This document shows positions 1-64,000 of a stretch of DNA of 64,000 nucleotides, in pieces. The notes under the pieces are model-generated. The model did not search any database and had not been told where the DNA came from. It was given only the letters and a program-made list of their open reading frames with translations. Position 1 is the stretch's first letter. Each line of letters starts with the position of its first letter. Both the position numbers and the translations under genes were made by a program. This DNA comes from Pseudoxanthomonas kaohsiungensis (GTDB taxonomy: Bacteria > Pseudomonadota > Gammaproteobacteria > Xanthomonadales > Xanthomonadaceae), in the NCBI RefSeq assembly GCF_010211765.1, contig NZ_PDWO01000006.1, positions 124,001 to 188,000 of the forward strand, given 5' to 3'.

Positions 1-1
1 C

Positions 2-835
2 GAGGAGATCCTCGGCGAGGCGATCAAGGGCCGGCCGCGCGATTCGTTGATCATCTCGACCAAGGCCACGTTCCGCTTCGGCGAGGGCGAGAACCAGGTC
101 GGCTCCTCGCGCTACCACCTGGTCAATGCCGTCGACGCCGCGCTCAGGCGCCTGGGCACCGACTACATCGACCTGTTCCAGCTGCACGGCTTCGACGCGC
201 GGCCGCCGGTGGAGGAAGTGCTGTCCACGCTCGACAACCTGGTGCGGGCCGGCAAGATCCGCTACCTGGGCGTGTCCAATTTCTCAGGCTGGCACCTGAT
301 GAAGTCGCTGGCCACCGCCGACCGCTACGGCTGGAGCCGCTATGTCGCCCACCAGGCCTACTACTCGCTGCTGGGCCGCGACTACGAATGGGAGCTGATG
401 CCGCTGGCCGAGGACCAGGGCGTGGGCGCGGTGGTGTGGAGCCCGCTGGGCTGGGGTCGGCTCACCGGCAAGATCCGGCGCGGCCAGCCGCTGCCCGAAT
501 CCAGCCGCCTGCAGTCGCAGACCGCGGTCGATTCCGGGCCGCCGGTGGACTTCGAACACGTGTACAAGGTGGTCGATGCGCTGGATGAAATCGCCGCGCA
601 GACCGGCAAGTCGGTGCCGCAGGTGGCGTTGAACTGGCTGCTGCAGCGCCCGACCGTGTCCACCGTGGTGATCGGCGCGCGCAACGAGGAACAGCTGCGG
701 CAGAACCTCGGCGCAGTCGGCTGGAACCTCAGCGCCGAACAGGTGGCGAAGCTGGACGCCGCCAGCGCGGTGACCAAGCCGTATCCGTATTGGCACCAGG
801 CCGGTTTCAAGTACCGAAACCCCACTCCGGTGTGA
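2..835 (+). CDS. Aldo/keto reductase, 5' end outside the window
   Basis: The reading frame is open from base 2, so the start lies upstream and 277 residues are visible. The protein is a (beta/alpha)8-barrel NAD(P)H-dependent aldo/keto reductase that would reduce aldehydes or ketones in the cytosol. The catalytic Lys is visible in IISTKAT (visible residue 21) and the catalytic His in LFQLHG. GVSNFS and the C-terminal cofactor-binding segment VVIGARNEEQLRQN are typical of the family. The Asp and Tyr of the catalytic tetrad would sit in the missing N-terminal part. AKRs of this subgroup are usually 320-345 residues, so about 50-70 residues are missing. The substrate cannot be told from sequence. 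Confidence 0.93.
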   Translation, partial: EEILGEAIKGRPRDSLIISTKATFRFGEGENQVGSSRYHLVNAVDAALRRLGTDYIDLFQLHGFDARPPVEEVLSTLDNLVRAGKIRYLGVSNFSGWHLMKSLATADRYGWSRYVAHQAYYSLLGRDYEWELMPLAEDQGVGAVVWSPLGWGRLTGKIRRGQPLPESSRLQSQTAVDSGPPVDFEHVYKVVDALDEIAAQTGKSVPQVALNWLLQRPTVSTVVIGARNEEQLRQNLGAVGWNLSAEQVAKLDAASAVTKPYPYWHQAGFKYRNPTPV

Positions 836-899
836 GCCAACCGCTCCTCGCCGCAACGGGAAGCGGGCATCCTCCCGGCAAGTGATTCGACAGGACGCG

Positions 900-1298
900 A
901 TGGACACCGGGCATCTCAAGGAGTTCTGTGCCGCATTGGCCGGCGCCGAAGTGCGCCTGCACGGCGCGCCGGCGAACATCCTGGTCTACTCGATCGGCGG
1001 GAAGTCGTTCGCCTATTTCAAGACCAGCGAACCGGAGCGCTGGCGTTTCAGTTTCAAGGCCACGCCCGAGCGGTTCCTCGAGCTGACCGACATCCCCGGC
1101 ATCAAGCCCGCGCGCTGGCGCGGTCGCCACCAGTGGGTGACCGTGGTCGACGTGCGCAGCTTGCCCGATGCCTACCTGCGCGAGCTGGTCGAATGGTCGT
1201 ACAACCATGCGCTGGGCAAGCTGAGCCGGGCCCGGCAGGTGGAGCTGACCGGCGCTTCGTTGCCGCCCAGGGCGCGTGCGCGGCGCGGCGACCCATAG
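900..1298 (+). CDS. MmcQ/YjbR family protein
   Basis: This 132-residue protein has the MmcQ/YjbR (DUF419-like, CyaY-like fold) pattern: FAYFKTSEPERWRFSFKATPERFLELTD followed by a GRHQWVTV segment and a C-terminal LVEWSYNHAL helix. These small proteins are often annotated as DNA-binding, but their biochemical role is poorly defined. I chose ATG 900 because AGGA lies 5-8 bases upstream. An in-frame GTG at 882 would add six residues. The C-terminus ends in a basic tail rich in Arg and Ala. It sits 64 bases after the aldo/keto reductase on the same strand and could be co-transcribed with it. Confidence 0.8.
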   Translation: MDTGHLKEFCAALAGAEVRLHGAPANILVYSIGGKSFAYFKTSEPERWRFSFKATPERFLELTDIPGIKPARWRGRHQWVTVVDVRSLPDAYLRELVEWSYNHALGKLSRARQVELTGASLPPRARARRGDP

Positions 1299-1335
1299 CC
1301 GGTGCGGGCAGGCAGTGGCGGGCTGCGTGGACGGC

Positions 1336-1560
1336 TCAACCGGCCAACGGATTGCCTTGCGCATCGACGACGAAGCGTGCCCGCCTTCCTCCGTAGTAGA
1401 AGGATGCGCGCCACGTGCCGGCATCCTCGCCGGTGCCGCGTTCGCACAACACGGTGATCTTGCCGTCGTCCATCAACTGCCGGAACGCGGCCACGTCCAG
1501 GCCCATTGCACGGGCGACCAGGGCGCCGTCGATTTCCAGTTCCGGTCGGATCGTGTCCAT
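1336..1560 (-). CDS. Small conserved protein, DUF6522-like
   Basis: The 74-residue protein starts at ATG 1560 (MDTIRPELEIDG). A TTG 12 bases upstream is possible, but no ribosome binding site favours it. It has a helical middle (DVAAFRQLMDDGKI) followed by CERGTGEDAGTWRASFYYGGRRARFVVDAQG, a pattern I associate with DUF6522 proteins of Proteobacteria. The order resembles a short DNA-binding-like helix region followed by a beta hairpin, but no function is known to me. It converges on the MmcQ gene with 37 bases between the stops. Family assignment is tentative; the coding call rests on codon use and conserved-looking composition. Confidence 0.6.
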   Translation of the reverse strand: MDTIRPELEIDGALVARAMGLDVAAFRQLMDDGKITVLCERGTGEDAGTWRASFYYGGRRARFVVDAQGNPLAG

Positions 1561-1727
1561 GAGGGCGGTCAATGGGGGCGGATGCAGGGTCGCGCAAGGC
1601 GCGCGCCATCGCCTTGACCTGGATCAGGGGCCGGCAAGGCGCGCACACGGCGCACGTGGTCCGCGGGTGAATGCCGTGCCACCCGCCGCTGGGGTGGCGC
1701 GCCAGGCGGGGCCACGGTCCGCCAGCG

Positions 1728-2879
1728 ATGGCGGATAATGGCCTGCCCGACGCCGTGCCCGCGCGCTTGAACCTCCACGACGATCCCCTGAAGGCCTTGC
1801 TGCTGCCGTTCGACGGTGGCCCGCTGGCATGGCCGGCGCAGGGCGATATCGCCTTCCTGCGCGCGCGCGACGGCTGGCCGTTGCGGCAGCATCCGCTGGA
1901 TCGACTGCGCTGCGAGCAGGGTTTCAAGCCGCTGGCCGATGGCCTGGGCCAGGCCGGGCTCGATGTCCGTCCCGAGCTCGACTGCGCCGCCGAGGCTTCA
2001 CTGGTGCTGGTGCTGCCGCCGCGACAGCGCGACGAAGCGCAAGCGCTGCTCGCCCGCGCCGTGGCCATGGCCGCCCCCGGCGCGCGCGTGGTCGCTGCGG
2101 TGGCCAATGACGAAGGCGCACGCTCCCGCGAGAAGGACCTGCAGCAGCTGGCCGGGCTCGACGGCACGCTCACCAAGTTCCATTGCCGGGTGTTCTGGAC
2201 ACCGCCGCTGTCGGGCGCGCGCGACCCCGCGCTCGCCGCGCGCTGGCGCCAGGCCGACGCGCCGCGGCCGATCCTGGGCGGACGCTTCCAGAGCCGCCCG
2301 GGCGTCTTCGCCTGGGATCGCATCGATCCGGCGTCAGCCCTGCTGGCCGCGCACCTGCCGACCGACCTGTCCGGTCGCGGTGCGGACCTGGGTGCCGGCT
2401 GGGGCTACCTGGCCGCCGAAGTGCTGGACCGTTGTGCCGGCGTGAGCGCATTGGACCTGTACGAAGCGGAGGCGCGCGCGCTCGAACTGGCACGCGCCAA
2501 CCTGGCTGCCCGGGCCGGTCGCGCCGCGCTCGCGTTCCACTGGCACGACGTCACCACCGGGTTGCCGCAGGACGGTTACGACTTCATCGTCAGCAACCCG
2601 CCGTTCCACGCGCACGACCGTGGCGACCGGCCCGAGCTGGGCCAGCGCTTCATCGAGGTCGCCGCGCAGTCCCTGCGTCCCGGTGGCCGCCTGCTGCTGG
2701 TCGCCAACCGGCACCTGCCGTACGAGGCGACGGTGGCCGGCGCGTTCGCCAGCCGGCGCGTGCTGGCCGAAGGCGGCGGCTTCAAGGTGATCGAGGCGGT
2801 GAAGGCCCAGGCCACCCAGGCTCATGCGGCCACCGGCCAGGCGAGGAGCGGCCAGGCGATGAAGGAGAGGCGTCGATGA
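1728..2879 (+). CDS. RsmC-like class I SAM methyltransferase
   Basis: This 383-residue protein has a degenerate N-terminal half and a C-terminal MTS methyltransferase domain. Motif I is ADLGAGWGYLAAEVL (about residues 220-235) and the catalytic motif is IVSNPPFHA, the NPPF signature of exocyclic-amine methyltransferases. The family includes RsmC (m2G1207 of 16S rRNA) and RlmG (m2G1835 of 23S rRNA); which rRNA is modified cannot be decided here. ATG 1728 was chosen because the longer in-frame extension is low-complexity. The stop overlaps the next start (ATGA at 2876-2879), so it is translationally coupled to the RsuA-like gene, another rRNA modification enzyme. Confidence 0.85.
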   Translation: MADNGLPDAVPARLNLHDDPLKALLLPFDGGPLAWPAQGDIAFLRARDGWPLRQHPLDRLRCEQGFKPLADGLGQAGLDVRPELDCAAEASLVLVLPPRQRDEAQALLARAVAMAAPGARVVAAVANDEGARSREKDLQQLAGLDGTLTKFHCRVFWTPPLSGARDPALAARWRQADAPRPILGGRFQSRPGVFAWDRIDPASALLAAHLPTDLSGRGADLGAGWGYLAAEVLDRCAGVSALDLYEAEARALELARANLAARAGRAALAFHWHDVTTGLPQDGYDFIVSNPPFHAHDRGDRPELGQRFIEVAAQSLRPGGRLLLVANRHLPYEATVAGAFASRRVLAEGGGFKVIEAVKAQATQAHAATGQARSGQAMKERRR

Positions 2880-3598
2880 GCAAGTCGATGAAACTGGTCA
2901 AGCACTTGGCCAACCTGGGGTACGGCAGCCGCAAGGAAGTGGCGTGGATGTTCCGCGAAGGCCGGGTCACCGACGCCGCCGGCGAGGTGCTGTACGCCGA
3001 CGATCCGCTCGACCACGGCAACGTGCGCGTGGATGGGGAGCCGCTGGATCCGCCGCAGGGCCTGGTGCTGATGCTGCACAAGCCGGCCGGCTACACGTGC
3101 TCGACCAAGGACAAGGGTCGCATCGTCTACGACCTGCTGCCCGAACGCTTCCGCCTGCGCGATCCGGTGCTGTCGACGGTCGGCCGGCTGGACCGCGAGA
3201 CCACCGGCCTGCTGCTGATGACCGACGACGGCGGACTCCTGCACCGGATCGTCTCGCCGAAATCGAAGCTGGCCAAGATCTACGAGGCCACGCTGGCGCA
3301 GGACCTGCGCGGCGACGAGGCGGCGCTGTTCGCCAGCGGCACGCTGGTGCTCGAATCGGAGACCACGCCGCTGCTGCCGGCCCGGCTCGACGTGCTCGGG
3401 CCGCGCCGTGCGCGCCTGACCCTGCACGAAGGCCGCTACCACCAGGTACGACGCATGTTCGCCGCCACCGGCAACCATGTCGAAGCGCTGCACCGGCCGC
3501 AGGTCGGCGGGCTGGCGCTCGACGGCCTGCCCGAAGGCCAGTGGCGCGCGCTGGATGCCGCCGCCCTCGACCGCCTGTTCAACCCGGAGACCCCGTGA
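2876..3598 (+). CDS. rsuA: 16S rRNA pseudouridine synthase, RsuA family
   Basis: This 240-residue protein has an S4-like N-terminal RNA-binding part (KLVKHLANLGYGSRKEV) and the RsuA/RluB/E/F catalytic core. The catalytic Asp lies in VGRLDRETTGLLLMTDDG, and the C-terminal signature GRYHQVRRMFAATGNHV is intact. RsuA makes pseudouridine 516 of 16S rRNA. The start ATG 2876 overlaps the upstream stop and has a GGAGAGG ribosome binding site at 2864-2870. Its stop overlaps the GTG start of the following HAD gene. The exact rRNA target is inferred from family resemblance and the KPAGYTCSTKD segment. Confidence 0.87.
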   Translation: MSKSMKLVKHLANLGYGSRKEVAWMFREGRVTDAAGEVLYADDPLDHGNVRVDGEPLDPPQGLVLMLHKPAGYTCSTKDKGRIVYDLLPERFRLRDPVLSTVGRLDRETTGLLLMTDDGGLLHRIVSPKSKLAKIYEATLAQDLRGDEAALFASGTLVLESETTPLLPARLDVLGPRRARLTLHEGRYHQVRRMFAATGNHVEALHRPQVGGLALDGLPEGQWRALDAAALDRLFNPETP

Positions 3599-4305
3599 AC
3601 CTGCCCGCCCCCGTCGCCCCGCTCCCGTTCGCGCCCGATGCCGTGATCTTCGACATGGACGGACTGATGCTCGACAGCGAGCGCGCGATCAACGCCTGCA
3701 TGGCGCAAGCGGCGCGCGAACTGGGCCACGACATTCCCGACGCGCTGTGGTTGCGGATGATCGGTGGCGGCGATGGCCTGTGCCGGCGGCTGGTGGCCGA
3801 GCGCATCGGCGAGGCCGCGGCCGACGCGCTGCTGGAGCGCTCCGAAGTCCTGTACGACGCGGTCGCCAACGCCGGCATCGACCATCGCCCCGGCATCGTC
3901 GACCTGCTGGAGTGGCTGGTGGCGCGCGGCCTCCCGCGCGCGGTCGCCACCTCGACCCGGCGTCCGCTGGCCATGCGCAAGCTCCAGGCCGCCGGGCTGC
4001 TGCCGTACTTCGACGCGGTGTGCACCAGCAGCGACGTGGCCCGGCCCAAGCCGGCGCCGGACGTCTACCTGCTCGCCGCACGCACGCTGGACGTCGCGCC
4101 CTCGCGCTGCCTGGTGCTGGAGGATTCCCCGACCGGCGTGCGCGCCGCACTCGCCGCGGGCATGACGCCGATCCAGGTCCCGGATCTGTTGAGCCCGGAT
4201 GCGGCGACCCTCGCCCTCGGCCACCGCATCGCGCCCTCGCTGGAAGTGGTCGTGCCGATGCTGCAGGCGGCGCTCGTCGCGGTCGAGGACGGACGCCCGG
4301 ATTGA
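3595..4305 (+). CDS. HAD family phosphatase (beta-phosphoglucomutase-like)
   Basis: This 236-residue subfamily IA HAD hydrolase carries motif I DAVIFDMDGLMLDSE, the cap domain, motif II VATSTRR, the motif III Lys in ARPKPAPDVY and motif IV LVLEDSPTGVRAA. These are the residues needed for phosphoryl transfer through an aspartyl-phosphate. The substrate is probably a small sugar or nucleotide phosphate but cannot be named. Translation starts at GTG 3595 in the stop of the pseudouridine synthase gene (GTGA overlap). The three genes from 1728 to 4305 therefore form a coupled unit. Confidence 0.88.
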   Translation: MNLPAPVAPLPFAPDAVIFDMDGLMLDSERAINACMAQAARELGHDIPDALWLRMIGGGDGLCRRLVAERIGEAAADALLERSEVLYDAVANAGIDHRPGIVDLLEWLVARGLPRAVATSTRRPLAMRKLQAAGLLPYFDAVCTSSDVARPKPAPDVYLLAARTLDVAPSRCLVLEDSPTGVRAALAAGMTPIQVPDLLSPDAATLALGHRIAPSLEVVVPMLQAALVAVEDGRPD

Positions 4306-4475
4306 AGCGGCGCGGCTCCGGCCCGGGGACGGGATTCGCTTCGAGGCGAGCGCGAGCGACACTGGCGGCCGGCGCGCTATCGGACTTCCCGCCGGGCCGG
4401 AAAGGGACGGGCCGGATTGCAGGGCCGGGCGCTGGCGGCGTCGCGCCCCCGGAACGCAACGAGCGAGGAGCAGTC

Positions 4476-5783
4476 ATGTTTCCGATCCATCCCGTACGAA
4501 TCGCGCATGGCGTGTGGATCGCCGTCCTGGCTTCCGTGATGCTGCCGGTCCTGTCGCTGGCCGGCTGCTCGCGCGAGGCCGCGGTGCCGGCAGCGGAGAC
4601 CGCCCCGCCCGGGGTTCCGGTGGCCACGGACTGGCCGCTGCCCGCGCCGGCGGGCGCCGCACAACCGGACCTCGTGCGGGCGCCGGATGGCCGCCTGCTG
4701 CTCAGCTGGGTCGAGCCGGCGGGAGAGCGGGGCCACCGCCTGCAGCTGGCGGCGACACTCGCCGGGGAAACCGGGTGGGCGCCGACCCTGGCCGTGGCCG
4801 AAGGCGAGGGCTGGTTCGTGAACTGGGCCGACACCCCGCGGGTGCAGGCGCTGGCCGACGGCTCGCTGTGGGCGCACTGGCTGGAGCGCACCGGCCCGTC
4901 ACGCATGGACTACGGCATCGCCCTGGTGCGCTCGGATGACGGGGGCCGCCACTGGCAGCGCAGCGCGCCGGTCCATCCGCGCGGTCGCGGCGACCACGGC
5001 TTCACCACGTTCTGGCGCGCCGGCGATGACCGCCTCGGCCTGGCCTGGCTGGACAGCCGGCAGAAGGCGGCGGCAGGCGAGACCGAAGGCCACGACGGCC
5101 ACCACGGTGGCGCCGCGGCGATGATGCTGCGTGCCGCGGTGCACGGGCCGGACGGCGGCCAGCAGGCGGAGTGGCCGCTGGACGCGTCCACCTGCGACTG
5201 CTGCACCACGGCTTCGGCGCAGACCGCACGCGGCGTGGTCGTGGTCTACCGCGGCCGCGGCGCCGGCGAGATCCGCGACACGCGCATCGTGCGCCTGCAG
5301 CCTGACGGCACCTGGACCGCGCCGCGCGACGTGCATCGCGATGGCTGGCATTTCCCCGGGTGTCCGGTGAACGGCCCGGCGGTGGCGGCCGAGGATCAGG
5401 ACGTGTGGGTGGCCTGGTACACCGAGGCCGAGGCCGTGCCGGAACTGCGCCTGGCGCATTCGCGCGACGCCGGTGGCCGCTTCGATCCGCCGGTGGTGCT
5501 GGCGCGCGGGCCGCAGGTGCTGGGCCGGGTCGCCCTGGCGCAGGGCGGCGGGCACGTGCATGCGGCCTGGCTGGAGGAGGCGGGAGAGGGCGGCCAGGTC
5601 CTGCGCCTGGCGCGCTATGCGCCGGACCTGGCATCGCCGGCGGTGGTGCAGGTGGCCACCCTGCACGCGCGCGGCCGCGCCAGTGGCTTGCCGCGGCTGC
5701 AGTGGGCCGATGGCGCCGCGTGGCTGGCGTGGACCGACGTGGAGGCGGGCGCGCCGGTGCTGCGCGGCGCGGTGGTGCGCTGA
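4476..5783 (+). CDS. Sialidase-fold (BNR) lipoprotein with CxCC and His-rich loop
   Basis: This 435-residue protein begins with a lipoprotein signal peptide; the lipobox is LSLAGC about 30 residues in, so it should be anchored in the cell envelope. The body looks like a beta-propeller of the exo-alpha-sialidase superfamily, with Asp-box-like elements such as SDDGGRHW and SRDAGGRF. The loop GHDGHHGG (near residue 210) and the motif TCDCCTT (near residue 245) are not typical of true sialidases and look like metal or redox ligands. The ribosome binding site is GAGGAG at 4465-4470. Sialidase activity should not be assumed; I would call it a propeller lipoprotein of unknown function. Confidence 0.78.
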   Translation: MFPIHPVRIAHGVWIAVLASVMLPVLSLAGCSREAAVPAAETAPPGVPVATDWPLPAPAGAAQPDLVRAPDGRLLLSWVEPAGERGHRLQLAATLAGETGWAPTLAVAEGEGWFVNWADTPRVQALADGSLWAHWLERTGPSRMDYGIALVRSDDGGRHWQRSAPVHPRGRGDHGFTTFWRAGDDRLGLAWLDSRQKAAAGETEGHDGHHGGAAAMMLRAAVHGPDGGQQAEWPLDASTCDCCTTASAQTARGVVVVYRGRGAGEIRDTRIVRLQPDGTWTAPRDVHRDGWHFPGCPVNGPAVAAEDQDVWVAWYTEAEAVPELRLAHSRDAGGRFDPPVVLARGPQVLGRVALAQGGGHVHAAWLEEAGEGGQVLRLARYAPDLASPAVVQVATLHARGRASGLPRLQWADGAAWLAWTDVEAGAPVLRGAVVR

Positions 5784-5785
5784 GC

Positions 5786-6592
5786 TCAGGCGTACTGCAT
5801 CTTCCGGCCCATGCCGCCGTCGGCGATGAACTCCTGGCCGGTGACGAAACCCGACAGCGCGGGTGCCAGCAGCCAGACCGCCAGGGTTGCGATGTCCTCC
5901 GGCGTGCCGACGCGCCCGGCCGGATGCTGGCCGTGGTCGCTCCGCGACAGCTTCGGCCGGCGCCGCCGCGCCGGCCCGCGCCAGGCCTCGGTGGCGATCC
6001 AGCCCGGGCTGATGCAGTTCACCCGCACCCGCGGCCCCTCGCTCACGGCCAGGGCGTGGGTGAAGGCCAGCAGGCCGCCCTTGGCCGCGGCGTAGACCTC
6101 GCTGTGCGGCTCGGACTGGTGGGCGCGGGTGGAGGCGATGTTGACGATGGCGCCGCCGCCGTCGGCCTGGCGCAGCGCGGGCAGCGCATGCCGGCTGCAC
6201 AGGAAGGCGCCGTGCAGGCTGGACAGGCGCCGGTTCCACTCACCGAGGTCCAGCGCGTCCAGCGACGGCATGTGCGGGTCGGGCAGGCCGGCGTTGTTGA
6301 CCAGGCCATCGATGCGGCCGAAGCGCTCCAGCGCCGCGGCGGCGAAAGCGGCCGCGCTGCGCTCGCTGGCCACGTCCAGGCGCCGGAACAGGGCGCGCGC
6401 CGGCGCGCCCCATTCGCGGATGCAGGCGCGGCCGGCGTCGGCATCGAGGTCGCCGATCACAACGCTGCCGCCGGCGCCGATCACCGCCTGGGCAATGCCG
6501 CGACCGATGCCTTGGGCGCCGCCGGTGACCAGCACCACGCGGTCCTGCAACGGCGCGGGATTCCAGGGACGGATCGGCGGGACCAAGGACAT
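5786..6592 (-). CDS. SDR family oxidoreductase
   Basis: This 268-residue classical short-chain dehydrogenase/reductase has the Rossmann glycine motif TGGAQGIG, NNAG, the active-site Ser in IVNIAST, and the YxxxK pair in YAAAKGG. The end matches the usual GxxFxxDGG pattern (FVTGQEFIADGGMGR). It would use NAD(P)(H) to interconvert a hydroxyl and a carbonyl group in the cytosol; the substrate is unknown. An insertion around ARRRRPKLSRSDHGQH before the C-terminal helix is more basic than usual. It converges on the sialidase-fold gene with only two bases between the stops. Confidence 0.9.
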   Translation of the reverse strand: MSLVPPIRPWNPAPLQDRVVLVTGGAQGIGRGIAQAVIGAGGSVVIGDLDADAGRACIREWGAPARALFRRLDVASERSAAAFAAAALERFGRIDGLVNNAGLPDPHMPSLDALDLGEWNRRLSSLHGAFLCSRHALPALRQADGGGAIVNIASTRAHQSEPHSEVYAAAKGGLLAFTHALAVSEGPRVRVNCISPGWIATEAWRGPARRRRPKLSRSDHGQHPAGRVGTPEDIATLAVWLLAPALSGFVTGQEFIADGGMGRKMQYA

Positions 6593-6673
6593 GGCGGGGC
6601 TCCGTGGGGTGCCGGGCCAGTGTCGCGCAGGCGGCGTGCAGGCGGTGCAGCCAGGCGCGACGCCGCCCCCGGG

Positions 6674-7252
6674 TCAGCCGGCGTCGCGTGGCGGAAACAG
6701 CGCCTTCCAGCCGGCATGGCCGAGCTCGCGCAGCGTCGCGTAGTTGCGCTCGATGATCGAATCCGGGTCCGGATAGGCGTCCACCGCGCGGCTGACGCTG
6801 TCCTCGCGCAGCAGGTGCAGGGTCGGGTACGGCGCGCGGTTGCTGTAGTTCTCGATGTCGTCCGGGCCGCTGTCGGCGAACTGGTAGTCCGGATGGAAGC
6901 TGGCCACCTGCAGTTCGCCGTCCAGTTCCAGTACCTCGACCAGGGCGTCGGCCTGTTCGAGGAAGTCGTTGTAGTCGAGGAAGTCCTGCAGCACGTGCGG
7001 GTGCACCAGCAGGGTGGTGTCGATCTGGTCGGCCGGGGTGTCGCGCAGCAGCAGCAGCTCCTCGCCGAGCTGCTCGATCAGCTGTTCGGGCGTGGTCGCG
7101 TCGCTATAGACGAAGCGCACCTGCTGCTTGGCGTACACCGCCTTGGCGAACGGGCACAGGTTCAGGCCGATCACCGCCCGCTCCAGCCAGCGGCGGGTGA
7201 GTCCCAGCGCCTCTTCCTCGCCGGGCTGCAGGCTGTCGTGGTCGGCGTTCAT
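6674..7252 (-). CDS. DUF1415 family protein
   Basis: The 192-residue protein has the conserved DUF1415 opening, TRRWLERAVIGLNLCPFAKAV, followed by VHPHVLQDFLDYNDFL and VASFHPDYQFADS. The Cys and His residues in LCPFAK and FHPDYQF are conserved in the family as I remember it and might be functional. No biochemical activity is established. The start is ATG 7252, because the longer open frame upstream is a shadow of the DMT transporter and yajQ regions. It lies 8 bases after the yajQ stop on the same strand, so the two are probably one transcript. Confidence 0.85.
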   Translation of the reverse strand: MNADHDSLQPGEEEALGLTRRWLERAVIGLNLCPFAKAVYAKQQVRFVYSDATTPEQLIEQLGEELLLLRDTPADQIDTTLLVHPHVLQDFLDYNDFLEQADALVEVLELDGELQVASFHPDYQFADSGPDDIENYSNRAPYPTLHLLREDSVSRAVDAYPDPDSIIERNYATLRELGHAGWKALFPPRDAG

Positions 7253-7260
7253 GGCCAGGC

Positions 7261-7743
7261 TCAGTCGCGGAAGTTTTCGAACTGCAGCGGGATGCCGAAG
7301 TCGGCCTTGCGCAGCAGGGCGATCGCCTCCTGCAGGTCGTCGCGCTTCTTGCCGTTCACGCGCAGCTTGTCGCCGTTGATCTGGCTGTCGACCTTGAGCT
7401 TGGCGTCCTTGAGCGCGGCCTGGATCTTCTTGGCGGTCTCGCGCTCGATGCCCTGCTTGATCGTGACCTTCTGCCGGGCCCCGGCCAGGTTGGTCTCCAC
7501 GTCGCCGAACTCCAGGCAGCGCACGTCGATGCCGCGCGCGGTCAGCCGCTGCTTGAGGATGTCGGTCATCTGCTTGAGCTGGAAGTCGCTGGGCGCGGAC
7601 TGGCTGACCACGCTTTCCTCCAGCACGAACTTCGCGTCCACGCCCTTGAAGTCGAAGCGGGTGGTGAGTTCGCGGCTGGCCTGGTCGACCGCGTTGGTCA
7701 GCTCGTGGGAGTCGACTTCGGAAACGACGTCGAAGGAGGGCAT
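7261..7743 (-). CDS. yajQ: YajQ family cyclic-di-GMP-binding protein
   Basis: This 160-residue protein is a full-length YajQ (DUF520): MPSFDVVSEVD at the N-terminus, FDFKGVDAKF, and the C-terminal end GIPLQFENFRD. The fold is a duplicated ferredoxin-like domain. In Xanthomonas campestris the homologue binds cyclic-di-GMP and works with a LysR-type regulator to control virulence genes; in other bacteria it has been described as a nucleotide/RNA-binding protein. Here it is followed by the DUF1415 gene. It shares the window with clp and a GGDEF gene, which are also linked to cyclic-di-GMP. Confidence 0.93.
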   Translation of the reverse strand: MPSFDVVSEVDSHELTNAVDQASRELTTRFDFKGVDAKFVLEESVVSQSAPSDFQLKQMTDILKQRLTARGIDVRCLEFGDVETNLAGARQKVTIKQGIERETAKKIQAALKDAKLKVDSQINGDKLRVNGKKRDDLQEAIALLRKADFGIPLQFENFRD

Positions 7744-7822
7744 GCTCGTGGTCCGTCGGGGCAGGCGCGCATTCTAGCGCCGATGCGTGCCCGGCCGGCG
7801 CGCGGCGGGCGATAATGCAGGC

Positions 7823-8719
7823 ATGTCCCCGATCCGTTCCCCGCTGGCCGCCATCGGCTGGATGCTCGCTGCCGTCGCCACTTTCTCGCTGATGGATGCC
7901 GGCATGAAGCAGCTCGCCGCGCACTATCCGCCGCTGCAGGTGACGATGCTGCGCGGCGCGGCATCGCTGCCGTTCGTGCTGGTCTGGGTGCTGGCCACCG
8001 CCGGTGCGCGCTCGATCGTGCCGGTGCGCTGGGGCCTGCACCTGCTGCGCGGCGTGCTGGGCATGGTGATGATCGGCTGCTTCGTGTTCGCGCTGAAGCG
8101 GATGCCGTTGTCCACGGCCTACTCGATCTACTTCGTCGCGCCGCTGCTGGTGGCGGCGCTGTCGGTGCCGCTGCTCGGCGAGAAGGTCGGCCCGCGCCGC
8201 TGGACGGCCATCGCCATCGGCCTGGTGGGGGTAGTGGTGGTGCTGCGGCCGGGGGTGGACGGGATCGTCTCGTTCCCGGGTCTGATGGTGCTGCTGGCCG
8301 CCACGGCCTATGCCATCGCCGCGGTCACGGTCAGCCTGCTCACCCGGACCGACACCCCGCAGTCGATGGTGGTCTGGTTCCTGGCGATCATGGCGGTCGG
8401 TGCCGGCCTGGCGGCGATCCCCGGCTGGGTGCCGCTGCGCTGGGACCACACCGCGCTGATCCTGGGCATGGGCCTGGCCGGTGCGCTGGGGCAGATCGCG
8501 CTCACCCGTGCCTTCATGTGCGGCGACGCCTCGCTGATCGCGCCGCTGGAGTACACCGGGCTGGTCTGGGTGATCGCCTGGGACTGGCTGTTCTGGCGCA
8601 CCTTGCCCGACGCCACCACCTGGATCGGTGCGGCGATCATCGTCGCCAGCGGCCTGTACCTGCTGCGCCGCGAACGCACGGTCGGCGCGGAGCGCGCGGC
8701 GCCGATCGATTCGCTGTAG
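7823..8719 (+). CDS. DMT superfamily (EamA) transporter
   Basis: This 298-residue inner-membrane protein has ten predicted hydrophobic helices arranged as two EamA repeats. The second repeat ends in WIGAAIIVASGLYLLRRER. It is similar in layout to the riboflavin/S-adenosylmethionine-type and other metabolite permeases of this superfamily, but no substrate can be given. I chose ATG 7823 (MSPIRSPLAAIG), because the 12 residues upstream in frame are not hydrophobic and lack a ribosome binding site. The gene is divergent from yajQ with about 80 bases between the starts. Confidence 0.87.
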   Translation: MSPIRSPLAAIGWMLAAVATFSLMDAGMKQLAAHYPPLQVTMLRGAASLPFVLVWVLATAGARSIVPVRWGLHLLRGVLGMVMIGCFVFALKRMPLSTAYSIYFVAPLLVAALSVPLLGEKVGPRRWTAIAIGLVGVVVVLRPGVDGIVSFPGLMVLLAATAYAIAAVTVSLLTRTDTPQSMVVWFLAIMAVGAGLAAIPGWVPLRWDHTALILGMGLAGALGQIALTRAFMCGDASLIAPLEYTGLVWVIAWDWLFWRTLPDATTWIGAAIIVASGLYLLRRERTVGAERAAPIDSL

Positions 8720-8777
8720 CGGCCGCCGCGGGCGCCAAGGGTAAGCTGGGCGCACGACCCGGAACAGGTGCCGCCGG

Positions 8778-9347
8778 ATGCTGCTGGTGCTGTTGCTGCT
8801 CGCCCTGCCCCTGCTGGCGCTGCTGCTGGTCCTCTCGCTCGCGCTGTTGCCATGGCTGCTCTGGCAGCGCTACCGCGCGGGCAGTGCGCGACGGCGCGCG
8901 TGGAGCTGGATGCTGGCTCTGGGGTGGTGGACGTCGCTGGCGTCCACTGCGCTCTTCGCCGTATCGGTGCTGGTGGCCGGGTTCTTCTGGCCGGCGGCCT
9001 GGCGGCACTGCGCCATCGCCTGGCTGGCCGGGCTGCTGCTGGGTGCGTTCGGGCACGCGATCACGCGCTTCGAGGCGACGCCGCAGGGCCTTTACTACCA
9101 GTCCAACCGCTGGCTGGTGCTGGCGCTGACCCTGCTCGTCGCCGCGCGCATCGTGGCCGGCATCGTCCAGGCGACGCGGGTCTGGTTGTACGGCGCGACC
9201 TGGCCGGAAAGCGGCTGGCTCAGCCATGCGGGCCTGCTCGCCGTCGCGGCATTGCTGCTGGGTTACGCGACGGCGCAGGCCTTCGGCTTGCACCGGCGCG
9301 CGCGCCGGTTCGAGCGATACCGCGGCTACGACCGTTCACCGCGTTGA
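8778..9347 (+). CDS. Membrane protein of unknown function
   Basis: This 189-residue protein is very hydrophobic, with a long Leu-rich first helix (residues 1-28) and about four or five further membrane segments. A short region FEATPQGLYYQSNRWLVLAL between helices resembles the pattern of CcdC/DUF1453-type membrane proteins, where a small extramembrane loop precedes paired helices; this link is weak. The C-terminus is basic and cytoplasmic-looking (RRARRFERYRGYD). It follows the DMT transporter by 58 bases on the same strand and is probably co-transcribed with it. I do not recognise a function. Confidence 0.72.
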   Translation: MLLVLLLLALPLLALLLVLSLALLPWLLWQRYRAGSARRRAWSWMLALGWWTSLASTALFAVSVLVAGFFWPAAWRHCAIAWLAGLLLGAFGHAITRFEATPQGLYYQSNRWLVLALTLLVAARIVAGIVQATRVWLYGATWPESGWLSHAGLLAVAALLLGYATAQAFGLHRRARRFERYRGYDRSPR

Positions 9348-9375
9348 GGCCGGCGCCGCGCTCGCGGCTGCGGGG

Positions 9376-9408
9376 AAAAAGGAAAGGGCCCGTGTCCGGG
9401 CCCTTTCC
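9376..9408 (-). terminator. Rho-independent terminator of ompW
   Basis: A perfect 12-bp stem (9381-9392 with 9397-9408) and a 4-base loop are followed on the minus strand by a run of T residues (complement of the A run at 9376-9380). It lies 27 bases after the ompW stop. There is no T run on the plus strand, so it serves ompW and not the convergent membrane-protein gene. Confidence 0.85.
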
Positions 9409-9435
9409 ATGCTGCTGCCAGGGTGGTCGCTTGGC

Positions 9436-10068
9436 TTAGAAGCGGGCACCCAGGCCCACGCCCACGGTCCACGGGTCCAGCTTCAGCTCCTGGCCGGTGC
9501 CCTCGCCGGCCACGCGCAGCTCCGGACGCGAGTGCATGTAGCGCACGTCGGTGCGGGCGAACCAGGTCTCGTTGATGTTCATGTCCAGGCCGACCGTGCC
9601 GATCGCGCCCTTGGCCGTTTCCAGGCCCACGTGCGGACCGCCGCCGGCGATGTCCTCGTTGCTGAAGTTCGACTCGTAGTAGCCCAGGCCCACGAACGGA
9701 CGGAACACGTTGTCCGCCTGGCCGAAGTGCCACTGGCCGCTCAGCGCGATCGGCTGCTGCTCGACCGTGCCGATCTTGCCGACGCCGTCGCCGCGCACGC
9801 GGTGGTTGAACTTGTCCGCCGCGCCCCACAGCTCGACCGCGAAGTTGTCGGTGGCATACCAGCTGGCGCTCAGGGTCGGCGCGCCGTCGCCGTCGACCTT
9901 CAGGCCCGGTGCGGCGTCGGTCTTGGGGTCGAGGTGGGTGTAGCCGCCGACCACGGCAAAGCGCTTGCCGGCGGCGCTGCCGGTGTCGGTGGAGGTGTCC
10001 TGGGCGAAAGCCGGCGACGCGGCCAGCGAGGTGATCAGGGCCAGGCTCAGGATTCGAAAGGTCCGCAT
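9436..10068 (-). CDS. ompW: OmpW family outer-membrane protein
   Basis: This 210-residue protein has a Sec signal peptide (cleavage likely after SPAFA) and alternating beta strands typical of an eight-stranded OmpW barrel. Family marks are the phrase PFVGLGYYESNFSNE, LDMNINETWFARTDVRYM and a C-terminal aromatic residue (LGARF) as used for BAM recognition. OmpW forms a narrow hydrophobic channel for small molecules. In enteric bacteria and Pseudomonas it is often under Fnr/Anr control; I did not find a full FNR box in this upstream region. A terminator closes the gene. Confidence 0.92.
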   Translation of the reverse strand: MRTFRILSLALITSLAASPAFAQDTSTDTGSAAGKRFAVVGGYTHLDPKTDAAPGLKVDGDGAPTLSASWYATDNFAVELWGAADKFNHRVRGDGVGKIGTVEQQPIALSGQWHFGQADNVFRPFVGLGYYESNFSNEDIAGGGPHVGLETAKGAIGTVGLDMNINETWFARTDVRYMHSRPELRVAGEGTGQELKLDPWTVGVGLGARF

Positions 10069-10487
10069 GGGAAGTCTCCTGCTTCGTTGTTATTGATGCC
10101 CTGGAGTGGGCGCGGCAGACCCTATAGGCGCGCCCATGAACGGAACCCCGCATGCGCGCGCACGCGGCGCATCCGGTTCAGCCACCCGGCCGAATCCATT
10201 GGAAATACGCGTCCGGCACGCTCGCGGCAGTTCATGCAGCTGATCGCCGCGTGAGGAACCGCGTCGCACGGCGCTCACGCGGTGCGCAGCCTGCGGCGCG
10301 CGACAGACCCTTGCACATGCGCCGGCGTACTGACGGGTGGTGCGGGCCGGGGCGATGGTCTCCACTGAAACCTGTCGCGGGACAGGCCGGCGCGACGCCA
10401 CGACGCAGCCGGCAAAGGTTGGCGGGGGGGCGCGCAGGCGGACACAATAGGGGTCTTTCCCCACACACGTACCGCCGGAGTCCTGGC
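10069..10487 (+). other. Intergenic region between ompW and aceF
   Basis: This 419-base gap separates two divergent genes. The only feature I can support is a plausible sigma-70 promoter near its right end (separate entry). Open frames that run through it are in-frame extensions of aceF or antisense shadows without ribosome binding sites. The first roughly 330 bases from the ompW start hold no hairpin with a T run and no recognisable operator; a single TTGAT half-site occurs near 10092. Confidence 0.6.
10419..10448 (+). promoter_or_regulatory. Possible sigma-70 promoter of aceF-lpdA
   Basis: TTGGCG (10419-10424) and CACAAT (10443-10448) are separated by 18 bases and lie about 40 bases before the aceF start. 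Each hexamer matches four or five positions of the consensus. This is an inference from sequence only. Confidence 0.35.
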
Positions 10488-11903
10488 ATGGCCGAAATCA
10501 AGGAAGCGCGCGTCCCCGACATCGGGGATTACAGCGACGTCCCCGTCATCGAAGTCCTGGTCGCCGTCGGCGACACCGTGGCCAAGGACCAGGGGCTGGT
10601 CACGCTGGAGTCGGACAAGGCCACGCTGGAAGTGCCCGCGCCGTTCGCGGGCGTGGTCAAGGAACTCAAGGTCAAGCTCGGCGACACCCTGTCCGAAGGC
10701 AGCGTGGTCGCGCTGATCGAGGCGGCCGACGGCGCCGCGCCGGCGGCCAAGGCCGCCGCCCCCGCGAAGGCCGAGGCGCCCGCCGCGCCGGTCAAGACCG
10801 CCGAAACCGGCGCCAAGGTCGAGCCGGTCGCGGTGGCGGCCGAGCCCGACAAGCTCGCCCAGCGCGAAATCGCGCAGGTGCAGGCGCCGCCGGCCGGCGG
10901 CGGCAGCGATCCGGAAGCCGCGCCGCGCACCCCGCCGGTGGAATTCGGCGCCGCCAGCGTGCTGCCCGACCAGGTGCCGTACGCGAGCCCGGCCGTGCGC
11001 CTGTTCGCGCGCGAGCTGGGCGTGGACCTGGCCCAGGTCAAGGGCAGCGAGCGCGGTGGCCGCATCTCGAAGGAAGACGTGCAGCGCTTCGTCAAGGCCG
11101 CACTGGCCGGCGGCGTGCCCGCCGCAGCGGGCGCCGCGCCAGTCGCCGGCGGTGGCGGCCTGAACCTGCTGCCGTGGCCGAAGGTCGACTTCAGCAAGTT
11201 CGGCGAGGTCGAGACCCAGCCGCTGTCGCGGATCAAGAAGATCTCCGGCGCCAACCTGGCGCGCAACTGGGCGGTCATCCCGCACGTGACCCAGTTCGAC
11301 CAGGCCGACATCACCGAGCTTGAAGCGCTGCGCGTGCAGCTCAACGCCGAGCAGGAAAAGGCCAAGTCCGGCGTCAAGCTGACGATGCTCGCCTTCCTGC
11401 TCAAGGCCAGCGCCGCGGCCCTGAAGCAGTTCCCGGACTTCAACGCCTCGCTCGACGCGACCGGCGAGAACCTGACGCTGAAGAAGTACGTCCACATCGG
11501 CTTCGCCGCCGACACGCCGAACGGCCTGGTCGTGCCGGTGATCCGCGACGTCGACAGGAAGGGCGTGCTGCAGATCGCGCAGGAGATGGGCGAACTGGCG
11601 AAGAAGGCGCGCGACGGCAAGCTCGGCCCGGCCGACATGAGCGGCGGCTGCTTCTCGATCAGCTCGCTGGGCGGCATCGGCGGCACCGCGTTCACCCCGA
11701 TCATCAATGCGCCGGAGGTGGCGATCCTCGGCGTGTCCAAGTCGAGCCAGCAGCCGGTGTGGGACGGCAAGCAGTTCGTGCCGCGCCTGACCCTGCCGCT
11801 GTCGCTGAGCTACGACCACCGCGTGATCGACGGCGCAGCCGCCGCGCGCTTCACCAGCTACCTGGCCCAGGTCCTCGCGGACATGCGCCGCGTGCTGCTG
11901 TAA
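10488..11903 (+). CDS. aceF: Pyruvate dehydrogenase E2, dihydrolipoamide acetyltransferase
   Basis: This 471-residue E2 component transfers the acetyl group from lipoate to CoA in the pyruvate dehydrogenase complex. Its order is one lipoyl domain (residues 1-80, lipoylated Lys44 in ESDKATLEV), an Ala/Pro-rich linker, a peripheral subunit-binding domain (VPYASPAVRLFARELGVDL), a second linker and the acetyltransferase core ending in SYDHRVIDGA with the catalytic His. E. coli AceF has three lipoyl domains, so this is the short version. ATG 10488 has a GGAG site upstream. The E1 gene aceE is not in the window. lpdA follows after 12 bases. Confidence 0.95.
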   Translation: MAEIKEARVPDIGDYSDVPVIEVLVAVGDTVAKDQGLVTLESDKATLEVPAPFAGVVKELKVKLGDTLSEGSVVALIEAADGAAPAAKAAAPAKAEAPAAPVKTAETGAKVEPVAVAAEPDKLAQREIAQVQAPPAGGGSDPEAAPRTPPVEFGAASVLPDQVPYASPAVRLFARELGVDLAQVKGSERGGRISKEDVQRFVKAALAGGVPAAAGAAPVAGGGGLNLLPWPKVDFSKFGEVETQPLSRIKKISGANLARNWAVIPHVTQFDQADITELEALRVQLNAEQEKAKSGVKLTMLAFLLKASAAALKQFPDFNASLDATGENLTLKKYVHIGFAADTPNGLVVPVIRDVDRKGVLQIAQEMGELAKKARDGKLGPADMSGGCFSISSLGGIGGTAFTPIINAPEVAILGVSKSSQQPVWDGKQFVPRLTLPLSLSYDHRVIDGAAAARFTSYLAQVLADMRRVLL

Positions 11904-11915
11904 GGGGACGCGACC

Positions 11916-14060
<2,145 letters not shown>

Positions 14061-14154
14061 TCGGAGCGCTCAGCGCTGCTTGAACGGGACAAGCCCCCTT
14101 GAGTCAAGGGGGCGCGCCGGCAGGCGCGGGGATGTGGAAGACGCCAAGCCGGGG

Positions 14155-14209
14155 CCCAATGTTTGCCGAAGCAAACATTGGGGTTCTGACGCGCGTCGCG
14201 CGTCAGAAC
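14155..14209. repeat. Two adjacent perfect hairpins between lpdA and the barrel gene
   Basis: The first palindrome pairs 14155-14166 with 14171-14182 (12 bp, loop CGAA). The second, directly adjoining, pairs 14183-14193 with 14199-14209 (11 bp). Neither is followed by a T run, so they are not classical terminators, but between convergent genes they may stop or protect both transcripts. The stop codon of the minus-strand barrel gene (14203-14205) is inside the second palindrome. Confidence 0.7.
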
Positions 14210-15048
14210 GCCAGCGTCACGCCCACGACCGGGCCCTTGAACCGCTGGTCCCAGCCGACGATGCCGTCCTCGATGAAATCGCCGCGCACGTCGCGCTTGA
14301 CGTCCAGCCGGTACCACTCGTAGCCACCGAACAGGCCGAAGTTGTCGGTGAAGCGGTACTCGGCGACCGCGTTGATGCGGCTGATGCTGCCGTCGTAGTC
14401 GCCGAAGTCGCCCCAGCCGGCGTCCAGGTACTGGCCCTGCAGGTTGAGCAGCCAGCGATCGCCCGGGCGCGCGGTGAAGCGCACGCCGACCACCGGCGCA
14501 TAGCCGTCCTCGCTGGCGCGGTCGCTCCAGCGCTCGTCGCCGGCCTCGGCCAGCAGGCTGGCCTCGGCCTTGGCCCATTCGGCGCCGATCTGCAGGCCCA
14601 GGCTGAAGTCCTCGTTCTCCACCACCGCATAGTCGTAGAGCAGGCTGGCCAGCTGGAAGTCGAGTTCGGCACGGGCGAAGCTGCCGGCCGGGATGGTGAT
14701 GTCGTCGAACGAGACGTCCTCGTCCAGCGACTCGCGCCGCTTCTTGTCGTAGTTGAAGTAGTCGAACACCAGGCGGTGGCGGTCGCCGAAGCGGAACACG
14801 CCGTCGATCCGCGGCACCCACTCGTCGCTGCCGAAATCCACGTTCTCCGAGAAGCGGTAGCGTTCGTCCATGAAGGTGGTCTCGGCCGACAGCGTGCTGT
14901 CGGCGGACGCGCTCATCGCGCCGACCCGCAGGGTGAAGCGGTCGCCTTCCTGGTCCTGGGCGTGTGCGGCGATGCTGGCCAGCGACAACGCAGGTGCGGC
15001 GGCGAGCAGGACCGGGAAGAGGGAGCGGCGGCGGGCGGCATGGGTCAT
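14203..15048 (-). CDS. Outer-membrane beta-barrel protein
   Basis: This 281-residue protein has an N-terminal signal peptide (MTHAARRRSLFPVLL through IAAHAQ) and a body of alternating hydrophobic strands with many Tyr, Phe and Asp residues, ending in GVTLAF with a terminal Phe. This is the pattern of an OmpA/OmpW-like or OmpX-like barrel, and the hydrophilic loop SENVDFGSDEW is acidic. I chose ATG 15048 because the frame upstream encodes no signal peptide. No specific function is recognisable. It converges on lpdA, and its stop codon lies in a hairpin. Confidence 0.82.
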   Translation of the reverse strand: MTHAARRRSLFPVLLAAAPALSLASIAAHAQDQEGDRFTLRVGAMSASADSTLSAETTFMDERYRFSENVDFGSDEWVPRIDGVFRFGDRHRLVFDYFNYDKKRRESLDEDVSFDDITIPAGSFARAELDFQLASLLYDYAVVENEDFSLGLQIGAEWAKAEASLLAEAGDERWSDRASEDGYAPVVGVRFTARPGDRWLLNLQGQYLDAGWGDFGDYDGSISRINAVAEYRFTDNFGLFGGYEWYRLDVKRDVRGDFIEDGIVGWDQRFKGPVVGVTLAF

Positions 15049-15393
15049 GGGTGGCTCTCGGGGCGCGGGGGGGCTCCGACTATTCAGGCCGGGTGGTCCA
15101 CAGGCCGTGATGCGCGCATCGATACGACGTGAAAGTCGTTCATCGACACTCCAACGCGCGCCAACGCCGTCCAATAGAAAGCCCCGGTGGGGGCCGGGGC
15201 TTGGGGTGCCGCGCTGGACCGACGAGGTTCTCCGCCACGGCAGAGGAACCGACCCGCGCCAGGCGGGGAAGTTCCATGCGCCCGCCCCAACCTCCGCCGG
15301 TTGTCCCCGAAAATGTCCCACTGCTATACTTTTGCGGCTCGGCAGGGCGCGTTTCATGCCTGCCTACCGCTTACTCCCGCAGGTAACCATCAC
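15049..15393 (+). other. Intergenic region between the barrel gene and atpI
   Basis: This 345-base gap separates divergent genes. It contains a 9-bp hairpin (15179-15187 with 15194-15202, loop TGGGGG) whose minus-strand 3' side runs into TTTCTATT, so it could be a weak terminator or attenuator in the leader of the barrel gene. Near its right end is a likely promoter for the atp operon (separate entry). Nothing else is recognisable. Confidence 0.55.
15301..15330 (+). promoter_or_regulatory. Likely promoter of the atp operon
   Basis: TTGTCC (15301-15306) and TATACT (15325-15330) are 18 bases apart and lie 64 bases before the GTG start of atpI. The -10 element is one of the very few AT-rich hexamers in this GC-rich stretch. 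It is inferred from sequence. Confidence 0.5.
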
Positions 15394-15762
15394 GTGCTGA
15401 ACTCCGTTGCCGCAGGCCGGCGACAGGCCGGTCGCGCGATTGCCTGGCAGGTGGGGGCGACGCTCCTGGTCGCGCTGGCCTGCCTCTGGCAGGGCCCGCA
15501 CTGGTCGGTGGCGGCGCTGGTGGGCGGCGGGGCGGTGGTCCTGGCCGGGTGGTTCTCGGCCCGGATCGCGCTGGGAGGCGGCGTGGACGCCGCGCTTCCG
15601 GCGCTGGCCAGGCTGGTGGCCGGGGTGCTGGCCAAGTGGCTGGTCCTGGTCGCGGCGCTGGCGCTGGGCGTGGTCGCCCTGGGGCTGCCCGCGCTGCCGA
15701 TGCTGGCCGCGGCGGTGGCAGTGCTGGCGGCGCAGGTCCTGGCCCTGGCATTGGCCCGCTGA
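15394..15762 (+). CDS. atpI: ATP synthase subunit I (AtpI-like)
   Basis: This 122-residue hydrophobic protein has four predicted membrane helices and stands first in the atp operon, as AtpI does. AtpI helps assemble the c-ring and is dispensable in E. coli. Starting at GTG 15394 gives MLNSVAAGRRQAGRAIAWQV, a basic stretch before the first helix, which fits. The sequence is poorly conserved, so the call depends on position as much as on similarity. atpB follows after 69 bases. Confidence 0.75.
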   Translation: MLNSVAAGRRQAGRAIAWQVGATLLVALACLWQGPHWSVAALVGGGAVVLAGWFSARIALGGGVDAALPALARLVAGVLAKWLVLVAALALGVVALGLPALPMLAAAVAVLAAQVLALALAR

Positions 15763-15831
15763 CCCAGTGCGGCACCGGCAAGCGCATCCGAACCATCTCA
15801 TTCAAGCGGTTAGAACAGGAAAACGGGACCC

Positions 15832-16993
<1,162 letters not shown>

Positions 16994-17094
16994 TCGAGCG
17001 TCGGGTGGCGCCCGCGCATCCGCACGGGCGCTGACAGGATGCAGGGGCTGGCCGGCACAGCCGTCGGCCCCGTCACCACAGGCAGAGCGCACCA

Positions 17095-17565
17095 ATGAGC
17101 ATCAATCTGACCCTTTTCGCCCAGGCGCTGGCCTTTGCCGCGCTGATCTGGCTGATCGCCACCAAGATCTGGCCGCCGCTGCTCAAGGCCATCGAGGAGC
17201 GCCAGCAGAAGATCGCCGAGGGCCTGGCCGCGGCCGACCGCAGCCAGAAGGACCTGGCGCAGGCGCAGGACAAGGTCAACGAGCTGCTGAAGGAAGCCCG
17301 CGTCAAGGCCAACGAGATCATCGACCAGGCCCACGCGCGCGCCAACCAGATCGTGGACGCCGCGCGCGAGGAAGCGCTCGCCGAGGCCGGCCGCCAGAAG
17401 GCGATCGCCCAGGCAGAGATCGACGCGTCCGCCAACCGCGCCCGCGAGGACCTGCGCAAGCAGGTGTCCGTGCTGGCCGTGAACGGCGCCGAAAAGCTGC
17501 TCCGCCGCGAGATCGACGCCAACGCCCACAAGGCGTTGATCGACGATCTGGCCGCGCAGCTCTGA
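17095..17565 (+). CDS. atpF: ATP synthase F0 subunit b
   Basis: This 156-residue peripheral-stalk protein has one N-terminal membrane helix ([19 protein letters not shown]) and then a long charged, Ala-rich coiled coil of about 120 residues that dimerises and reaches delta and alpha. The length equals that of E. coli AtpF. It follows atpE after 101 bases and precedes atpH by 12 bases, in the standard order. Confidence 0.97.
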
Positions 17566-17577
17566 CCGGGAGCTGAC

Positions 17578-18105
17578 ATGAGCCAGGCCCTCACCCTCGC
17601 CCGTCCCTACGCACGCGCCGCCTATGCGGCCGCCCGCGACGAAGGTCGCGTGGACGCGTGGTCGCAGGCGCTGGGCTTCGCCGCCCAGGTCGCCGCCGAT
17701 CCGCGCGTAGCCGGCCTGCTGCTCAATCCGGAGCTGCAACGCGACCAGGCGGTCGCGCTGCTGGCGCCGCAGGGCGCCGAGGCGGCGTTCACCCGCTTCC
17801 TGGGCCTGCTCGCCGACGCCGGGCGCCTGCCGCTGCTGGCCGAGGTCGCAGGCCTCTACGAGCAGCTGCGCGCCGAAGACCAGCGCGTGGTGCGGGCCAC
17901 CGTCACCTCCGCCGTCGAGCTGTCGCCGCCGGAGCTGGCCAGGTTGCGCGGAGCGCTCCAGCAGCGCTTCGGCCGCGAGGTCGAGCTGGAGTCGGCGGTC
18001 GATGCCAGCCTGATCGGCGGCGCGGTCATCGACGCCGGCGACGTGGTGATCGATGGCTCGCTCAAGGGCAAGCTCGCGCGCCTGCAGACGGCGCTGGCGG
18101 GCTGA
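17578..18105 (+). CDS. atpH: ATP synthase F1 subunit delta
   Basis: This 175-residue protein links the peripheral stalk to the top of F1. The helical N-terminal domain (ALTLARPYARAAYAAARDEG) and the C-terminal signature VDASLIGGAVIDAGDVVIDGSLKGKL are intact. It is cytoplasmic. It is followed after 69 bases by atpA. No anomaly was seen. Confidence 0.97.
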   Translation: MSQALTLARPYARAAYAAARDEGRVDAWSQALGFAAQVAADPRVAGLLLNPELQRDQAVALLAPQGAEAAFTRFLGLLADAGRLPLLAEVAGLYEQLRAEDQRVVRATVTSAVELSPPELARLRGALQQRFGREVELESAVDASLIGGAVIDAGDVVIDGSLKGKLARLQTALAG

Positions 18106-18174
18106 CCGGACGCTGCACCAGACAGTTCACTTTTCAGGTCGCCAAGCCCCCGGCCGCGACTCCAAGGAATCCAA

Positions 18175-19722
<1,548 letters not shown>

Positions 19723-19808
19723 GCCGCGACATCGGCGGGCCACGGCCCGCGCGGTGACGGAACCAAGTCCAACGGCGGGCCAGGCGGCCTGCCACACGGG
19801 AAGAAGAG

Positions 19809-20672
19809 ATGGCTGGCGGACGCGAAATCAAAACCAAGATCAAGAGCGTGCAGAACACCCGCAAGGTGACGCGCGCGCTGGAAATGGTCTCGGCCTCCAA
19901 GATCCGCAAGGCGCAGGAGCGCATGCGCACCTCGCGTCCCTACGCGCAGGCGATGAAGCAGGTGATCGGCCACCTGGCCCAGGCCAATACCGATTACCAG
20001 CATCCGTTCCTGGTCGAGCGCAGCGAGGTCAAGCGGGTCGGTTACATCGTCGTCTCGTCCGACCGCGGCCTGGCCGGCGGCCTGAACAACAACCTGTTCC
20101 GCAAGCTGCTGGGCGACGTGCGCCAGTTCGGTGAACAGGGCGTCGAGGTCGACATGGTCACCATCGGCCAGAAGGCGCAGGCCTTCTTCCGCCGCATCAA
20201 GGTGAACATGGTCGGCAGCGTCTCCCACCTGGGCGACGTGCCGCACCTGGACGACCTGGTCGGCGTGATCAAGGTCATGCTCGACGCGTACACCGAGGGC
20301 AGGGTCGACCGCGTTTACGTGGTCTACAACCACTTCGTCAACACGATGAGCCAGAAGGCCACGTTCGACCAGCTGCTGCCGCTGCCGGCGGCGCCTGCCG
20401 GCGTGCCGAACCACGACTGGGACTACATCTACGAGCCGGATGCGGCCACGGTGCTGGACCACGTGATCACCCGCTACATCGAGTCGCTGGTGTACCAGGC
20501 CGTGCTGGAGAACGTGGCGTCCGAGCATGCCGCGCGCATGGTCGCGATGAAGTCGGCCAGCGACAACGCGACCAAGCTGATCGGCACCCTGAACCTGGTC
20601 TACAACAAGGCCCGCCAGGCGGCGATCACGCAGGAAATCTCCGAAATCGTGGGCGGCGCCGCTGCGGTCTGA
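19809..20672 (+). CDS. atpG: ATP synthase F1 subunit gamma
   Basis: This 287-residue central-stalk protein turns inside the alpha3beta3 hexamer. The long N-terminal helix [20 protein letters not shown] and the C-terminal helix ending [20 protein letters not shown] are the conserved rotor helices. The length equals that of E. coli AtpG. It lies 86 bases after atpA and 40 bases before atpD. Confidence 0.98.
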
Positions 20673-20700
20673 GCCGCGACGCCATACAGAATTCATCTAG

Positions 20701-22110
<1,410 letters not shown>

Positions 22111-22145
22111 TCGCGATCTTCCGGAACTGAGCACAGCGAGGCCCC

Positions 22146-22568
22146 ATGAGCACCATCCGTTGCGACATCGTCAGCGCCGAGCAGGAGATCTTCCACGGCG
22201 AGGCCACCCTGGTCGTCGCCACCGGCGAGCTGGGCGAGCTGGGCATCGCGCCGCGCCACGCGCCGTTGATCACCCGCCTGAAGCCGGGCAAGGTCGTGGT
22301 CACCCTGGCCGACGGCTCGCACCTGGATTTCGCCATCTCCGGCGGCATCCTCGAGGTGCAGCCGCAGGTGGTGACCGTGCTGGCCGACACCGCGATCCGC
22401 GCCGAGGACATCGACGAGGCCGCGGTGCGCAAGGCCAAGGAAGAGGCCGAGCGGGTGCTGGCCAACCGCAGCGAGGCGATGGAAGTGGCCGAGGCGCAGC
22501 AGCGACTGGCCGAAGTCACCGCCCAGCTGCAGGCACTGGAGCGCCTGCGCCGCAACCTCAAGCACTGA
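22146..22568 (+). CDS. atpC: ATP synthase F1 subunit epsilon
   Basis: This 140-residue protein has the N-terminal beta sandwich ([36 protein letters not shown]) and a two-helix C-terminal domain ([19 protein letters not shown]) that can inhibit ATP hydrolysis by inserting into F1. It is the last gene of the operon and is followed 38 bases later by a strong terminator. Confidence 0.97.
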
Positions 22569-22606
22569 CCGCGCCTGGTCCGGTTCGCCGGACTGCGCAA
22601 CGAACG

Positions 22607-22630
22607 ACGCCGGCCGATGCCGGCGTTTTT
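22607..22630 (+). terminator. Rho-independent terminator of the atp operon
   Basis: A perfect 8-bp stem (22607-22614 with 22619-22626, loop CGAT) runs directly into five T residues. AACGA on the 5' side and TCGTT on the 3' side can extend the pairing past a small bulge. Its place 38 bases after atpC fits the end of the operon. Confidence 0.92.
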
Positions 22631-22661
22631 CGTTCCCGGAGCTGGTGGCGCCGCGTGCTGC

Positions 22662-22729
22662 GTAGAGCGGGGCTTGCCCCGCTGCTTCTCGATCGCCGGG
22701 CAATGGCAGCGGGGCAAGCCCCGCTCTAC
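22662..22729. repeat. SMAG/REP-like inverted repeat (GTAG-ended), copy 1
   Basis: Two perfect 23-base arms (22662-22684 and 22707-22729) face each other around a 22-base spacer. Each arm is itself a small palindrome (GCGGGGCTTGCCCCGC) that begins with GTAG. This is the layout of REP doublets such as SMAG elements of Stenotrophomonas maltophilia. It lies between the atp terminator and trpD. No transposase gene (RAYT) is in the window. Confidence 0.85.
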
Positions 22730-22785
22730 GGCGATCCGCCTTGTTCCCGGCGCGCTAGACTCGCAGGGTTCCCCCGGATCCCTGC

Positions 22786-23838
22786 ATGCCCATGACCATC
22801 ACCCCCCAGGAAGCCCTGCAGCGCACGATCGAGCACCGCGAGATCTTCCACGACGAGATGGTCGGTCTGATGCGGCAGATCATGCGCGGCGACGTCTCGC
22901 CGGTGATGGCGGCGGCGATCCTCACCGGCCTGCGGGTGAAGAAGGAGACGGTCGGCGAGATCGCCGGCGCGGCGCAGGTGATGCGCGAGTTCTCGCGCAC
23001 GGTGGAGGTGGCCGACCGCACCCACCTGGTCGACATCGTCGGCACCGGCGGCGACGGCTCGCACACCTTCAACATCTCCACCTGCTCGATGTTCGTGGCC
23101 GCCGCGGCCGGCGCGCGGGTGGCCAAGCACGGCAACCGCAGCGTCTCGTCCAAGTCCGGCAGCGCCGACGTGCTCGAGGCGCTGGGCGCGACGATCGAAC
23201 TGCAGCCGGAACAGGTGGCGCAGTCGATCGGGCGCTGCGGCATCGGCTTCATGTTCGCGCCGATCCACCACCCGGCGATGAAGGTGGTCGCCCCGGTGCG
23301 GCGCGAGATGGGCGTGCGCACCATCTTCAACATCCTCGGGCCGCTGACCAACCCGGCCGGCGCGCCGAACATCCTGATGGGCGTGTTCCATCCCGACCTG
23401 GTCGGCATCCAGGCGCGCGTGCTGCAGGAACTGGGCGCCGAACGGGCGCTGGTGGTCTGGGGTCGCGATGGCATGGACGAGATCTCGCTGGGCGCGGCGA
23501 CCATGGTCGGCGAGCTGCGCGACGGGGTGGTGCGCGAATACGAGATCCACCCGGAGGATTTCGGCATCGCCATGTCGGCCAGCCGCAACCTCAAGGTCGC
23601 CGACGCGGCCGAATCGCGTGGCATGCTGCTGGGCGTGCTCGATGGCGCGCCCGGTCCGGCGCGCGAGATCGTGGTGCTCAACGCCGCCGCCGCGCTTTAC
23701 GTGGCCGGGGTGGCGGTGGACATCGCCGATGGCATCGTGCGCGCGCGCCGTGCGATCGACGACGGCAGCGCGCGGCAGGCGCTGGCGCGCTACGTGGAAA
23801 CTACCCGCACCCTGGCCGCACAGGCGACGGTGCCGTGA
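22786..23838 (+). CDS. trpD: Anthranilate phosphoribosyltransferase
   Basis: This 350-residue enzyme joins anthranilate and PRPP, the second step of tryptophan synthesis. The PRPP-binding glycine motif [16 protein letters not shown], the [21 protein letters not shown] segment and [10 protein letters not shown] are all present. It is not fused to trpG, which is usual outside the enterics. The stop overlaps the start of the next gene (GTGA at 23835-23838). trpC follows one gene later, so trpD and trpC are likely in one transcript. Confidence 0.97.
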
Positions 23839-24176
23839 GCGACGCCGGTTTCGCGCGCCTGCCCGAGCCTCCGTACTACGCGGTCGTCTTCAGTTCCCTG
23901 CGCAACGGCGAAGACCCGGCCGGCTACGCCGCCGCGGCGGAGCGGATGATGGCGCTGGCCGCCGTCCAGCCCGGCTTCCTCGGCGTGGAGTCCGCGCGCG
24001 AGGCCGGGGGATTCGGCATCACCGTGTCCTACTGGGAGAGCGAGGCGGCCATCCGCGCGTGGCGGCTGCATGCCGAGCACGCCGAGATCCGCCGGCACGG
24101 GCGCCAGCACTGGTACGCCCGCTACGCGCTGCGGGTGGCCCGGGTGGAGCGCGCTGCGGACTTCGATGCCGGCTGA
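23835..24176 (+). CDS. Antibiotic biosynthesis monooxygenase (ABM) domain protein
   Basis: This 113-residue protein has the dimeric ferredoxin-like ABM fold pattern: [14 protein letters not shown], a helix [22 protein letters not shown], then [29 protein letters not shown] and [14 protein letters not shown]. The motif [11 protein letters not shown] is characteristic. Family members include small cofactor-free oxygenases and haem-degrading enzymes; many are of unknown function. GTG 23835 overlaps the trpD stop, so it is translated with trpD, but no role in tryptophan synthesis is known. Confidence 0.85.
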
Positions 24177-24269
24177 CCCGGCCGCGGTCGAGCGGCCATC
24201 CCCGGCATCCGTGGGCCGTCCGGCTCGTGCGAGAATGCCCGTCCGCCGCGTGCCGGACCGCGATAGCCG

Positions 24270-25064
24270 ATGAGCGACATCCTCCAGACCATCCTCGCCC
24301 GCAAGGCCGAAGAGATCGCCGAGCGCAGCGCGCGCGCGCCGCTGGCCGAGGTGGTCGCGCGGGCGCGCGATGCCGGTCCGGTCCGCGGGTTCGCCGCGGC
24401 GCTGCAGTCGGCGATCGCCCTCGGCGACCCGGCGGTCATCGCCGAGGTGAAGAAGGCCAGTCCGTCCAAGGGTGTGATCCGGCCGGACTTCCGCCCGGCC
24501 GAGATCGCGGTGGGCTACGAGTTCGGCGGCGCCTCCTGCCTGTCGGTGTTGACCGACGTCGACTTCTTCCAGGGCTCGGACGAGTACCTGCAGCAGGCCC
24601 GCGCGGCCTGCACGCTGCCGGTCCTGCGCAAGGATTTCACCATCGACCCGTACCAGGTCCACGAGGCCCGCGCGCTGGGCGCCGACTGCATCCTGCTGAT
24701 CGTCGCCGCGCTCGACGACGTGCAGCTGGCCGACCTGTCCGGGCTGGCGCTGGAACTGGGCATGGACGTGCTGGTCGAGGTCCACGACATCGACGAGCTC
24801 GAGCGCGCGATCCAGGTACCGGTGCCGCTGGTGGGGATCAACAACCGCAACCTGCGCACCTTCGAGGTCTCGCTCGACGTGACCCTGGAGATGAAGGCCG
24901 CGGTGCCCCGCGATCGCCTGCTGGTCACCGAGAGCGGCATCCTGGTCCACGACGACGTGGCGCGGATGCGCGCGGCCGGGGTGCATGCCTTCCTGGTCGG
25001 CGAGACGTTCATGCGTGCCGAGGAGCCGGGCGAGGCGCTGCGGCAGCTGTTCTTCGACCGCTGA
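24270..25064 (+). CDS. trpC: Indole-3-glycerol phosphate synthase
   Basis: This 264-residue (beta/alpha)8-barrel enzyme makes indole-3-glycerol phosphate from CdRP. The catalytic Lys lies in [12 protein letters not shown], a second catalytic Lys in [14 protein letters not shown], and the phosphate loop is in LVTESGI and [14 protein letters not shown]. It is monofunctional, not fused to trpF. It follows trpD and the ABM gene on the same strand after 93 bases. Confidence 0.97.
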
Positions 25065-25086
25065 GCCATTCGATGGGACGGCGCGC

Positions 25087-25815
25087 ATGATACGCACCAC
25101 CTATCCGCCGCCGCGCGAGGATGCGCCGCTGGTGGTGTTCGACTTCGACCACACCCTGTACGACGGCGATTCGGGCAGCCACCTGTTCGCCTGGCTGATC
25201 CGGCGCAACCCGCTGCGGGTCCTGGCCGCGTTGCTGGCCACCCCCGTGCTCGGGCCGATGGTCGCCTTCCTGCCGACCCGGCGCTGGGGCATTTCCGGCT
25301 ACGCGTGGATCGGCAGCTTCGGATTGCACGCGGCACGCGACTTCGACCGGGTGATCGACCGCTACGTGGCCAGGCATCGCGAGCAGATCGCCGCCCGGCT
25401 GCTGCCGGTGGCGCTGGAGGTGTTCGCGCGTCACCGCGCCCAGGGCGACCGCGTGGTCGTGGCCACCGGCGCGCCGCCGGAGCTGGCGCGGGCGATCCTG
25501 TCCTTCGTCGCCCACGAGGACGTGCCGGTGGTCGGCACGGCGGTCGGTCCCAGGCTGGGCGCGGTGATCGCCACCCGCCACTGCCACAACGAGGAAAAGG
25601 TGCGGATGCTGCGCGAGCGCGGTTATGCCGGCATCGAGATGGCGTACTCGGACTCCTCGGCCGACCTGCCGCTGCTGCTGGCCGCGCGCGAGCCGGTGGT
25701 GGTCAATCCCAAGCGCAGCCGGGTCGAGTTCTTCCGGCGCGCGCTGCCGCCGGGAACGCCGATCCTCAACTGGGGATGCCGCGACCGCGCGGGCGAGCCG
25801 CCGCGGCCGTCGTAG
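25087..25815 (+). CDS. SerB-like HAD family IB hydrolase
   Basis: This 242-residue protein has HAD motif I LVVFDFDHTLYDGDSG with both catalytic Asp residues, motif II VVVATGAPP, and motif IV MAYSDSSADLPLL. A hydrophobic stretch (LRVLAALLATPVLGPMVAFLP) replaces part of the cap, as in PlsC-associated or phosphatidylglycerophosphatase-C-like HAD-IB proteins. The substrate is not certain: a phospholipid-linked phosphate is possible. It follows trpC by 22 bases. The TAG stop (25813-25815) is part of the first GTAG of a repeat element. Confidence 0.82.
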   Translation: MIRTTYPPPREDAPLVVFDFDHTLYDGDSGSHLFAWLIRRNPLRVLAALLATPVLGPMVAFLPTRRWGISGYAWIGSFGLHAARDFDRVIDRYVARHREQIAARLLPVALEVFARHRAQGDRVVVATGAPPELARAILSFVAHEDVPVVGTAVGPRLGAVIATRHCHNEEKVRMLRERGYAGIEMAYSDSSADLPLLLAAREPVVVNPKRSRVEFFRRALPPGTPILNWGCRDRAGEPPRPS

Positions 25816-25905
25816 GAGCCGATTTATCGGCGACCGGGCGCCGGAACCACGACCGCGTCGCCTGTGGCCGACGATGCCGGGTCGCCGATAAGGATCGGCT
25901 CCTAC
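25812..25905. repeat. REP-like doublet with GTAGGAGCC ends
   Basis: Arms at 25812-25834 and 25881-25905 are inverted copies beginning GTAGGAGCCGAT with the common core CGCCGATAA / TTATCGGCG; the spacer is 46 bases. The element fills the whole gap between two convergent genes. Its left GTAG holds the TAG stop of the HAD gene, and its right CTAC holds the TAG stop of the minus-strand permease gene. Confidence 0.85.
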
Positions 25906-26657
25906 AGCAAGCGCGCCAGTGCGTGCCCGATCTGGTACAGGCTGATGCACAGCACCAGCAGGCCTACCGCCACCAGCACCCACTTTTCGCGCACCCGCCT
26001 GACCAGCAGCGCGGCCACCGGCGCGGCGATCATTCCGCCGACCAGCAGGCCGAGCACGATCTGCAGGTGTTCGATGCCGATCGACAGGAAGAAGGTGATC
26101 GACACCGCCAGGGTGACCACGAATTCGGCCGCGTTGACCGAGCCGATCACGGTGCGGGCCTGGCCGCCCCCGGCCAGCAGGGTGGAGGTGGCCAGCGGGC
26201 CCCAGCCGCCGCCGCCGCTGGCGTCGAGCAGGCCGGCGAAGAAGCCCAGCACCGGCACCCGGCGCACTTCCCGGCGCGGCACCATCCGGCCGCTGGCGCG
26301 GACCAGGATCAGGACCGCCAGCACCAGCAGGTAGAGGTAGACGAACGGCCGGATCAGGTCGCCGGGCAGCTGGGTCAGGACGTAGGCGCCGATGACCCCG
26401 CCGACGACGCCCGGAATGGCCAGGCGCAGGAACAGCCGCCGGTCGACATTGCCCAGCGCGATGTGCGAGGCGCCCGAGGCGCCGGTGGTGAAGACCTCGG
26501 CGGCGTGGATGCTGGCGCTGACCTGGGCCGGCGGCAGGCCCATGCCCAGCAGCACCGACGAGGACACCAGGCCATAGGCCATGCCGAGCGCCCCGTCGAC
26601 CAGCTGCGCGGCCAGGCCGATGAGTACGAACCAGAAGAAGGTTTCGCCGAATTCCAT
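25902..26657 (-). CDS. TSUP family membrane permease (TauE/SafE)
   Basis: This 251-residue inner-membrane protein has about eight hydrophobic helices and the TSUP pattern with GLAAQLVDGALGMAYG near the N-terminus, IGAYVLTQLPGDLIRPFVYLYL, and the second repeat FAGLLDASGGGGWGPLATSTLL. Such permeases export sulfite, sulfoacetate or other small organosulfur anions, but the substrate here is unknown. It is 82 bases downstream of clp on the same strand and may be co-transcribed. The stop codon lies in the repeat element described at 25812. Confidence 0.87.
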   Translation of the reverse strand: MEFGETFFWFVLIGLAAQLVDGALGMAYGLVSSSVLLGMGLPPAQVSASIHAAEVFTTGASGASHIALGNVDRRLFLRLAIPGVVGGVIGAYVLTQLPGDLIRPFVYLYLLVLAVLILVRASGRMVPRREVRRVPVLGFFAGLLDASGGGGWGPLATSTLLAGGGQARTVIGSVNAAEFVVTLAVSITFFLSIGIEHLQIVLGLLVGGMIAAPVAALLVRRVREKWVLVAVGLLVLCISLYQIGHALARLL

Positions 26658-26739
26658 CAGCGGCGTGCCGGTTCAGCAGGGGGCGGGGAGGGGCGTCGCC
26701 GGCGCCGCCCGCGGCGGGTCGCCGGCGGCCGACGGCCGG

Positions 26740-27429
26740 TCAGCGGGTGCCGTACAGCACCACGGTCTTGCCGCGCGCATGCAGCTGGCCGTCGGCCTGC
26801 AGCTTCTTCAGGACCCGCCCGGCCATCTCGCGCGAGCAGCCCACCAGGCGCGCTAGCTCCTGCCGCGACACGCGCATCTGCGTGCCCTGCGGGTGGCTCA
26901 TCGACTCGGGTTCCTTGGCCAGGTCGTGCAGCGTGCGGACGATCCGGTCGGTGACGTCGAGGAAGGCCAGGCGGCTGGCCTTGCGGCTGGTGGTCAGCAG
27001 CCGCCGCGACAGCTGCACGCCGATCGAATAGAGCAGGCGCGGGGCGTCGGCCGACAGCGGGCCGAGCATCAGCTGCTGCAGGCGGTCGTAACTGATTTCG
27101 GCCAGCTCGCAGGCGCTGCGGGTGCGCAGGATGACCTCGCGGCTGTCCGACTCGATGAACAGGCCCATTTCGCCGACGAACTCGCCGGCGCCGTAGTAGC
27201 CCAGCACCAGCTCGCGGCCGTCCTCTTCCTCGGCGATGATGCTGACCGAGCCGTTGACCACGTAATACAGGGTCCCCGCCGGGTCGCCCGGGCGGAACAC
27301 GTCGGTACGGTTGGGGTAGCGGCGGCGCTGGCAATGCGCCAGGAACCGCTCGACGGCGGACTGGTCCAGCGACAGGGGACTGCTGGCGAAGCGCACGGGG
27401 GACACGGTGGTGGGCTTCCTGGCGTTCAT
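26740..27429 (-). CDS. clp: Crp-like global regulator Clp
   Basis: This 229-residue CRP/FNR-family regulator has an N-terminal cyclic-nucleotide-binding beta barrel (RPGDPAGTLYYVVNGSVSIIAEEEDGRELVLGYYGAGEFVGEMGLF), the dimerisation helix and a C-terminal winged helix (VSRQELARLVGCSREMAGRVLKKL, about residues 176-200). The sequence closely follows Clp of Xanthomonas, which binds DNA in the apo form and is released by cyclic-di-GMP, controlling extracellular enzymes and virulence genes. There is no FNR-type Cys cluster. It is divergent from speD, the same arrangement as in Xanthomonas as I recall it. Confidence 0.95.
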   Translation of the reverse strand: MNARKPTTVSPVRFASSPLSLDQSAVERFLAHCQRRRYPNRTDVFRPGDPAGTLYYVVNGSVSIIAEEEDGRELVLGYYGAGEFVGEMGLFIESDSREVILRTRSACELAEISYDRLQQLMLGPLSADAPRLLYSIGVQLSRRLLTTSRKASRLAFLDVTDRIVRTLHDLAKEPESMSHPQGTQMRVSRQELARLVGCSREMAGRVLKKLQADGQLHARGKTVVLYGTR

Positions 27430-27495
27430 GGATGGGGGGTCGGGGGATGCCGCAGCGTAGCCGTATGTGCGCCGGTCGGCAAACCGTGGCCCGCC

Positions 27496-27507
27496 GGGTA
27501 CATACCC
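27496..27507. promoter_or_regulatory. Short palindrome between clp and speD
   Basis: GGGTA and TACCC form a perfect inverted repeat with a CA spacer in the 127-base gap between the divergent genes. It is a possible operator. It does not match the TGTGA-N6-TCACA site of Crp/Clp. Confidence 0.3.
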
Positions 27508-27556
27508 CCGTCACCGGGTTTGCCCCATAATTGCGCGTTCCCCATCCTCCAGAGGC

Positions 27557-28360
27557 ATGACCGCCGTGGTCAAACCCCTGCCGCGCCTGAGGCTGCAAGG
27601 CTTCAACAACCTCACCAAGGCGCTGAGCTTCAACATCTACGACGTCTGCTACGCGGTCTCCGAGGACGAGCGCCAGCGCTACATCGAGTACATCGATGAG
27701 GCGTACAACGCCGACCGCCTGACCCAGATCCTGACCGACGTGGCCCAGATCATCGGCGCCAACATCCTCAACGTGGCCCGGCAGGACTACGACCCGCAGG
27801 GCGCCTCGGTGACCATCCTCATTTCCGAGGAGCCGGTCATCGACAAGAAGGCCGCCGGCAAGGAAGTGATCTCCGACGCGGTGGTCGCGCACCTGGACAA
27901 GAGCCACATCACGGTGCACACCTACCCGGAGACGCACCCGCAGAACGGCATCGCCACGTTCCGCGCCGACATCGACGTGGCCACCTGCGGCGTGATCTCG
28001 CCGCTGAAGGCGCTGAACTACCTGATCGAGAGCTTCGAGTCCGACATCGTGGTGATGGACTACCGCGTGCGCGGCTTCACCCGCGACATCAAGGGCAAGA
28101 AGCACTACATCGACCACAAGATCAACTCGATCCAGGACTACCTGGCGAAGAACATCAAGTCCCGCTACGAGATGATCGACGTCAACGTCTACCAGGAGAA
28201 CATCTTCCACACGAAGATGCACCTGAAGGAGTTCGACCTCGACACGTACCTGTTCGAGGAGAAGGCGCGCAACCTCTCGTTCAAGGAGCGCATGCGCGTG
28301 GAAGCGCTGCTCAAGCGCGAGATCGAGGAACTGTTCCACGGGCGCAACCTGTCCGAGTGA
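27557..28360 (+). CDS. speD: S-adenosylmethionine decarboxylase proenzyme
   Basis: This 267-residue protein is the long E. coli-type SpeD that gives decarboxylated SAM for spermidine synthesis. It self-cleaves at Lys115-Ser116 in [13 protein letters not shown] to make the pyruvoyl cofactor from the Ser. The C-terminal part [22 protein letters not shown] is conserved. AGAGG lies directly before ATG 27557 with only one base between, so the spacing is unusually short; no better start is visible downstream. speE is not in the window. Confidence 0.95.
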
Positions 28361-28430
28361 CCGGGGAACCGCGCGCCGCCGCGGGTGGCGCGTGGTTCAG
28401 GCGGGCGGTGCCAGGATGGCGCCACGAATT

Positions 28431-28482
28431 CGCGGGACGTCCCGCGCGCGGCCCCGGCCGCGGACCAAGACCGACGGCGGTC
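28431..28482 (+). promoter_or_regulatory. Candidate guanidine-II (mini-ykkC) riboswitch upstream of gdx
   Basis: Two hairpins with four-base loops lie in tandem. P1 pairs 28431-28436 (CGCGGG) with 28441-28446 and has loop ACGT. P2 pairs 28469-28473 (GACCG) with 28478-28482 and has loop ACGG. The linker is 22 bases. Guanidine-II aptamers are two such hairpins with ACGR loops and control gdx/sugE genes, and the next gene is a gdx homologue. P1 deviates from the consensus in its last loop base (T for A/G). P2 shares 28478-28482 with the 5' arm of the terminator that follows, which suggests transcriptional control. Confidence 0.6.
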
Positions 28483-28512
28483 CGGAGCCATGCTCCGGGC
28501 CGCTTTTTTTTT
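28477..28512 (+). terminator. Rho-independent terminator in the gdx leader
   Basis: A 12-bp stem (28477-28488 with 28492-28503, loop CAT, one G-T pair) is followed by nine T residues. It lies 116 bases after speD and 54 bases before gdx. It could simply end the speD transcript. Because its 5' arm also forms half of the P2 hairpin at 28469-28482, it could act as the riboswitch expression platform. Confidence 0.9.
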
Positions 28513-28565
28513 GTTCCCCGTCCCCGGGGTCGTTGCCGGGCGGCGTTCACCGAGGAGAATCGACG

Positions 28566-28886
28566 ATGGCGTGGACCTACCTGCTGCTGGCGGGACTGTT
28601 CGAGATCGGCTTCGCCCTGGGCCTGAAGCACACCGACGGCTTCACCCGGCTGTGGCCCAGCCTGGGCACCGCGGCCGCCGCGGCCGTCAGCCTCTACCTG
28701 ATGACCCTGGCCATGCGCTCGATTCCGGTCGGCACCGCCTACGCGGTGTGGACCGGCATCGGTGCGGCCGGCGTGGCGGCGATGGGGATCATGCTGCTGG
28801 GCGAGAGCGCCTCGCCGATGCGGCTGGCCTGCATCGGCCTGATCATCGCCGGCGTGATCGGCCTCAAGCTGGCATCGCCGGCTTGA
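28566..28886 (+). CDS. gdx: SMR family guanidinium exporter Gdx (SugE)
   Basis: This 106-residue protein has four membrane helices and the small multidrug resistance pattern. The conserved Glu of helix 1 is in [27 protein letters not shown], and the phrase [11 protein letters not shown] is the Gdx/SugE form (E. coli: GLKYTHGFTRL), not the EmrE form. Gdx exchanges guanidinium for protons. The [10 protein letters not shown] segment of helix 3 is also typical. GAGGAG at 28552-28557 is the ribosome binding site. The upstream leader carries a candidate guanidine-II riboswitch, which supports the substrate. Confidence 0.92.
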
Positions 28887-28931
28887 CCGCAACGCCCGGG
28901 CTGCCGAGCCGCACGGGCGCCGACATGGACC

Positions 28932-29002
28932 GTAGAGCGGGGCTTGCCCCGCTGCGCCTCACCCGGCGCCGATCAAGAGCAGCGGGGCGAGCCCCTCTCT
29001 AC
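28932..29002. repeat. SMAG/REP-like inverted repeat (GTAG-ended), copy 2
   Basis: The left arm 28932-28954 is identical over 23 bases to the left arm of the copy at 22662. The right arm 28980-29002 is its inverse with two mismatches. A further GTAGCGGAGCGAGCCCCG half-element starts at 29017. The element occupies the space between gdx and coq7 (28887-29103), where no gene is seen. Confidence 0.85.
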
Positions 29003-29103
29003 GAGTAGCGTCCTGCGTAGCGGAGCGAGCCCCGTCCTCGAGGTTGGCCGAAGAATCGGCAGGTCGAGCGGGCGGGTGGGCACAGCGCGGACGAGGGTGC
29101 GCC

Positions 29104-29745
29104 TCAGAGCCGGTACGCGACCAGCTTCATCAGCCGGGACGCCAGCGCCATCGCCTGCGGGATCGGCGGCGGCAGCGCCCGGGCGCCGGCGTGTTCGGCA
29201 TGGTCGGCGTGGCGTGCCTCGTCTTCCTTCATCACCCGGAGGATCTCGCGGCTGCGCTGGTCGGTGGCCGGCAGGGACTGGAGGTGCTCGTCCAGGTGGG
29301 CCTCGACCTGGCGCTCGGTTTCCACCACGAAGCCCAGGTTCCAGCCATCGCCGCGCAGGCCGGCCGCGGTGCCGATCGCATAGCTGCCGGCGTACCAGAG
29401 CGGGTTGAACAGGCTGGGCCGGCTATCGAGTTCGCGCAGGCGCCTGGCGCACCAGGCCAAGTGGTCGGTCTCTTCCTGGGCGGCCTCCAGCAGGTGCGCG
29501 CGGGTGGCGGGGTCGCGCGCCACCGCGGCCTGGCCGAAATACAGGCCCTGGGCGCAGACCTCGCCGACGTGGTTGATCCGCATCAGGCCAGCCGCATGGC
29601 GGCGGGCGGCGGCGGGCAGCACCGGGTCCTCGGCGCTGGCGGGGTAGGGCCGGGCGGCGGACGGGTCGCCCAGGGTCGTTTCGAGGGCGCGCTGGGCCTC
29701 GACCAGGAAGCGGTCGAGCGGGGTCAGGTGGCGGACGGCGGACAT
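29104..29745 (-). CDS. coq7: Coq7 family 3-demethoxyubiquinol hydroxylase
   Basis: This 213-residue di-iron carboxylate protein adds the last hydroxyl of the ubiquinone ring. The iron ligands are visible as [12 protein letters not shown] with its Glu, ETDHLAW with the ExxH pair, [10 protein letters not shown], and [12 protein letters not shown] near the C-terminus. The C-terminal hydrophobic stretch lets it sit on the inner membrane. Coq7 is the alternative to UbiF and is the form used in Xanthomonas and Pseudomonas. The start is ATG 29745 ([17 protein letters not shown]); the longer frame upstream is not coding. Confidence 0.93.
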
Positions 29746-29862
29746 GCGGGCTCCGGAGGCGGGTCGTCCGGGCCGCCGGGCGGCCCTCCCCGGATTGTCC
29801 GCCCGGCGGCGAGGCGCTGCCAAGCGCGTGGGCCGCACGGCCGGGCCCGGGTTGCCGGCAGG

Positions 29863-29891
29863 TTGCGCGGACGCGCGTGGGCGGGTATCAT
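29863..29891 (+). promoter_or_regulatory. Likely promoter of rplM-rpsI
   Basis: TTGCGC (29863-29868) and TATCAT (29886-29891) are 17 bases apart, about 95 bases before rplM. The leader downstream has no clear terminator. Inferred from sequence. Confidence 0.5.
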
Positions 29892-29984
29892 TCCGCCTCT
29901 TTGCTGCACCCTTGACAACGCGAGGCGAAGTTCCGTCCGGGCAACCCGGCCGCGGAACCAACCCGACCAACGACCCGAGTTCCC

Positions 29985-30413
29985 ATGAAGACTTTCATCG
30001 CCAAGTCCGAGACCGTCCAGCGCGACTGGTACCTCGTCGACGCATCCGGCAAGACCCTCGGCCGCCTGGCCGCCGAACTTGCCCACCGCCTCCGCGGCAA
30101 GCACAAGCCCGTCTACACCCCGCACGTCGATACCGGCGACTACCTCGTCGTGGTCAACGCCGAGAAGATCGCGGTGACCGGCAAGAAGCTGCAGGACAAG
30201 ATGTACCACCGCTTCACCGGCTACATCGGCAACCTGAAGAGCGAGACCCTGGCCCAGGCGCTGGAGCGCCACCCGGAGCGCGTGCTCGAGATCGCGGTCA
30301 AGGGCATGCTGCCGAAGGGTCCGCTGGGCCGTGCGATGTACCGCAAGCTCAAGGTCTACTCCGGTTCCGAACACCCGCACGCGGCCCAGCAGCCGCAGCC
30401 GCTGGACATCTAA
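29985..30413 (+). CDS. rplM: 50S ribosomal protein L13
   Basis: This 142-residue protein is the full-length L13, an early assembly protein of the 50S subunit that binds 23S rRNA. The N-terminus [40 protein letters not shown], and the [18 protein letters not shown] segment are diagnostic. It is followed after 9 bases by rpsI, the usual pair. In E. coli L13 represses its own operon; the leader here could carry such a site, but I do not see one. Confidence 0.98.
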
Positions 30414-30422
30414 GGCACAACG

Positions 30423-30815
30423 ATGGCTACCACTCAGAATTACGGCACCGGCCGTCGCAAGTCCTCCACCGCCCGCGTGTTCCTGCGCAAGGGCAGCGGC
30501 AGCATCACCGTCAACGGTCGTCCGCTGGACGAGTTCTTCGGCCGCGAGACCGCGCGCATGATCGTGCGCCAGCCGCTCGAGCTGACCCAGAGCACGGACA
30601 AGTTCGACATCGTGGTCACCGCCGCCGGCGGCGGCACCACCGGCCAGGCCGGTGCGATCCGCCTGGGCATCGCCCGCGCGCTGGTCGAGTACGACGAGTC
30701 GCTGAAGAGCGACCTGCGCAAGGCCGGGTTCATGACCCGCGACGCGCGCGAAGTCGAGCGCAAGAAGGTCGGCCTGCACAAGGCACGCCGCGCCTCGCAG
30801 TTCTCCAAGCGCTGA
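30423..30815 (+). CDS. rpsI: 30S ribosomal protein S9
   Basis: This 130-residue protein is the full-length S9. [19 protein letters not shown] at the N-terminus and the C-terminal tail [17 protein letters not shown], whose last Lys-Arg reaches the P-site tRNA, are both intact. It is co-transcribed with rplM. The next feature on the strand is a tRNA gene with its own -10 element, 143 bases later. Confidence 0.98.
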
Positions 30816-30938
30816 TGCGCCTGGCGGGCCGCATCGCCTCGCCTGGGGCATGCGGCCACGGCGGACCGGGCCAGGCCGGCCCGGTTCCGCCAACACGGTG
30901 GAATGCCCCGGTGGGATGCATTCGACCGCCGGCGGGAC

Positions 30939-30944
30939 TATAAT
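30939..30944 (+). promoter_or_regulatory. -10 element of the tRNA-Gln gene
   Basis: A perfect TATAAT ends 14 bases before the tRNA start. A -35 element is not clear: TTCGAC at 30921-30926 is too close (12-base spacer). Confidence 0.6.
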
Positions 30945-30958
30945 TCCGCCCTGCCTAC

Positions 30959-31033
30959 AGCCCCGTCGCCAAGCGGTAAGGCACCTGACTCTGACTCAGG
31001 CATTCGGTGGTTCGAATCCATCCGGGGCTGCCA
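30959..31033 (+). tRNA. tRNA-Gln (anticodon CTG)
   Basis: The 75-base cloverleaf includes a template-encoded CCA. The acceptor stem pairs AGCCCCG with CGGGGCT. The anticodon stem CCTGA/TCAGG encloses the loop CTCTGAC, giving anticodon CTG, which reads CAG. The T loop is GGTTCGAATCC. The discriminator base is G, as in other bacterial tRNA-Gln. A -10 box precedes it and a terminator follows. Confidence 0.96.
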
Positions 31034-31042
31034 TATCCAAGG

Positions 31043-31071
31043 AAAAGCCCGGCCGAAAGGCCGGGCTTTTT
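31043..31071 (+). terminator. Rho-independent terminator after tRNA-Gln
   Basis: A perfect 12-bp stem (31043-31054 with 31059-31070) with a GAAA loop ends in a T run, starting 10 bases after the tRNA CCA end. It is nearly symmetrical, with AAAA on the 5' side, so it could also act on the other strand. Confidence 0.9.
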
Positions 31072-31155
31072 CGTGTCCGGCGTGCACGTCCGGACCGCGG
31101 AGGCTGGCATGGCATGTTTCTTGCTGTTTTCCGGCATCGCTATGCTGCCGCCGTC

Positions 31156-32198
31156 ATGCCCGACCGTTCCGCCAAGACCGATTCCGGTGTCCTGCACTTC
31201 GTGCGGTACACCTGTGCCATGCGCGCGCTGGGATTCTTCGCCGCCATGCTCGGCATCGGCTCGGCCCTGGTCGGGCAGGATGCCGCGGCGCCGGTGCTGC
31301 TCCTGCTCGCGTTCACCTGCCTGGGCTGGCCGGTGCTGGCCTGGCGCCTGTCGACGCAGTCCTCCGATCCGCTGCGCGCCGAGTTCCGCAACCTGACCAT
31401 CGACACGGGGCTGGCCGGCTTCTGGATCGCGATGGCGCAGTTCGACCTGCTGCCCAGCGCGCTGCTGGTGGCCATCATGGCGATGGACCGGACCGGACCG
31501 TCGCCGGCGGCTGGTCGCTGACCCGTCGCTCGATGGGCGTGATGGCGCTGGTGGCGCTGGCGACCGCCGCGCTGAACGGCTTCGGCTTCCAGCCGCGCAC
31601 CCAGTTCCCGACCATGCTGTGGTGCATGCCGTTCCTGCTGTGCTACCTGCTGGCGGTCGGGGCCTCGACCCGCATGTTCGCCGACAAGGTACGCGCGCAG
31701 AAGCGCGCGCTGGAACACGGCTCGCGCATCGATGCGCAGACCGGGCTGGCGACGCGGCCGCAGTGGCTGGCGCTGGTCATGGCCGAGCTGCGGCGATTCC
31801 ACCGCTACGGCGCGGTGTCGTCGCTGCTGATGGTCGATATCGACCGTTTCAAGCGCATAAACGACGGTGCGGGGCACCTGGCGGGCGACCAGGTGATCCA
31901 CCAGGTCTGCGCGATCCTCCGCGAAAACCTGCGCAGCGCGGATACCGCCGGGCGCTACGGCGGCGACGAGTTCGGCGTGCTGCTGCCGGGCACCGGCCGC
32001 GAGGCCGCGCTGGAAGTGGCCGAGCGGCTGCGCCGTGCGGTGTCCTCGCGGGTCGCGGTCGGCAGCGTCCCGGTGACGCTGAGCATCGGCGTGGCCGAGC
32101 TGGCGCCGGGCATGGAGGCGATCGAGGACTGGACCGGTGCGGCCGACGAGGCGTTGTACCGGGCCAAGGGCGACGGTCGCGATTGCGTGCGCGCCTAG
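31156..32198 (+). pseudogene. MASE2-GGDEF diguanylate cyclase, broken by a frameshift
   Basis: Two adjoining frames together encode a membrane sensor cyclase that would make cyclic-di-GMP. The first (31156-31521) gives a MASE2-like membrane domain and stops at TGA 31519. The second supplies the rest of the helices and the GGDEF domain to 32198. The GGDEF domain is intact: DIDRFKRINDGAGHLAGDQ, active site RYGGDEFG and the inhibitory I-site RxxD (RSAD) exactly five residues before GGDEF. The break is at a GGACC triplet repeat (31485-31499). With two copies, the frame reads MAMDRTVAGGWSLTRR and the protein is 345 residues. It may be a true mutation, a phase-variable site or a sequencing error. 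Confidence 0.85.
31485..31499 (+). repeat. Pentanucleotide tandem repeat (GGACC)x3
   Basis: Three exact head-to-tail GGACC units lie inside the diguanylate cyclase gene. Three copies put the downstream GGDEF part out of frame; two copies would restore it. Such short repeats can change length by slipped-strand mispairing. Confidence 0.9.
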
Positions 32199-32364
32199 GC
32201 CGCGCCTCCGACGACATCCGCTCCTCCTGCCAGGTAATGGCGACGACGCGACTGCGTCCGCACCTGGCCCGCACGGCAAGGCGCGACGACGCGAACCGCG
32301 CCTGGCGAGGCCAGGTAGGCGCGATCGGCGCCCTGGCGCCCGCGCATCACCCGATCGGGCACTT

Positions 32365-33090
32365 TCAGCCGGCGAGGGGGCGGCAGCCCAGCGCCGCCAG
32401 CGGGCCGTGCAACGCGGGCACCTGCATCAGCCACGGCGCCGACAGGGTCAGCAGGCCCGCGCCGAGGACCACGCCACCCAGCGCGTTGCGCAGCGCCCGG
32501 CGTTGCAGCCAGCGGTTCATGCGCGCGCCCGACCAGGTCAGCGGCAGCATCACCGGCAAGGTGCCGAGGCCGAAGGCGGCCATCACCAGCGCGCCGCCAG
32601 CGGCGCTGGCCTGCAGCCAGGCCACCGTCAGCAGGCCCACGCTCAGGCCGCATGGCATCCAGCCCCACAGGCCACCCAGCGCGATCCGGCGCCAGGCGCG
32701 GTCGGCCGGCAGCAGGTGCCGGTGCAGCGGTTGCAGCCAGCGCCAGGCGCGCGCACCGGGTTTCGACAGCAGGTCCATGGGTCCGCCGCGATCGAGCAGG
32801 CGCAGCGCCACCAGGACCAGCGCGAGGCCCGCCGCCATGCGCACGCCGGTGGTCAACGCCTCGATGCGCACCAGCCGCAGCAGGCCGCCACCCAGTCCAC
32901 CGGCCACCGCGCCAGCGACGACATAGCCGCCGATCCGGCCCAGGTTCGCCTGCCAGGCCACCGCCAGCGGACGCCCGGGCGCCATGGCCGGGAAGCCTGC
33001 GGCGATGCCGCCGCACATCACCGCGCAATGCGCGCCGCCGAGGACGCCGGCGAGCGCGGCTGCGACCAGGGTCGGCAGGTCGACCGGCAT
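32365..33090 (-). CDS. SafE/TauE-like membrane protein of the cco locus
   Basis: This 241-residue protein has six or more hydrophobic helices and the start LPTLVAAALAGVLGGAHCAVMCGGI, a His/Cys pattern (HCxxMCGG) typical of the sulfite exporter TauE/SafE-like proteins found beside ccoI and ccoS. The helix-2 Cys and His suggest a role in copper handling for cbb3 oxidase, but this is an inference from context. The start lies one base after the ccoS stop, so it is the last gene of the maturation operon. Confidence 0.85.
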   Translation of the reverse strand: MPVDLPTLVAAALAGVLGGAHCAVMCGGIAAGFPAMAPGRPLAVAWQANLGRIGGYVVAGAVAGGLGGGLLRLVRIEALTTGVRMAAGLALVLVALRLLDRGGPMDLLSKPGARAWRWLQPLHRHLLPADRAWRRIALGGLWGWMPCGLSVGLLTVAWLQASAAGGALVMAAFGLGTLPVMLPLTWSGARMNRWLQRRALRNALGGVVLGAGLLTLSAPWLMQVPALHGPLAALGCRPLAG

Positions 33091-33091
33091 G

Positions 33092-33271
33092 TCAGCCGCC
33101 GGGCCGGTCGCGATCCGGCGGCGGAGCGGGGCGGTCGTCGTCCTCGAGGATGTCCAGCGCCGGGGTGTCGAGGTCGTCGAACTGGCCGCGCTTGACCGCC
33201 CACACGAACGCGGCCACCGCCACGCCCAGCAGCACCAGGCTGATCGGGATCAGCAGCAGCAGGATGTTCAT
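33092..33271 (-). CDS. ccoS: cbb3 oxidase maturation protein CcoS
   Basis: This 59-residue protein has one membrane helix ([24 protein letters not shown]) followed by [16 protein letters not shown], the CcoS signature. In Rhodobacter, CcoS is needed to insert haem and copper into cbb3 oxidase. Its ATG overlaps the ccoI stop (ATGA at 33268-33271). The acidic, Pro-rich tail is slightly longer than usual. Confidence 0.93.
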
Positions 33272-35709
33272 GCAGCGGACCTCGCCGGTAGGAGGGACGC
33301 GGCCGGGCCGGCAGGCGTGCCGCGTGCCAGGCGCAACGCGTTGACGGTGACGGCCAGCGAGGACAGCGCCATGCCCAGCGCGGCCAGCCACGGCGTGACC
33401 AGCCCGGCGGCGGCCAGCGGCAGCGCCAGCAGGTTGTAGGCGGCCGCCCAGGCCAGGTTCTGGCGGATGACGCGATGGGTGCGCCGCGCCAGCGCAACCG
33501 CGGCCGGGATCCGCGCCAGGCTGCCGCCGGTGGTGACCAGGTCGGCGGCCCGGTGCGCCAGCGATGCGCCCCCGGCCATGGCGATGGAGACATCGGCGCC
33601 GGCCAGCACCGGCGCATCGTTGAGGCCGTCGCCGACCATCGCCACGATCCGGCCCTGCGCCTGCAGCGCGCGCACGCGCTCGAGCTTGTCCTCCGGCGAC
33701 TGCCGGGCGTGGATCCCGTCGAGCGGCAGCGTGGCGGCCATGCGGTCCACCGCCGCCTGGCCATCGCCGCTGGCCAGGTGCACCTGCAGTCCCTGCGCGC
33801 GCAACGCGGCCAGCGCTTCGGCCGCGTCCGGGCGCACGCGCTCCTGCAGCGTGAAGCGCGCGCTGGCGCCAGCGCCGTCGCCGAGCCACAACGCGCCGTC
33901 GTCGACGCCGCCGCTGGCGAAGTCCGCGCGACCGAGCCGCCAGTGCCGGCCATCGACCTCGCCCTGCACGCCGCGGCCGGGCACCGCCTGGACCGCGGTG
34001 GCCTGCGTGGCAGGACTGCCGTGGCGGGCGAACGCGGCGGCCAGCGGATGGCCGCTGTCGCGCTCCAGCGCCGCTGCGATGCGCAGTGCCTGCGTGCCTT
34101 CGATGTCGAACCCCTCGGTCGCCACCAGCACCGGACGCCCGTCGCTGAGGGTGCCGGTCTTGTCGAACACGATGTCGGTGGCGCGGCCCAGCGTGTCCAG
34201 CGCGTCCGACCGCACCGCCAGCAGGCCGATCCGCGCCAGCGCGCCGTGCGCGGCGGCCAGCGCGGCCGGCACCGCCAGCGACAGCGCGCACGGGCAGCTG
34301 ATCACCAGCAGGGCCAGGGTCACTTCCAGGGCCCGCGAGGCGTCGTATTGCCACCATCCGGCGAACACCAGCGCGGCCACTGGCAGCAGGAACAGGACGA
34401 AGCGGCCGGCGATGCGATCGGCGGTGCGGGCCAGCGCGGGCCGGTGCGCCTGCGCCTGCTCGACCAGGCGGGTGAGCTGCGACAGGCGCGTGGCCGCGCC
34501 GGTGCAGGTCACGCGCAGCCGCGCCGGACGTTCGCGGCAGACCGTGCCGGCGAAAACCTCGTCGCCCGCGGTCTTGCGCACCGGCGTGGACTCGCCGGTC
34601 AGCAGCGCTTCCTCGAACCAGGCTTCGCCGTCGAGCAGCAGGCCGTCGGCCGGCACCGATTCGCCCGCGGCCACGCAGGCCACGTCGCCGGGCCGCAGGG
34701 CGGCCAGCGGCACCGTCTCGCGGCCACCGTCGCCGCGCTCACGGGTCGCGAAGGCCGGCCGCGCCCGCGCCAGCGCATCGACCTGGGCGCTGGCCACGCT
34801 GCGCGCGCGCTGCTCGAGCATGCGTGCGGCCAGCAGCAGGAACACGAACATCACGGCCGCGTCGTACCAGACGTGCTCGCCGCCGCGGATCGTCTCGAAC
34901 AGGCTGGCGAAGTACGCCAGCAGGGTGGAGCCGGCGATGAGCACGTCCATGCCCAGGCGCCGCTGCCGCAGTTCGGCGATCGCACCGGCGATGAAAGGCC
35001 ACCCGGCGTAGAACACCACCGGCGTGCTCAGCAGGAAGGCCAGCCAGCGGAAGAAGTCGCGCGTGGCCAGCGGCATGCTGCCGTCGAAATCCAGGTACAG
35101 CGCCTCGGCCAGCATCATCGCCTGCAGCGTGCCCAGCCCGGCGACGCCCAGCCGCAGCAGCCAGCGCCGGCGTTCGCGGATGCGTTCGCGTTCCAGTGCC
35201 TCGCTGCCGGCGAGGTACGGGCGGTAACCGAGCATCGCCAGGCGCTGCAGCGGCACGGACAGCGCGGTGCGCGCCGGATCCCAGGTGAGGTGGATGCGCC
35301 CGGTCACCGCGTTGGCGGTGCAGTCGACCACGCCGGGCTCGCGCGCCATCGCGCGGTCGATCAGCCAGGCGCAGGCGGCGCAGCGCATGCCGTCGGTGAG
35401 CAGGGTGATCTGGCGGCCGCCAGCCACCGCGCGGCTGTGCTGGGCCTGGACGTCGTCGCGGTCCCACACCGACAGGTCGGGCAGGTCGTCGCCGACGCGC
35501 CCGCCACCGGCATCGCGCAACCGGTAGTAGCCCGATAGGTCGGCGTCGGCGATCCATTCGGCGGCCGCGGCGCAGCCGTGGCAGCAGAAGGCGTGTGTGC
35601 GGCCCTCGAACTCCTGCAGGCAAGGCTGCGCGGGCAGCGGCTCGCCGCAATGGCGGCAGCCGCCGGTGGCCAGGGCGCGCGGAACCTGCATGGCCAGGCC
35701 GACGGCCAC
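33268..35709 (-). CDS. ccoI: Copper-translocating P-type ATPase CcoI (FixI)
   Basis: This 813-residue P1B-type ATPase exports copper for assembly of cbb3 oxidase. The N-terminus has a Cys-rich cluster ([10 protein letters not shown] and [12 protein letters not shown]) followed by a heavy-metal domain with GMRCAACAW. The transport motif is [12 protein letters not shown], phosphorylation is at [10 protein letters not shown], and the hinge is [12 protein letters not shown]. The annotated GTG start at 35709 lies 6 bases after the ccoH stop; ATG 35691 ([11 protein letters not shown]) is an alternative and no ribosome binding site decides between them. It lies between ccoH and ccoS. Confidence 0.94.
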
Positions 35710-35715
35710 GGCGGT

Positions 35716-36270
35716 TCAGCCGCCCGCGCCGGGCGCAGGCGCGCCCAGCGAGGGCGCCAGGCGCGCGGCGTGCCGGTCCCGGGGCAGCCGGCCATGCAGC
35801 CGCCAGCTGCCATCGGCGGCCTGCAGCTGCACGATCCAGTCGTGCCTTGGGTCGACGTCCTGCTGCAGGCGCCAGCCCGGGCCCTCGGGCGCCAGCCGCA
35901 GGTGCAGGTCCTCGGCCTGGGTCACCGGATGCTCGAGCAGCAGCTGCAGCGGCTGGTCGCGCGGGAAGTCGCCGGTCGCCGGCAACACCTCGACGACGCC
36001 GTCCTCCACCCGCAGCACCGCGCTGAGCCCCAGCCGCTTCGCCGCCGCGTCCGGTCCCAGGTCGGTGGTCTGGATCTGGGCCACGCGGCGGACCGGATCG
36101 TTGACCGGGTCGGCGCCGCCGGTGCGCACCGCGGTGACCACCAGGCCGACGCCGGCGACGATCGACAGCAGCGGCAGGCCGACCACCAGCCACATCACCG
36201 GGTTGCGCCAGTGGGAACGCGCGTGGCCGCTGGCGTCGGGGTCGGTGTCGGTGCGGCGGGATTCGTTCAT
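35716..36270 (-). CDS. ccoH: FixH/CcoH family protein
   Basis: This 184-residue protein has one membrane helix (NPVMWLVVGLPLLSIVAGVGLVV) near the N-terminus and a periplasmic beta-rich domain with VLPATGDFPRDQPLQLLLEHPV, as in FixH/CcoH, which is needed for assembly or stability of cbb3 oxidase. The start overlaps the ccoG stop by four bases (36267-36270). The periplasmic domain is less conserved than the helix. The call depends partly on position between ccoG and ccoI. Confidence 0.85.
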   Translation of the reverse strand: MNESRRTDTDPDASGHARSHWRNPVMWLVVGLPLLSIVAGVGLVVTAVRTGGADPVNDPVRRVAQIQTTDLGPDAAAKRLGLSAVLRVEDGVVEVLPATGDFPRDQPLQLLLEHPVTQAEDLHLRLAPEGPGWRLQQDVDPRHDWIVQLQAADGSWRLHGRLPRDRHAARLAPSLGAPAPGAGG

Positions 36271-37817
36271 GGGTTGGGTCCGAAGAAACTGCTCTCGATG
36301 ATGCGCCGTTCGCGCCCGTCCTCGCTTTCGACCACGAAGCGGATGTCGCGGCGGCCGCCGGTGCCGGCGTCGGCGGCCACGCTCAGGGTCACCGGCAGCA
36401 CCTGCTCGGGACCGGCCTCGACCACCGCCGGCCCGGACAGCCGCAGGCCGTCGCCGGCCGGCTCCAGGGAGATGCGATACCGGCGCGTCTCCTGGCTCTT
36501 GTTGATCAGCTTGAGCGTGTAGTCGTTCTCGACATGGCCGTCGGCCGCCTCGCGATACAGCGCGTTGCGGTCGCGGAGCACTTCGGCGATCAGTTCGCTG
36601 CGGTGGGTCACGCCCCACAGCCAGGCGCCGCACAGGCCCAGCAGCAGCAGGCCGTAGACGAAGATGCGCGGCCGCAGCACGCGCGTGTCCTTGCCGTCGA
36701 TCGCGTTCTGGGTCGAATAGCGGATCAGGCCGCGCGGGTAGCCCATCTTGTCCATCACCTCGTCGCAGGCATCGATGCACGCCCCGCAGGCGATGCACTC
36801 GTACTGCAGGCCGTTGCGGATGTCGATGCCGGTCGGGCAGACCTGCACGCAGATCGTGCAGTCGATGCAGTCGCCCAGTTCCTCGTGGGCGAACTTCGGC
36901 AGCGGCTCGGCGACCGCGCCGGCGCCGGCCAGGGCGATGGTGCCGTGGGCCTGCAGGCGGTTGTCGGCGGCGGTGGGATGGCGGCTGGCGCGGAACACGT
37001 AGTCGTAGGCGGTGCGCGGGTCGAGCAGCCCGCGCGCGCGCTCGAGCACGCTGCCGAGGCCGCGCTTGCGCGGGCCGCGCGGCTCGCCGCGCATCGGGTC
37101 GTAGGCGATCAGCAGGGTGTTGCGGTCGAACATCGCGCTCTGGAAGCGCGCGTACGGGCACATGTACTTGCACACCTGCTCGCGCAGGAAGCCGGCGTTG
37201 CCCCAGGTCGCCAGCCCGTAGAACAGCACCCAGAACGTTTCCCAGCCACCCCACTGGAACGGCACCAGGCGCGCGGCCAGGTCGGTGATCGGGGTGAAGA
37301 AGCCGACGAAGGTGAAGCCGGTCCACAGCGCGAACAGCGCCCACAGCGCGTGCTTGGCGCCCTTGCGCAGGATCTTGTCGCGGTTCCAGGGGCCGGCGTC
37401 GAGCTTCATCCGCTTGCCGCGGTCGCCCTCGGTCCAGCGCTCCATCCACAGGAACACCTCGGTCCACACCGTCTGCGGGCAGGCGTAGCCGCACCACAGG
37501 CGGCCGGCGAGCGCGGTGAAGAAGAACAGCGCCATCGCCGCCATGATCAGCAGCAGGGCCAGGAACAGGAAGTCCTGCGGCCAGAACGCCAGGCCGAACA
37601 CGTAGAACTTGCGCGCCGGCAGGTCGAACAGCACCGCCTGGCGGCCGTCCCAGCGCAACCAGGGGAACAGGTAGAACATGCCCAGCAGCCACACCACCGC
37701 GGCCACCCGCAGCCGGTTGAAGCGGCCGGAGACGTCGCGCGGGTAGACCTTGCGTTCGCTGACGTAGAAGGAGTTGCCCTGCTCGTCGACGACGTCCAGC
37801 GGGATGCGCTTGCTCAT
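36267..37817 (-). CDS. ccoG: Cytochrome c oxidase accessory protein CcoG (FixG)
   Basis: This 516-residue polyferredoxin-like membrane protein has five or so helices, a NapH-like motif CGYACPQTVW, two [4Fe-4S] clusters (CIDCTICVQVCPTG and CIACGACIDACD) and a C-terminal Ig-like domain (NDYTLKLINKSQETRRYR). CcoG has been shown in Rhodobacter to reduce Cu(II) to Cu(I) for CcoN. I use ATG 37817 (MSKRIPLDVVDEQ); the frame upstream is not coding. A 208-base gap separates it from the 98-residue gene, so it may have its own promoter. Confidence 0.95.
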   Translation of the reverse strand: MSKRIPLDVVDEQGNSFYVSERKVYPRDVSGRFNRLRVAAVVWLLGMFYLFPWLRWDGRQAVLFDLPARKFYVFGLAFWPQDFLFLALLLIMAAMALFFFTALAGRLWCGYACPQTVWTEVFLWMERWTEGDRGKRMKLDAGPWNRDKILRKGAKHALWALFALWTGFTFVGFFTPITDLAARLVPFQWGGWETFWVLFYGLATWGNAGFLREQVCKYMCPYARFQSAMFDRNTLLIAYDPMRGEPRGPRKRGLGSVLERARGLLDPRTAYDYVFRASRHPTAADNRLQAHGTIALAGAGAVAEPLPKFAHEELGDCIDCTICVQVCPTGIDIRNGLQYECIACGACIDACDEVMDKMGYPRGLIRYSTQNAIDGKDTRVLRPRIFVYGLLLLGLCGAWLWGVTHRSELIAEVLRDRNALYREAADGHVENDYTLKLINKSQETRRYRISLEPAGDGLRLSGPAVVEAGPEQVLPVTLSVAADAGTGGRRDIRFVVESEDGRERRIIESSFFGPNP

Positions 37818-37983
37818 GGCTGCCGTCCTGGCTGCGGCATCGCGCGCCGGGAGGGGCGTCGGCCGTGGCGGGTGGATTCGGTTGCGGTCATGTCGGTCGG
37901 CTTGGCCGCGCATGGCGGCGTGGCTGGCGGATCGTGCCTGCTTGCCTGCCACCAGTATCCGCGGTTCCGCGCCGCGCGCCAGA

Positions 37984-37996
37984 CGACAGATTGTCG
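37984..37996. promoter_or_regulatory. Inverted repeat CGACA-GAT-TGTCG upstream of ccoG
   Basis: This 13-base palindrome lies in the 208-base gap upstream of ccoG (minus strand). Its CAGATTGTC core occurs again at 41714-41722 upstream of the Pat-like gene and ccoN. A regulatory function is only a guess. Confidence 0.25.
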
Positions 37997-38025
37997 CAGT
38001 GGCGCCGCGCCGCGGGCGCGCCGGC

Positions 38026-38322
38026 CTAGTCGGGCGGCAGCGCGCGGTTGAAGCGGCTGGACGGGCGCAGCAGGATCCAGGTGAACAGGCTCGACGAGGC
38101 GGTCGCCAGCCAGAACATGAAGAATCCGATGGTGTAGCCGAGCTCGCGGGTCAGCGGCAGGTCCGGGAAAGTCAGGTCGCGCAGCGCCAGCGGATCGACG
38201 AAGGCGAAGAACACCATCGTCGCCACGCCCGCCGCGAAGAAGCTCGGCCAGGCGATCGCCCCGACCCGCTGGGCGAGCGGGCGGGGCGGATGGTCGAAGC
38301 GCGGCTCGCTGAAGTCGGTCAC
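38026..38322 (-). CDS. Small membrane protein in the cco operon, unknown function
   Basis: This 98-residue protein has two hydrophobic helices (AIAWPSFFAAGVATMVFFAFVD and GYTIGFFMFWLATASSSLFTWILL) with a short loop. It starts 9 bases after the ccoP stop on the same strand, so it is translated with ccoNOQP. I do not recognise the family. It could be an assembly factor or an accessory oxidase subunit like the small helices seen in cbb3 structures. Size and position resemble the CcoM-type small subunits, but the sequence match is not clear. Confidence 0.75.
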   Translation of the reverse strand: MTDFSEPRFDHPPRPLAQRVGAIAWPSFFAAGVATMVFFAFVDPLALRDLTFPDLPLTRELGYTIGFFMFWLATASSSLFTWILLRPSSRFNRALPPD

Positions 38323-38331
38323 TTCCTGCCC

Positions 38332-39270
38332 TCATTGTTGCGACGGCTGGCTCCCCGTCGTGGCCGCATTATGCGACAGCGACCAGACGTAGGCGGCGAC
38401 CAGGCGGGCGCGGGTTTCGCCCAGCAGCTCGCGGTGCGCCGGCATCACGCCGTGGCGGCCGTGGACGATGGTCTGGTAGAGGCTGTCGCGGCTGCTGCCG
38501 TACATCCAGTAGTCGTCGGTCAGGTCCGGGGCGCCGATGTCCTGGTTGCCCTTGCCGTCGATGCCGTGGCAGGCCACGCAGACGCCTTCGTACAGCTTGC
38601 GGCCGCGGGCGGCCATGTAGTTGTTCTGCAGCGTTTCCGGCGCCGCGAGGGTGCGCACGTAGGCGATGGTGTAGTCCACCGCCTCCGGGCCGCCCATGCC
38701 GGTGAGCACCGTGCCCCATTCCGGCATCACGCCTTCGCGGCCGTCGAGCACCGACTGCAGGACGTGGTCGGGGGTGCCGCCCCAGTTCCAGATCGCGTCG
38801 GTGAGGTTCGGGTAGCCGATCGCGCCCTGGCCGCTGGAACCGTGGCAGGTGGCGCAGGTATTGCTGAAGATCGAGCGGCCCAGGGCCACCGCCTTGGGAT
38901 CCTGCGCCAGGGTGTCGATGGCCATGCCGGCGAACGGCTTGAAGGTCTGTTCGAGCTTGGCGTCCTCGACCGCCTTGGCCTTGGCGTGCTCGCCGACCGA
39001 GGTCCAGCCGCCGTAGCTGGGCACGCCGCCCAGCCCGCCGAACCAGAACAGGTAGGCGATGGCGAAGATGATGGTCAGGTAGAACAGGTTGATCCACCAC
39101 TTCGGCAGCGGCTTGTTGTACTCGGTGATGTCGCCGTCCCAGACATGGGAGGTGTCCTCGGGCTTGGGGTCGCCCGGGCGGCGGCGCGCGGTCCACCACA
39201 GCAGCCACACGCAACCGAGGATGTTGATGGCCACCAGGATGATGACGAACCAGGTCCATCCGCTTGTCAT
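38332..39270 (-). CDS. ccoP: cbb3 oxidase subunit III, di-haem cytochrome c CcoP
   Basis: This 312-residue protein has an N-terminal membrane helix (TWFVIILVAINILGCVWLL), a second helix and two cytochrome c domains in the periplasm, with haem motifs CATCH and CVACH. The conserved phrase EYNKPLPKWW between the helices is typical of CcoP. It receives electrons and passes them to CcoO. It is translated from within the operon, its start overlapping the ccoQ stop by four bases. Confidence 0.96.
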   Translation of the reverse strand: MTSGWTWFVIILVAINILGCVWLLWWTARRRPGDPKPEDTSHVWDGDITEYNKPLPKWWINLFYLTIIFAIAYLFWFGGLGGVPSYGGWTSVGEHAKAKAVEDAKLEQTFKPFAGMAIDTLAQDPKAVALGRSIFSNTCATCHGSSGQGAIGYPNLTDAIWNWGGTPDHVLQSVLDGREGVMPEWGTVLTGMGGPEAVDYTIAYVRTLAAPETLQNNYMAARGRKLYEGVCVACHGIDGKGNQDIGAPDLTDDYWMYGSSRDSLYQTIVHGRHGVMPAHRELLGETRARLVAAYVWSLSHNAATTGSQPSQQ

Positions 39271-39425
39271 GCCACGTTCCCCTTCTCTTGCTGGCCGGCG
39301 TCGCCATCATCCAGCGGCAGTCGTGCCGCTTCGTCGAACGCCTGCTTGCGCTTCGGGCTCCAGGCCCAGATCCAGCCGCCGATGAACAGCACCAGCAGCG
39401 CCGCGGTGAACAGCCCGGCGATCAT
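39267..39425 (-). CDS. ccoQ: cbb3 oxidase subunit CcoQ
   Basis: This 52-residue protein has a single membrane helix ([29 protein letters not shown]), matching the short CcoQ/FixQ subunit that stabilises the oxidase. The [15 protein letters not shown] end is diagnostic. Its start overlaps the ccoO stop and its stop overlaps the ccoP start (ATGA in each case). Confidence 0.92.
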
Positions 39426-40054
39426 GGCTGGCCTCCGCGCGGCGCGTGCCGTCCCAGCGCCTGCAGGTAGGCCACCACCGCGTCGAGCTCGGTCTTGCCC
39501 TCCACGTCGGCGGCGGCCTGCGCGATCTGCTCCTGGGTGTACGGGTCGCCCAGGGTCCGCAGCGCCTTCATGCGGCGGGTGACGGTGGCGCCATCGACCT
39601 CGTTCCGCGCCAGCCAGGGGAACCCGGGCATGTTCGACTCGGGCACGACGTCGCGCGGGTTGATCAGGTGGACGCGGTGCCAGTCGTCCGAGTAGCGGCC
39701 ACCGACCCGCGCCAGGTCCGGCCCGGTGCGCTTGCTGCCCCACTGGAACGGGCGGTCGTAGACCGATTCCCCGGCCAGCGAGTAGTGGCCGTAGCGCTCG
39801 GATTCGAAGCGCAGGGTGCGGACCATCTGCGAGTGGCAGTTGTAGCAGCCCTCGCGCACGTAGACGTCGCGCCCGGCCAGCTGCAGCGCGGGGTAGGGTT
39901 CCACGCCTTCCAGCGGCTCGATCGCCTCGGCCTGGAACATCAGCGGCACGATCTGCGCCAGGCCGCCGAAGGAGATGGCCACGGCGATCAGCACCGCCAT
40001 CAGGCCGACGTTCTTCTCGATCTTCTCGTGGGGATTCTGGTTGTGTTCGCTCAT
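39422..40054 (-). CDS. ccoO: cbb3 oxidase subunit II, mono-haem cytochrome c CcoO
   Basis: This 210-residue protein has an N-terminal membrane anchor ([22 protein letters not shown]) and one cytochrome c haem site, CYNCHSQM, preceded by [35 protein letters not shown] is the typical FixO opening. The axial Met is likely in the SNMPGFPWL segment. It follows ccoN by 7 bases. Confidence 0.96.
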
Positions 40055-40061
40055 GGGGTCC

Positions 40062-41501
40062 TCAGGCGCGCACTTGCGAGGCGTCGACCGGCAGCACCGG
40101 CTGCGACTCGATCGCGGGGGCGGCGCGGTAGGTGCGCAGCACGTTCCAGGCCATCACGAACATGCCGGCCAGGACCAGCAGGCCGCCGAACAGCCGGATC
40201 AGGTAGTACGGATAGGTGGCGGCGAGCGCTTCGACGAAGCTGTAGGTGAGCGTGCCGTCGTCGTTGGTGGCGCGCCACATCAGGCCCTGCATCACCCCGG
40301 CGATCCACATCGAGGCGATGTAGAACACCACGCCCAGGGTATGCATCCAGAAGTGCAGGTCGATCGCCTTGGTCGAGAACATCTGCTCGCGGCCCAGCAG
40401 CCGCGGAAGCAGCGAGTAGATCGAGCCGATCGAGATCATCGCCACCCAGCCCAGCGCGCCGGCGTGGACGTGGCCCACGGTCCAGTCGGTGTAGTGGGAG
40501 AGCGAATTGACCGTCTTGATCGACATCATCGGCCCCTCGAAGGTGGCGATCATGTAGAACGAGATGGCGACGATCAGGAACTTCAGGATCGGGTCGGTGC
40601 GCAGCTTGTACCAGACGCCCGACAGGGTCATGACGCCGTTGATCGCGCCGCCCCAGGAAGGCGCCAGCAGGATCAGCGAGAACACCATGCCCAGCGACTG
40701 CGCCCAGTCCGGCAGCGCGGTGTACAGCAGGTGGTGCGGGCCGGCCCACATGTACACCGCGATCAGCGCCCAGAAGTGCACGATCGACAGCCGGTAGGAG
40801 TAGATCGGCCGCCCGGCCTGCTTGGGCACGAAGTAGTACATCATCCCGAGGAAGCCGGCGGTCAGCAGGAACCCGACCGCGTTGTGGCCGTACCACCACT
40901 GCACCATCGCATCGACCGCGCCGCTGTAGACCGGGTACGACTTGCCCAGCCCCACCGGGATGGCGATGTTGTTGACGATGTGCAGCAGGGCGATGGCGAT
41001 GATGTAGGCGCCATAGAACCAGTTGGCCACGTAGATGTGCTTGACCCTGCGCTTGACGATCGTGCCGAAGAACAGCGCACCGTAGGCCACCCACACGACC
41101 GTGATCAGCAGGTCGATCGGCCATTCCAACTCGGCGTATTCCTTGCCCTGGGTCATGCCCAGCGGCAGGGTGATCGCCGCCAGCAGGATCACCAGCTGCC
41201 AGCCCCAGAACACGAAGGCCGCCAGCCCGTCCGAGATCAGCCGCACGTGGCAGGTGCGCTGGACCACGTGCAGGCTGGTGGCGAACAGGGCGCTGCCGCC
41301 GAAGGCGAAGATCACCGCATTGGTGTGCAGCGGGCGCAGGCGCCCGTAGCTGAGCCATGGCAGGTCGAAGTTCAGCGCCGGCCAGTAGAGCTGCGCGGCG
41401 ATGAGCACGCCTACGGCCATGCCGACGATGCCCCAGACCACGGTCATCACCGCGAACTGGCGCACCACCTTGTCGTTGTAAGTCCCCTGCACGCTTTGCA
41501 T
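40062..41501 (-). CDS. ccoN: cbb3 oxidase subunit I CcoN
   Basis: This 479-residue protein is the catalytic haem-copper subunit with twelve membrane helices. Haem b and CuB ligands appear in [40 protein letters not shown] and [14 protein letters not shown]. The cbb3-type Tyr cross-linked to a His in helix 7 is expected in the [13 protein letters not shown] region. It is the high-affinity terminal oxidase used at low oxygen. An FNR/Anr box is located 59-72 bases upstream of its start. It is the first gene of the locus. Confidence 0.97.
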
Positions 41502-41559
41502 GCGTTCCGTCCCTCAATCTGTACGGGGGTGATCATCCCCCCTCGGGGTGATCCGGGCC

Positions 41560-41573
41560 TTGATCGGGATCAA
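41560..41573 (-). promoter_or_regulatory. Perfect FNR/Anr box upstream of ccoN
   Basis: TTGATCGGGATCAA matches the FNR/Anr consensus TTGAT-N4-ATCAA at all ten fixed positions. It is centred 65 bases before the ccoN start. If the site is used at -41.5, transcription would begin near 41525 and GATGAT (41537-41532 on the minus strand) would be the -10 element. This fits the oxygen control known for cco operons. Confidence 0.85.
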
Positions 41574-41787
41574 TGCCTGCCGGATGACGTCGGGTTACCC
41601 ATTGGCGCAGGGCGCGTGCCGCGTGCCGGCACCGGGTCGGAACTGCCTGGCCGGCCGGCGCTGGGTAAATCCTTGCGCCAAGCATAGGCCGAACCCGGCC
41701 GTCGTGCCCCGGTCAGATTGTCCGGGGGTGGGGAAGCGGCGCAGGCCGCGGTATGGTGGCCCGGCGCAGGCAAGGAGCATCGGCGGC

Positions 41788-44490
41788 ATGAGTACCTACG
41801 CCCTGGACGCGGTCTTCCGCCCCAAGTCGGTCGCCGTGGTCGGCGCCAGCCCGCGCGAGCGCTCGGTCGGCCGGGCGGTTGTGCGCAACCTGCGCGAGGC
41901 CGGCTTCGCCGGTCCGGTGGGCCTGGTCAACCCGAAGTACCGGCAGATCGACGGGCTGCCCGCGGTGGCGCGCCTGGCGGACCTGCCGTTCCAGCCGGAG
42001 CTGGTGGTCGTGACCACGCCGCCGGACACGGTGCCGGGGGTGGTCGCCGAGGCGGTGGCCGCCGGCGCCCGTGCCGCGGTGGTGGTCACCGCCGGCCTCG
42101 GGCAGGGGCCGGGTTCCCTGCTCGAGCGCCTGCGCGAGGCGGCGCGCCCGCACGGCCTGCGCGTGGTCGGGCCCAACTGCCTGGGGGTGATGGCCCCGCA
42201 TGTCGGGCTCAACGCCAGCTTCGCCGCGCGCAGCCCGCTCAAGGGCGACCTGGCGCTGGTGTCGCAATCGGGCGCGATCGCCTCGGGGCTGGTGGAATGG
42301 GGCGTGGCGCGCTCGATCGGGTTCTCGGCCGTGGTTTCGCTGGGCGACGCGCTGGACGTGGATTTCGGGGACCTGCTGGACTGGTTCGCCCAGGACACGA
42401 AGACCCGCGCGATCCTGCTCTACATCGAATCGATCCGCGACGCGCGCAAGTTCATGTCCGCCGCGCGCGCGGCCGCGCGCGCCAAGCCGGTGGTGGTGGT
42501 CAAGTCCGGCCGCCACGCCCAGGGTGCGCGGGCGGCCGCCACCCATACCGGCGCCCTGGCCGGCTCGGACGCGGTCTACGACGCCGCGTTCCGCCGCGCC
42601 GGCCTGCTGCGGGTGCTGGCCCTGGACGAGCTGTTCGCCGCCGCCAAGACCCTCGGCCACCTGCGCAGCGCGCCCGGCGGGCGGCTGGCGATCCTGACCA
42701 ATGGCGGCGGCATCGGCGTGCTGGCGGTGGACCGGCTGGTCGACCTCGGCGGTACCCTGGCCGCGCTGGACGAGGCCACGGTGCGCCGCCTCGACGGCAT
42801 GCTGCCGCCGACCTGGTCGCGCGCCAATCCGGTGGACATCGTCGGCGACGCCGATGCGTCGCGCTATGCGCATGCGCTGGAAGCGCTGCTGTCGGACCGC
42901 GAGAACGATGCGGTGCTGGTGATGAACGTGCCGACCGCGCTGGCCTCCTCCACGGATGCCGCCGACGCGGTGACGCGGGTGCTGGCGCAGCGCCCGCGCC
43001 CCGGCGCAGGCAAGCCGGTGCTGGGGGTCTGGCTGGGTCGCGAGCCGGCCGCGCTCGCCGCGCTCGAAGCGGCCGGCGTGCCGACCTACAACACCGAGGC
43101 CGGTGCGATACGTGGCTACACCTACCTGGTCCGGCATCGCGAGGCGCAGCAGGCGCTGATGGAGACGCCGCCGAGCCTGCCGGAGGATTTCGTGGTCGAC
43201 AGCGCCGCCGCGCAGGCGGTGGTCGCCGGCGCGCTGGCGCAGGGGCGGCAGTGGCTGGACCCGCTGGAGGTCAACGCGCTGATGGCCGCCTACGGCATCC
43301 CGATCACGCCCGTCACCCTGGCCGGCGACGCCGATGCGGCGGCCGCCGCGGCCGCGCCGCTGCTGGCCGATGGCATGCAGGTGGCGCTGAAGATCCTGTC
43401 GCCGGACATCCTGCACAAGTCCGACGTCGATGGCGTGCGCCTGAACCTGGCCAGCGAGGCGGCGGTGCGCGAGGCGGCCGGGGCGATCCTGGCCCGGGTG
43501 CGCGAACTGCGGCCGGACGCGAAGATCCAGGGCGTCACCGTGCATCCGATGATCGTGCGGCCCAAGGCGCGCGAGCTGATCGCCGGCCTGGCCGACGATC
43601 CGACCTTCGGCCCGATCGTCGTGTTCGGTCGTGGCGGCACGGCGGTGGAGGTGATCGACGACAAGGCCCTGGCCCTGCCGCCGCTGGACCTGCGCCTGGC
43701 CCACGAGCTGATCTCGCGCACGCGCGTGTCGCGCATCCTCAAGGCCTATCGCGACGTGCCCGCGGCGGACGAGCGCGCGGTCGCGCTGGTGCTGGTCAAG
43801 CTGGCGCAGATGGCGGCGGACATCCCGCAGGTGCGGGAACTGGACATCAATCCCCTTCTCGCGGACCGGGACGGCGTGATCGCGGTGGATGCGCGCGTTT
43901 CCGTCGCGCCGCATCCGGGCCCGGCGCAGAAGGGCCCGTGGCACTCGCGATTCGTCATCCGCCCGTACCCGAAGGAGTGGGAACGCGAGGTCGAGCTGGC
44001 ACACGGCCGGCGCATGTTCGTGCGGCCGGTGCGGCCGGAGGACGAGGACATGTTCCGCGCGTTCTTCGAGCGGGTCAGCGACGAGGACCTGCGCCTGCGA
44101 TTCTTCTCGGCGGTGCGCCACTTCAGCCACGAGTTCATCGCCCGGCTGACCCAGCTCGACTACGCCCGATCGATCGCGCTGGTGGCGATCGACCCTGGCA
44201 GCGGCGAGATGCTCGGCGCGGTGCGCCTGCTGGCCGACGCCAACTACGAACGCGGCGAGTACGGGATCCTGGTGCGCTCGGACCTGAAGGGCTTCGGCAT
44301 CGGCTGGCAGCTGATGCGGATCATGATCGAGTACGCGGGCACGATCGGCCTGAAGCTCATCGAGGGCCAGGTCCTGCGCGAGAACGTGACCATGCTGGCG
44401 ATGTGCCAGCAGCTGGGCTTCCGGATCCGTCCCGACGCGGACGACGCCACGCTGATGGACGTGACGCTGGACGTCGCCGCGCCGCCCTGA
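41788..44490 (+). CDS. Pat-type protein acetyltransferase (acyl-CoA synthetase-like plus GNAT)
   Basis: This 900-residue protein joins an ADP-forming acyl-CoA synthetase-like module and a GNAT acetyltransferase. The order is a CoA-binding Rossmann domain (FRPKSVAVVGASPRERSVG, residues 8-130), ligase domain (LVSQSGAIASGLVEW with the residues around a possible phospho-His, THTGALAGSD), an ATP-grasp domain (about 500-700; KILSPDILHKSDVDGVRLNL) and the C-terminal GNAT domain (730-890; RRMFVRPVRPEDEDMFRAFF). This is the architecture of Pat/Pka lysine acetyltransferases such as those controlling acetyl-CoA synthetase. AAGGAG at 41772-41777 precedes ATG 41788. It is divergent from ccoN. Confidence 0.93.
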   Translation: MSTYALDAVFRPKSVAVVGASPRERSVGRAVVRNLREAGFAGPVGLVNPKYRQIDGLPAVARLADLPFQPELVVVTTPPDTVPGVVAEAVAAGARAAVVVTAGLGQGPGSLLERLREAARPHGLRVVGPNCLGVMAPHVGLNASFAARSPLKGDLALVSQSGAIASGLVEWGVARSIGFSAVVSLGDALDVDFGDLLDWFAQDTKTRAILLYIESIRDARKFMSAARAAARAKPVVVVKSGRHAQGARAAATHTGALAGSDAVYDAAFRRAGLLRVLALDELFAAAKTLGHLRSAPGGRLAILTNGGGIGVLAVDRLVDLGGTLAALDEATVRRLDGMLPPTWSRANPVDIVGDADASRYAHALEALLSDRENDAVLVMNVPTALASSTDAADAVTRVLAQRPRPGAGKPVLGVWLGREPAALAALEAAGVPTYNTEAGAIRGYTYLVRHREAQQALMETPPSLPEDFVVDSAAAQAVVAGALAQGRQWLDPLEVNALMAAYGIPITPVTLAGDADAAAAAAAPLLADGMQVALKILSPDILHKSDVDGVRLNLASEAAVREAAGAILARVRELRPDAKIQGVTVHPMIVRPKARELIAGLADDPTFGPIVVFGRGGTAVEVIDDKALALPPLDLRLAHELISRTRVSRILKAYRDVPAADERAVALVLVKLAQMAADIPQVRELDINPLLADRDGVIAVDARVSVAPHPGPAQKGPWHSRFVIRPYPKEWEREVELAHGRRMFVRPVRPEDEDMFRAFFERVSDEDLRLRFFSAVRHFSHEFIARLTQLDYARSIALVAIDPGSGEMLGAVRLLADANYERGEYGILVRSDLKGFGIGWQLMRIMIEYAGTIGLKLIEGQVLRENVTMLAMCQQLGFRIRPDADDATLMDVTLDVAAPP

Positions 44491-44655
44491 CGGTCGCCAC
44501 CTTGCCTGCCGGCTGCCCGGCGTTGGCGTGGCGGGCATGGCTCGCCGTGGCGGGTCCTGGACGGCGGAACGCAGCAAGCCTCGCCCCGCGCCCGCATCGC
44601 GCGGTATTCACGGCGCATGCCTATGGTGTCCGGACGCCATGGCGGGAACGATGTG

Positions 44656-45561
44656 ATGGACGCGGCGCGGAACGCACCGGTGGATGTACTCGTGATCGGC
44701 GGGGGGCCCGCCGGACTGACAGCGGCCACCTACCTGGGACGCCTGCACCGGCGATGCCTGGTGCTGGATGCCGGCGACAGCCGCGCGCGCTGGATCCCCG
44801 AGACCAACAACTGCCCGGGCTTTCCCCAGGGCATCGCCGGCACCGCCCTGCTGGCGCGCATGCGCGAGCAGGCGGCGGTCCACGGCGCGGCCTTCGAGCA
44901 GGCCACGGTGACCTCGCTGCGGCGCACGGCCGGCGGATTCGAGGTGCAGGACGAAAGCGGCCGGCGCTGGCATGGCCACGCCGTGATCCTGGCCAGCGGC
45001 CTGAGCGACCGCCTGCCGGCGATGGCCCACGGCGAGGAAGCGGTGGCGTGCGGCGCGCTGCGGCTGTGCCCGGTCTGCGACGCCTACGAGGTCACGGATC
45101 GCGACATCGGCCTGTTCGGCCCGTGGGATGCCATCGTCGCCCACACCCGGTTCCTGCGCGGCTACAGCGCGCGGCTTTCGCTGCTGCCGACCGATGCGCA
45201 CGGCGATCCGGCCGCGCTGGAGGGCATGGCGGCGCGGGTGCTGCCGGCCGGCGGGCGGCTGCTGTTCGACGGCCGCCGCTGCGGCTACGTGGTCGAGGGC
45301 GACGACTGCTTCTGGTTCGACACCGTGTATCCGTTCCTCGGCTGCGACAGCAGCGCCGGCCTGGCGGCGCAGGCCGGTGTCGTGCTGACCGATACCGGCG
45401 AGATCCCGGTGGACCGCAGCCACCAGACCACCGGCGTGCCCGGCCTGTACGCGGTCGGCGACGTGGTCAGCGGGTTGAACCAGATCTCGGTGGCGGTGGG
45501 CCAGGCCGCGGTGGCGGCGCTGGACGTCCACGCCAGGCTGCCGTTCGCACCCCGCGCGTAG
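44656..45561 (+). CDS. Thioredoxin-reductase-like FAD-dependent oxidoreductase
   Basis: This 301-residue flavoprotein has the FAD motif VDVLVIGGGPAGLTAATYLGR at the very N-terminus, the thioredoxin-reductase-like fold and a CPVC motif in LRLCPVCDAYEV at the position of the redox-active CxxC. However, the NADPH-binding Gly motif (usually GGGxSA) is replaced by FGPWDAIVAH, so the NADPH site is doubtful. The C-terminal FAD segment LYAVGDVVSGLNQISVAVGQ is normal. ATG 44656 was taken as start; ATG 44617 would add 13 residues, and neither has a clear ribosome binding site. The physiological partner is unknown. Confidence 0.82.
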   Translation: MDAARNAPVDVLVIGGGPAGLTAATYLGRLHRRCLVLDAGDSRARWIPETNNCPGFPQGIAGTALLARMREQAAVHGAAFEQATVTSLRRTAGGFEVQDESGRRWHGHAVILASGLSDRLPAMAHGEEAVACGALRLCPVCDAYEVTDRDIGLFGPWDAIVAHTRFLRGYSARLSLLPTDAHGDPAALEGMAARVLPAGGRLLFDGRRCGYVVEGDDCFWFDTVYPFLGCDSSAGLAAQAGVVLTDTGEIPVDRSHQTTGVPGLYAVGDVVSGLNQISVAVGQAAVAALDVHARLPFAPRA

Positions 45562-45622
45562 GCGCCGAGCCTGCCTGCGCGCCTGTGGCGTGGGCAGGAC
45601 GCGTGTTGGCGGACGCTGCGAT

Positions 45623-45713
45623 AGGAGGCGGGCTTGCCCCCGATCCGTCGCCTGGACCAGCGCGATGTTCCCGCTTCTCGGGGGCGTATATCGCCGGCGA
45701 GCTGGGCTCCTAC
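45623..45713. repeat. Degenerate REP-like doublet ending in CTAC
   Basis: The left arm begins ATAGGAGGCGGGCTTGCC (45623), and the right arm ends GAGCTGGGCTCCTAC (45713). Both are recognisable as worn copies of the GTAGGAGC palindromes at 25812. The right CTAC (45710-45713) holds the TAG stop of prpF. The element occupies most of the 148-base gap between two convergent genes. Confidence 0.6.
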
Positions 45714-46921
45714 ACCAGCGGCAGTGCGTCGGCGGGGACGCGCACGTGGCCTTCCATCAGCACACGCGCGCTGCGGCTCATCAGCGCCTTGGTGACGGTC
45801 CACTGGCCGTCGACCTGTCGCGCTTCGGCGCCGACGCGCAAGGTGCCGGACGGGTGGCCGAAGCGCACCGAGTCGCGCGGCCCGCCGCCGGCGGCCAGGT
45901 TCACCAGGGTGCCGGGGATGGCCGCCGCCGTGCCGATCGCCACCGCCGCGGTGCCCATCATCGCGTGGTGCAGCTTGCCCATCGACATCGCGCGCACGCG
46001 CAGGTCGATGTCGCCGGCGTCCACCTGCTTGCCACTGGAGGACACGTAACCGGCGGCTGGCGCGACGAAGGCCACCTTGGGCGTGTGCTGGCGCCTGGCC
46101 GCGTCGGCGACGTCGGCGATCAGGCCCATGCGCACCGCGCCATGCGCGCGGATGGCTTCGAAGCGCGCCAGCGCGGCGGCGTCGGCGTTGATCGCCTCCT
46201 GCAGCTCGCTGCCGGTGTAGCCGATGTCGGCGGCGTTGACGAAGATGGTCGGGATGCCGGCGTTGATCAGCGTCGCCTGCAGCGTGCCGACGCCGGGCAC
46301 GTCCAGGGTGTCGACGAGGTGGCCGGTCGGGAACATTGCCCCGCCGTCCTCGCCCTCGTCGGCCGGTTCGAGGAACTCGAGCTGGATCTCGGCGGCGGGG
46401 AAGGTGACGCCGTCCAGTTCGAAGTCGCCGTCCTCGACCACCTGCCCGCCGGCCATCGGCACGTGGGCGACGATGGTCTTGCCGATGTTGGCCTGCCAGA
46501 TGCGCACGACGGCCACGCCGTCGCGCGGCAGCCGGGCCGCATCGACCAGTCCGGCGGATATCGCGAACGGGCCGACCGCGGCCGACAGGTTGCCGCAGTT
46601 GCCGGACCAGTCGACGAAGGCGCTGTCGATCGAGACCTGGCCGAACAGGTAATCCACGTCATGGCCGGCGCGCGTGCTCCGCGACACGATCACCGACTTG
46701 CTGGTCGAGGAGGTCGCCCCGCCCATCCCGTCGATCTGCTTGCCATACGGATCGGGCGAGCCGATCACGCGCAGCAGCAGGGCATCGCGTGCGGCGCCTG
46801 GTTGCCGCGCCGCCAGCGGCAGGTCCTCCAGGCGGAAGAACACGCCCTTGGAGGTGCCGCCGCGCATGTAGGTGGCGGGGATGCGCGTTTGCGGGGCGGG
46901 GCGCGTCGGCGTGGAAGCCAT
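45710..46921 (-). CDS. prpF: 2-methylaconitate cis-trans isomerase PrpF
   Basis: This 403-residue protein has the PrpF pattern, IPATYMRGGTSKGVFFRLEDLP with the catalytic Lys of the TSKG motif, DGMGGATSSTSKSVIVS and SGNCGNLSAAVGPFAI. PrpF converts the trans-2-methylaconitate made by AcnD to the cis form that the next aconitase can use. It is made only where acnD is present, which agrees with acnD two genes upstream. The stop lies in the degenerate repeat. The N-terminal dozen residues are poorly conserved. Confidence 0.95.
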   Translation of the reverse strand: MASTPTRPAPQTRIPATYMRGGTSKGVFFRLEDLPLAARQPGAARDALLLRVIGSPDPYGKQIDGMGGATSSTSKSVIVSRSTRAGHDVDYLFGQVSIDSAFVDWSGNCGNLSAAVGPFAISAGLVDAARLPRDGVAVVRIWQANIGKTIVAHVPMAGGQVVEDGDFELDGVTFPAAEIQLEFLEPADEGEDGGAMFPTGHLVDTLDVPGVGTLQATLINAGIPTIFVNAADIGYTGSELQEAINADAAALARFEAIRAHGAVRMGLIADVADAARRQHTPKVAFVAPAAGYVSSSGKQVDAGDIDLRVRAMSMGKLHHAMMGTAAVAIGTAAAIPGTLVNLAAGGGPRDSVRFGHPSGTLRVGAEARQVDGQWTVTKALMSRSARVLMEGHVRVPADALPLV

Positions 46922-46945
46922 GTCATCCGTTCCGGAAGGCGGGGT

Positions 46946-47521
46946 TCAAGCGAGCAGGTCGGGCTGCACGGGAGCGGGTTGCGCGGGCGGGCGCAGCGGG
47001 AAGGTGTCGACCACCTCGTAGCGGTAGTCGGCGCCGCGTCCGGCCACCTCCACCAGTTCGACGGCGTCGATCTGCCAGGGCACCGGCGCGATCGCGCGCG
47101 GCTCGAGCTGGCGATCGGCGAGGTAGCTGACCGTGACATGGGCGCGGTGGCCGAACGCCTGCGCCAGGCCGTGGTCTTCGAGCTTGGAACGCACGTCGGC
47201 CATCAGCAGCTTCATGCCGAGCGGCTTGTGGCCGGCGGGCACGAACTTCCAGTGGATGCGCCCGGGCGTGTTGCCGGAGCTGCGCAGCTGGTCGAGCTGC
47301 AGGCAGAGCGCGCGCGCCTCGAGCCGGCTGCAGGCCAGGCGCAGGTGTTCGCGCGCCTCGGGCGGATGCAGGTCCGACAGCGACTGGTGCCAGTTGCGCG
47401 GCGGGTACAGGGCGCGGCCCAGGGCCTGGTCGAGGCCGCTTTCGGCCAGCACCTGCAGCAGCGCCTCGCGCACCGTGTCGGGCACGCGCACCATCACGAA
47501 CAGTTCGCCGGGTTGTGCCAT
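46946..47521 (-). CDS. 2'-5' RNA ligase-like 2H phosphoesterase
   Basis: This 191-residue protein has two H-x-(S/T) motifs, NWHQSLSDL (near residue 44) and GHRAHVTVSY (near residue 128), which form the active site of the 2H phosphoesterase superfamily (LigT/ThpR-like). The likely reaction is opening of 2',3'-cyclic or 1',2'-cyclic phosphates of RNA or small nucleotides; the first motif uses Ser instead of Thr. It lies between acnD and prpF, one base after acnD and 24 bases before prpF, a place where no known enzyme of the 2-methylcitrate cycle belongs. Confidence 0.82.
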   Translation of the reverse strand: MAQPGELFVMVRVPDTVREALLQVLAESGLDQALGRALYPPRNWHQSLSDLHPPEAREHLRLACSRLEARALCLQLDQLRSSGNTPGRIHWKFVPAGHKPLGMKLLMADVRSKLEDHGLAQAFGHRAHVTVSYLADRQLEPRAIAPVPWQIDAVELVEVAGRGADYRYEVVDTFPLRPPAQPAPVQPDLLA

Positions 47522-47522
47522 C

Positions 47523-50156
47523 TCAGGCCGCCTTCGCCGCTTCGAGGAAGTCCTGGGCGAAGCGCTGCAGCACGCCGCCGGCTTCGTAGATCGACACTTC
47601 CTCGGCGGTGTCCAGGCGGCAGGTGACCGGCACCTCCAGGCGCTCGCCGTTGCGGCGGTGGACCACCAGGACCAGGTCGGCGCGCGGGCGGCGCTCGCCG
47701 AGCACGTCGAAGGTTTCGCTGCCGTCGATGCCGAAGGTGTGGCGGTCCTGGCCGGGCTTGAACTCCAGCGGCAGCACGCCCATGCCGATCAGGTTGGTGC
47801 GGTGGATGCGCTCGAAGCCCTCGGCCACGATCGCCTCCACCCCGGCCAGGCGCACGCCCTTGGCGGCCCAGTCGCGGCTGGAGCCCTGGCCATAGTCGGC
47901 GCCGGCGATGATCACCAGCGGCTGCCGCCGCTGCATGTAGGTCTCGATCACCTCCCACATGCGCATGACCGTCCCCTCGGGCTCCAGCCGGGCCAGCGAG
48001 CCCTGGCGCACGTTGCCCGCCTCGTCGCGCACCATCTCGTTGAGCAGCTTGGGATTGGCGAAGGTCGCGCGCTGCGCGGTGAGATGGTCGCCGCGATGGG
48101 TGGCGTAGGAATTGAAGTCCTCCTCCGGCAGGCCCATCTTCGCCAGGTACTCGCCGGCCGCGCTGGAGGCCAGGATCGCGTTGGACGGCGAGAGGTGGTC
48201 AGTGGTGATGTTGTCGCCCAGCACCGCCAGCGGGCGCATGCCACGCAGCGTGCGCTCGCCGGCCAGCGCCCCTTCCCAGTAGGGCGGGCGGCGGATGTAG
48301 GTGCTCTGCGGGCGCCAGTCGTACAGCGGCTCGACCTTGCCGGTGTGTTCGACGCGCACGTCGAACATCGGGCCGTAGACCTTGCGGAACTGCTCGGGCC
48401 TGACGCTGGCCTTCACGATCGCGTCGATCTCCGCGTCGGACGGCCAGATGTCCTTCAGACGCACCTCGTTGCCTTGCGCATCGATCCCGAGCACGTCCTT
48501 TTCGATGTCGAAGCGCACCGTGCCGGCGATGGCGTAGGCGATCACCAGCGGCGGCGAGGCCAGGAACGCCTGCTTGGCGTAGGGGTGGATGCGTCCGTCG
48601 AAGTTGCGGTTGCCCGACAGCACCGCGGTCGCGTACAGGTCGCGGTCGATGATCTCCTGCTGGATCGCCGGGTCCAGCGCGCCGCTCATGCCGTTGCAGG
48701 TGGTGCAGGCGAAGGCGACGATGCCGAAGCCCAGCTGTTCCAGGTCCGGCAGCAGGCCCGATTCCTCCAGGTACAGCTGCACCGCCTTCGACCCCGGCGC
48801 CAGCGAAGTCTTCACCCAGGGCTTGCGCTGCAGGCCGCGCGCGTTGGCGTTTCGCGCCAGCAGCGCCGCGGCGATCACGTTGCGCGGGTTGCTGGTGTTG
48901 GTGCAGCTGGTGATGGCGGCGATGATCACCGCGCCATCGGGCATCAGTCCGCGCGCTTCCTCGTCGCGGGCCGCCGCGAGCTTGGCCTCGTCGGCGATGC
49001 CGCGCTCGGCCAGCGCCGAGGTCGGCAGCCGCCGGTGCGGGTTCGACGGGCCGGCCATGGTGCGCACCACCGAGGACAGGTCGAACTCCAGCACGCGTTC
49101 GTACTGCGCCGCGGCCAGGTCGTCGGCCCACAGGCCGGCGGCCTTCGCATAGGTCTCCACCAGCTGCACCTGCTTCTCCTCGCGGCCGGTCAGGCGCAGG
49201 TAGTCCAGGGTCTGCTGGTCGATGTGGAACAGCGCGGCGGTGGCGCCGTACTCGGGGCACATGTTGGAGATGGTGGCGCGGTCGCCGATCGTCAGCGCCG
49301 CGGCGCCCTCGCCGAAGAACTCCAGGTAATGGCCGACGACCTTCTCCCGGCGCAGGAACTCGGTCAGCGCCAGCACCACGTCGGTGGCGGTGATGCCCGG
49401 CTGCGGCCGCCCGGCCAGCTTCACCCCGGTGATGTCGGGCAGGCGCATCCACGAGGCGCGTCCGAGCATCACGTTCTCCGCCTCCAGCCCGCCGACACCG
49501 ATCGCGATCACGCCCAGCGCGTCCACGTGCGGGGTGTGGCTGTCGGTGCCGACGCAGGTGTCGGGGAAGGCCACGCCGTCGCGGGTATAGACCACCGGCG
49601 ACATCTTCTCCAGGTTGATCTGGTGCATGATCCCGTTGCCCGGCGGGATCACTTCCACGTTGCGGAACGCGTGCCGGGTCCATTCGATGAAGTCGAAGCG
49701 GTCGGCGTTGCGGCGGTCCTCGATGGCGCGGTTCTTGGCGAACGCATCGGGGTCATAGCCGCCGCATTCCACCGCCAGCGAGTGGTCGACGATCAGCTGC
49801 ACCGGCACCACCGGATTGACCTGGGCCGGGTCGCCGCCCTGCTCGGCGATGGCGTCGCGCAGGCCGGCCAGGTCCACCAGCGCGGTCTGGCCAAGGATGT
49901 CGTGGCAGACCACGCGCACCGGGAACCAGGGGAAATCCAGGTCGCGTCTGCGCTCGATGAGCTGCAGCAGGTAGGCGTCCAGCCTGGCCGGATCGGCGCA
50001 GCGCACCAGGTTCTCGGCGTGCACGCGCGCGGTATAGGAAAACGTGGCCCAGGCGCCGGGGCGGAGCGCCTCGACCGCTTCGCGGGCATCGAACCAGTCC
50101 AGGGGCGTGCCGGACGCGGGTAGGCCGGGGAGGGGTTTGCGGTGTCGGGTGTTCAT
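47523..50156 (-). CDS. acnD: Fe/S-dependent 2-methylisocitrate dehydratase AcnD
   Basis: This 877-residue protein is an aconitase-family enzyme that dehydrates 2-methylcitrate. The [4Fe-4S] ligands are visible in ITSCTNTSNP and FACTTCNGMSG, the substrate-binding GADYGQGSSRDWAAKG and ADRFDFIEWTRHAF are present, and the length fits AcnD. Together with PrpF it replaces PrpD for propionate breakdown. prpB and prpC, which usually stand beside it, are not in the window, so they must lie elsewhere. ATG 50156 (MNTRHRKPLPG) is chosen; the frame upstream is not coding. Confidence 0.95.
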   Translation of the reverse strand: MNTRHRKPLPGLPASGTPLDWFDAREAVEALRPGAWATFSYTARVHAENLVRCADPARLDAYLLQLIERRRDLDFPWFPVRVVCHDILGQTALVDLAGLRDAIAEQGGDPAQVNPVVPVQLIVDHSLAVECGGYDPDAFAKNRAIEDRRNADRFDFIEWTRHAFRNVEVIPPGNGIMHQINLEKMSPVVYTRDGVAFPDTCVGTDSHTPHVDALGVIAIGVGGLEAENVMLGRASWMRLPDITGVKLAGRPQPGITATDVVLALTEFLRREKVVGHYLEFFGEGAAALTIGDRATISNMCPEYGATAALFHIDQQTLDYLRLTGREEKQVQLVETYAKAAGLWADDLAAAQYERVLEFDLSSVVRTMAGPSNPHRRLPTSALAERGIADEAKLAAARDEEARGLMPDGAVIIAAITSCTNTSNPRNVIAAALLARNANARGLQRKPWVKTSLAPGSKAVQLYLEESGLLPDLEQLGFGIVAFACTTCNGMSGALDPAIQQEIIDRDLYATAVLSGNRNFDGRIHPYAKQAFLASPPLVIAYAIAGTVRFDIEKDVLGIDAQGNEVRLKDIWPSDAEIDAIVKASVRPEQFRKVYGPMFDVRVEHTGKVEPLYDWRPQSTYIRRPPYWEGALAGERTLRGMRPLAVLGDNITTDHLSPSNAILASSAAGEYLAKMGLPEEDFNSYATHRGDHLTAQRATFANPKLLNEMVRDEAGNVRQGSLARLEPEGTVMRMWEVIETYMQRRQPLVIIAGADYGQGSSRDWAAKGVRLAGVEAIVAEGFERIHRTNLIGMGVLPLEFKPGQDRHTFGIDGSETFDVLGERRPRADLVLVVHRRNGERLEVPVTCRLDTAEEVSIYEAGGVLQRFAQDFLEAAKAA

Positions 50157-50558
50157 GGCGGGCGGGGCGCTGGCTCGTGGGCGGGCAGCCGGTCCGCTCG
50201 CGGTGGCGGCCGGTGGGTCTGCACTGATTCTAGGCCGCCCCCCACCGGCGACCCATGCCGGAACGCTGCGTCGCGGCCGGCGCGGGCCGAAACGGAGGGT
50301 TTGCATTGATGCAGGCGATCAACGCTTCCCGGTCCGCCCCGCGCCGGAAGCCCCCCGCCGCGCTTCCCCGGGTCGCCGCGCAACGCCGGCCATGCGCCCG
50401 CCGCGGGCGGCGGAAACGGAGAGGCGTTCGCCCCGCTTCATGGGGCCGGGAAGGCTGCCAGGCCCCCGGTTGCGCACTGCAGCAAGCCATTTCGCGGGGG
50501 GCTGGTACAGTCCGCATCTGCCCATGGCCGCCGCATCGCGACGCGGCCATGGCCAGCA
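50157..50558 (+). other. Intergenic region upstream of acnD and xylB
   Basis: This stretch separates two divergent genes (acnD and xylB). The first 365 bases hold only short shadow frames without ribosome binding sites and no recognisable terminator or operator. A 10-bp inverted repeat (50522-50531 with 50543-50552) closes the region just before the leader terminator. Confidence 0.5.
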
Positions 50559-50580
50559 ACGGGCCGAGGCGCCCGTTTTT
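50522..50580 (+). terminator. Hairpin and rho-independent terminator in the xylB leader
   Basis: A 10-bp hairpin (50522-50531 with 50543-50552) is followed by a 6-bp GC stem (50559-50564 with 50571-50576, loop CGAGGC) and five T residues (50576-50580). It ends 13 bases before the xyl-box and 51 before xylB. It may shield xylB from read-through, end a short leader RNA or act as an attenuator. Confidence 0.7.
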
Positions 50581-50592
50581 CCCTGGACATGA

Positions 50593-50606
50593 TGGTAGCG
50601 CTAACA
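50593..50606 (+). promoter_or_regulatory. xyl-box operator upstream of xylB
   Basis: TGGTAGCGCTAACA is a LacI-type operator with the CG core and matches the xyl-box reported for XylR of Xanthomonas campestris as I recall it. It begins 38 bases before ATG 50631. The LacI-type regulator three genes away (53730-54791) is the likely ligand. Confidence 0.8.
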
Positions 50607-50630
50607 CAAGGCGGGAATGAGCGGACTGGA

Positions 50631-52142
50631 ATGAGCGGAATGGACCGGAACTCCCCGATCGTCATCGGCCTCGACGTCGGCACCCAGAGCGTGAAGCTGG
50701 TCGCCTACGATCCGCAGGCACGGCAGGTCGCGGCCACCCTCGGCGAGGCGCTGGAGCTGGCGTCCGGCGACGACGGCACCCGCGAACAGCGCGCCGAATG
50801 GTGGATCGACGCGATCCGCGCCTGCTTCTCGCGGCTCGACCCCGCGCTGCGGCAGCGCACGAGCGCCATCGGCGTGTCCGGCCAGCAGCACGGCTTCGTG
50901 CCGCTGGACCGCGCCGGCAACGTGCTGGCCCCGGCCAAGCTGTGGTGCGACACCAGCACCGCGGCCGAGTGCGACCTGATCATGGACGCGGTCGGCGGCG
51001 CGCAGGGCGCGATCGCCACCGCGGGCAACCCGATCATGGTCGGCTACACCGCCTCCAAGCTGCCTTGGACCCGCGAGCACCGCTCGCAGGCCTACGCCCA
51101 GCTGGCCACGATCCTGCTGCCGCACGACTACGTGAACTTCTGGCTGACCGGCGAGCGCTGGATGGAGCGCGGCGACGCCTCCGGCACCGGCTGGCTGGAC
51201 GTGCGCACGCGGCAGTGGTCGGACGCGATGATCGCGGCCACCGACCCCGACCGCGACCTGCGTCCCTGCCTGCCGCCGCTGGTCGAGGCCGACGCGATGT
51301 TCCCGATCGCGACGGCGATCGCCGACGAGCTGGGCCTGCCGCGCGGCGTGCGCGTGTCGGCCGGCGGCGGCGACAACATGATGGCGGCGATCGGCACCGG
51401 CAATGTGTCTCCCGGGGTGCTGAGCATGAGCCTGGGGACCTCCGGCACCCTGTTCGCCTACGCCGGGCAGGCGATGGTCGACGACGAAGGCCGCTGGGCC
51501 GCGTTCTGCGATTCCACCGGCGGCTGGCTGCCGCTGATCTGCACCATGAACTGCACCGTGGCCACCGAAGCGGTCGCCAGGCTGTGCGACTTCTCGACGA
51601 AGCGGGGCGACGAACTGCTCGCCGGCACCCGCCCGGGCGCCGGCGGCCTGCTGATGCTGCCGTTCTTCAACGGCGAGCGCACGCCCAACCTGCCCGACGG
51701 CCGCGGCAGCCTGTTCGGCATGACCGCCACCAACCTGACACCCGCCAACCTGTACCGCGCGGCGATGGAAGGCGCGGTCTACAGCCTGAAGAACGGCTAC
51801 GACGCCTTCGTCGACGCCGGCATGCGCTTCGAAGCGATCCGACTGACCGGCGGCGGCAGCCACAGTGCGGTCTGGCGGCAGATGGTCGCCGACGTGTTCG
51901 GCCTGCCGGTGGACGTGCCCGAACAGGCCGAGGGCGCCGCATTCGGCGCTGCGCTGCAGGCGCTGTGGGCCAGCGAGCGCGCCAGCGACGCCGGCGCCGA
52001 CCTGCCCGCGCTGGCGGCCGCGCACGTGCGCCTGGACCCGCGCCTGTCGGCGCATCCGCACGCGGAGGCGACCGCCGCCTACGCCACCCAGTACCAGCGT
52101 TTCCTTTCCCACCTGGATGCGATCCGGCCGCTGTACGCCTGA
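50631..52142 (+). CDS. xylB: Xylulokinase
   Basis: This 503-residue FGGY-family kinase phosphorylates D-xylulose. The N-terminal phosphate motif IVIGLDVGTQSVKLVAYD, the GVSGQQHGFVPLD substrate segment and the C-terminal adenosine motif RLTGGGSHSAVWRQMVADVF are intact. Possible starts are ATG 50631 (MSGMDRN, chosen), ATG 50640 and ATG 50589/50592, the last of which would put the xyl-box inside the coding region. xylA follows after 42 bases. The xyl-box and a terminator lie upstream. Confidence 0.95.
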   Translation: MSGMDRNSPIVIGLDVGTQSVKLVAYDPQARQVAATLGEALELASGDDGTREQRAEWWIDAIRACFSRLDPALRQRTSAIGVSGQQHGFVPLDRAGNVLAPAKLWCDTSTAAECDLIMDAVGGAQGAIATAGNPIMVGYTASKLPWTREHRSQAYAQLATILLPHDYVNFWLTGERWMERGDASGTGWLDVRTRQWSDAMIAATDPDRDLRPCLPPLVEADAMFPIATAIADELGLPRGVRVSAGGGDNMMAAIGTGNVSPGVLSMSLGTSGTLFAYAGQAMVDDEGRWAAFCDSTGGWLPLICTMNCTVATEAVARLCDFSTKRGDELLAGTRPGAGGLLMLPFFNGERTPNLPDGRGSLFGMTATNLTPANLYRAAMEGAVYSLKNGYDAFVDAGMRFEAIRLTGGGSHSAVWRQMVADVFGLPVDVPEQAEGAAFGAALQALWASERASDAGADLPALAAAHVRLDPRLSAHPHAEATAAYATQYQRFLSHLDAIRPLYA

Positions 52143-52184
52143 TCGCGCAACCCGCGACACCCCACTCCCTACGCGAGCACAGTC

Positions 52185-53519
52185 ATGAGCAGCAAGCCTT
52201 TCATCGGCGCCAAGGAATACTTCCCCGGCATCGGCGCGATCCCCTACGAGGGTCCGAAGTCGGACAACCCGCTGGCCTTCAAGGTCTACGACGCCGACAG
52301 GAAGATCGGCGGCAAGACCATGCGCGAGCACCTGCGCTTCGCGGTCTGCTACTGGCACACCTTCTGCAACGCCGGCGCCGATCCGTTCGGCCCGGGCACG
52401 CGCCACTTCCCGTGGGAGCGCGACACCGCGATGGCCACGGCCGAGGCCAAGGTCGACGCGGCGTTCGAGTTCTTCACCAAGATCGGCGTGCCGTATTACT
52501 GCTTCCACGACGTCGACCTGGCGCCCGACGCCGAGGACGTGGGCCAGTACGAGAAGAACCTCAAGCACCTGGTCGGCCTGGCCAAGGAGCGCCAGCAGGC
52601 GACCGGGGTCAAGCTGCTGTGGGGCACGGCCAACCTGTTCTCGCACCCGCGCTACATGAACGGCGCCTCGACCAACCCGGACTTCGCCGTCGTCGCCCGC
52701 GCCGCGGTGCAGGTCAAGTCGGTGCTGGACGCGGTGGTCGAGCTGGGCGGCGAGCACTACGTGTTCTGGGGCGGCCGCGAGGGCTACGCCTCGCTGCACA
52801 ACACCCTCATGAAGCGCGAGCTGGAGCACTTCGCCCGGTTCCTGACGATGGCCCGCGACTACGGCCGCAGCATCGGCTTCAAGGGCCAGTTCTTCATCGA
52901 GCCCAAGCCGATGGAGCCGATGAAGCACCAGTACGACTTCGACAGCGCCACCGTGGCCGGCTTCCTCAAGGAGCACGGGCTGGAGAAGGACTTCTCGCTG
53001 AACATCGAAGCCAACCACGCCACCCTGTCCGGCCACACCTTCGAGCACGACCTGCAGGTGGCTTCCGACCACGGCCTGCTGGGCAGCATCGACGCCAACC
53101 GCGGCAACGCGCAGAACGGCTGGGACACCGACCAGTTCCCGACCGACCTGTACGACACCGTCGGCGCCATGCTGGTGGTGCTGCGCCAGGGCGGCCTGGT
53201 CGGCGGCCTGAACTTCGACGCCAAGCCGCGCCGCGAGTCGACCGACATGGAGGACCTGTTCATCGCCCACATCGGCGGCATGGACGCGTTCGCCAAGGGC
53301 CTGGAAGTGGCGCACGCGCTGCTCAACGATTCGCCGTGGGAGACCTGGCGCAAGGAGCGCTACGCCAGCTTCGACAGCGGCGCCGGCAAGGACTTCGAGC
53401 TGGGCAAGCTGTCGCTGGCGGACCTGGCCGCGCTGGGCGCGAAGAACGGCGAGCCGAAGCAGACCAGCGGCAAGCAGGAACGCTACGAGAACCTGCTCAA
53501 CCAGTACCTGCTGCGTTGA
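52185..53519 (+). CDS. xylA: Xylose isomerase
   Basis: This 444-residue enzyme interconverts D-xylose and D-xylulose with two divalent metal ions. The group II type is shown by [12 protein letters not shown] (catalytic His and Asp), [32 protein letters not shown] with metal-binding Glu and [18 protein letters not shown] with the second metal site. The length is typical. It is co-transcribed with xylB. Expression should follow the same XylR control. Confidence 0.97.
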
Positions 53520-53610
53520 GGCGGTACGCCGTCCCTGCCGCCGGCGTCCGTGCCCGCGCCTGAGGGAGGCCCGGGCAAGGCGGACGCGCAAGGCGCGGGG
53601 ACGGCGTGTT

Positions 53611-53650
53611 TCACCTGCACGTGCTTCAGCTGCACGTGCTTCACCTGCAG
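53611..53650. repeat. 15-bp tandem repeat with CACGTG cores
   Basis: Two full units (53611-53625 and 53626-53640) differ by one base, and a partial third unit (53641-53650) follows. Each full unit contains the CACGTG palindrome. It lies in the 210-base gap between the convergent xylA and xylR genes. No function is known. Confidence 0.75.
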
Positions 53651-53729
53651 CCAGAGGAGGGGACCGATGGGCAGCAGTGCCCGCATCGCGCGCAACCCGG
53701 CCGGCGCCGGCCTCGCCCGGCCCGCGCCC

Positions 53730-54791
53730 TCAGCCGGACTTGCCCGGGGCGCCGACCGAGCCGCGCACCACCAGCCGGTGCGGCACGACCTGGTCGACCA
53801 GCACCCGGGTGCTGCGGTCCTTGCGGCGGATGGTGCGCAGCAGGACGTCGATCGCGGCATTGGCCATCGAGGCGATCGGCTGGTGGATGGTGGTCAGTTC
53901 CGGCCACACCGTGGTCGCCGAGGAGCTGTCGTCGAAGCCGACCACCGACAGGTCGCGGGGCACGTCCAGCCCGCGCCGGTGCGCGACCGAGACCACCGCC
54001 GCGGCCATGTCGTCGTTGGAGGCGATGATCGCGGTCGGCGGGCGCTTGTGCGCGAGGATCTTCTCGCCGGTCTTCAGGCCGGAACGGTAGGTGTAGTCGC
54101 CCTGCTGGACCAGCGAGGCGTCGATGGGCAGGCCGGCCTCGAACATCGCGGTCTGGAAACCTTCGTAGCGCCGGGCGCTGGCGCTGAGGTCCGGGCGGCC
54201 CTTGATGAAGCCGATCCGGGTATGGCCCCGGGTGATCAGGTAGTCGGCCAGTTCCTTGCCGGCGCGCAGGTCGTCGATGCGCACGCAGGAGATCTCGTCG
54301 CTGGAGCGGCCGGCGGCGATCGCCACCACCGGGATCCCGGCGCGCACGAATTCGCCGACCGCCGCGTGCGATTCGCACACCGGCGGCGGCAGGATCACGC
54401 CGTCGACCTTGCCGGCCATCGCCCGCGCGGCCTTGCGCTCGGCGTCGGCGTCGGTGTGTTCCCAGTAGTCGATCACCAGCTGGATCGAGGTGCGCGAGGC
54501 CACCCGCAGCAGGCCGACCAGCATCTCGCGCAGGTACGCGCCGCTGGGATTGTTGTAGACCAGGGCGATGCGGGTGTGCTGCGCGGCGGCCAGCGAGCTG
54601 GCGGCCAGGTTGGGCGTGTAGTCGAGCTCGCGCACCGCCTGCAACACCCGCTCGCGGGTGGTGTCGCGGACCTTGCCCTGGTTGTTCATGACCCGCGACA
54701 CGGTCATCGGCGACACGCCGGCGAGGGTGGCGACCTCGTCGATGGTCACGCCGCGACCCTTGCGTCGCACGGATTTCCTTGGCTTTTCCAA
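53730..54791 (-). CDS. xylR: LacI family regulator XylR
   Basis: This 353-residue repressor has the LacI helix-turn-helix ([22 protein letters not shown]), the hinge region [20 protein letters not shown] and a periplasmic-binding-like sensor domain with VDGVILPPP and [18 protein letters not shown]. There is no ATG in front of the helix-turn-helix; TTG 54791 is preceded by a GAAGGGA ribosome binding site (complement of 54798-54804) and is the likely start. Xylose or a xylo-oligosaccharide product is the likely inducer. It is divergent from the GH67 operon and convergent with xylBA. Two xyl-box-like sites flank the locus. Confidence 0.9.
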
Positions 54792-54886
54792 CGTGGGTCC
54801 CTTCGAAAGTGCGCGATGGCCGGGGGGCGCATGGCCTTCGCCACCGGGCCGGCGCGGCCCGCATCCCCCCTGCACCGGAGGTTTTG

Positions 54887-57097
54887 ATGGTATCGCTATC
54901 CCATGGGGCGCGCGATGCGGCCCGGGCCGGCAGCCGCTGGCGCCGCGCCGGGCTGCTCTGCCTGTGCTGGCTGGCCGGGCTGGTGACGGGCTTGCCGGCG
55001 ATGGCCGAAGACGGCTACGCGCTCTGGCTGCGCTACGTTCCGCTCGACGCCGGCCGCCAGGCCGCCTATCGCGCCCATGCGACCGAACTGGTTGTCGATG
55101 CCGGCACCCCGACCGGCCGCGCGATCCGCGACGAACTGCAGCGTGGCCTGCACGGCCTGCTGGGCCGGGCGCCGGTGCCGGCGGCCCGCGCCGGGCGCGC
55201 AGGCGCGATCGTGGTGGGCACGCCGGCGACTTCGCCGCAGCTGGCGGCACTGCGGCTGGACCTGTCGGCGCTGGGCGAGGAGGGCTACCTGCTGCGCAGC
55301 GTGCGCATCGACGGCCGTCCGGCGACCGCGGTCGCGGCCAACACCGAACTCGGCGCGCTGTACGGCGCCTTCCACCTGCTGCGCCTGGTCCAGACCGCGC
55401 AGCCGCTGGACGCGCTCGACATCCACCAGGCGCCGAAGACCCGCGTGCGGGTCCTCAACCACTGGGACAACCTCGACCGCTACGTCGAGCGCGGCTACGC
55501 CGGCGAGTCGATCTGGGACTGGCACAAGCTGCCGGACTGGACCGGCCCGCGCTACACCGACTACGCCCGCGCCAATGCCTCGATCGGCATCAACGGCACC
55601 GTGCTCAACAACGTCAACACCAGCGCGCAGTCGCTCACGCCGATGTACCTGGAGAAGGCGGCGGCGCTGGCCGGGGTGTTCCGGCCTTACGGGATCAAGG
55701 TCTACCTGAGCGCGCGCTTCAGCGCGCCGATCGAGATCGGCGGGCTCGAGACCGCCGATCCGCTCGATCCGGCGGTGCGGGCGTGGTGGAAGGCCAAGGC
55801 CGACGAGGTGTACCGCATCATTCCCGGATTCGGCGGCTTCCTGGTCAAGGCCAATTCCGAAGGCCAGCCCGGGCCGCAGGACTACGGCCGCTCGCACGCC
55901 GACGGCGCCAACATGCTGGCCGAGGCGCTGGCGCCGCATGGTGGCATCGTGATGTGGCGCGCCTTCGTCTACTCGCACGAAGAACCCGACGACCGCGCCA
56001 AACAGGCCTACACCGAGTTCGTGCCGCACGACGGCCGGTTCGCGCCGAACGTACTGGTGCAGGTCAAGAACGGGGCGATCGACTTCCAGCCGCGCGAGCC
56101 GTTCCACCCGCTGTTCGGGGCGATGCCCGAGACGCCGCTGATGATGGAGTTCCAGATCACCAAGGAGTACCTGGGCTTCGCCACCCACCTGGCCTACCTG
56201 GCGCCGATGTACGCGGAGACGCTACGTGCCGACACCCATGCGCGCGGGCCGGGCTCGACCGTGGCCAGGGTCGTCGACGGTTCGCTCGAAGGACACCAGC
56301 TCACCGGCATGGCTGGCGTGGCCAACATCGGCAGCGACCGCAACTGGAGCGGCTCGCACTTCGACCAGGCCAACTGGTTCGCGTTCGGGCGCCTGGCCTG
56401 GGATCCGTACCTGGACCCGGAGGCGATCGCGCGCGAGTGGGTGAAGATGACCTTCTCCACCGACCCGGGCTTCGTCGATCCGGTGGTGGCGATGATGATG
56501 GGCTCGCGCGAGGCGGTGGTCGACTACATGACCCCGCTGGGCCTGCACCACCTGATGGGCCGCGGCCACCATTACGGGCCGGCGCCGTGGGTCGAAGGCG
56601 GCCCGCGCGCGGACTGGACCTCGGTCTACTACCACCGCGCCGATGCGAAGGGCATAGGCTTCGACCGCAGTGCCAGCGGCAGCAATGCGGTGGCGCAGTA
56701 CGCGCCGCCGGTGGCCGCGCAGTTCGGCGACCTGGCGACGGTACCGGAGGAATTCCTGCTCTGGTTCCACCACGTGCCCTGGGACCACCGCATGGCTTCG
56801 GGCAACACGCTGTGGGACGAGCTGGTCCTGCGCTACGGCCGCGGCGTGGACTACGTCGCCGGCATGCGCCGGACCTGGGACGGGCTGGCCGGGAAGGTCG
56901 ACCCGGAGCGGCATGCGCAGGTCGCCGCGTTCCTGGCGATCCAGGAGAAGGAGGCGCAGTGGTGGCGCGATGCGTCCATCGCCTACTTCCAGACCTTCTC
57001 GAAGCGGCCGCTGCCGGCGGGCGAACCCGCGCCGCCGCACTCCCTGGCGTACTACCAGGCGCTGCAGTTCCCGTTCGCGCCCGGGGACGGCAAATGA
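54887..57097 (+). CDS. agu67A: Alpha-glucuronidase (GH67)
   Basis: This 736-residue enzyme removes (4-O-methyl)glucuronic acid side chains from xylo-oligosaccharides. An N-terminal signal peptide ([18 protein letters not shown]) precedes a beta-sandwich domain, the GH67 barrel ([48 protein letters not shown]) and the C-terminal helical domain with [15 protein letters not shown] signal peptide suggests periplasmic action. GGAGG at 54877-54881 is well placed for ATG 54887. A xyl-box-like sequence covers the start codon. It is the first gene of a five-gene coupled operon. Confidence 0.94.
54888..54901 (+). promoter_or_regulatory. xyl-box-like operator on the agu67A start codon
   Basis: TGGTATCGCTATCC differs from the site at 50593 in two bases of the fourteen (T for G at position 6, T for A at position 12), plus the final C for A. 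It starts at the second base of the ATG, so bound XylR would cover the translation start and the ribosome binding site downstream of the promoter. Confidence 0.6.
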
Positions 57098-59130
57098 GCG
57101 GGGCCATCGCGCTCGCCACGCGCCGCTGGCCGGCGCTCGTCCTCGCATGCCTGGCGGCGGCTGCATTGCCCGTCGGGGTGGCCGCGGCCGGGGCCACGCC
57201 CGCCGTGGCGCAGCAGCAGGCGCCCTTGATGCACGCGCTGTTCCAGGACCACGCGGTGCTGCAGCGCGACCAGCCGATCCGGGTCTGGGGCGTGGCCGCG
57301 CCGGGCGAGGCGGTCACGGTCGAACTGGCCGGCAAGCGCGCCAGCGCGCGGGCCGGTGGCGACGGCCGCTGGCAGGCGCAGCTGCCGGCGATGAAGGCCG
57401 GTGGCCCGCATACGCTGACCGCGCGCACCGCCGCAGCGAGGCAGTCGGTGGCCGACGTGATGGTCGGCGACGTGTGGCTGTGCTCGGGGCAGTCGAACAT
57501 GGAGCTGCAGGTGTGGCGCACGCTCGATGCGCGCGCCGAGATCGCCGGCGCGGGCAATGAGCGCATCCGCCTGCTGACCGTGCCGCAGAGCGGCAGCGTC
57601 GAGCCGCAGGCCACGTTCTCCAGCCCGGTGCAGTGGCGGCCGGTGGATCCGGAATCGGTCCGCGACTTCTCCGCTGCCTGCTACTACTTCGCGCGGGAAC
57701 TGCAGAAGAGCGTCGACGTGCCGATGGGCCTGGTCAGCGCCGCCTGGGGCGGTTCGCGGATCCAGGCCTGGACCAGTGCGCCGGCGCTGCGCGCGACCGG
57801 ATGGTACGACGGCGAGCTCGACGTGCTCGCGCGCTACGCCGGCGATCCGGTGGCCGCGGTCGGCGACTGGGGTTCGCTGTGGCAGCGCTGGTGGGCTGGC
57901 GCTCCGGGCGTGGCCGCCGGCGATGAACCGTGGAGCGCAGGCAAGCCGGTCGGCGAGTGGCGCCAGGCGCCGCCGCAGCTGGGTGCGTGGGAGCGGTGGG
58001 GCGTGCCGGCGCTGTCCGATTTCAACGGCATGGTCTGGTACCGCGCCACGATCGAGCTGACCGCCGCGCAGGCCGCGCAGGACGCCGTGCTGGCGCTGGG
58101 CCCGGCCGACGAGATCGACATGACCTGGGTGAACGGGCGCGCGGTCGGCAGCACCTACGGCGCCGGCCCGGGCCGCGAGTACGCACTGCCGCCGGGCCTG
58201 CTGCGCGCGGGCACCAACACGGTGGTGGTCAACGTGCTCGACACCTACCGCGATGGCGGCCTGGGTGGCCCGGCGTCGGTGCATGCGCTGCATTTCGCCG
58301 ATGGCAGCAAGGCGCCGCTCGACGGCACCTGGAGCTACCGGATCGTTCCCGCCGCGGCGGGCAATCCGCCGCGCGCGCCCTGGCAGACCGCCGCCGGCCT
58401 GTCGACGCTGTACAACGGCATGATCGCCCCGCTCGGCGGATACGGCCTGCGCGGCGCGCTCTGGTACCAGGGCGAATCCAACACCTTCGAGCACGACCGC
58501 TACGCCGGGCTGCTGCGCGCGCTGCGCCGGGACTGGCGCTCGCAGTTCGGCGCCGACCTGCCGCTGCTCGTGGTGCAGCTGCCCAACTACGGCACGCCGC
58601 CGACCAAGCCGGGCGAGAGCGACTGGGCGTCGATGCGCGCCGCGCAGCGCGCGGTGGCGGCCGAGGATCCGCGCACCGGCCTGGTGGTGGCGATCGACCT
58701 GGGCGACCGCTACGACATCCATCCCAGCAACAAGCAGGAACTCGGCCGCCGCCTGGCCCGCGCCGCGCGCCACATGGTCTACGGCCAGAAGATCGCGGCC
58801 GCCGGGCCGGTGCCGCTTGCCGCGACCCGCAATGGCGATGCGGTGGTGGTCGAGTTCGGCGACGCCACCGATGGCCTGGTCGCCTACGGCGCCGACGGCC
58901 CCATCGGCTTCGAGTTGTGCGGAGCGGAGAAGGACAGCTGCCGCTACGCCGGCGCGGAAATCTGGAACCACCGCGTCACCCTGCGCGCGCCCGGCGCGCA
59001 CGAGGCCACCCGGATCCGCTACTGCTGGGCCGACAGCCCGGTTTGCACGCTGTTCGACGGCGCCGGCCTGCCGGCCGGTCCGTTCGAGCTTCCCCTTTCC
59101 CCCATGCCCCACGACGACCACGCCCGATGA
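57094..59130 (+). CDS. Sialate O-acetylesterase-like SGNH esterase
   Basis: This 678-residue protein has a signal peptide, a beta-sandwich region, and an SGNH hydrolase core split by a long insert. The nucleophile Ser lies in [11 protein letters not shown] (near residue 131) and the catalytic Asp-His in [10 protein letters not shown] (near residue 547). The insert around residues 270-420 looks like a jelly-roll ([15 protein letters not shown]). In this context it most likely removes acetyl groups from xylan or xylo-oligosaccharides; true sialate esterase activity is not implied. Its ATG overlaps the agu67A stop. Confidence 0.88.
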
Positions 59131-60383
59131 GCATGCCAGCCGCCACCGAAACCACCACGCACGGTTCAAGGAATGATCGCGAGATCGTCGATGCCAAGGT
59201 CATCGTCACCTGCCCGGGCCGCAACTTCGTCACGCTGAAGATCACCACCCGCTCGGGCGTGTACGGCCTGGGCGACGCGACGCTCAATGGCCGCGAGCTG
59301 GCCGTGGCCTCCTACCTGCAGGAGCACGTGGTGCCGAACCTGATCGGCCGCGATGCCGGCCGGATCGAGGACATGTGGCAGTTCCTGCACCGCGGCGCCT
59401 ACTGGCGTCGCGGCCCGGTGACGATGAGCGCGATCGCCGCGGTCGACGTGACGCTGTGGGACATCCTCGGCAAGATGGCCAACCTGCCGGTCTACCAGCT
59501 GCTCGGCGGCCGCTCGCGCGAAGGCGCGCTGGTCTACGGGCACGCCAATGGCCGCGACATCGCCGAGGCCTCAGACGCGGTCGGCCGCTTCATCGAGCAG
59601 GGCTTCCTGGCGGTGCGCGCGCAGTGCGGCGTGCCGGGGGTGAAGAAGGCCTACGGCATCTCCAACGCCAAGGGCTACGAGCCGGCCGAGAGCGAGCTGC
59701 CGCTGGAGACGGTGTGGAACACGCCGCGCTACCTGGAAGTGGTGCCGCAGCTGTTCGAGCAGCTGCGCAAGGACCACGGCAACCAAGTCGAGCTGCTGCA
59801 CGACGTGCACCACCGCCTGACCCCGATCGAGGCCGCGCGCCTGGCCCGCGACCTGGAGCCGTACCGCCTGTTCTGGCTGGAGGATTCGACCCCGGCCGAG
59901 AACCAGAAGTCGTTCGAGCTGATCCGCAGGCATTCGGTCACCGCGCTGGCGGTGGGCGAGGTGTTCAACTCGATCTGGGACTGCAAGCACCTGATCGAGA
60001 ACCAGCTGATCGACTACATCCGCACCACCATCGTCCATGGCGGCGGCATCACCCACGTGCGGCGGCTGGCCGACTTCGCCGCGTTGTACCAGGTGCGCAC
60101 CGGTTTCCACGGCGCCACCGACCTGTCGCCGGTGACCATGGGCGCGGCGCTGCACTTCGACACCTGGGTGCCGAACTTCGGCATCCAGGAGTACATGTTC
60201 CACACCGAGGAAACCGATGCGGTGTTCCCGCACGACTACGTGCTGCGCGCCGGCCGCCTGCACGTCGGCGACACCCCGGGTATCGGCGTGGACATCGACG
60301 AGAAGCTGGCGGCGAAATATCCGTATGCGCCGAAGCAGCTGCCAATCGCGCGGCTGGAAGACGGCTCGATGTGGGACTGGTGA
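59127..60383 (+). CDS. manD: D-mannonate dehydratase, ManD type
   Basis: This 418-residue enolase-superfamily enzyme turns D-mannonate into 2-keto-3-deoxy-D-gluconate, the second-last step in glucuronate breakdown. The metal ligands are visible in [26 protein letters not shown] and [12 protein letters not shown], and the ManD-specific [19 protein letters not shown] and [14 protein letters not shown] are present. This is the UxuA-unrelated ManD family. Its start overlaps the esterase stop by four bases. It connects the glucuronate released by agu67A with the hexuronate pathway; uxaC and uxuB are not in the window. Confidence 0.93.
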
Positions 60384-60443
60384 GGCGGAATCCCGGGAAA
60401 GGCAGCGACGACGCGCGGCGGCAATGAGAGGAGAGGACGCGGA

Positions 60444-62192
60444 ATGATGCAGGTGAAGAACGGGAAGGGCCGCATGCCGCGGCTGCTGGCGACGGGACTG
60501 GCGGCGCTGCTGCTGGCCGGGTGTGGCGCGGACCGGGACGGGGGCAAGGCGACCGCCACCGCCTCCGGCGATGGCGCGCCGGCACCGGCCTACTTCGACT
60601 GGTTCGAGTACACCGGCCGCGATGCCGCCTTCGAGGCGCCGGTGCCGGACGGCAGCTTCCGCAACCCGGTGCTGTCGGGGTTCCACTCCGACCCCGCCGT
60701 GACCGCCGCCAATGGCAAGTTCTACCTGGTCGCCTCGACCTTCACCTTCTTCCCGGGCATCCCGGTGTTCGAGAGCGAGGACCTGGTGCACTGGAAGCAG
60801 GTGGGCAACGCGATCCACCGCCCGGAGCAGCTGGACTTCGACGGCCTGGGCGTCTCGCGCGGCGTGTTCGCCCCGTCCATCGAGTACCACGACGGCACCT
60901 TCTACGTCGTCAACACCTCGGTCGATGCCGGCGGCAACTTCATCGTCACCGCCACCGACCCGGCCGGGCCATGGTCCGATCCGTTCTGGCTGCCGGACAT
61001 CGGCGGCATCGATCCGTCGCTGTTCTTCGACGACGACGGCAAGGTCTACATCCTCAACAACGACGAACCCGAAGTGCCGGTGCGCTACGACGGCCACCGC
61101 GCGATCTGGCTGCAGGAAATCGACATCGCCGCGAAGAAGCCGTTCGGCCCGCGCAAGGTGCTGATCGACGGCGGCGTCAAGCCGGAAGAAAACCCGATCT
61201 GGATCGAAGGCCCGCACATCTACAAGGTCGACGGCTGGTACTACCTGTCCGACGCCGAGGGCGGCACCGGTCCGCAGCACTCGCAGGTGGTCCTGCGCAG
61301 CCGCAACGTCTGGGGGCCGTACGAGCCGTACCAGGACAACCCGATCCTGACCCAGCGCGACCTGGACCCCAACCGCCCGCTGCCGATCACCAACGCCGGC
61401 CACGCCGACCTGGTGCAGGGGCCGGACGGCACCTGGTGGGCGACGTTCCTGGCCAGCCGCAACTACGGCGTGGACCATTACAACACCGGCCGCGAGGCGT
61501 TCCTGCTGCCGGTCACCTGGAAGGACGGCTGGCCGGTGATCCTGCCGCACGGCGAGAAAATCCCGTACGTGCTGCCGGGCCCGTCGTTCATGAAGAAGCC
61601 CGCCGACCAGGCGCCGATGACCGGCAACTTCACCTGGCGCGACGAGTTCGACACCGTCGGGCTGGGCAAGGGCTGGATGACCCCGCGCGTGCCCAAGAGG
61701 CCGTGGTACGACGGCAGCGCGCGCCCGGGTTGGCTGGCGATCCAGCCGCTGGCCGAACGGCTGGATTCGATGGTCAACCCGGCGTTCTACGCGCGCCGCC
61801 AGCAGCACCAGGTGTTCGAGGCCAGCACCGCGATGGAGCTGCCGGCGCCGGGCGTGGCCGCCGGCCTGGCCGCGTTCCAGGGCGAGACGCACTGGTACTT
61901 CCTCGGCGTGCGTCGTGCCGGCGAGAGCGACGGCGCGGAGGTGTTCCTGGAGAAGAAGGCCGGCGGCGAGGTCGAGGTCGTAGCCCGCCAGGACGCGCCG
62001 GCCGCCGCGCAGCTGACGCTGCACATCGAAGGCAACGAGGGCACCTACGGCTTCGGCTTCGATGCCGGCGACGGCAAGGGCGTGCAATGGCTGGTGCGCG
62101 ATGCCGACGGCACGGTCCTGAGCACCGACGTGGCCGGCGGCTTCGTCGGCGCCACCCTGGGCCCGCATGCCCGCCTCGAACCCGCGCGCTGA
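60444..62192 (+). CDS. GH43 beta-xylosidase / alpha-L-arabinofuranosidase, lipoprotein
   Basis: This 582-residue protein has a lipoprotein signal with the lipobox LLAGC, an N-terminal five-bladed GH43 propeller and a C-terminal concanavalin-like sandwich (YFLGVRRAGESDGAEVFLEKK). The catalytic base Asp is in GFHSDPAV and the acid Glu is likely the one in NPIWIEGPHIYKVDGWYY, with the pKa-tuning Asp in GGIDPSLFFDDDG. It would cleave xylose or arabinose from xylo-oligosaccharides on the envelope. It follows manD by 60 bases with GAGAGGAGAGGA upstream as ribosome binding site. Confidence 0.92.
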   Translation: MMQVKNGKGRMPRLLATGLAALLLAGCGADRDGGKATATASGDGAPAPAYFDWFEYTGRDAAFEAPVPDGSFRNPVLSGFHSDPAVTAANGKFYLVASTFTFFPGIPVFESEDLVHWKQVGNAIHRPEQLDFDGLGVSRGVFAPSIEYHDGTFYVVNTSVDAGGNFIVTATDPAGPWSDPFWLPDIGGIDPSLFFDDDGKVYILNNDEPEVPVRYDGHRAIWLQEIDIAAKKPFGPRKVLIDGGVKPEENPIWIEGPHIYKVDGWYYLSDAEGGTGPQHSQVVLRSRNVWGPYEPYQDNPILTQRDLDPNRPLPITNAGHADLVQGPDGTWWATFLASRNYGVDHYNTGREAFLLPVTWKDGWPVILPHGEKIPYVLPGPSFMKKPADQAPMTGNFTWRDEFDTVGLGKGWMTPRVPKRPWYDGSARPGWLAIQPLAERLDSMVNPAFYARRQQHQVFEASTAMELPAPGVAAGLAAFQGETHWYFLGVRRAGESDGAEVFLEKKAGGEVEVVARQDAPAAAQLTLHIEGNEGTYGFGFDAGDGKGVQWLVRDADGTVLSTDVAGGFVGATLGPHARLEPAR

Positions 62193-62247
62193 GACGCGTG
62201 CCCCACCCGCACGATTCCCCGCGACACGAACGCCAGGAGAGAACCCG

Positions 62248-64000
62248 ATGATGGATGCCCACCACCCCCTGTCGCCGCCGGTCCCGCCTGCGACGCCGGC
62301 ACGCGGCGCGCTGCGCCGGCGCCTGCTCGCGCGCGGCTGCGTGCTCGCGCTGCTGGCGGCCGTGCCCGCGCTGCAGGCGCAGGCCGACGATGCCCGGCCG
62401 TGGCTGGACACCACGCGCAGCTTCGAGGACCGCGCCGCCGCGCTGGTGGCGCAGATGACGCTGGAGGAAAAGGCCGCGCAGATGCAGAACGACTCGCCGG
62501 CGATCGAGCGCCTCGGGCTGCCGGCCTACGACTGGTGGAACGAAGCGCTGCATGGCGTGGCGCGGGCGGGCGGGGCCACCGTGTTCCCGCAGGCGATCGG
62601 CATGGCCGCCTCGTTCGACATCCCGCTGATGGACCAGGTGTCGGCGGCGATCAGCGACGAGGCCCGCGCCAAGCACCACCGCTTCCTGGCCGAGGGCAAG
62701 CACGGCCGCTACCAGGGCCTGACCTTCTGGTCGCCGAACATCAACATCTTCCGCGACCCGCGCTGGGGCCGCGGCCAGGAAACCTACGGCGAAGACCCGT
62801 ACCTGACCTCGCGCATGGGCATCTCCTTCGTGCGCGGCCTGCAGGGCATGGACCCGGTGACCGGCGCGCCGCTGGATCCGAAGTACCGCAAGCTCGATGC
62901 GACCGCCAAGCACTTCGCCGTGCACAGCGGCCCGGAAGCCGACCGCCACACCTTCGACGTGCATCCCTCCAGGCAGGACCTGTACGACACCTACCTGCCG
63001 GCGTTCGAAGCGCTGGTCAAGGAAGGCGGCGTATACGCGGTGATGGGCGCCTACAACCGCGTCTACGGCGAGTCGGCCAGCGCCAGCCAGTTCCTGCTGC
63101 TGGACACCCTGCGCCGCGACTGGGGATTCAAGGGGTACGTGATGTCCGACTGCTGGGCGATCGTGGACATCTGGAAGAACCACAGGATCGTCCAGACCCC
63201 CGAACAGGCCGCCGCGCTGGCGGTGAAGAAGGGCACCGAGCTCAACTGCGGCAGCACCTACGCCAAGCACCTGCCGCTGGCGGTGCAGCAGGGGCTGATC
63301 ACCGAAGCCGAGCTCGACGACGCGCTCGGCCGGCTGTTCGCCGCGCGCATGCGGCTGGGCATGTTCGATCCGACGGCGCAGGTGAAGTGGGCGCAGATCC
63401 CGTATTCGGTCAACCAGTCGGCCGAACACGATGCACTGGCGCGGAAGATGGCGCAGGCCTCGATCGTGCTGCTGAAGAACGACGGCGTGCTGCCGCTGTC
63501 GCGTGGCACCGGGAAGATCGCGGTGGTCGGCCCGACCGCCGACGACACCATGGCCCTGCTCGGCAACTACTACGGCACGCCGGCCGACCCGGTGACGATC
63601 CTGCGCGGCATCCGCGAGGCGGCACCGCAGGCGGAAGTGGTGTACGCCCGCGGCGCCGACCTGGTCGAAGGCCGCAGCGACCCGGCGGCCACGCCGCTGG
63701 TCGAGGCGCAGTACCTGCGTCCGTCGCCCGTTGCCGGTGCGGAGACGAACACGACCGAGCGCGGCTTGCGCGGCGAGTACTTCCGCAACACCGACCTGTC
63801 CGGCACGCCGACGCTGGTCCGCGTCGACCCGGTGATCGGCTTCAGCTGGGACCGCGGTTCGCCGACCGACAACCTGCTCGCGCGCGGCGAAGCCGGCCCG
63901 GACGAGGCGGTGCCCGCCGACAACTTCTCCATCCGCTGGAGCGGCCAGCTGCTGCCGCCGGTGTCGGGCACGTACACGCTGGAGGCGGCGGCCAACGACG
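62248..64000 (+). CDS. GH3 beta-xylosidase/beta-glucosidase with PA14 domain, 3' end outside the window
   Basis: The frame stays open to the end of the window, 584 residues. A signal peptide ([21 protein letters not shown]) is followed by the GH3 barrel ([40 protein letters not shown]), with the nucleophile Asp in [10 protein letters not shown]. The (alpha/beta)6 domain starts around [14 protein letters not shown] and is interrupted by a PA14-like insert ([16 protein letters not shown] and [18 protein letters not shown]) that shapes the substrate pocket in such enzymes. The acid/base Glu would come later. It is the fifth gene of the operon and likely a xylosidase. AGGAGAG precedes ATG 62248; ATG 62251 is also possible. 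Confidence 0.93.

Follow-up and report, generated by a model that had tools for sequence, protein, structure and literature searches.

A probable guanidine-II-type riboswitch with transcription termination as output between speD and gdx in Xanthomonadaceae

Introduction

How is a guanidinium exporter gene controlled when it lies behind a gene of polyamine synthesis? The question is raised by a locus of Pseudoxanthomonas kaohsiungensis in which speD, a small RNA element and gdx follow one another in that order on one strand, the element beginning 70 bases past speD; the locus is part of a stretch of 64,000 nucleotides that is called the window below. The element is like guanidine-II (mini-ykkC, RF01068) in having a pair of G+C-rich hairpins, spaced by 22 bases, whose tetraloops share an ACG core and a closing G-C pair, and, as a proposed ON switch, in standing ahead of a SugE/Gdx gene. 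In the accessible text of four papers the output of guanidine-II is translational, or most probably or proposedly so (PMC5486947, PMC7544219, PMC9094411, PMC12186494).

We consider it very probable that positions 28431-28512 form a guanidine-II-type riboswitch with transcription termination as its output, turned ON by antitermination, and comparison of related sequences supports this interpretation, which a preliminary description of the locus had put forward. A form that controls termination throughout a family would mean that the smallest guanidine aptamer of two hairpins can drive another type of output, and one aptamer with two output types would then divide a single bacterial family.

Results

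The locus and its hairpins

The features of the locus are collected in Table 1. At the place where the preliminary description had put a Gdx/SugE gene there is indeed an ATG, followed by a protein that passes the family cut-off and has 6wk5 as its best match among solved structures (E 2.3e-25, compared with 1.4e-12 for the best EmrE); 6wk5 and 8vxu are its nearest solved structures, both ranking before EmrE.

Table 1. Features of the speD-gdx locus, in positions of the window
Feature	Position	Strand	Basis
speD (S-adenosylmethionine decarboxylase)	27557..28360	+	TIGR03331 466 bits (cut-off 256); start and stop codons checked
P1 hairpin, 6 bp, loop ACGT, G-C closing pair	28431..28446	+	CGCGGG-ACGT-CCCGCG; kept in relatives
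Pi, inserted hairpin, 6 bp, loop CCCG	28447..28462	+	CGCGGC-CCCG-GCCGCG; abuts the 3' side of P1
P2 hairpin, 5 bp, loop ACGG, proposed antiterminator	28469..28482	+	GACCG-ACGG-CGGTC
Terminator stem-loop, 12 bp (28477-28488 / 28492-28503)	28477..28503	+	conserved, covarying
T-tract, T9	28504..28512	+	sequence read
Shine-Dalgarno-like GAGGAG	28552..28557	+	outside P2 and terminator; sequence read
gdx/sugE, small multidrug resistance family, guanidinium exporter by family	28566..28886	+	NF008512 133 bits (cut-off 126)

P1 and P2 agree letter by letter with the coordinates, stems and loops described before, and of the earlier anatomy P1, P2, the terminator and gdx all stand, while a third hairpin, Pi, had been overlooked. 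When the leader of the window was shuffled 20,000 times with its dinucleotides preserved, two ACG-loop hairpins with Watson-Crick stems of at least four pairs arose in 0.15% of the shuffles, and with stems of at least five pairs in 0.015%. The loop of P2 fits the ACGR tetraloop, and that of P1 fits its ACG core and not the R. Among the 46 aligned leaders treated below, whose rows were selected for ACG loops with the last base left free, the last loop base of P2 is R in all 46 and that of P1 is A or G in 42, T in three and C in one, so that the ACGT loop, called a variant in the preliminary description, is a rare one.

In the guanidine-II crystal structure the fourth loop base is extrahelical, and guanidinium is contacted by the closing G-C pair and by A, C and G of the loop; for the class as a whole a guanidinium concentration of ~50 uM is reported there (accessible text of PMC5486947). 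The closing G-C and the loop A, C and G are present in both P1 and P2 of the window, and because both hairpins have these binding residues, known from crystals, guanidinium is the expected ligand. The P1-P2 linker, which contains Pi, measures 22 bases in the window and 20-45 (median 22) in the 46 aligned leaders; the window is thus within the 7-40 nucleotides given for guanidine-II (accessible text of PMC7544219), and at least one relative lies just over that range.

Conservation of the hairpins in related leaders

Leaders were gathered by a Gdx protein search of 198 genomes of the family, which gave 148 matches in 126 genomes, and all leaders were taken, so that the hairpins played no part in the choice. 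speD lies upstream in 58 of them, and 46 were aligned, the P2 of one (L034) being chosen by hand. The unaligned leaders are six with a changed P2 (L023-L026, L029 and L053), one with a P2 one base short (L032), two with a broken P1 (L075 and L134) and three in which speD is 20-48 bases off and there is no leader (L129, L132 and L144); taking these last three from the 58 gives a set of 55 leaders of at least 100 bases.

Two ACG-loop hairpins are found in 47 of the 55 leaders, compared with a mean of 0.03 and a maximum of one in 100 shuffles of the set, and with any other loop triplet at most one of the 55 has two such hairpins. P1 and P2 proper are present in 46, the second ACG hairpin of L023 not being P2. 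The preliminary description had named beforehand, as the outcome that would speak against it, the loss of the paired hairpins or of their ACG loops from orthologous leaders; they are kept in these 46 of 55.

Supplied with the 46 leaders and no structure, RNAalifold recovers P1, Pi and the terminator. For P1, Pi and P2 together, 94.3% of the alignment cells are paired (shuffled 87.9%) and 54 cells have two-sided changes (shuffled 14.6); on the number of further pair types, which is the weakest measure, 8 of 500 shuffles do as well. With the terminator in place of P2, the corresponding values are 97.5% (shuffled 88.9%) and 102 (shuffled 30.7); control structures slid along the alignment reach 34-55% paired. 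Pi is variable in sequence and keeps its pairing, with 93.8% of cells paired and two-sided changes in all five aligned pairs, and in the set found by pattern (see below) at least five pairs are possible beside P1 in 72 of 84 linkers, versus 13% of shuffled linkers.

The six leaders with a changed P2 belong to part of one genus (g29); their P1 loop is still ACG and their P2 loop is now ACCNA. Each of these six genomes carries another gdx (L131, L139, L140, L142, L143 and L151), and some 30 bases ahead of its start lies a hairpin with an ACG loop, at which RF01068 gives 23 bits in four of the six (G163, G179, G124 and G071). Sensing by the speD-linked copy has possibly been lost or changed in this group.

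The terminator and its overlap with P2

A terminator scan of 28250-28600 gives a single site, 28476-28504 on the + strand, where shuffles give a mean of 0.4. The G+C-rich stem of 12 bp is followed at once by the T9 tract, which is the pattern of an intrinsic (Rho-independent) terminator, and the sequence bears out the earlier description of such a structure (28477-28512) that reuses the 3' half of P2. The overlap is exact: 28477 is both the last base of the P2 loop and the first of the terminator, and 28478-28482 are both the 3' arm of P2 and the terminator base. Since these bases are shared, P2 and the lower terminator are mutually exclusive.

The most informative column pair is 67-78, within P2. 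It is A-U in 24 of the 46 leaders, G-C in 22 and broken in none, and base 78 faces its terminator partner, base 97, as U-G in 23, C-G in 22 and U-A in one, the partner being G in 45 of 46. Base 67 follows base 78, which selection on the terminator alone would not bring about, so that P2 is kept for its own sake; the earlier view of P2 as a real pairing is borne out by a compensatory change independent of the terminator. When base 67 was left free in the pattern-found set, which has species in common with the 46 leaders, the pair was A/T in 58, G/C in 23, G/T in one and unpaired in two (n = 84). The outer P2 pair 66-79 is formed in just 21 of 46, so the common core is 4 bp, three of its pairs being invariant, and the loop base R covaries with the terminator (G-C 29, G-U 11, A-U 6). 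On the best speD tree, most of whose branches are weak, the state of the P2 pair switches at least four times, with only one independent pair on starred branches.

These changes bear on one alternative, a constitutive speD terminator followed by gdx on an unregulated promoter of its own downstream, with P1 and P2 incidental. The T9 intrinsic terminator is present, the element begins 70 bases past speD and the terminator would end speD in any case; incidental hairpins, however, would not retain ACG loops in 46 of 55 leaders, nor would the 5' arm of P2 change in step with the 3' arm (A-U/G-C) when the partner in the terminator is held at G. A crude scan finds no sigma-70-type promoter in 28250-28600, and thus none for the leader itself either, and the T-tract and the gdx start are 53 bases apart. 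We regard this reading as improbable, although the alternative stated in the preliminary description, that the terminator is no more than the end of speD, may hold in part, in that the terminator would end speD when guanidine is absent; the retained hairpins speak against the rest of it.

The T-tract is weak in 14 of the 46 leaders, with fewer than six T among the nine bases past the stem, and three of the aligned leaders (L052, L062 and L068) have just 2-3 T in these nine bases. Where the T-tract is poor, termination may be inefficient, absent or brought about in a different way, and in these three, which are without a T-tract, the output may be other than intrinsic termination. Their terminator stem is also longer (GGCGGTCCGGA...TCCGGGCCGCCGTC).

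Folding order in silico

In growing transcripts of the window P1 forms first, then Pi and then P2. A third fold has a slight advantage over P2 at 28491 and 28494, P2 or most of it returns at 28497-28500, and from 28503 the terminator prevails. In minimum-energy folds, 43 of the 46 leaders have P2 as soon as its last base is made, and 42 have it after transcription of the upper terminator stem, which is itself folded in 29; the full-length leaders all have the lower terminator (46 of 46) and none has P2. The intermediate folds of L015, L018 and L019 are without P2. When P2 is formed in the window, the upper hairpin that remains stops six bases short of the T-tract. The full terminator of the window is 8.9 kcal/mol lower than P2 plus the upper stem, and this difference, together with the third fold at two steps, means that a ligand would have to act kinetically.

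The mechanism that we propose follows this order, with antitermination as the expected output. RNA polymerase, whether it reads through speD or starts at a promoter between speD and the element, would make P1, Pi and P2 in turn. With guanidinium present, the two ACG loops would kiss across Pi and P2 would be held; its 3' arm would then be unavailable for the terminator base, the upper hairpin would stop six bases before the T-tract and transcription would continue into gdx. With guanidinium absent, the terminator would displace P2 and transcription would end ahead of gdx.

The leader may be fed by transcription of speD. P1 starts at most 18 bases past the speD stop codon in 12 of the 46 leaders, and since a promoter of its own is hardly possible in so short a gap, the RNA of these 12 is probably made by read-through from speD; in wider gaps, such as the 70 bases of the window, a promoter within the gap is possible. 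Right behind the speD stop codon of the window there is a strong G+C-rich hairpin (28364-28397) without a T-tract, which by eye is absent from the nearest relatives (L007 and L008).

Relation to ordinary guanidine-II

The check with the Rfam mini-ykkC covariance model, which the preliminary description had named, did not come out in its favour: RF01068, whose gathering score is 32 bits, does not match the site even with E values as high as 10 allowed, in searches of 1401 and of 206 bases, nor in a search of the genome itself. Four matches below threshold in leaders of the speD-gdx type, worked out by hand (G155, G158, G189 and G063), were set aside as evidence, P1 there being paired with upstream sequence and P2 not reached; they are neither support nor refutation.

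The element is a variant of the guanidine-II kind and not a member by the Rfam model. It differs from guanidine-II in the extra hairpin Pi between P1 and P2, in the loop-proximal P2 stem, which is CCG/CGG instead of GGG/CCC, in a terminator that overlaps P2 in place of Shine-Dalgarno masking, and in its site between speD and gdx, where the Rfam model does not list it.

The two forms occur in different genomes of the same family. RF01068 scores above its cut-off in 48 of the 198 genomes and the speD-gdx form is present in the 46 genomes of the alignment, with an overlap of zero between the two lists, which were compiled by hand. The ordinary guanidine-II of the family stands before a SugE/Gdx-type gene too. 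Among 49 leaders of the family that lack speD and have two ACG hairpins, P2 starts 25-32 bases ahead of the ATG in 46, and no T run of more than three follows P2 in any of the 49. A linker stretch of at least five bases complementary to the Shine-Dalgarno region is found in 20 of these 49, and by a strict test there is none in 29, so that the idea of an anti-Shine-Dalgarno linker in most ordinary leaders of the family was dropped. The 49 are a translational form, clearly so in a part of them. Beyond the family, no T run of five or more was seen by eye between P2 and the next ATG at 12 of 15 ordinary guanidine-II loci in the class (those without L291, L298 and L302); the ordinary locus L295 has four T between P2 and ATG. 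The motif GGTCGACGGCGGCT, about 43 bases ahead of the gdx paralogues L128, L146, L149 and L153, was considered as a further P2 and rejected; by eye it encodes SVDGGF near the end of the upstream frame, a peptide that we take to be typical of a dehydrogenase family.

The speD-gdx form might be translational as well, with the terminator secondary or degenerate. The published view of the class, from the four papers cited in the Introduction, and the weak T-tracts in 14 of 46 leaders would agree with this. Against it, the window has T9 behind a 12 bp stem, and its GAGGAG sits 39 bases downstream of the T-tract, outside P2 and its linker; the translational platform, which is described for guanidine-II and does not strictly define it, is not found at the site. 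The 49 leaders without speD, with P2 close to the ATG and T runs of at most three, are also built differently. Translational control is, we believe, very improbable here, less probable than any other reading in this work, and a termination-controlling riboswitch is the reading that we retain.

Distribution of the speD-gdx form

A scan of genome contigs with a P1/P2 pattern, which is blind to forms that differ in a fixed base, gives 88 matches, of which 84 lie beside speD and/or gdx: 80 have speD before and gdx after, three have speD only, one has gdx only and four have neither. The sequence of one speD-only match ends 81 bases past it (L235), another has gdx further down (L237) and the third is L288; the match with gdx only (L265) is at base 4 of its contig. 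The four without either gene (L213, L227, L252 and L287), from Promicromonospora, Streptomyces, Solirubrobacterales and Brachybacterium, are taken as chance. The named genera of the matches are mainly Pseudoxanthomonas, Stenotrophomonas, Xanthomonas, Luteimonas and Arenimonas, and predicted guanidine sensing is thereby extended to named genomes of these genera. Two metagenome bins, labelled Gammaproteobacteria bacterium (L203) and Ramlibacter (L249), have the speD-switch-gdx order of the window's family, and the L249 contig is perhaps wrongly binned.

A model, R1, which was built on family members and is hence biased towards the family, finds 52 matches of at least 57 bits when 299 genomes of the order are searched; each of them is in the window's family, and the next best match has 37.7 bits. 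Of the 52, 30 were examined for their neighbours, and speD and gdx are there at 30 of 30. In 369 genomes of the class, matches of R1 at E <= 1e-4 occur only in four genomes, which are of the window's family. The architecture is conserved in Xanthomonadaceae/Lysobacteraceae.

Discussion

The constant company of speD leaves room for an attenuator of the same shape that answers to a signal other than guanidinium, either an RNA-binding protein or another guanidino compound, such as agmatine, which speD would connect with polyamines. speD is upstream at 30 of 30 loci found by the model and at 83 of the 84 pattern-found loci with either gene (the exception is L265), the loop-proximal P2 stem is CCG/CGG and not GGG/CCC, and in a crystal agmatine has been observed to occupy the binding pocket of guanidine-II (accessible text of PMC5486947). 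The contact residues in both loops are, however, those of guanidine-II, and the gene controlled is of the SugE/Gdx exporter type, as with the ordinary guanidine-II of the family, so we judge a different signal to be quite unlikely. A more elaborate idea, which we also rate as improbable, is that a guanidine-II aptamer became part of the speD transcript and was remodelled, with a hairpin added and the P2 stem inverted, as a gate from polyamine-synthesis transcription into the exporter gene; it would sense a guanidino polyamine precursor (e.g. agmatine) or how agmatine and guanidine are balanced, and would tie export to polyamine synthesis. Guanidinium remains the ligand that we expect.

Among known guanidine switches, guanidine-I (ykkC) is alike in being an ON switch that prevents a terminator (accessible text of PMC12186494 and PMC5486947) and unlike in having a different aptamer; no match to it is listed at the site in the Rfam search of 1401 and 206 bases. 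Guanidine-IV (GGAM-1) is likewise a guanidine switch before sugE with a predicted terminator, and it is unlike the present element in its other fold, without the conserved ACG trimers and with a potential pseudoknot (accessible text of PMC7736828); we claim no relation to it. The same text gives six motifs from regions upstream of sugE in all bacteria, none of them given there as Xanthomonadales, and extends GGAM-1 to Proteobacteria (PMC7736828). Guanidine switches in Alcanivorax and Herbaspirillum are other than the present form (accessible text of PMC9788540 and PMC7011215). Within the accessible text of the open-licence literature (including PMC9481103, PMC7266159, PMC2864571 and PMC3766115) we found neither a terminating guanidine-II nor a guanidine-II in Xanthomonas.

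The kissing of the P1 and P2 loops has been questioned in print (accessible text of PMC7544219). With P1, Pi, P2 and the terminator in about 80 bases, the speD-gdx element offers a possible compact test of loop kissing versus the terminator during transcription.

Within the window's genus the leader is the same and speD is at least 96% identical, yet Gdx is either 85-100% or just 52-56% identical to that of the window (L108, L122, L127, L130, L136 and L147, compared with L006-L008), and it seems that one gdx was replaced by another while the switch in front of it was kept. Just past gdx, at 28930-29004, there is a long imperfect inverted repeat of the type AGCGGGGC...GCCCCGCT; Rfam scores it as mir-2300 and other microRNA families, all under cut-off, and the repeat, probably a palindromic repeat element, is taken to have no relation to the switch.
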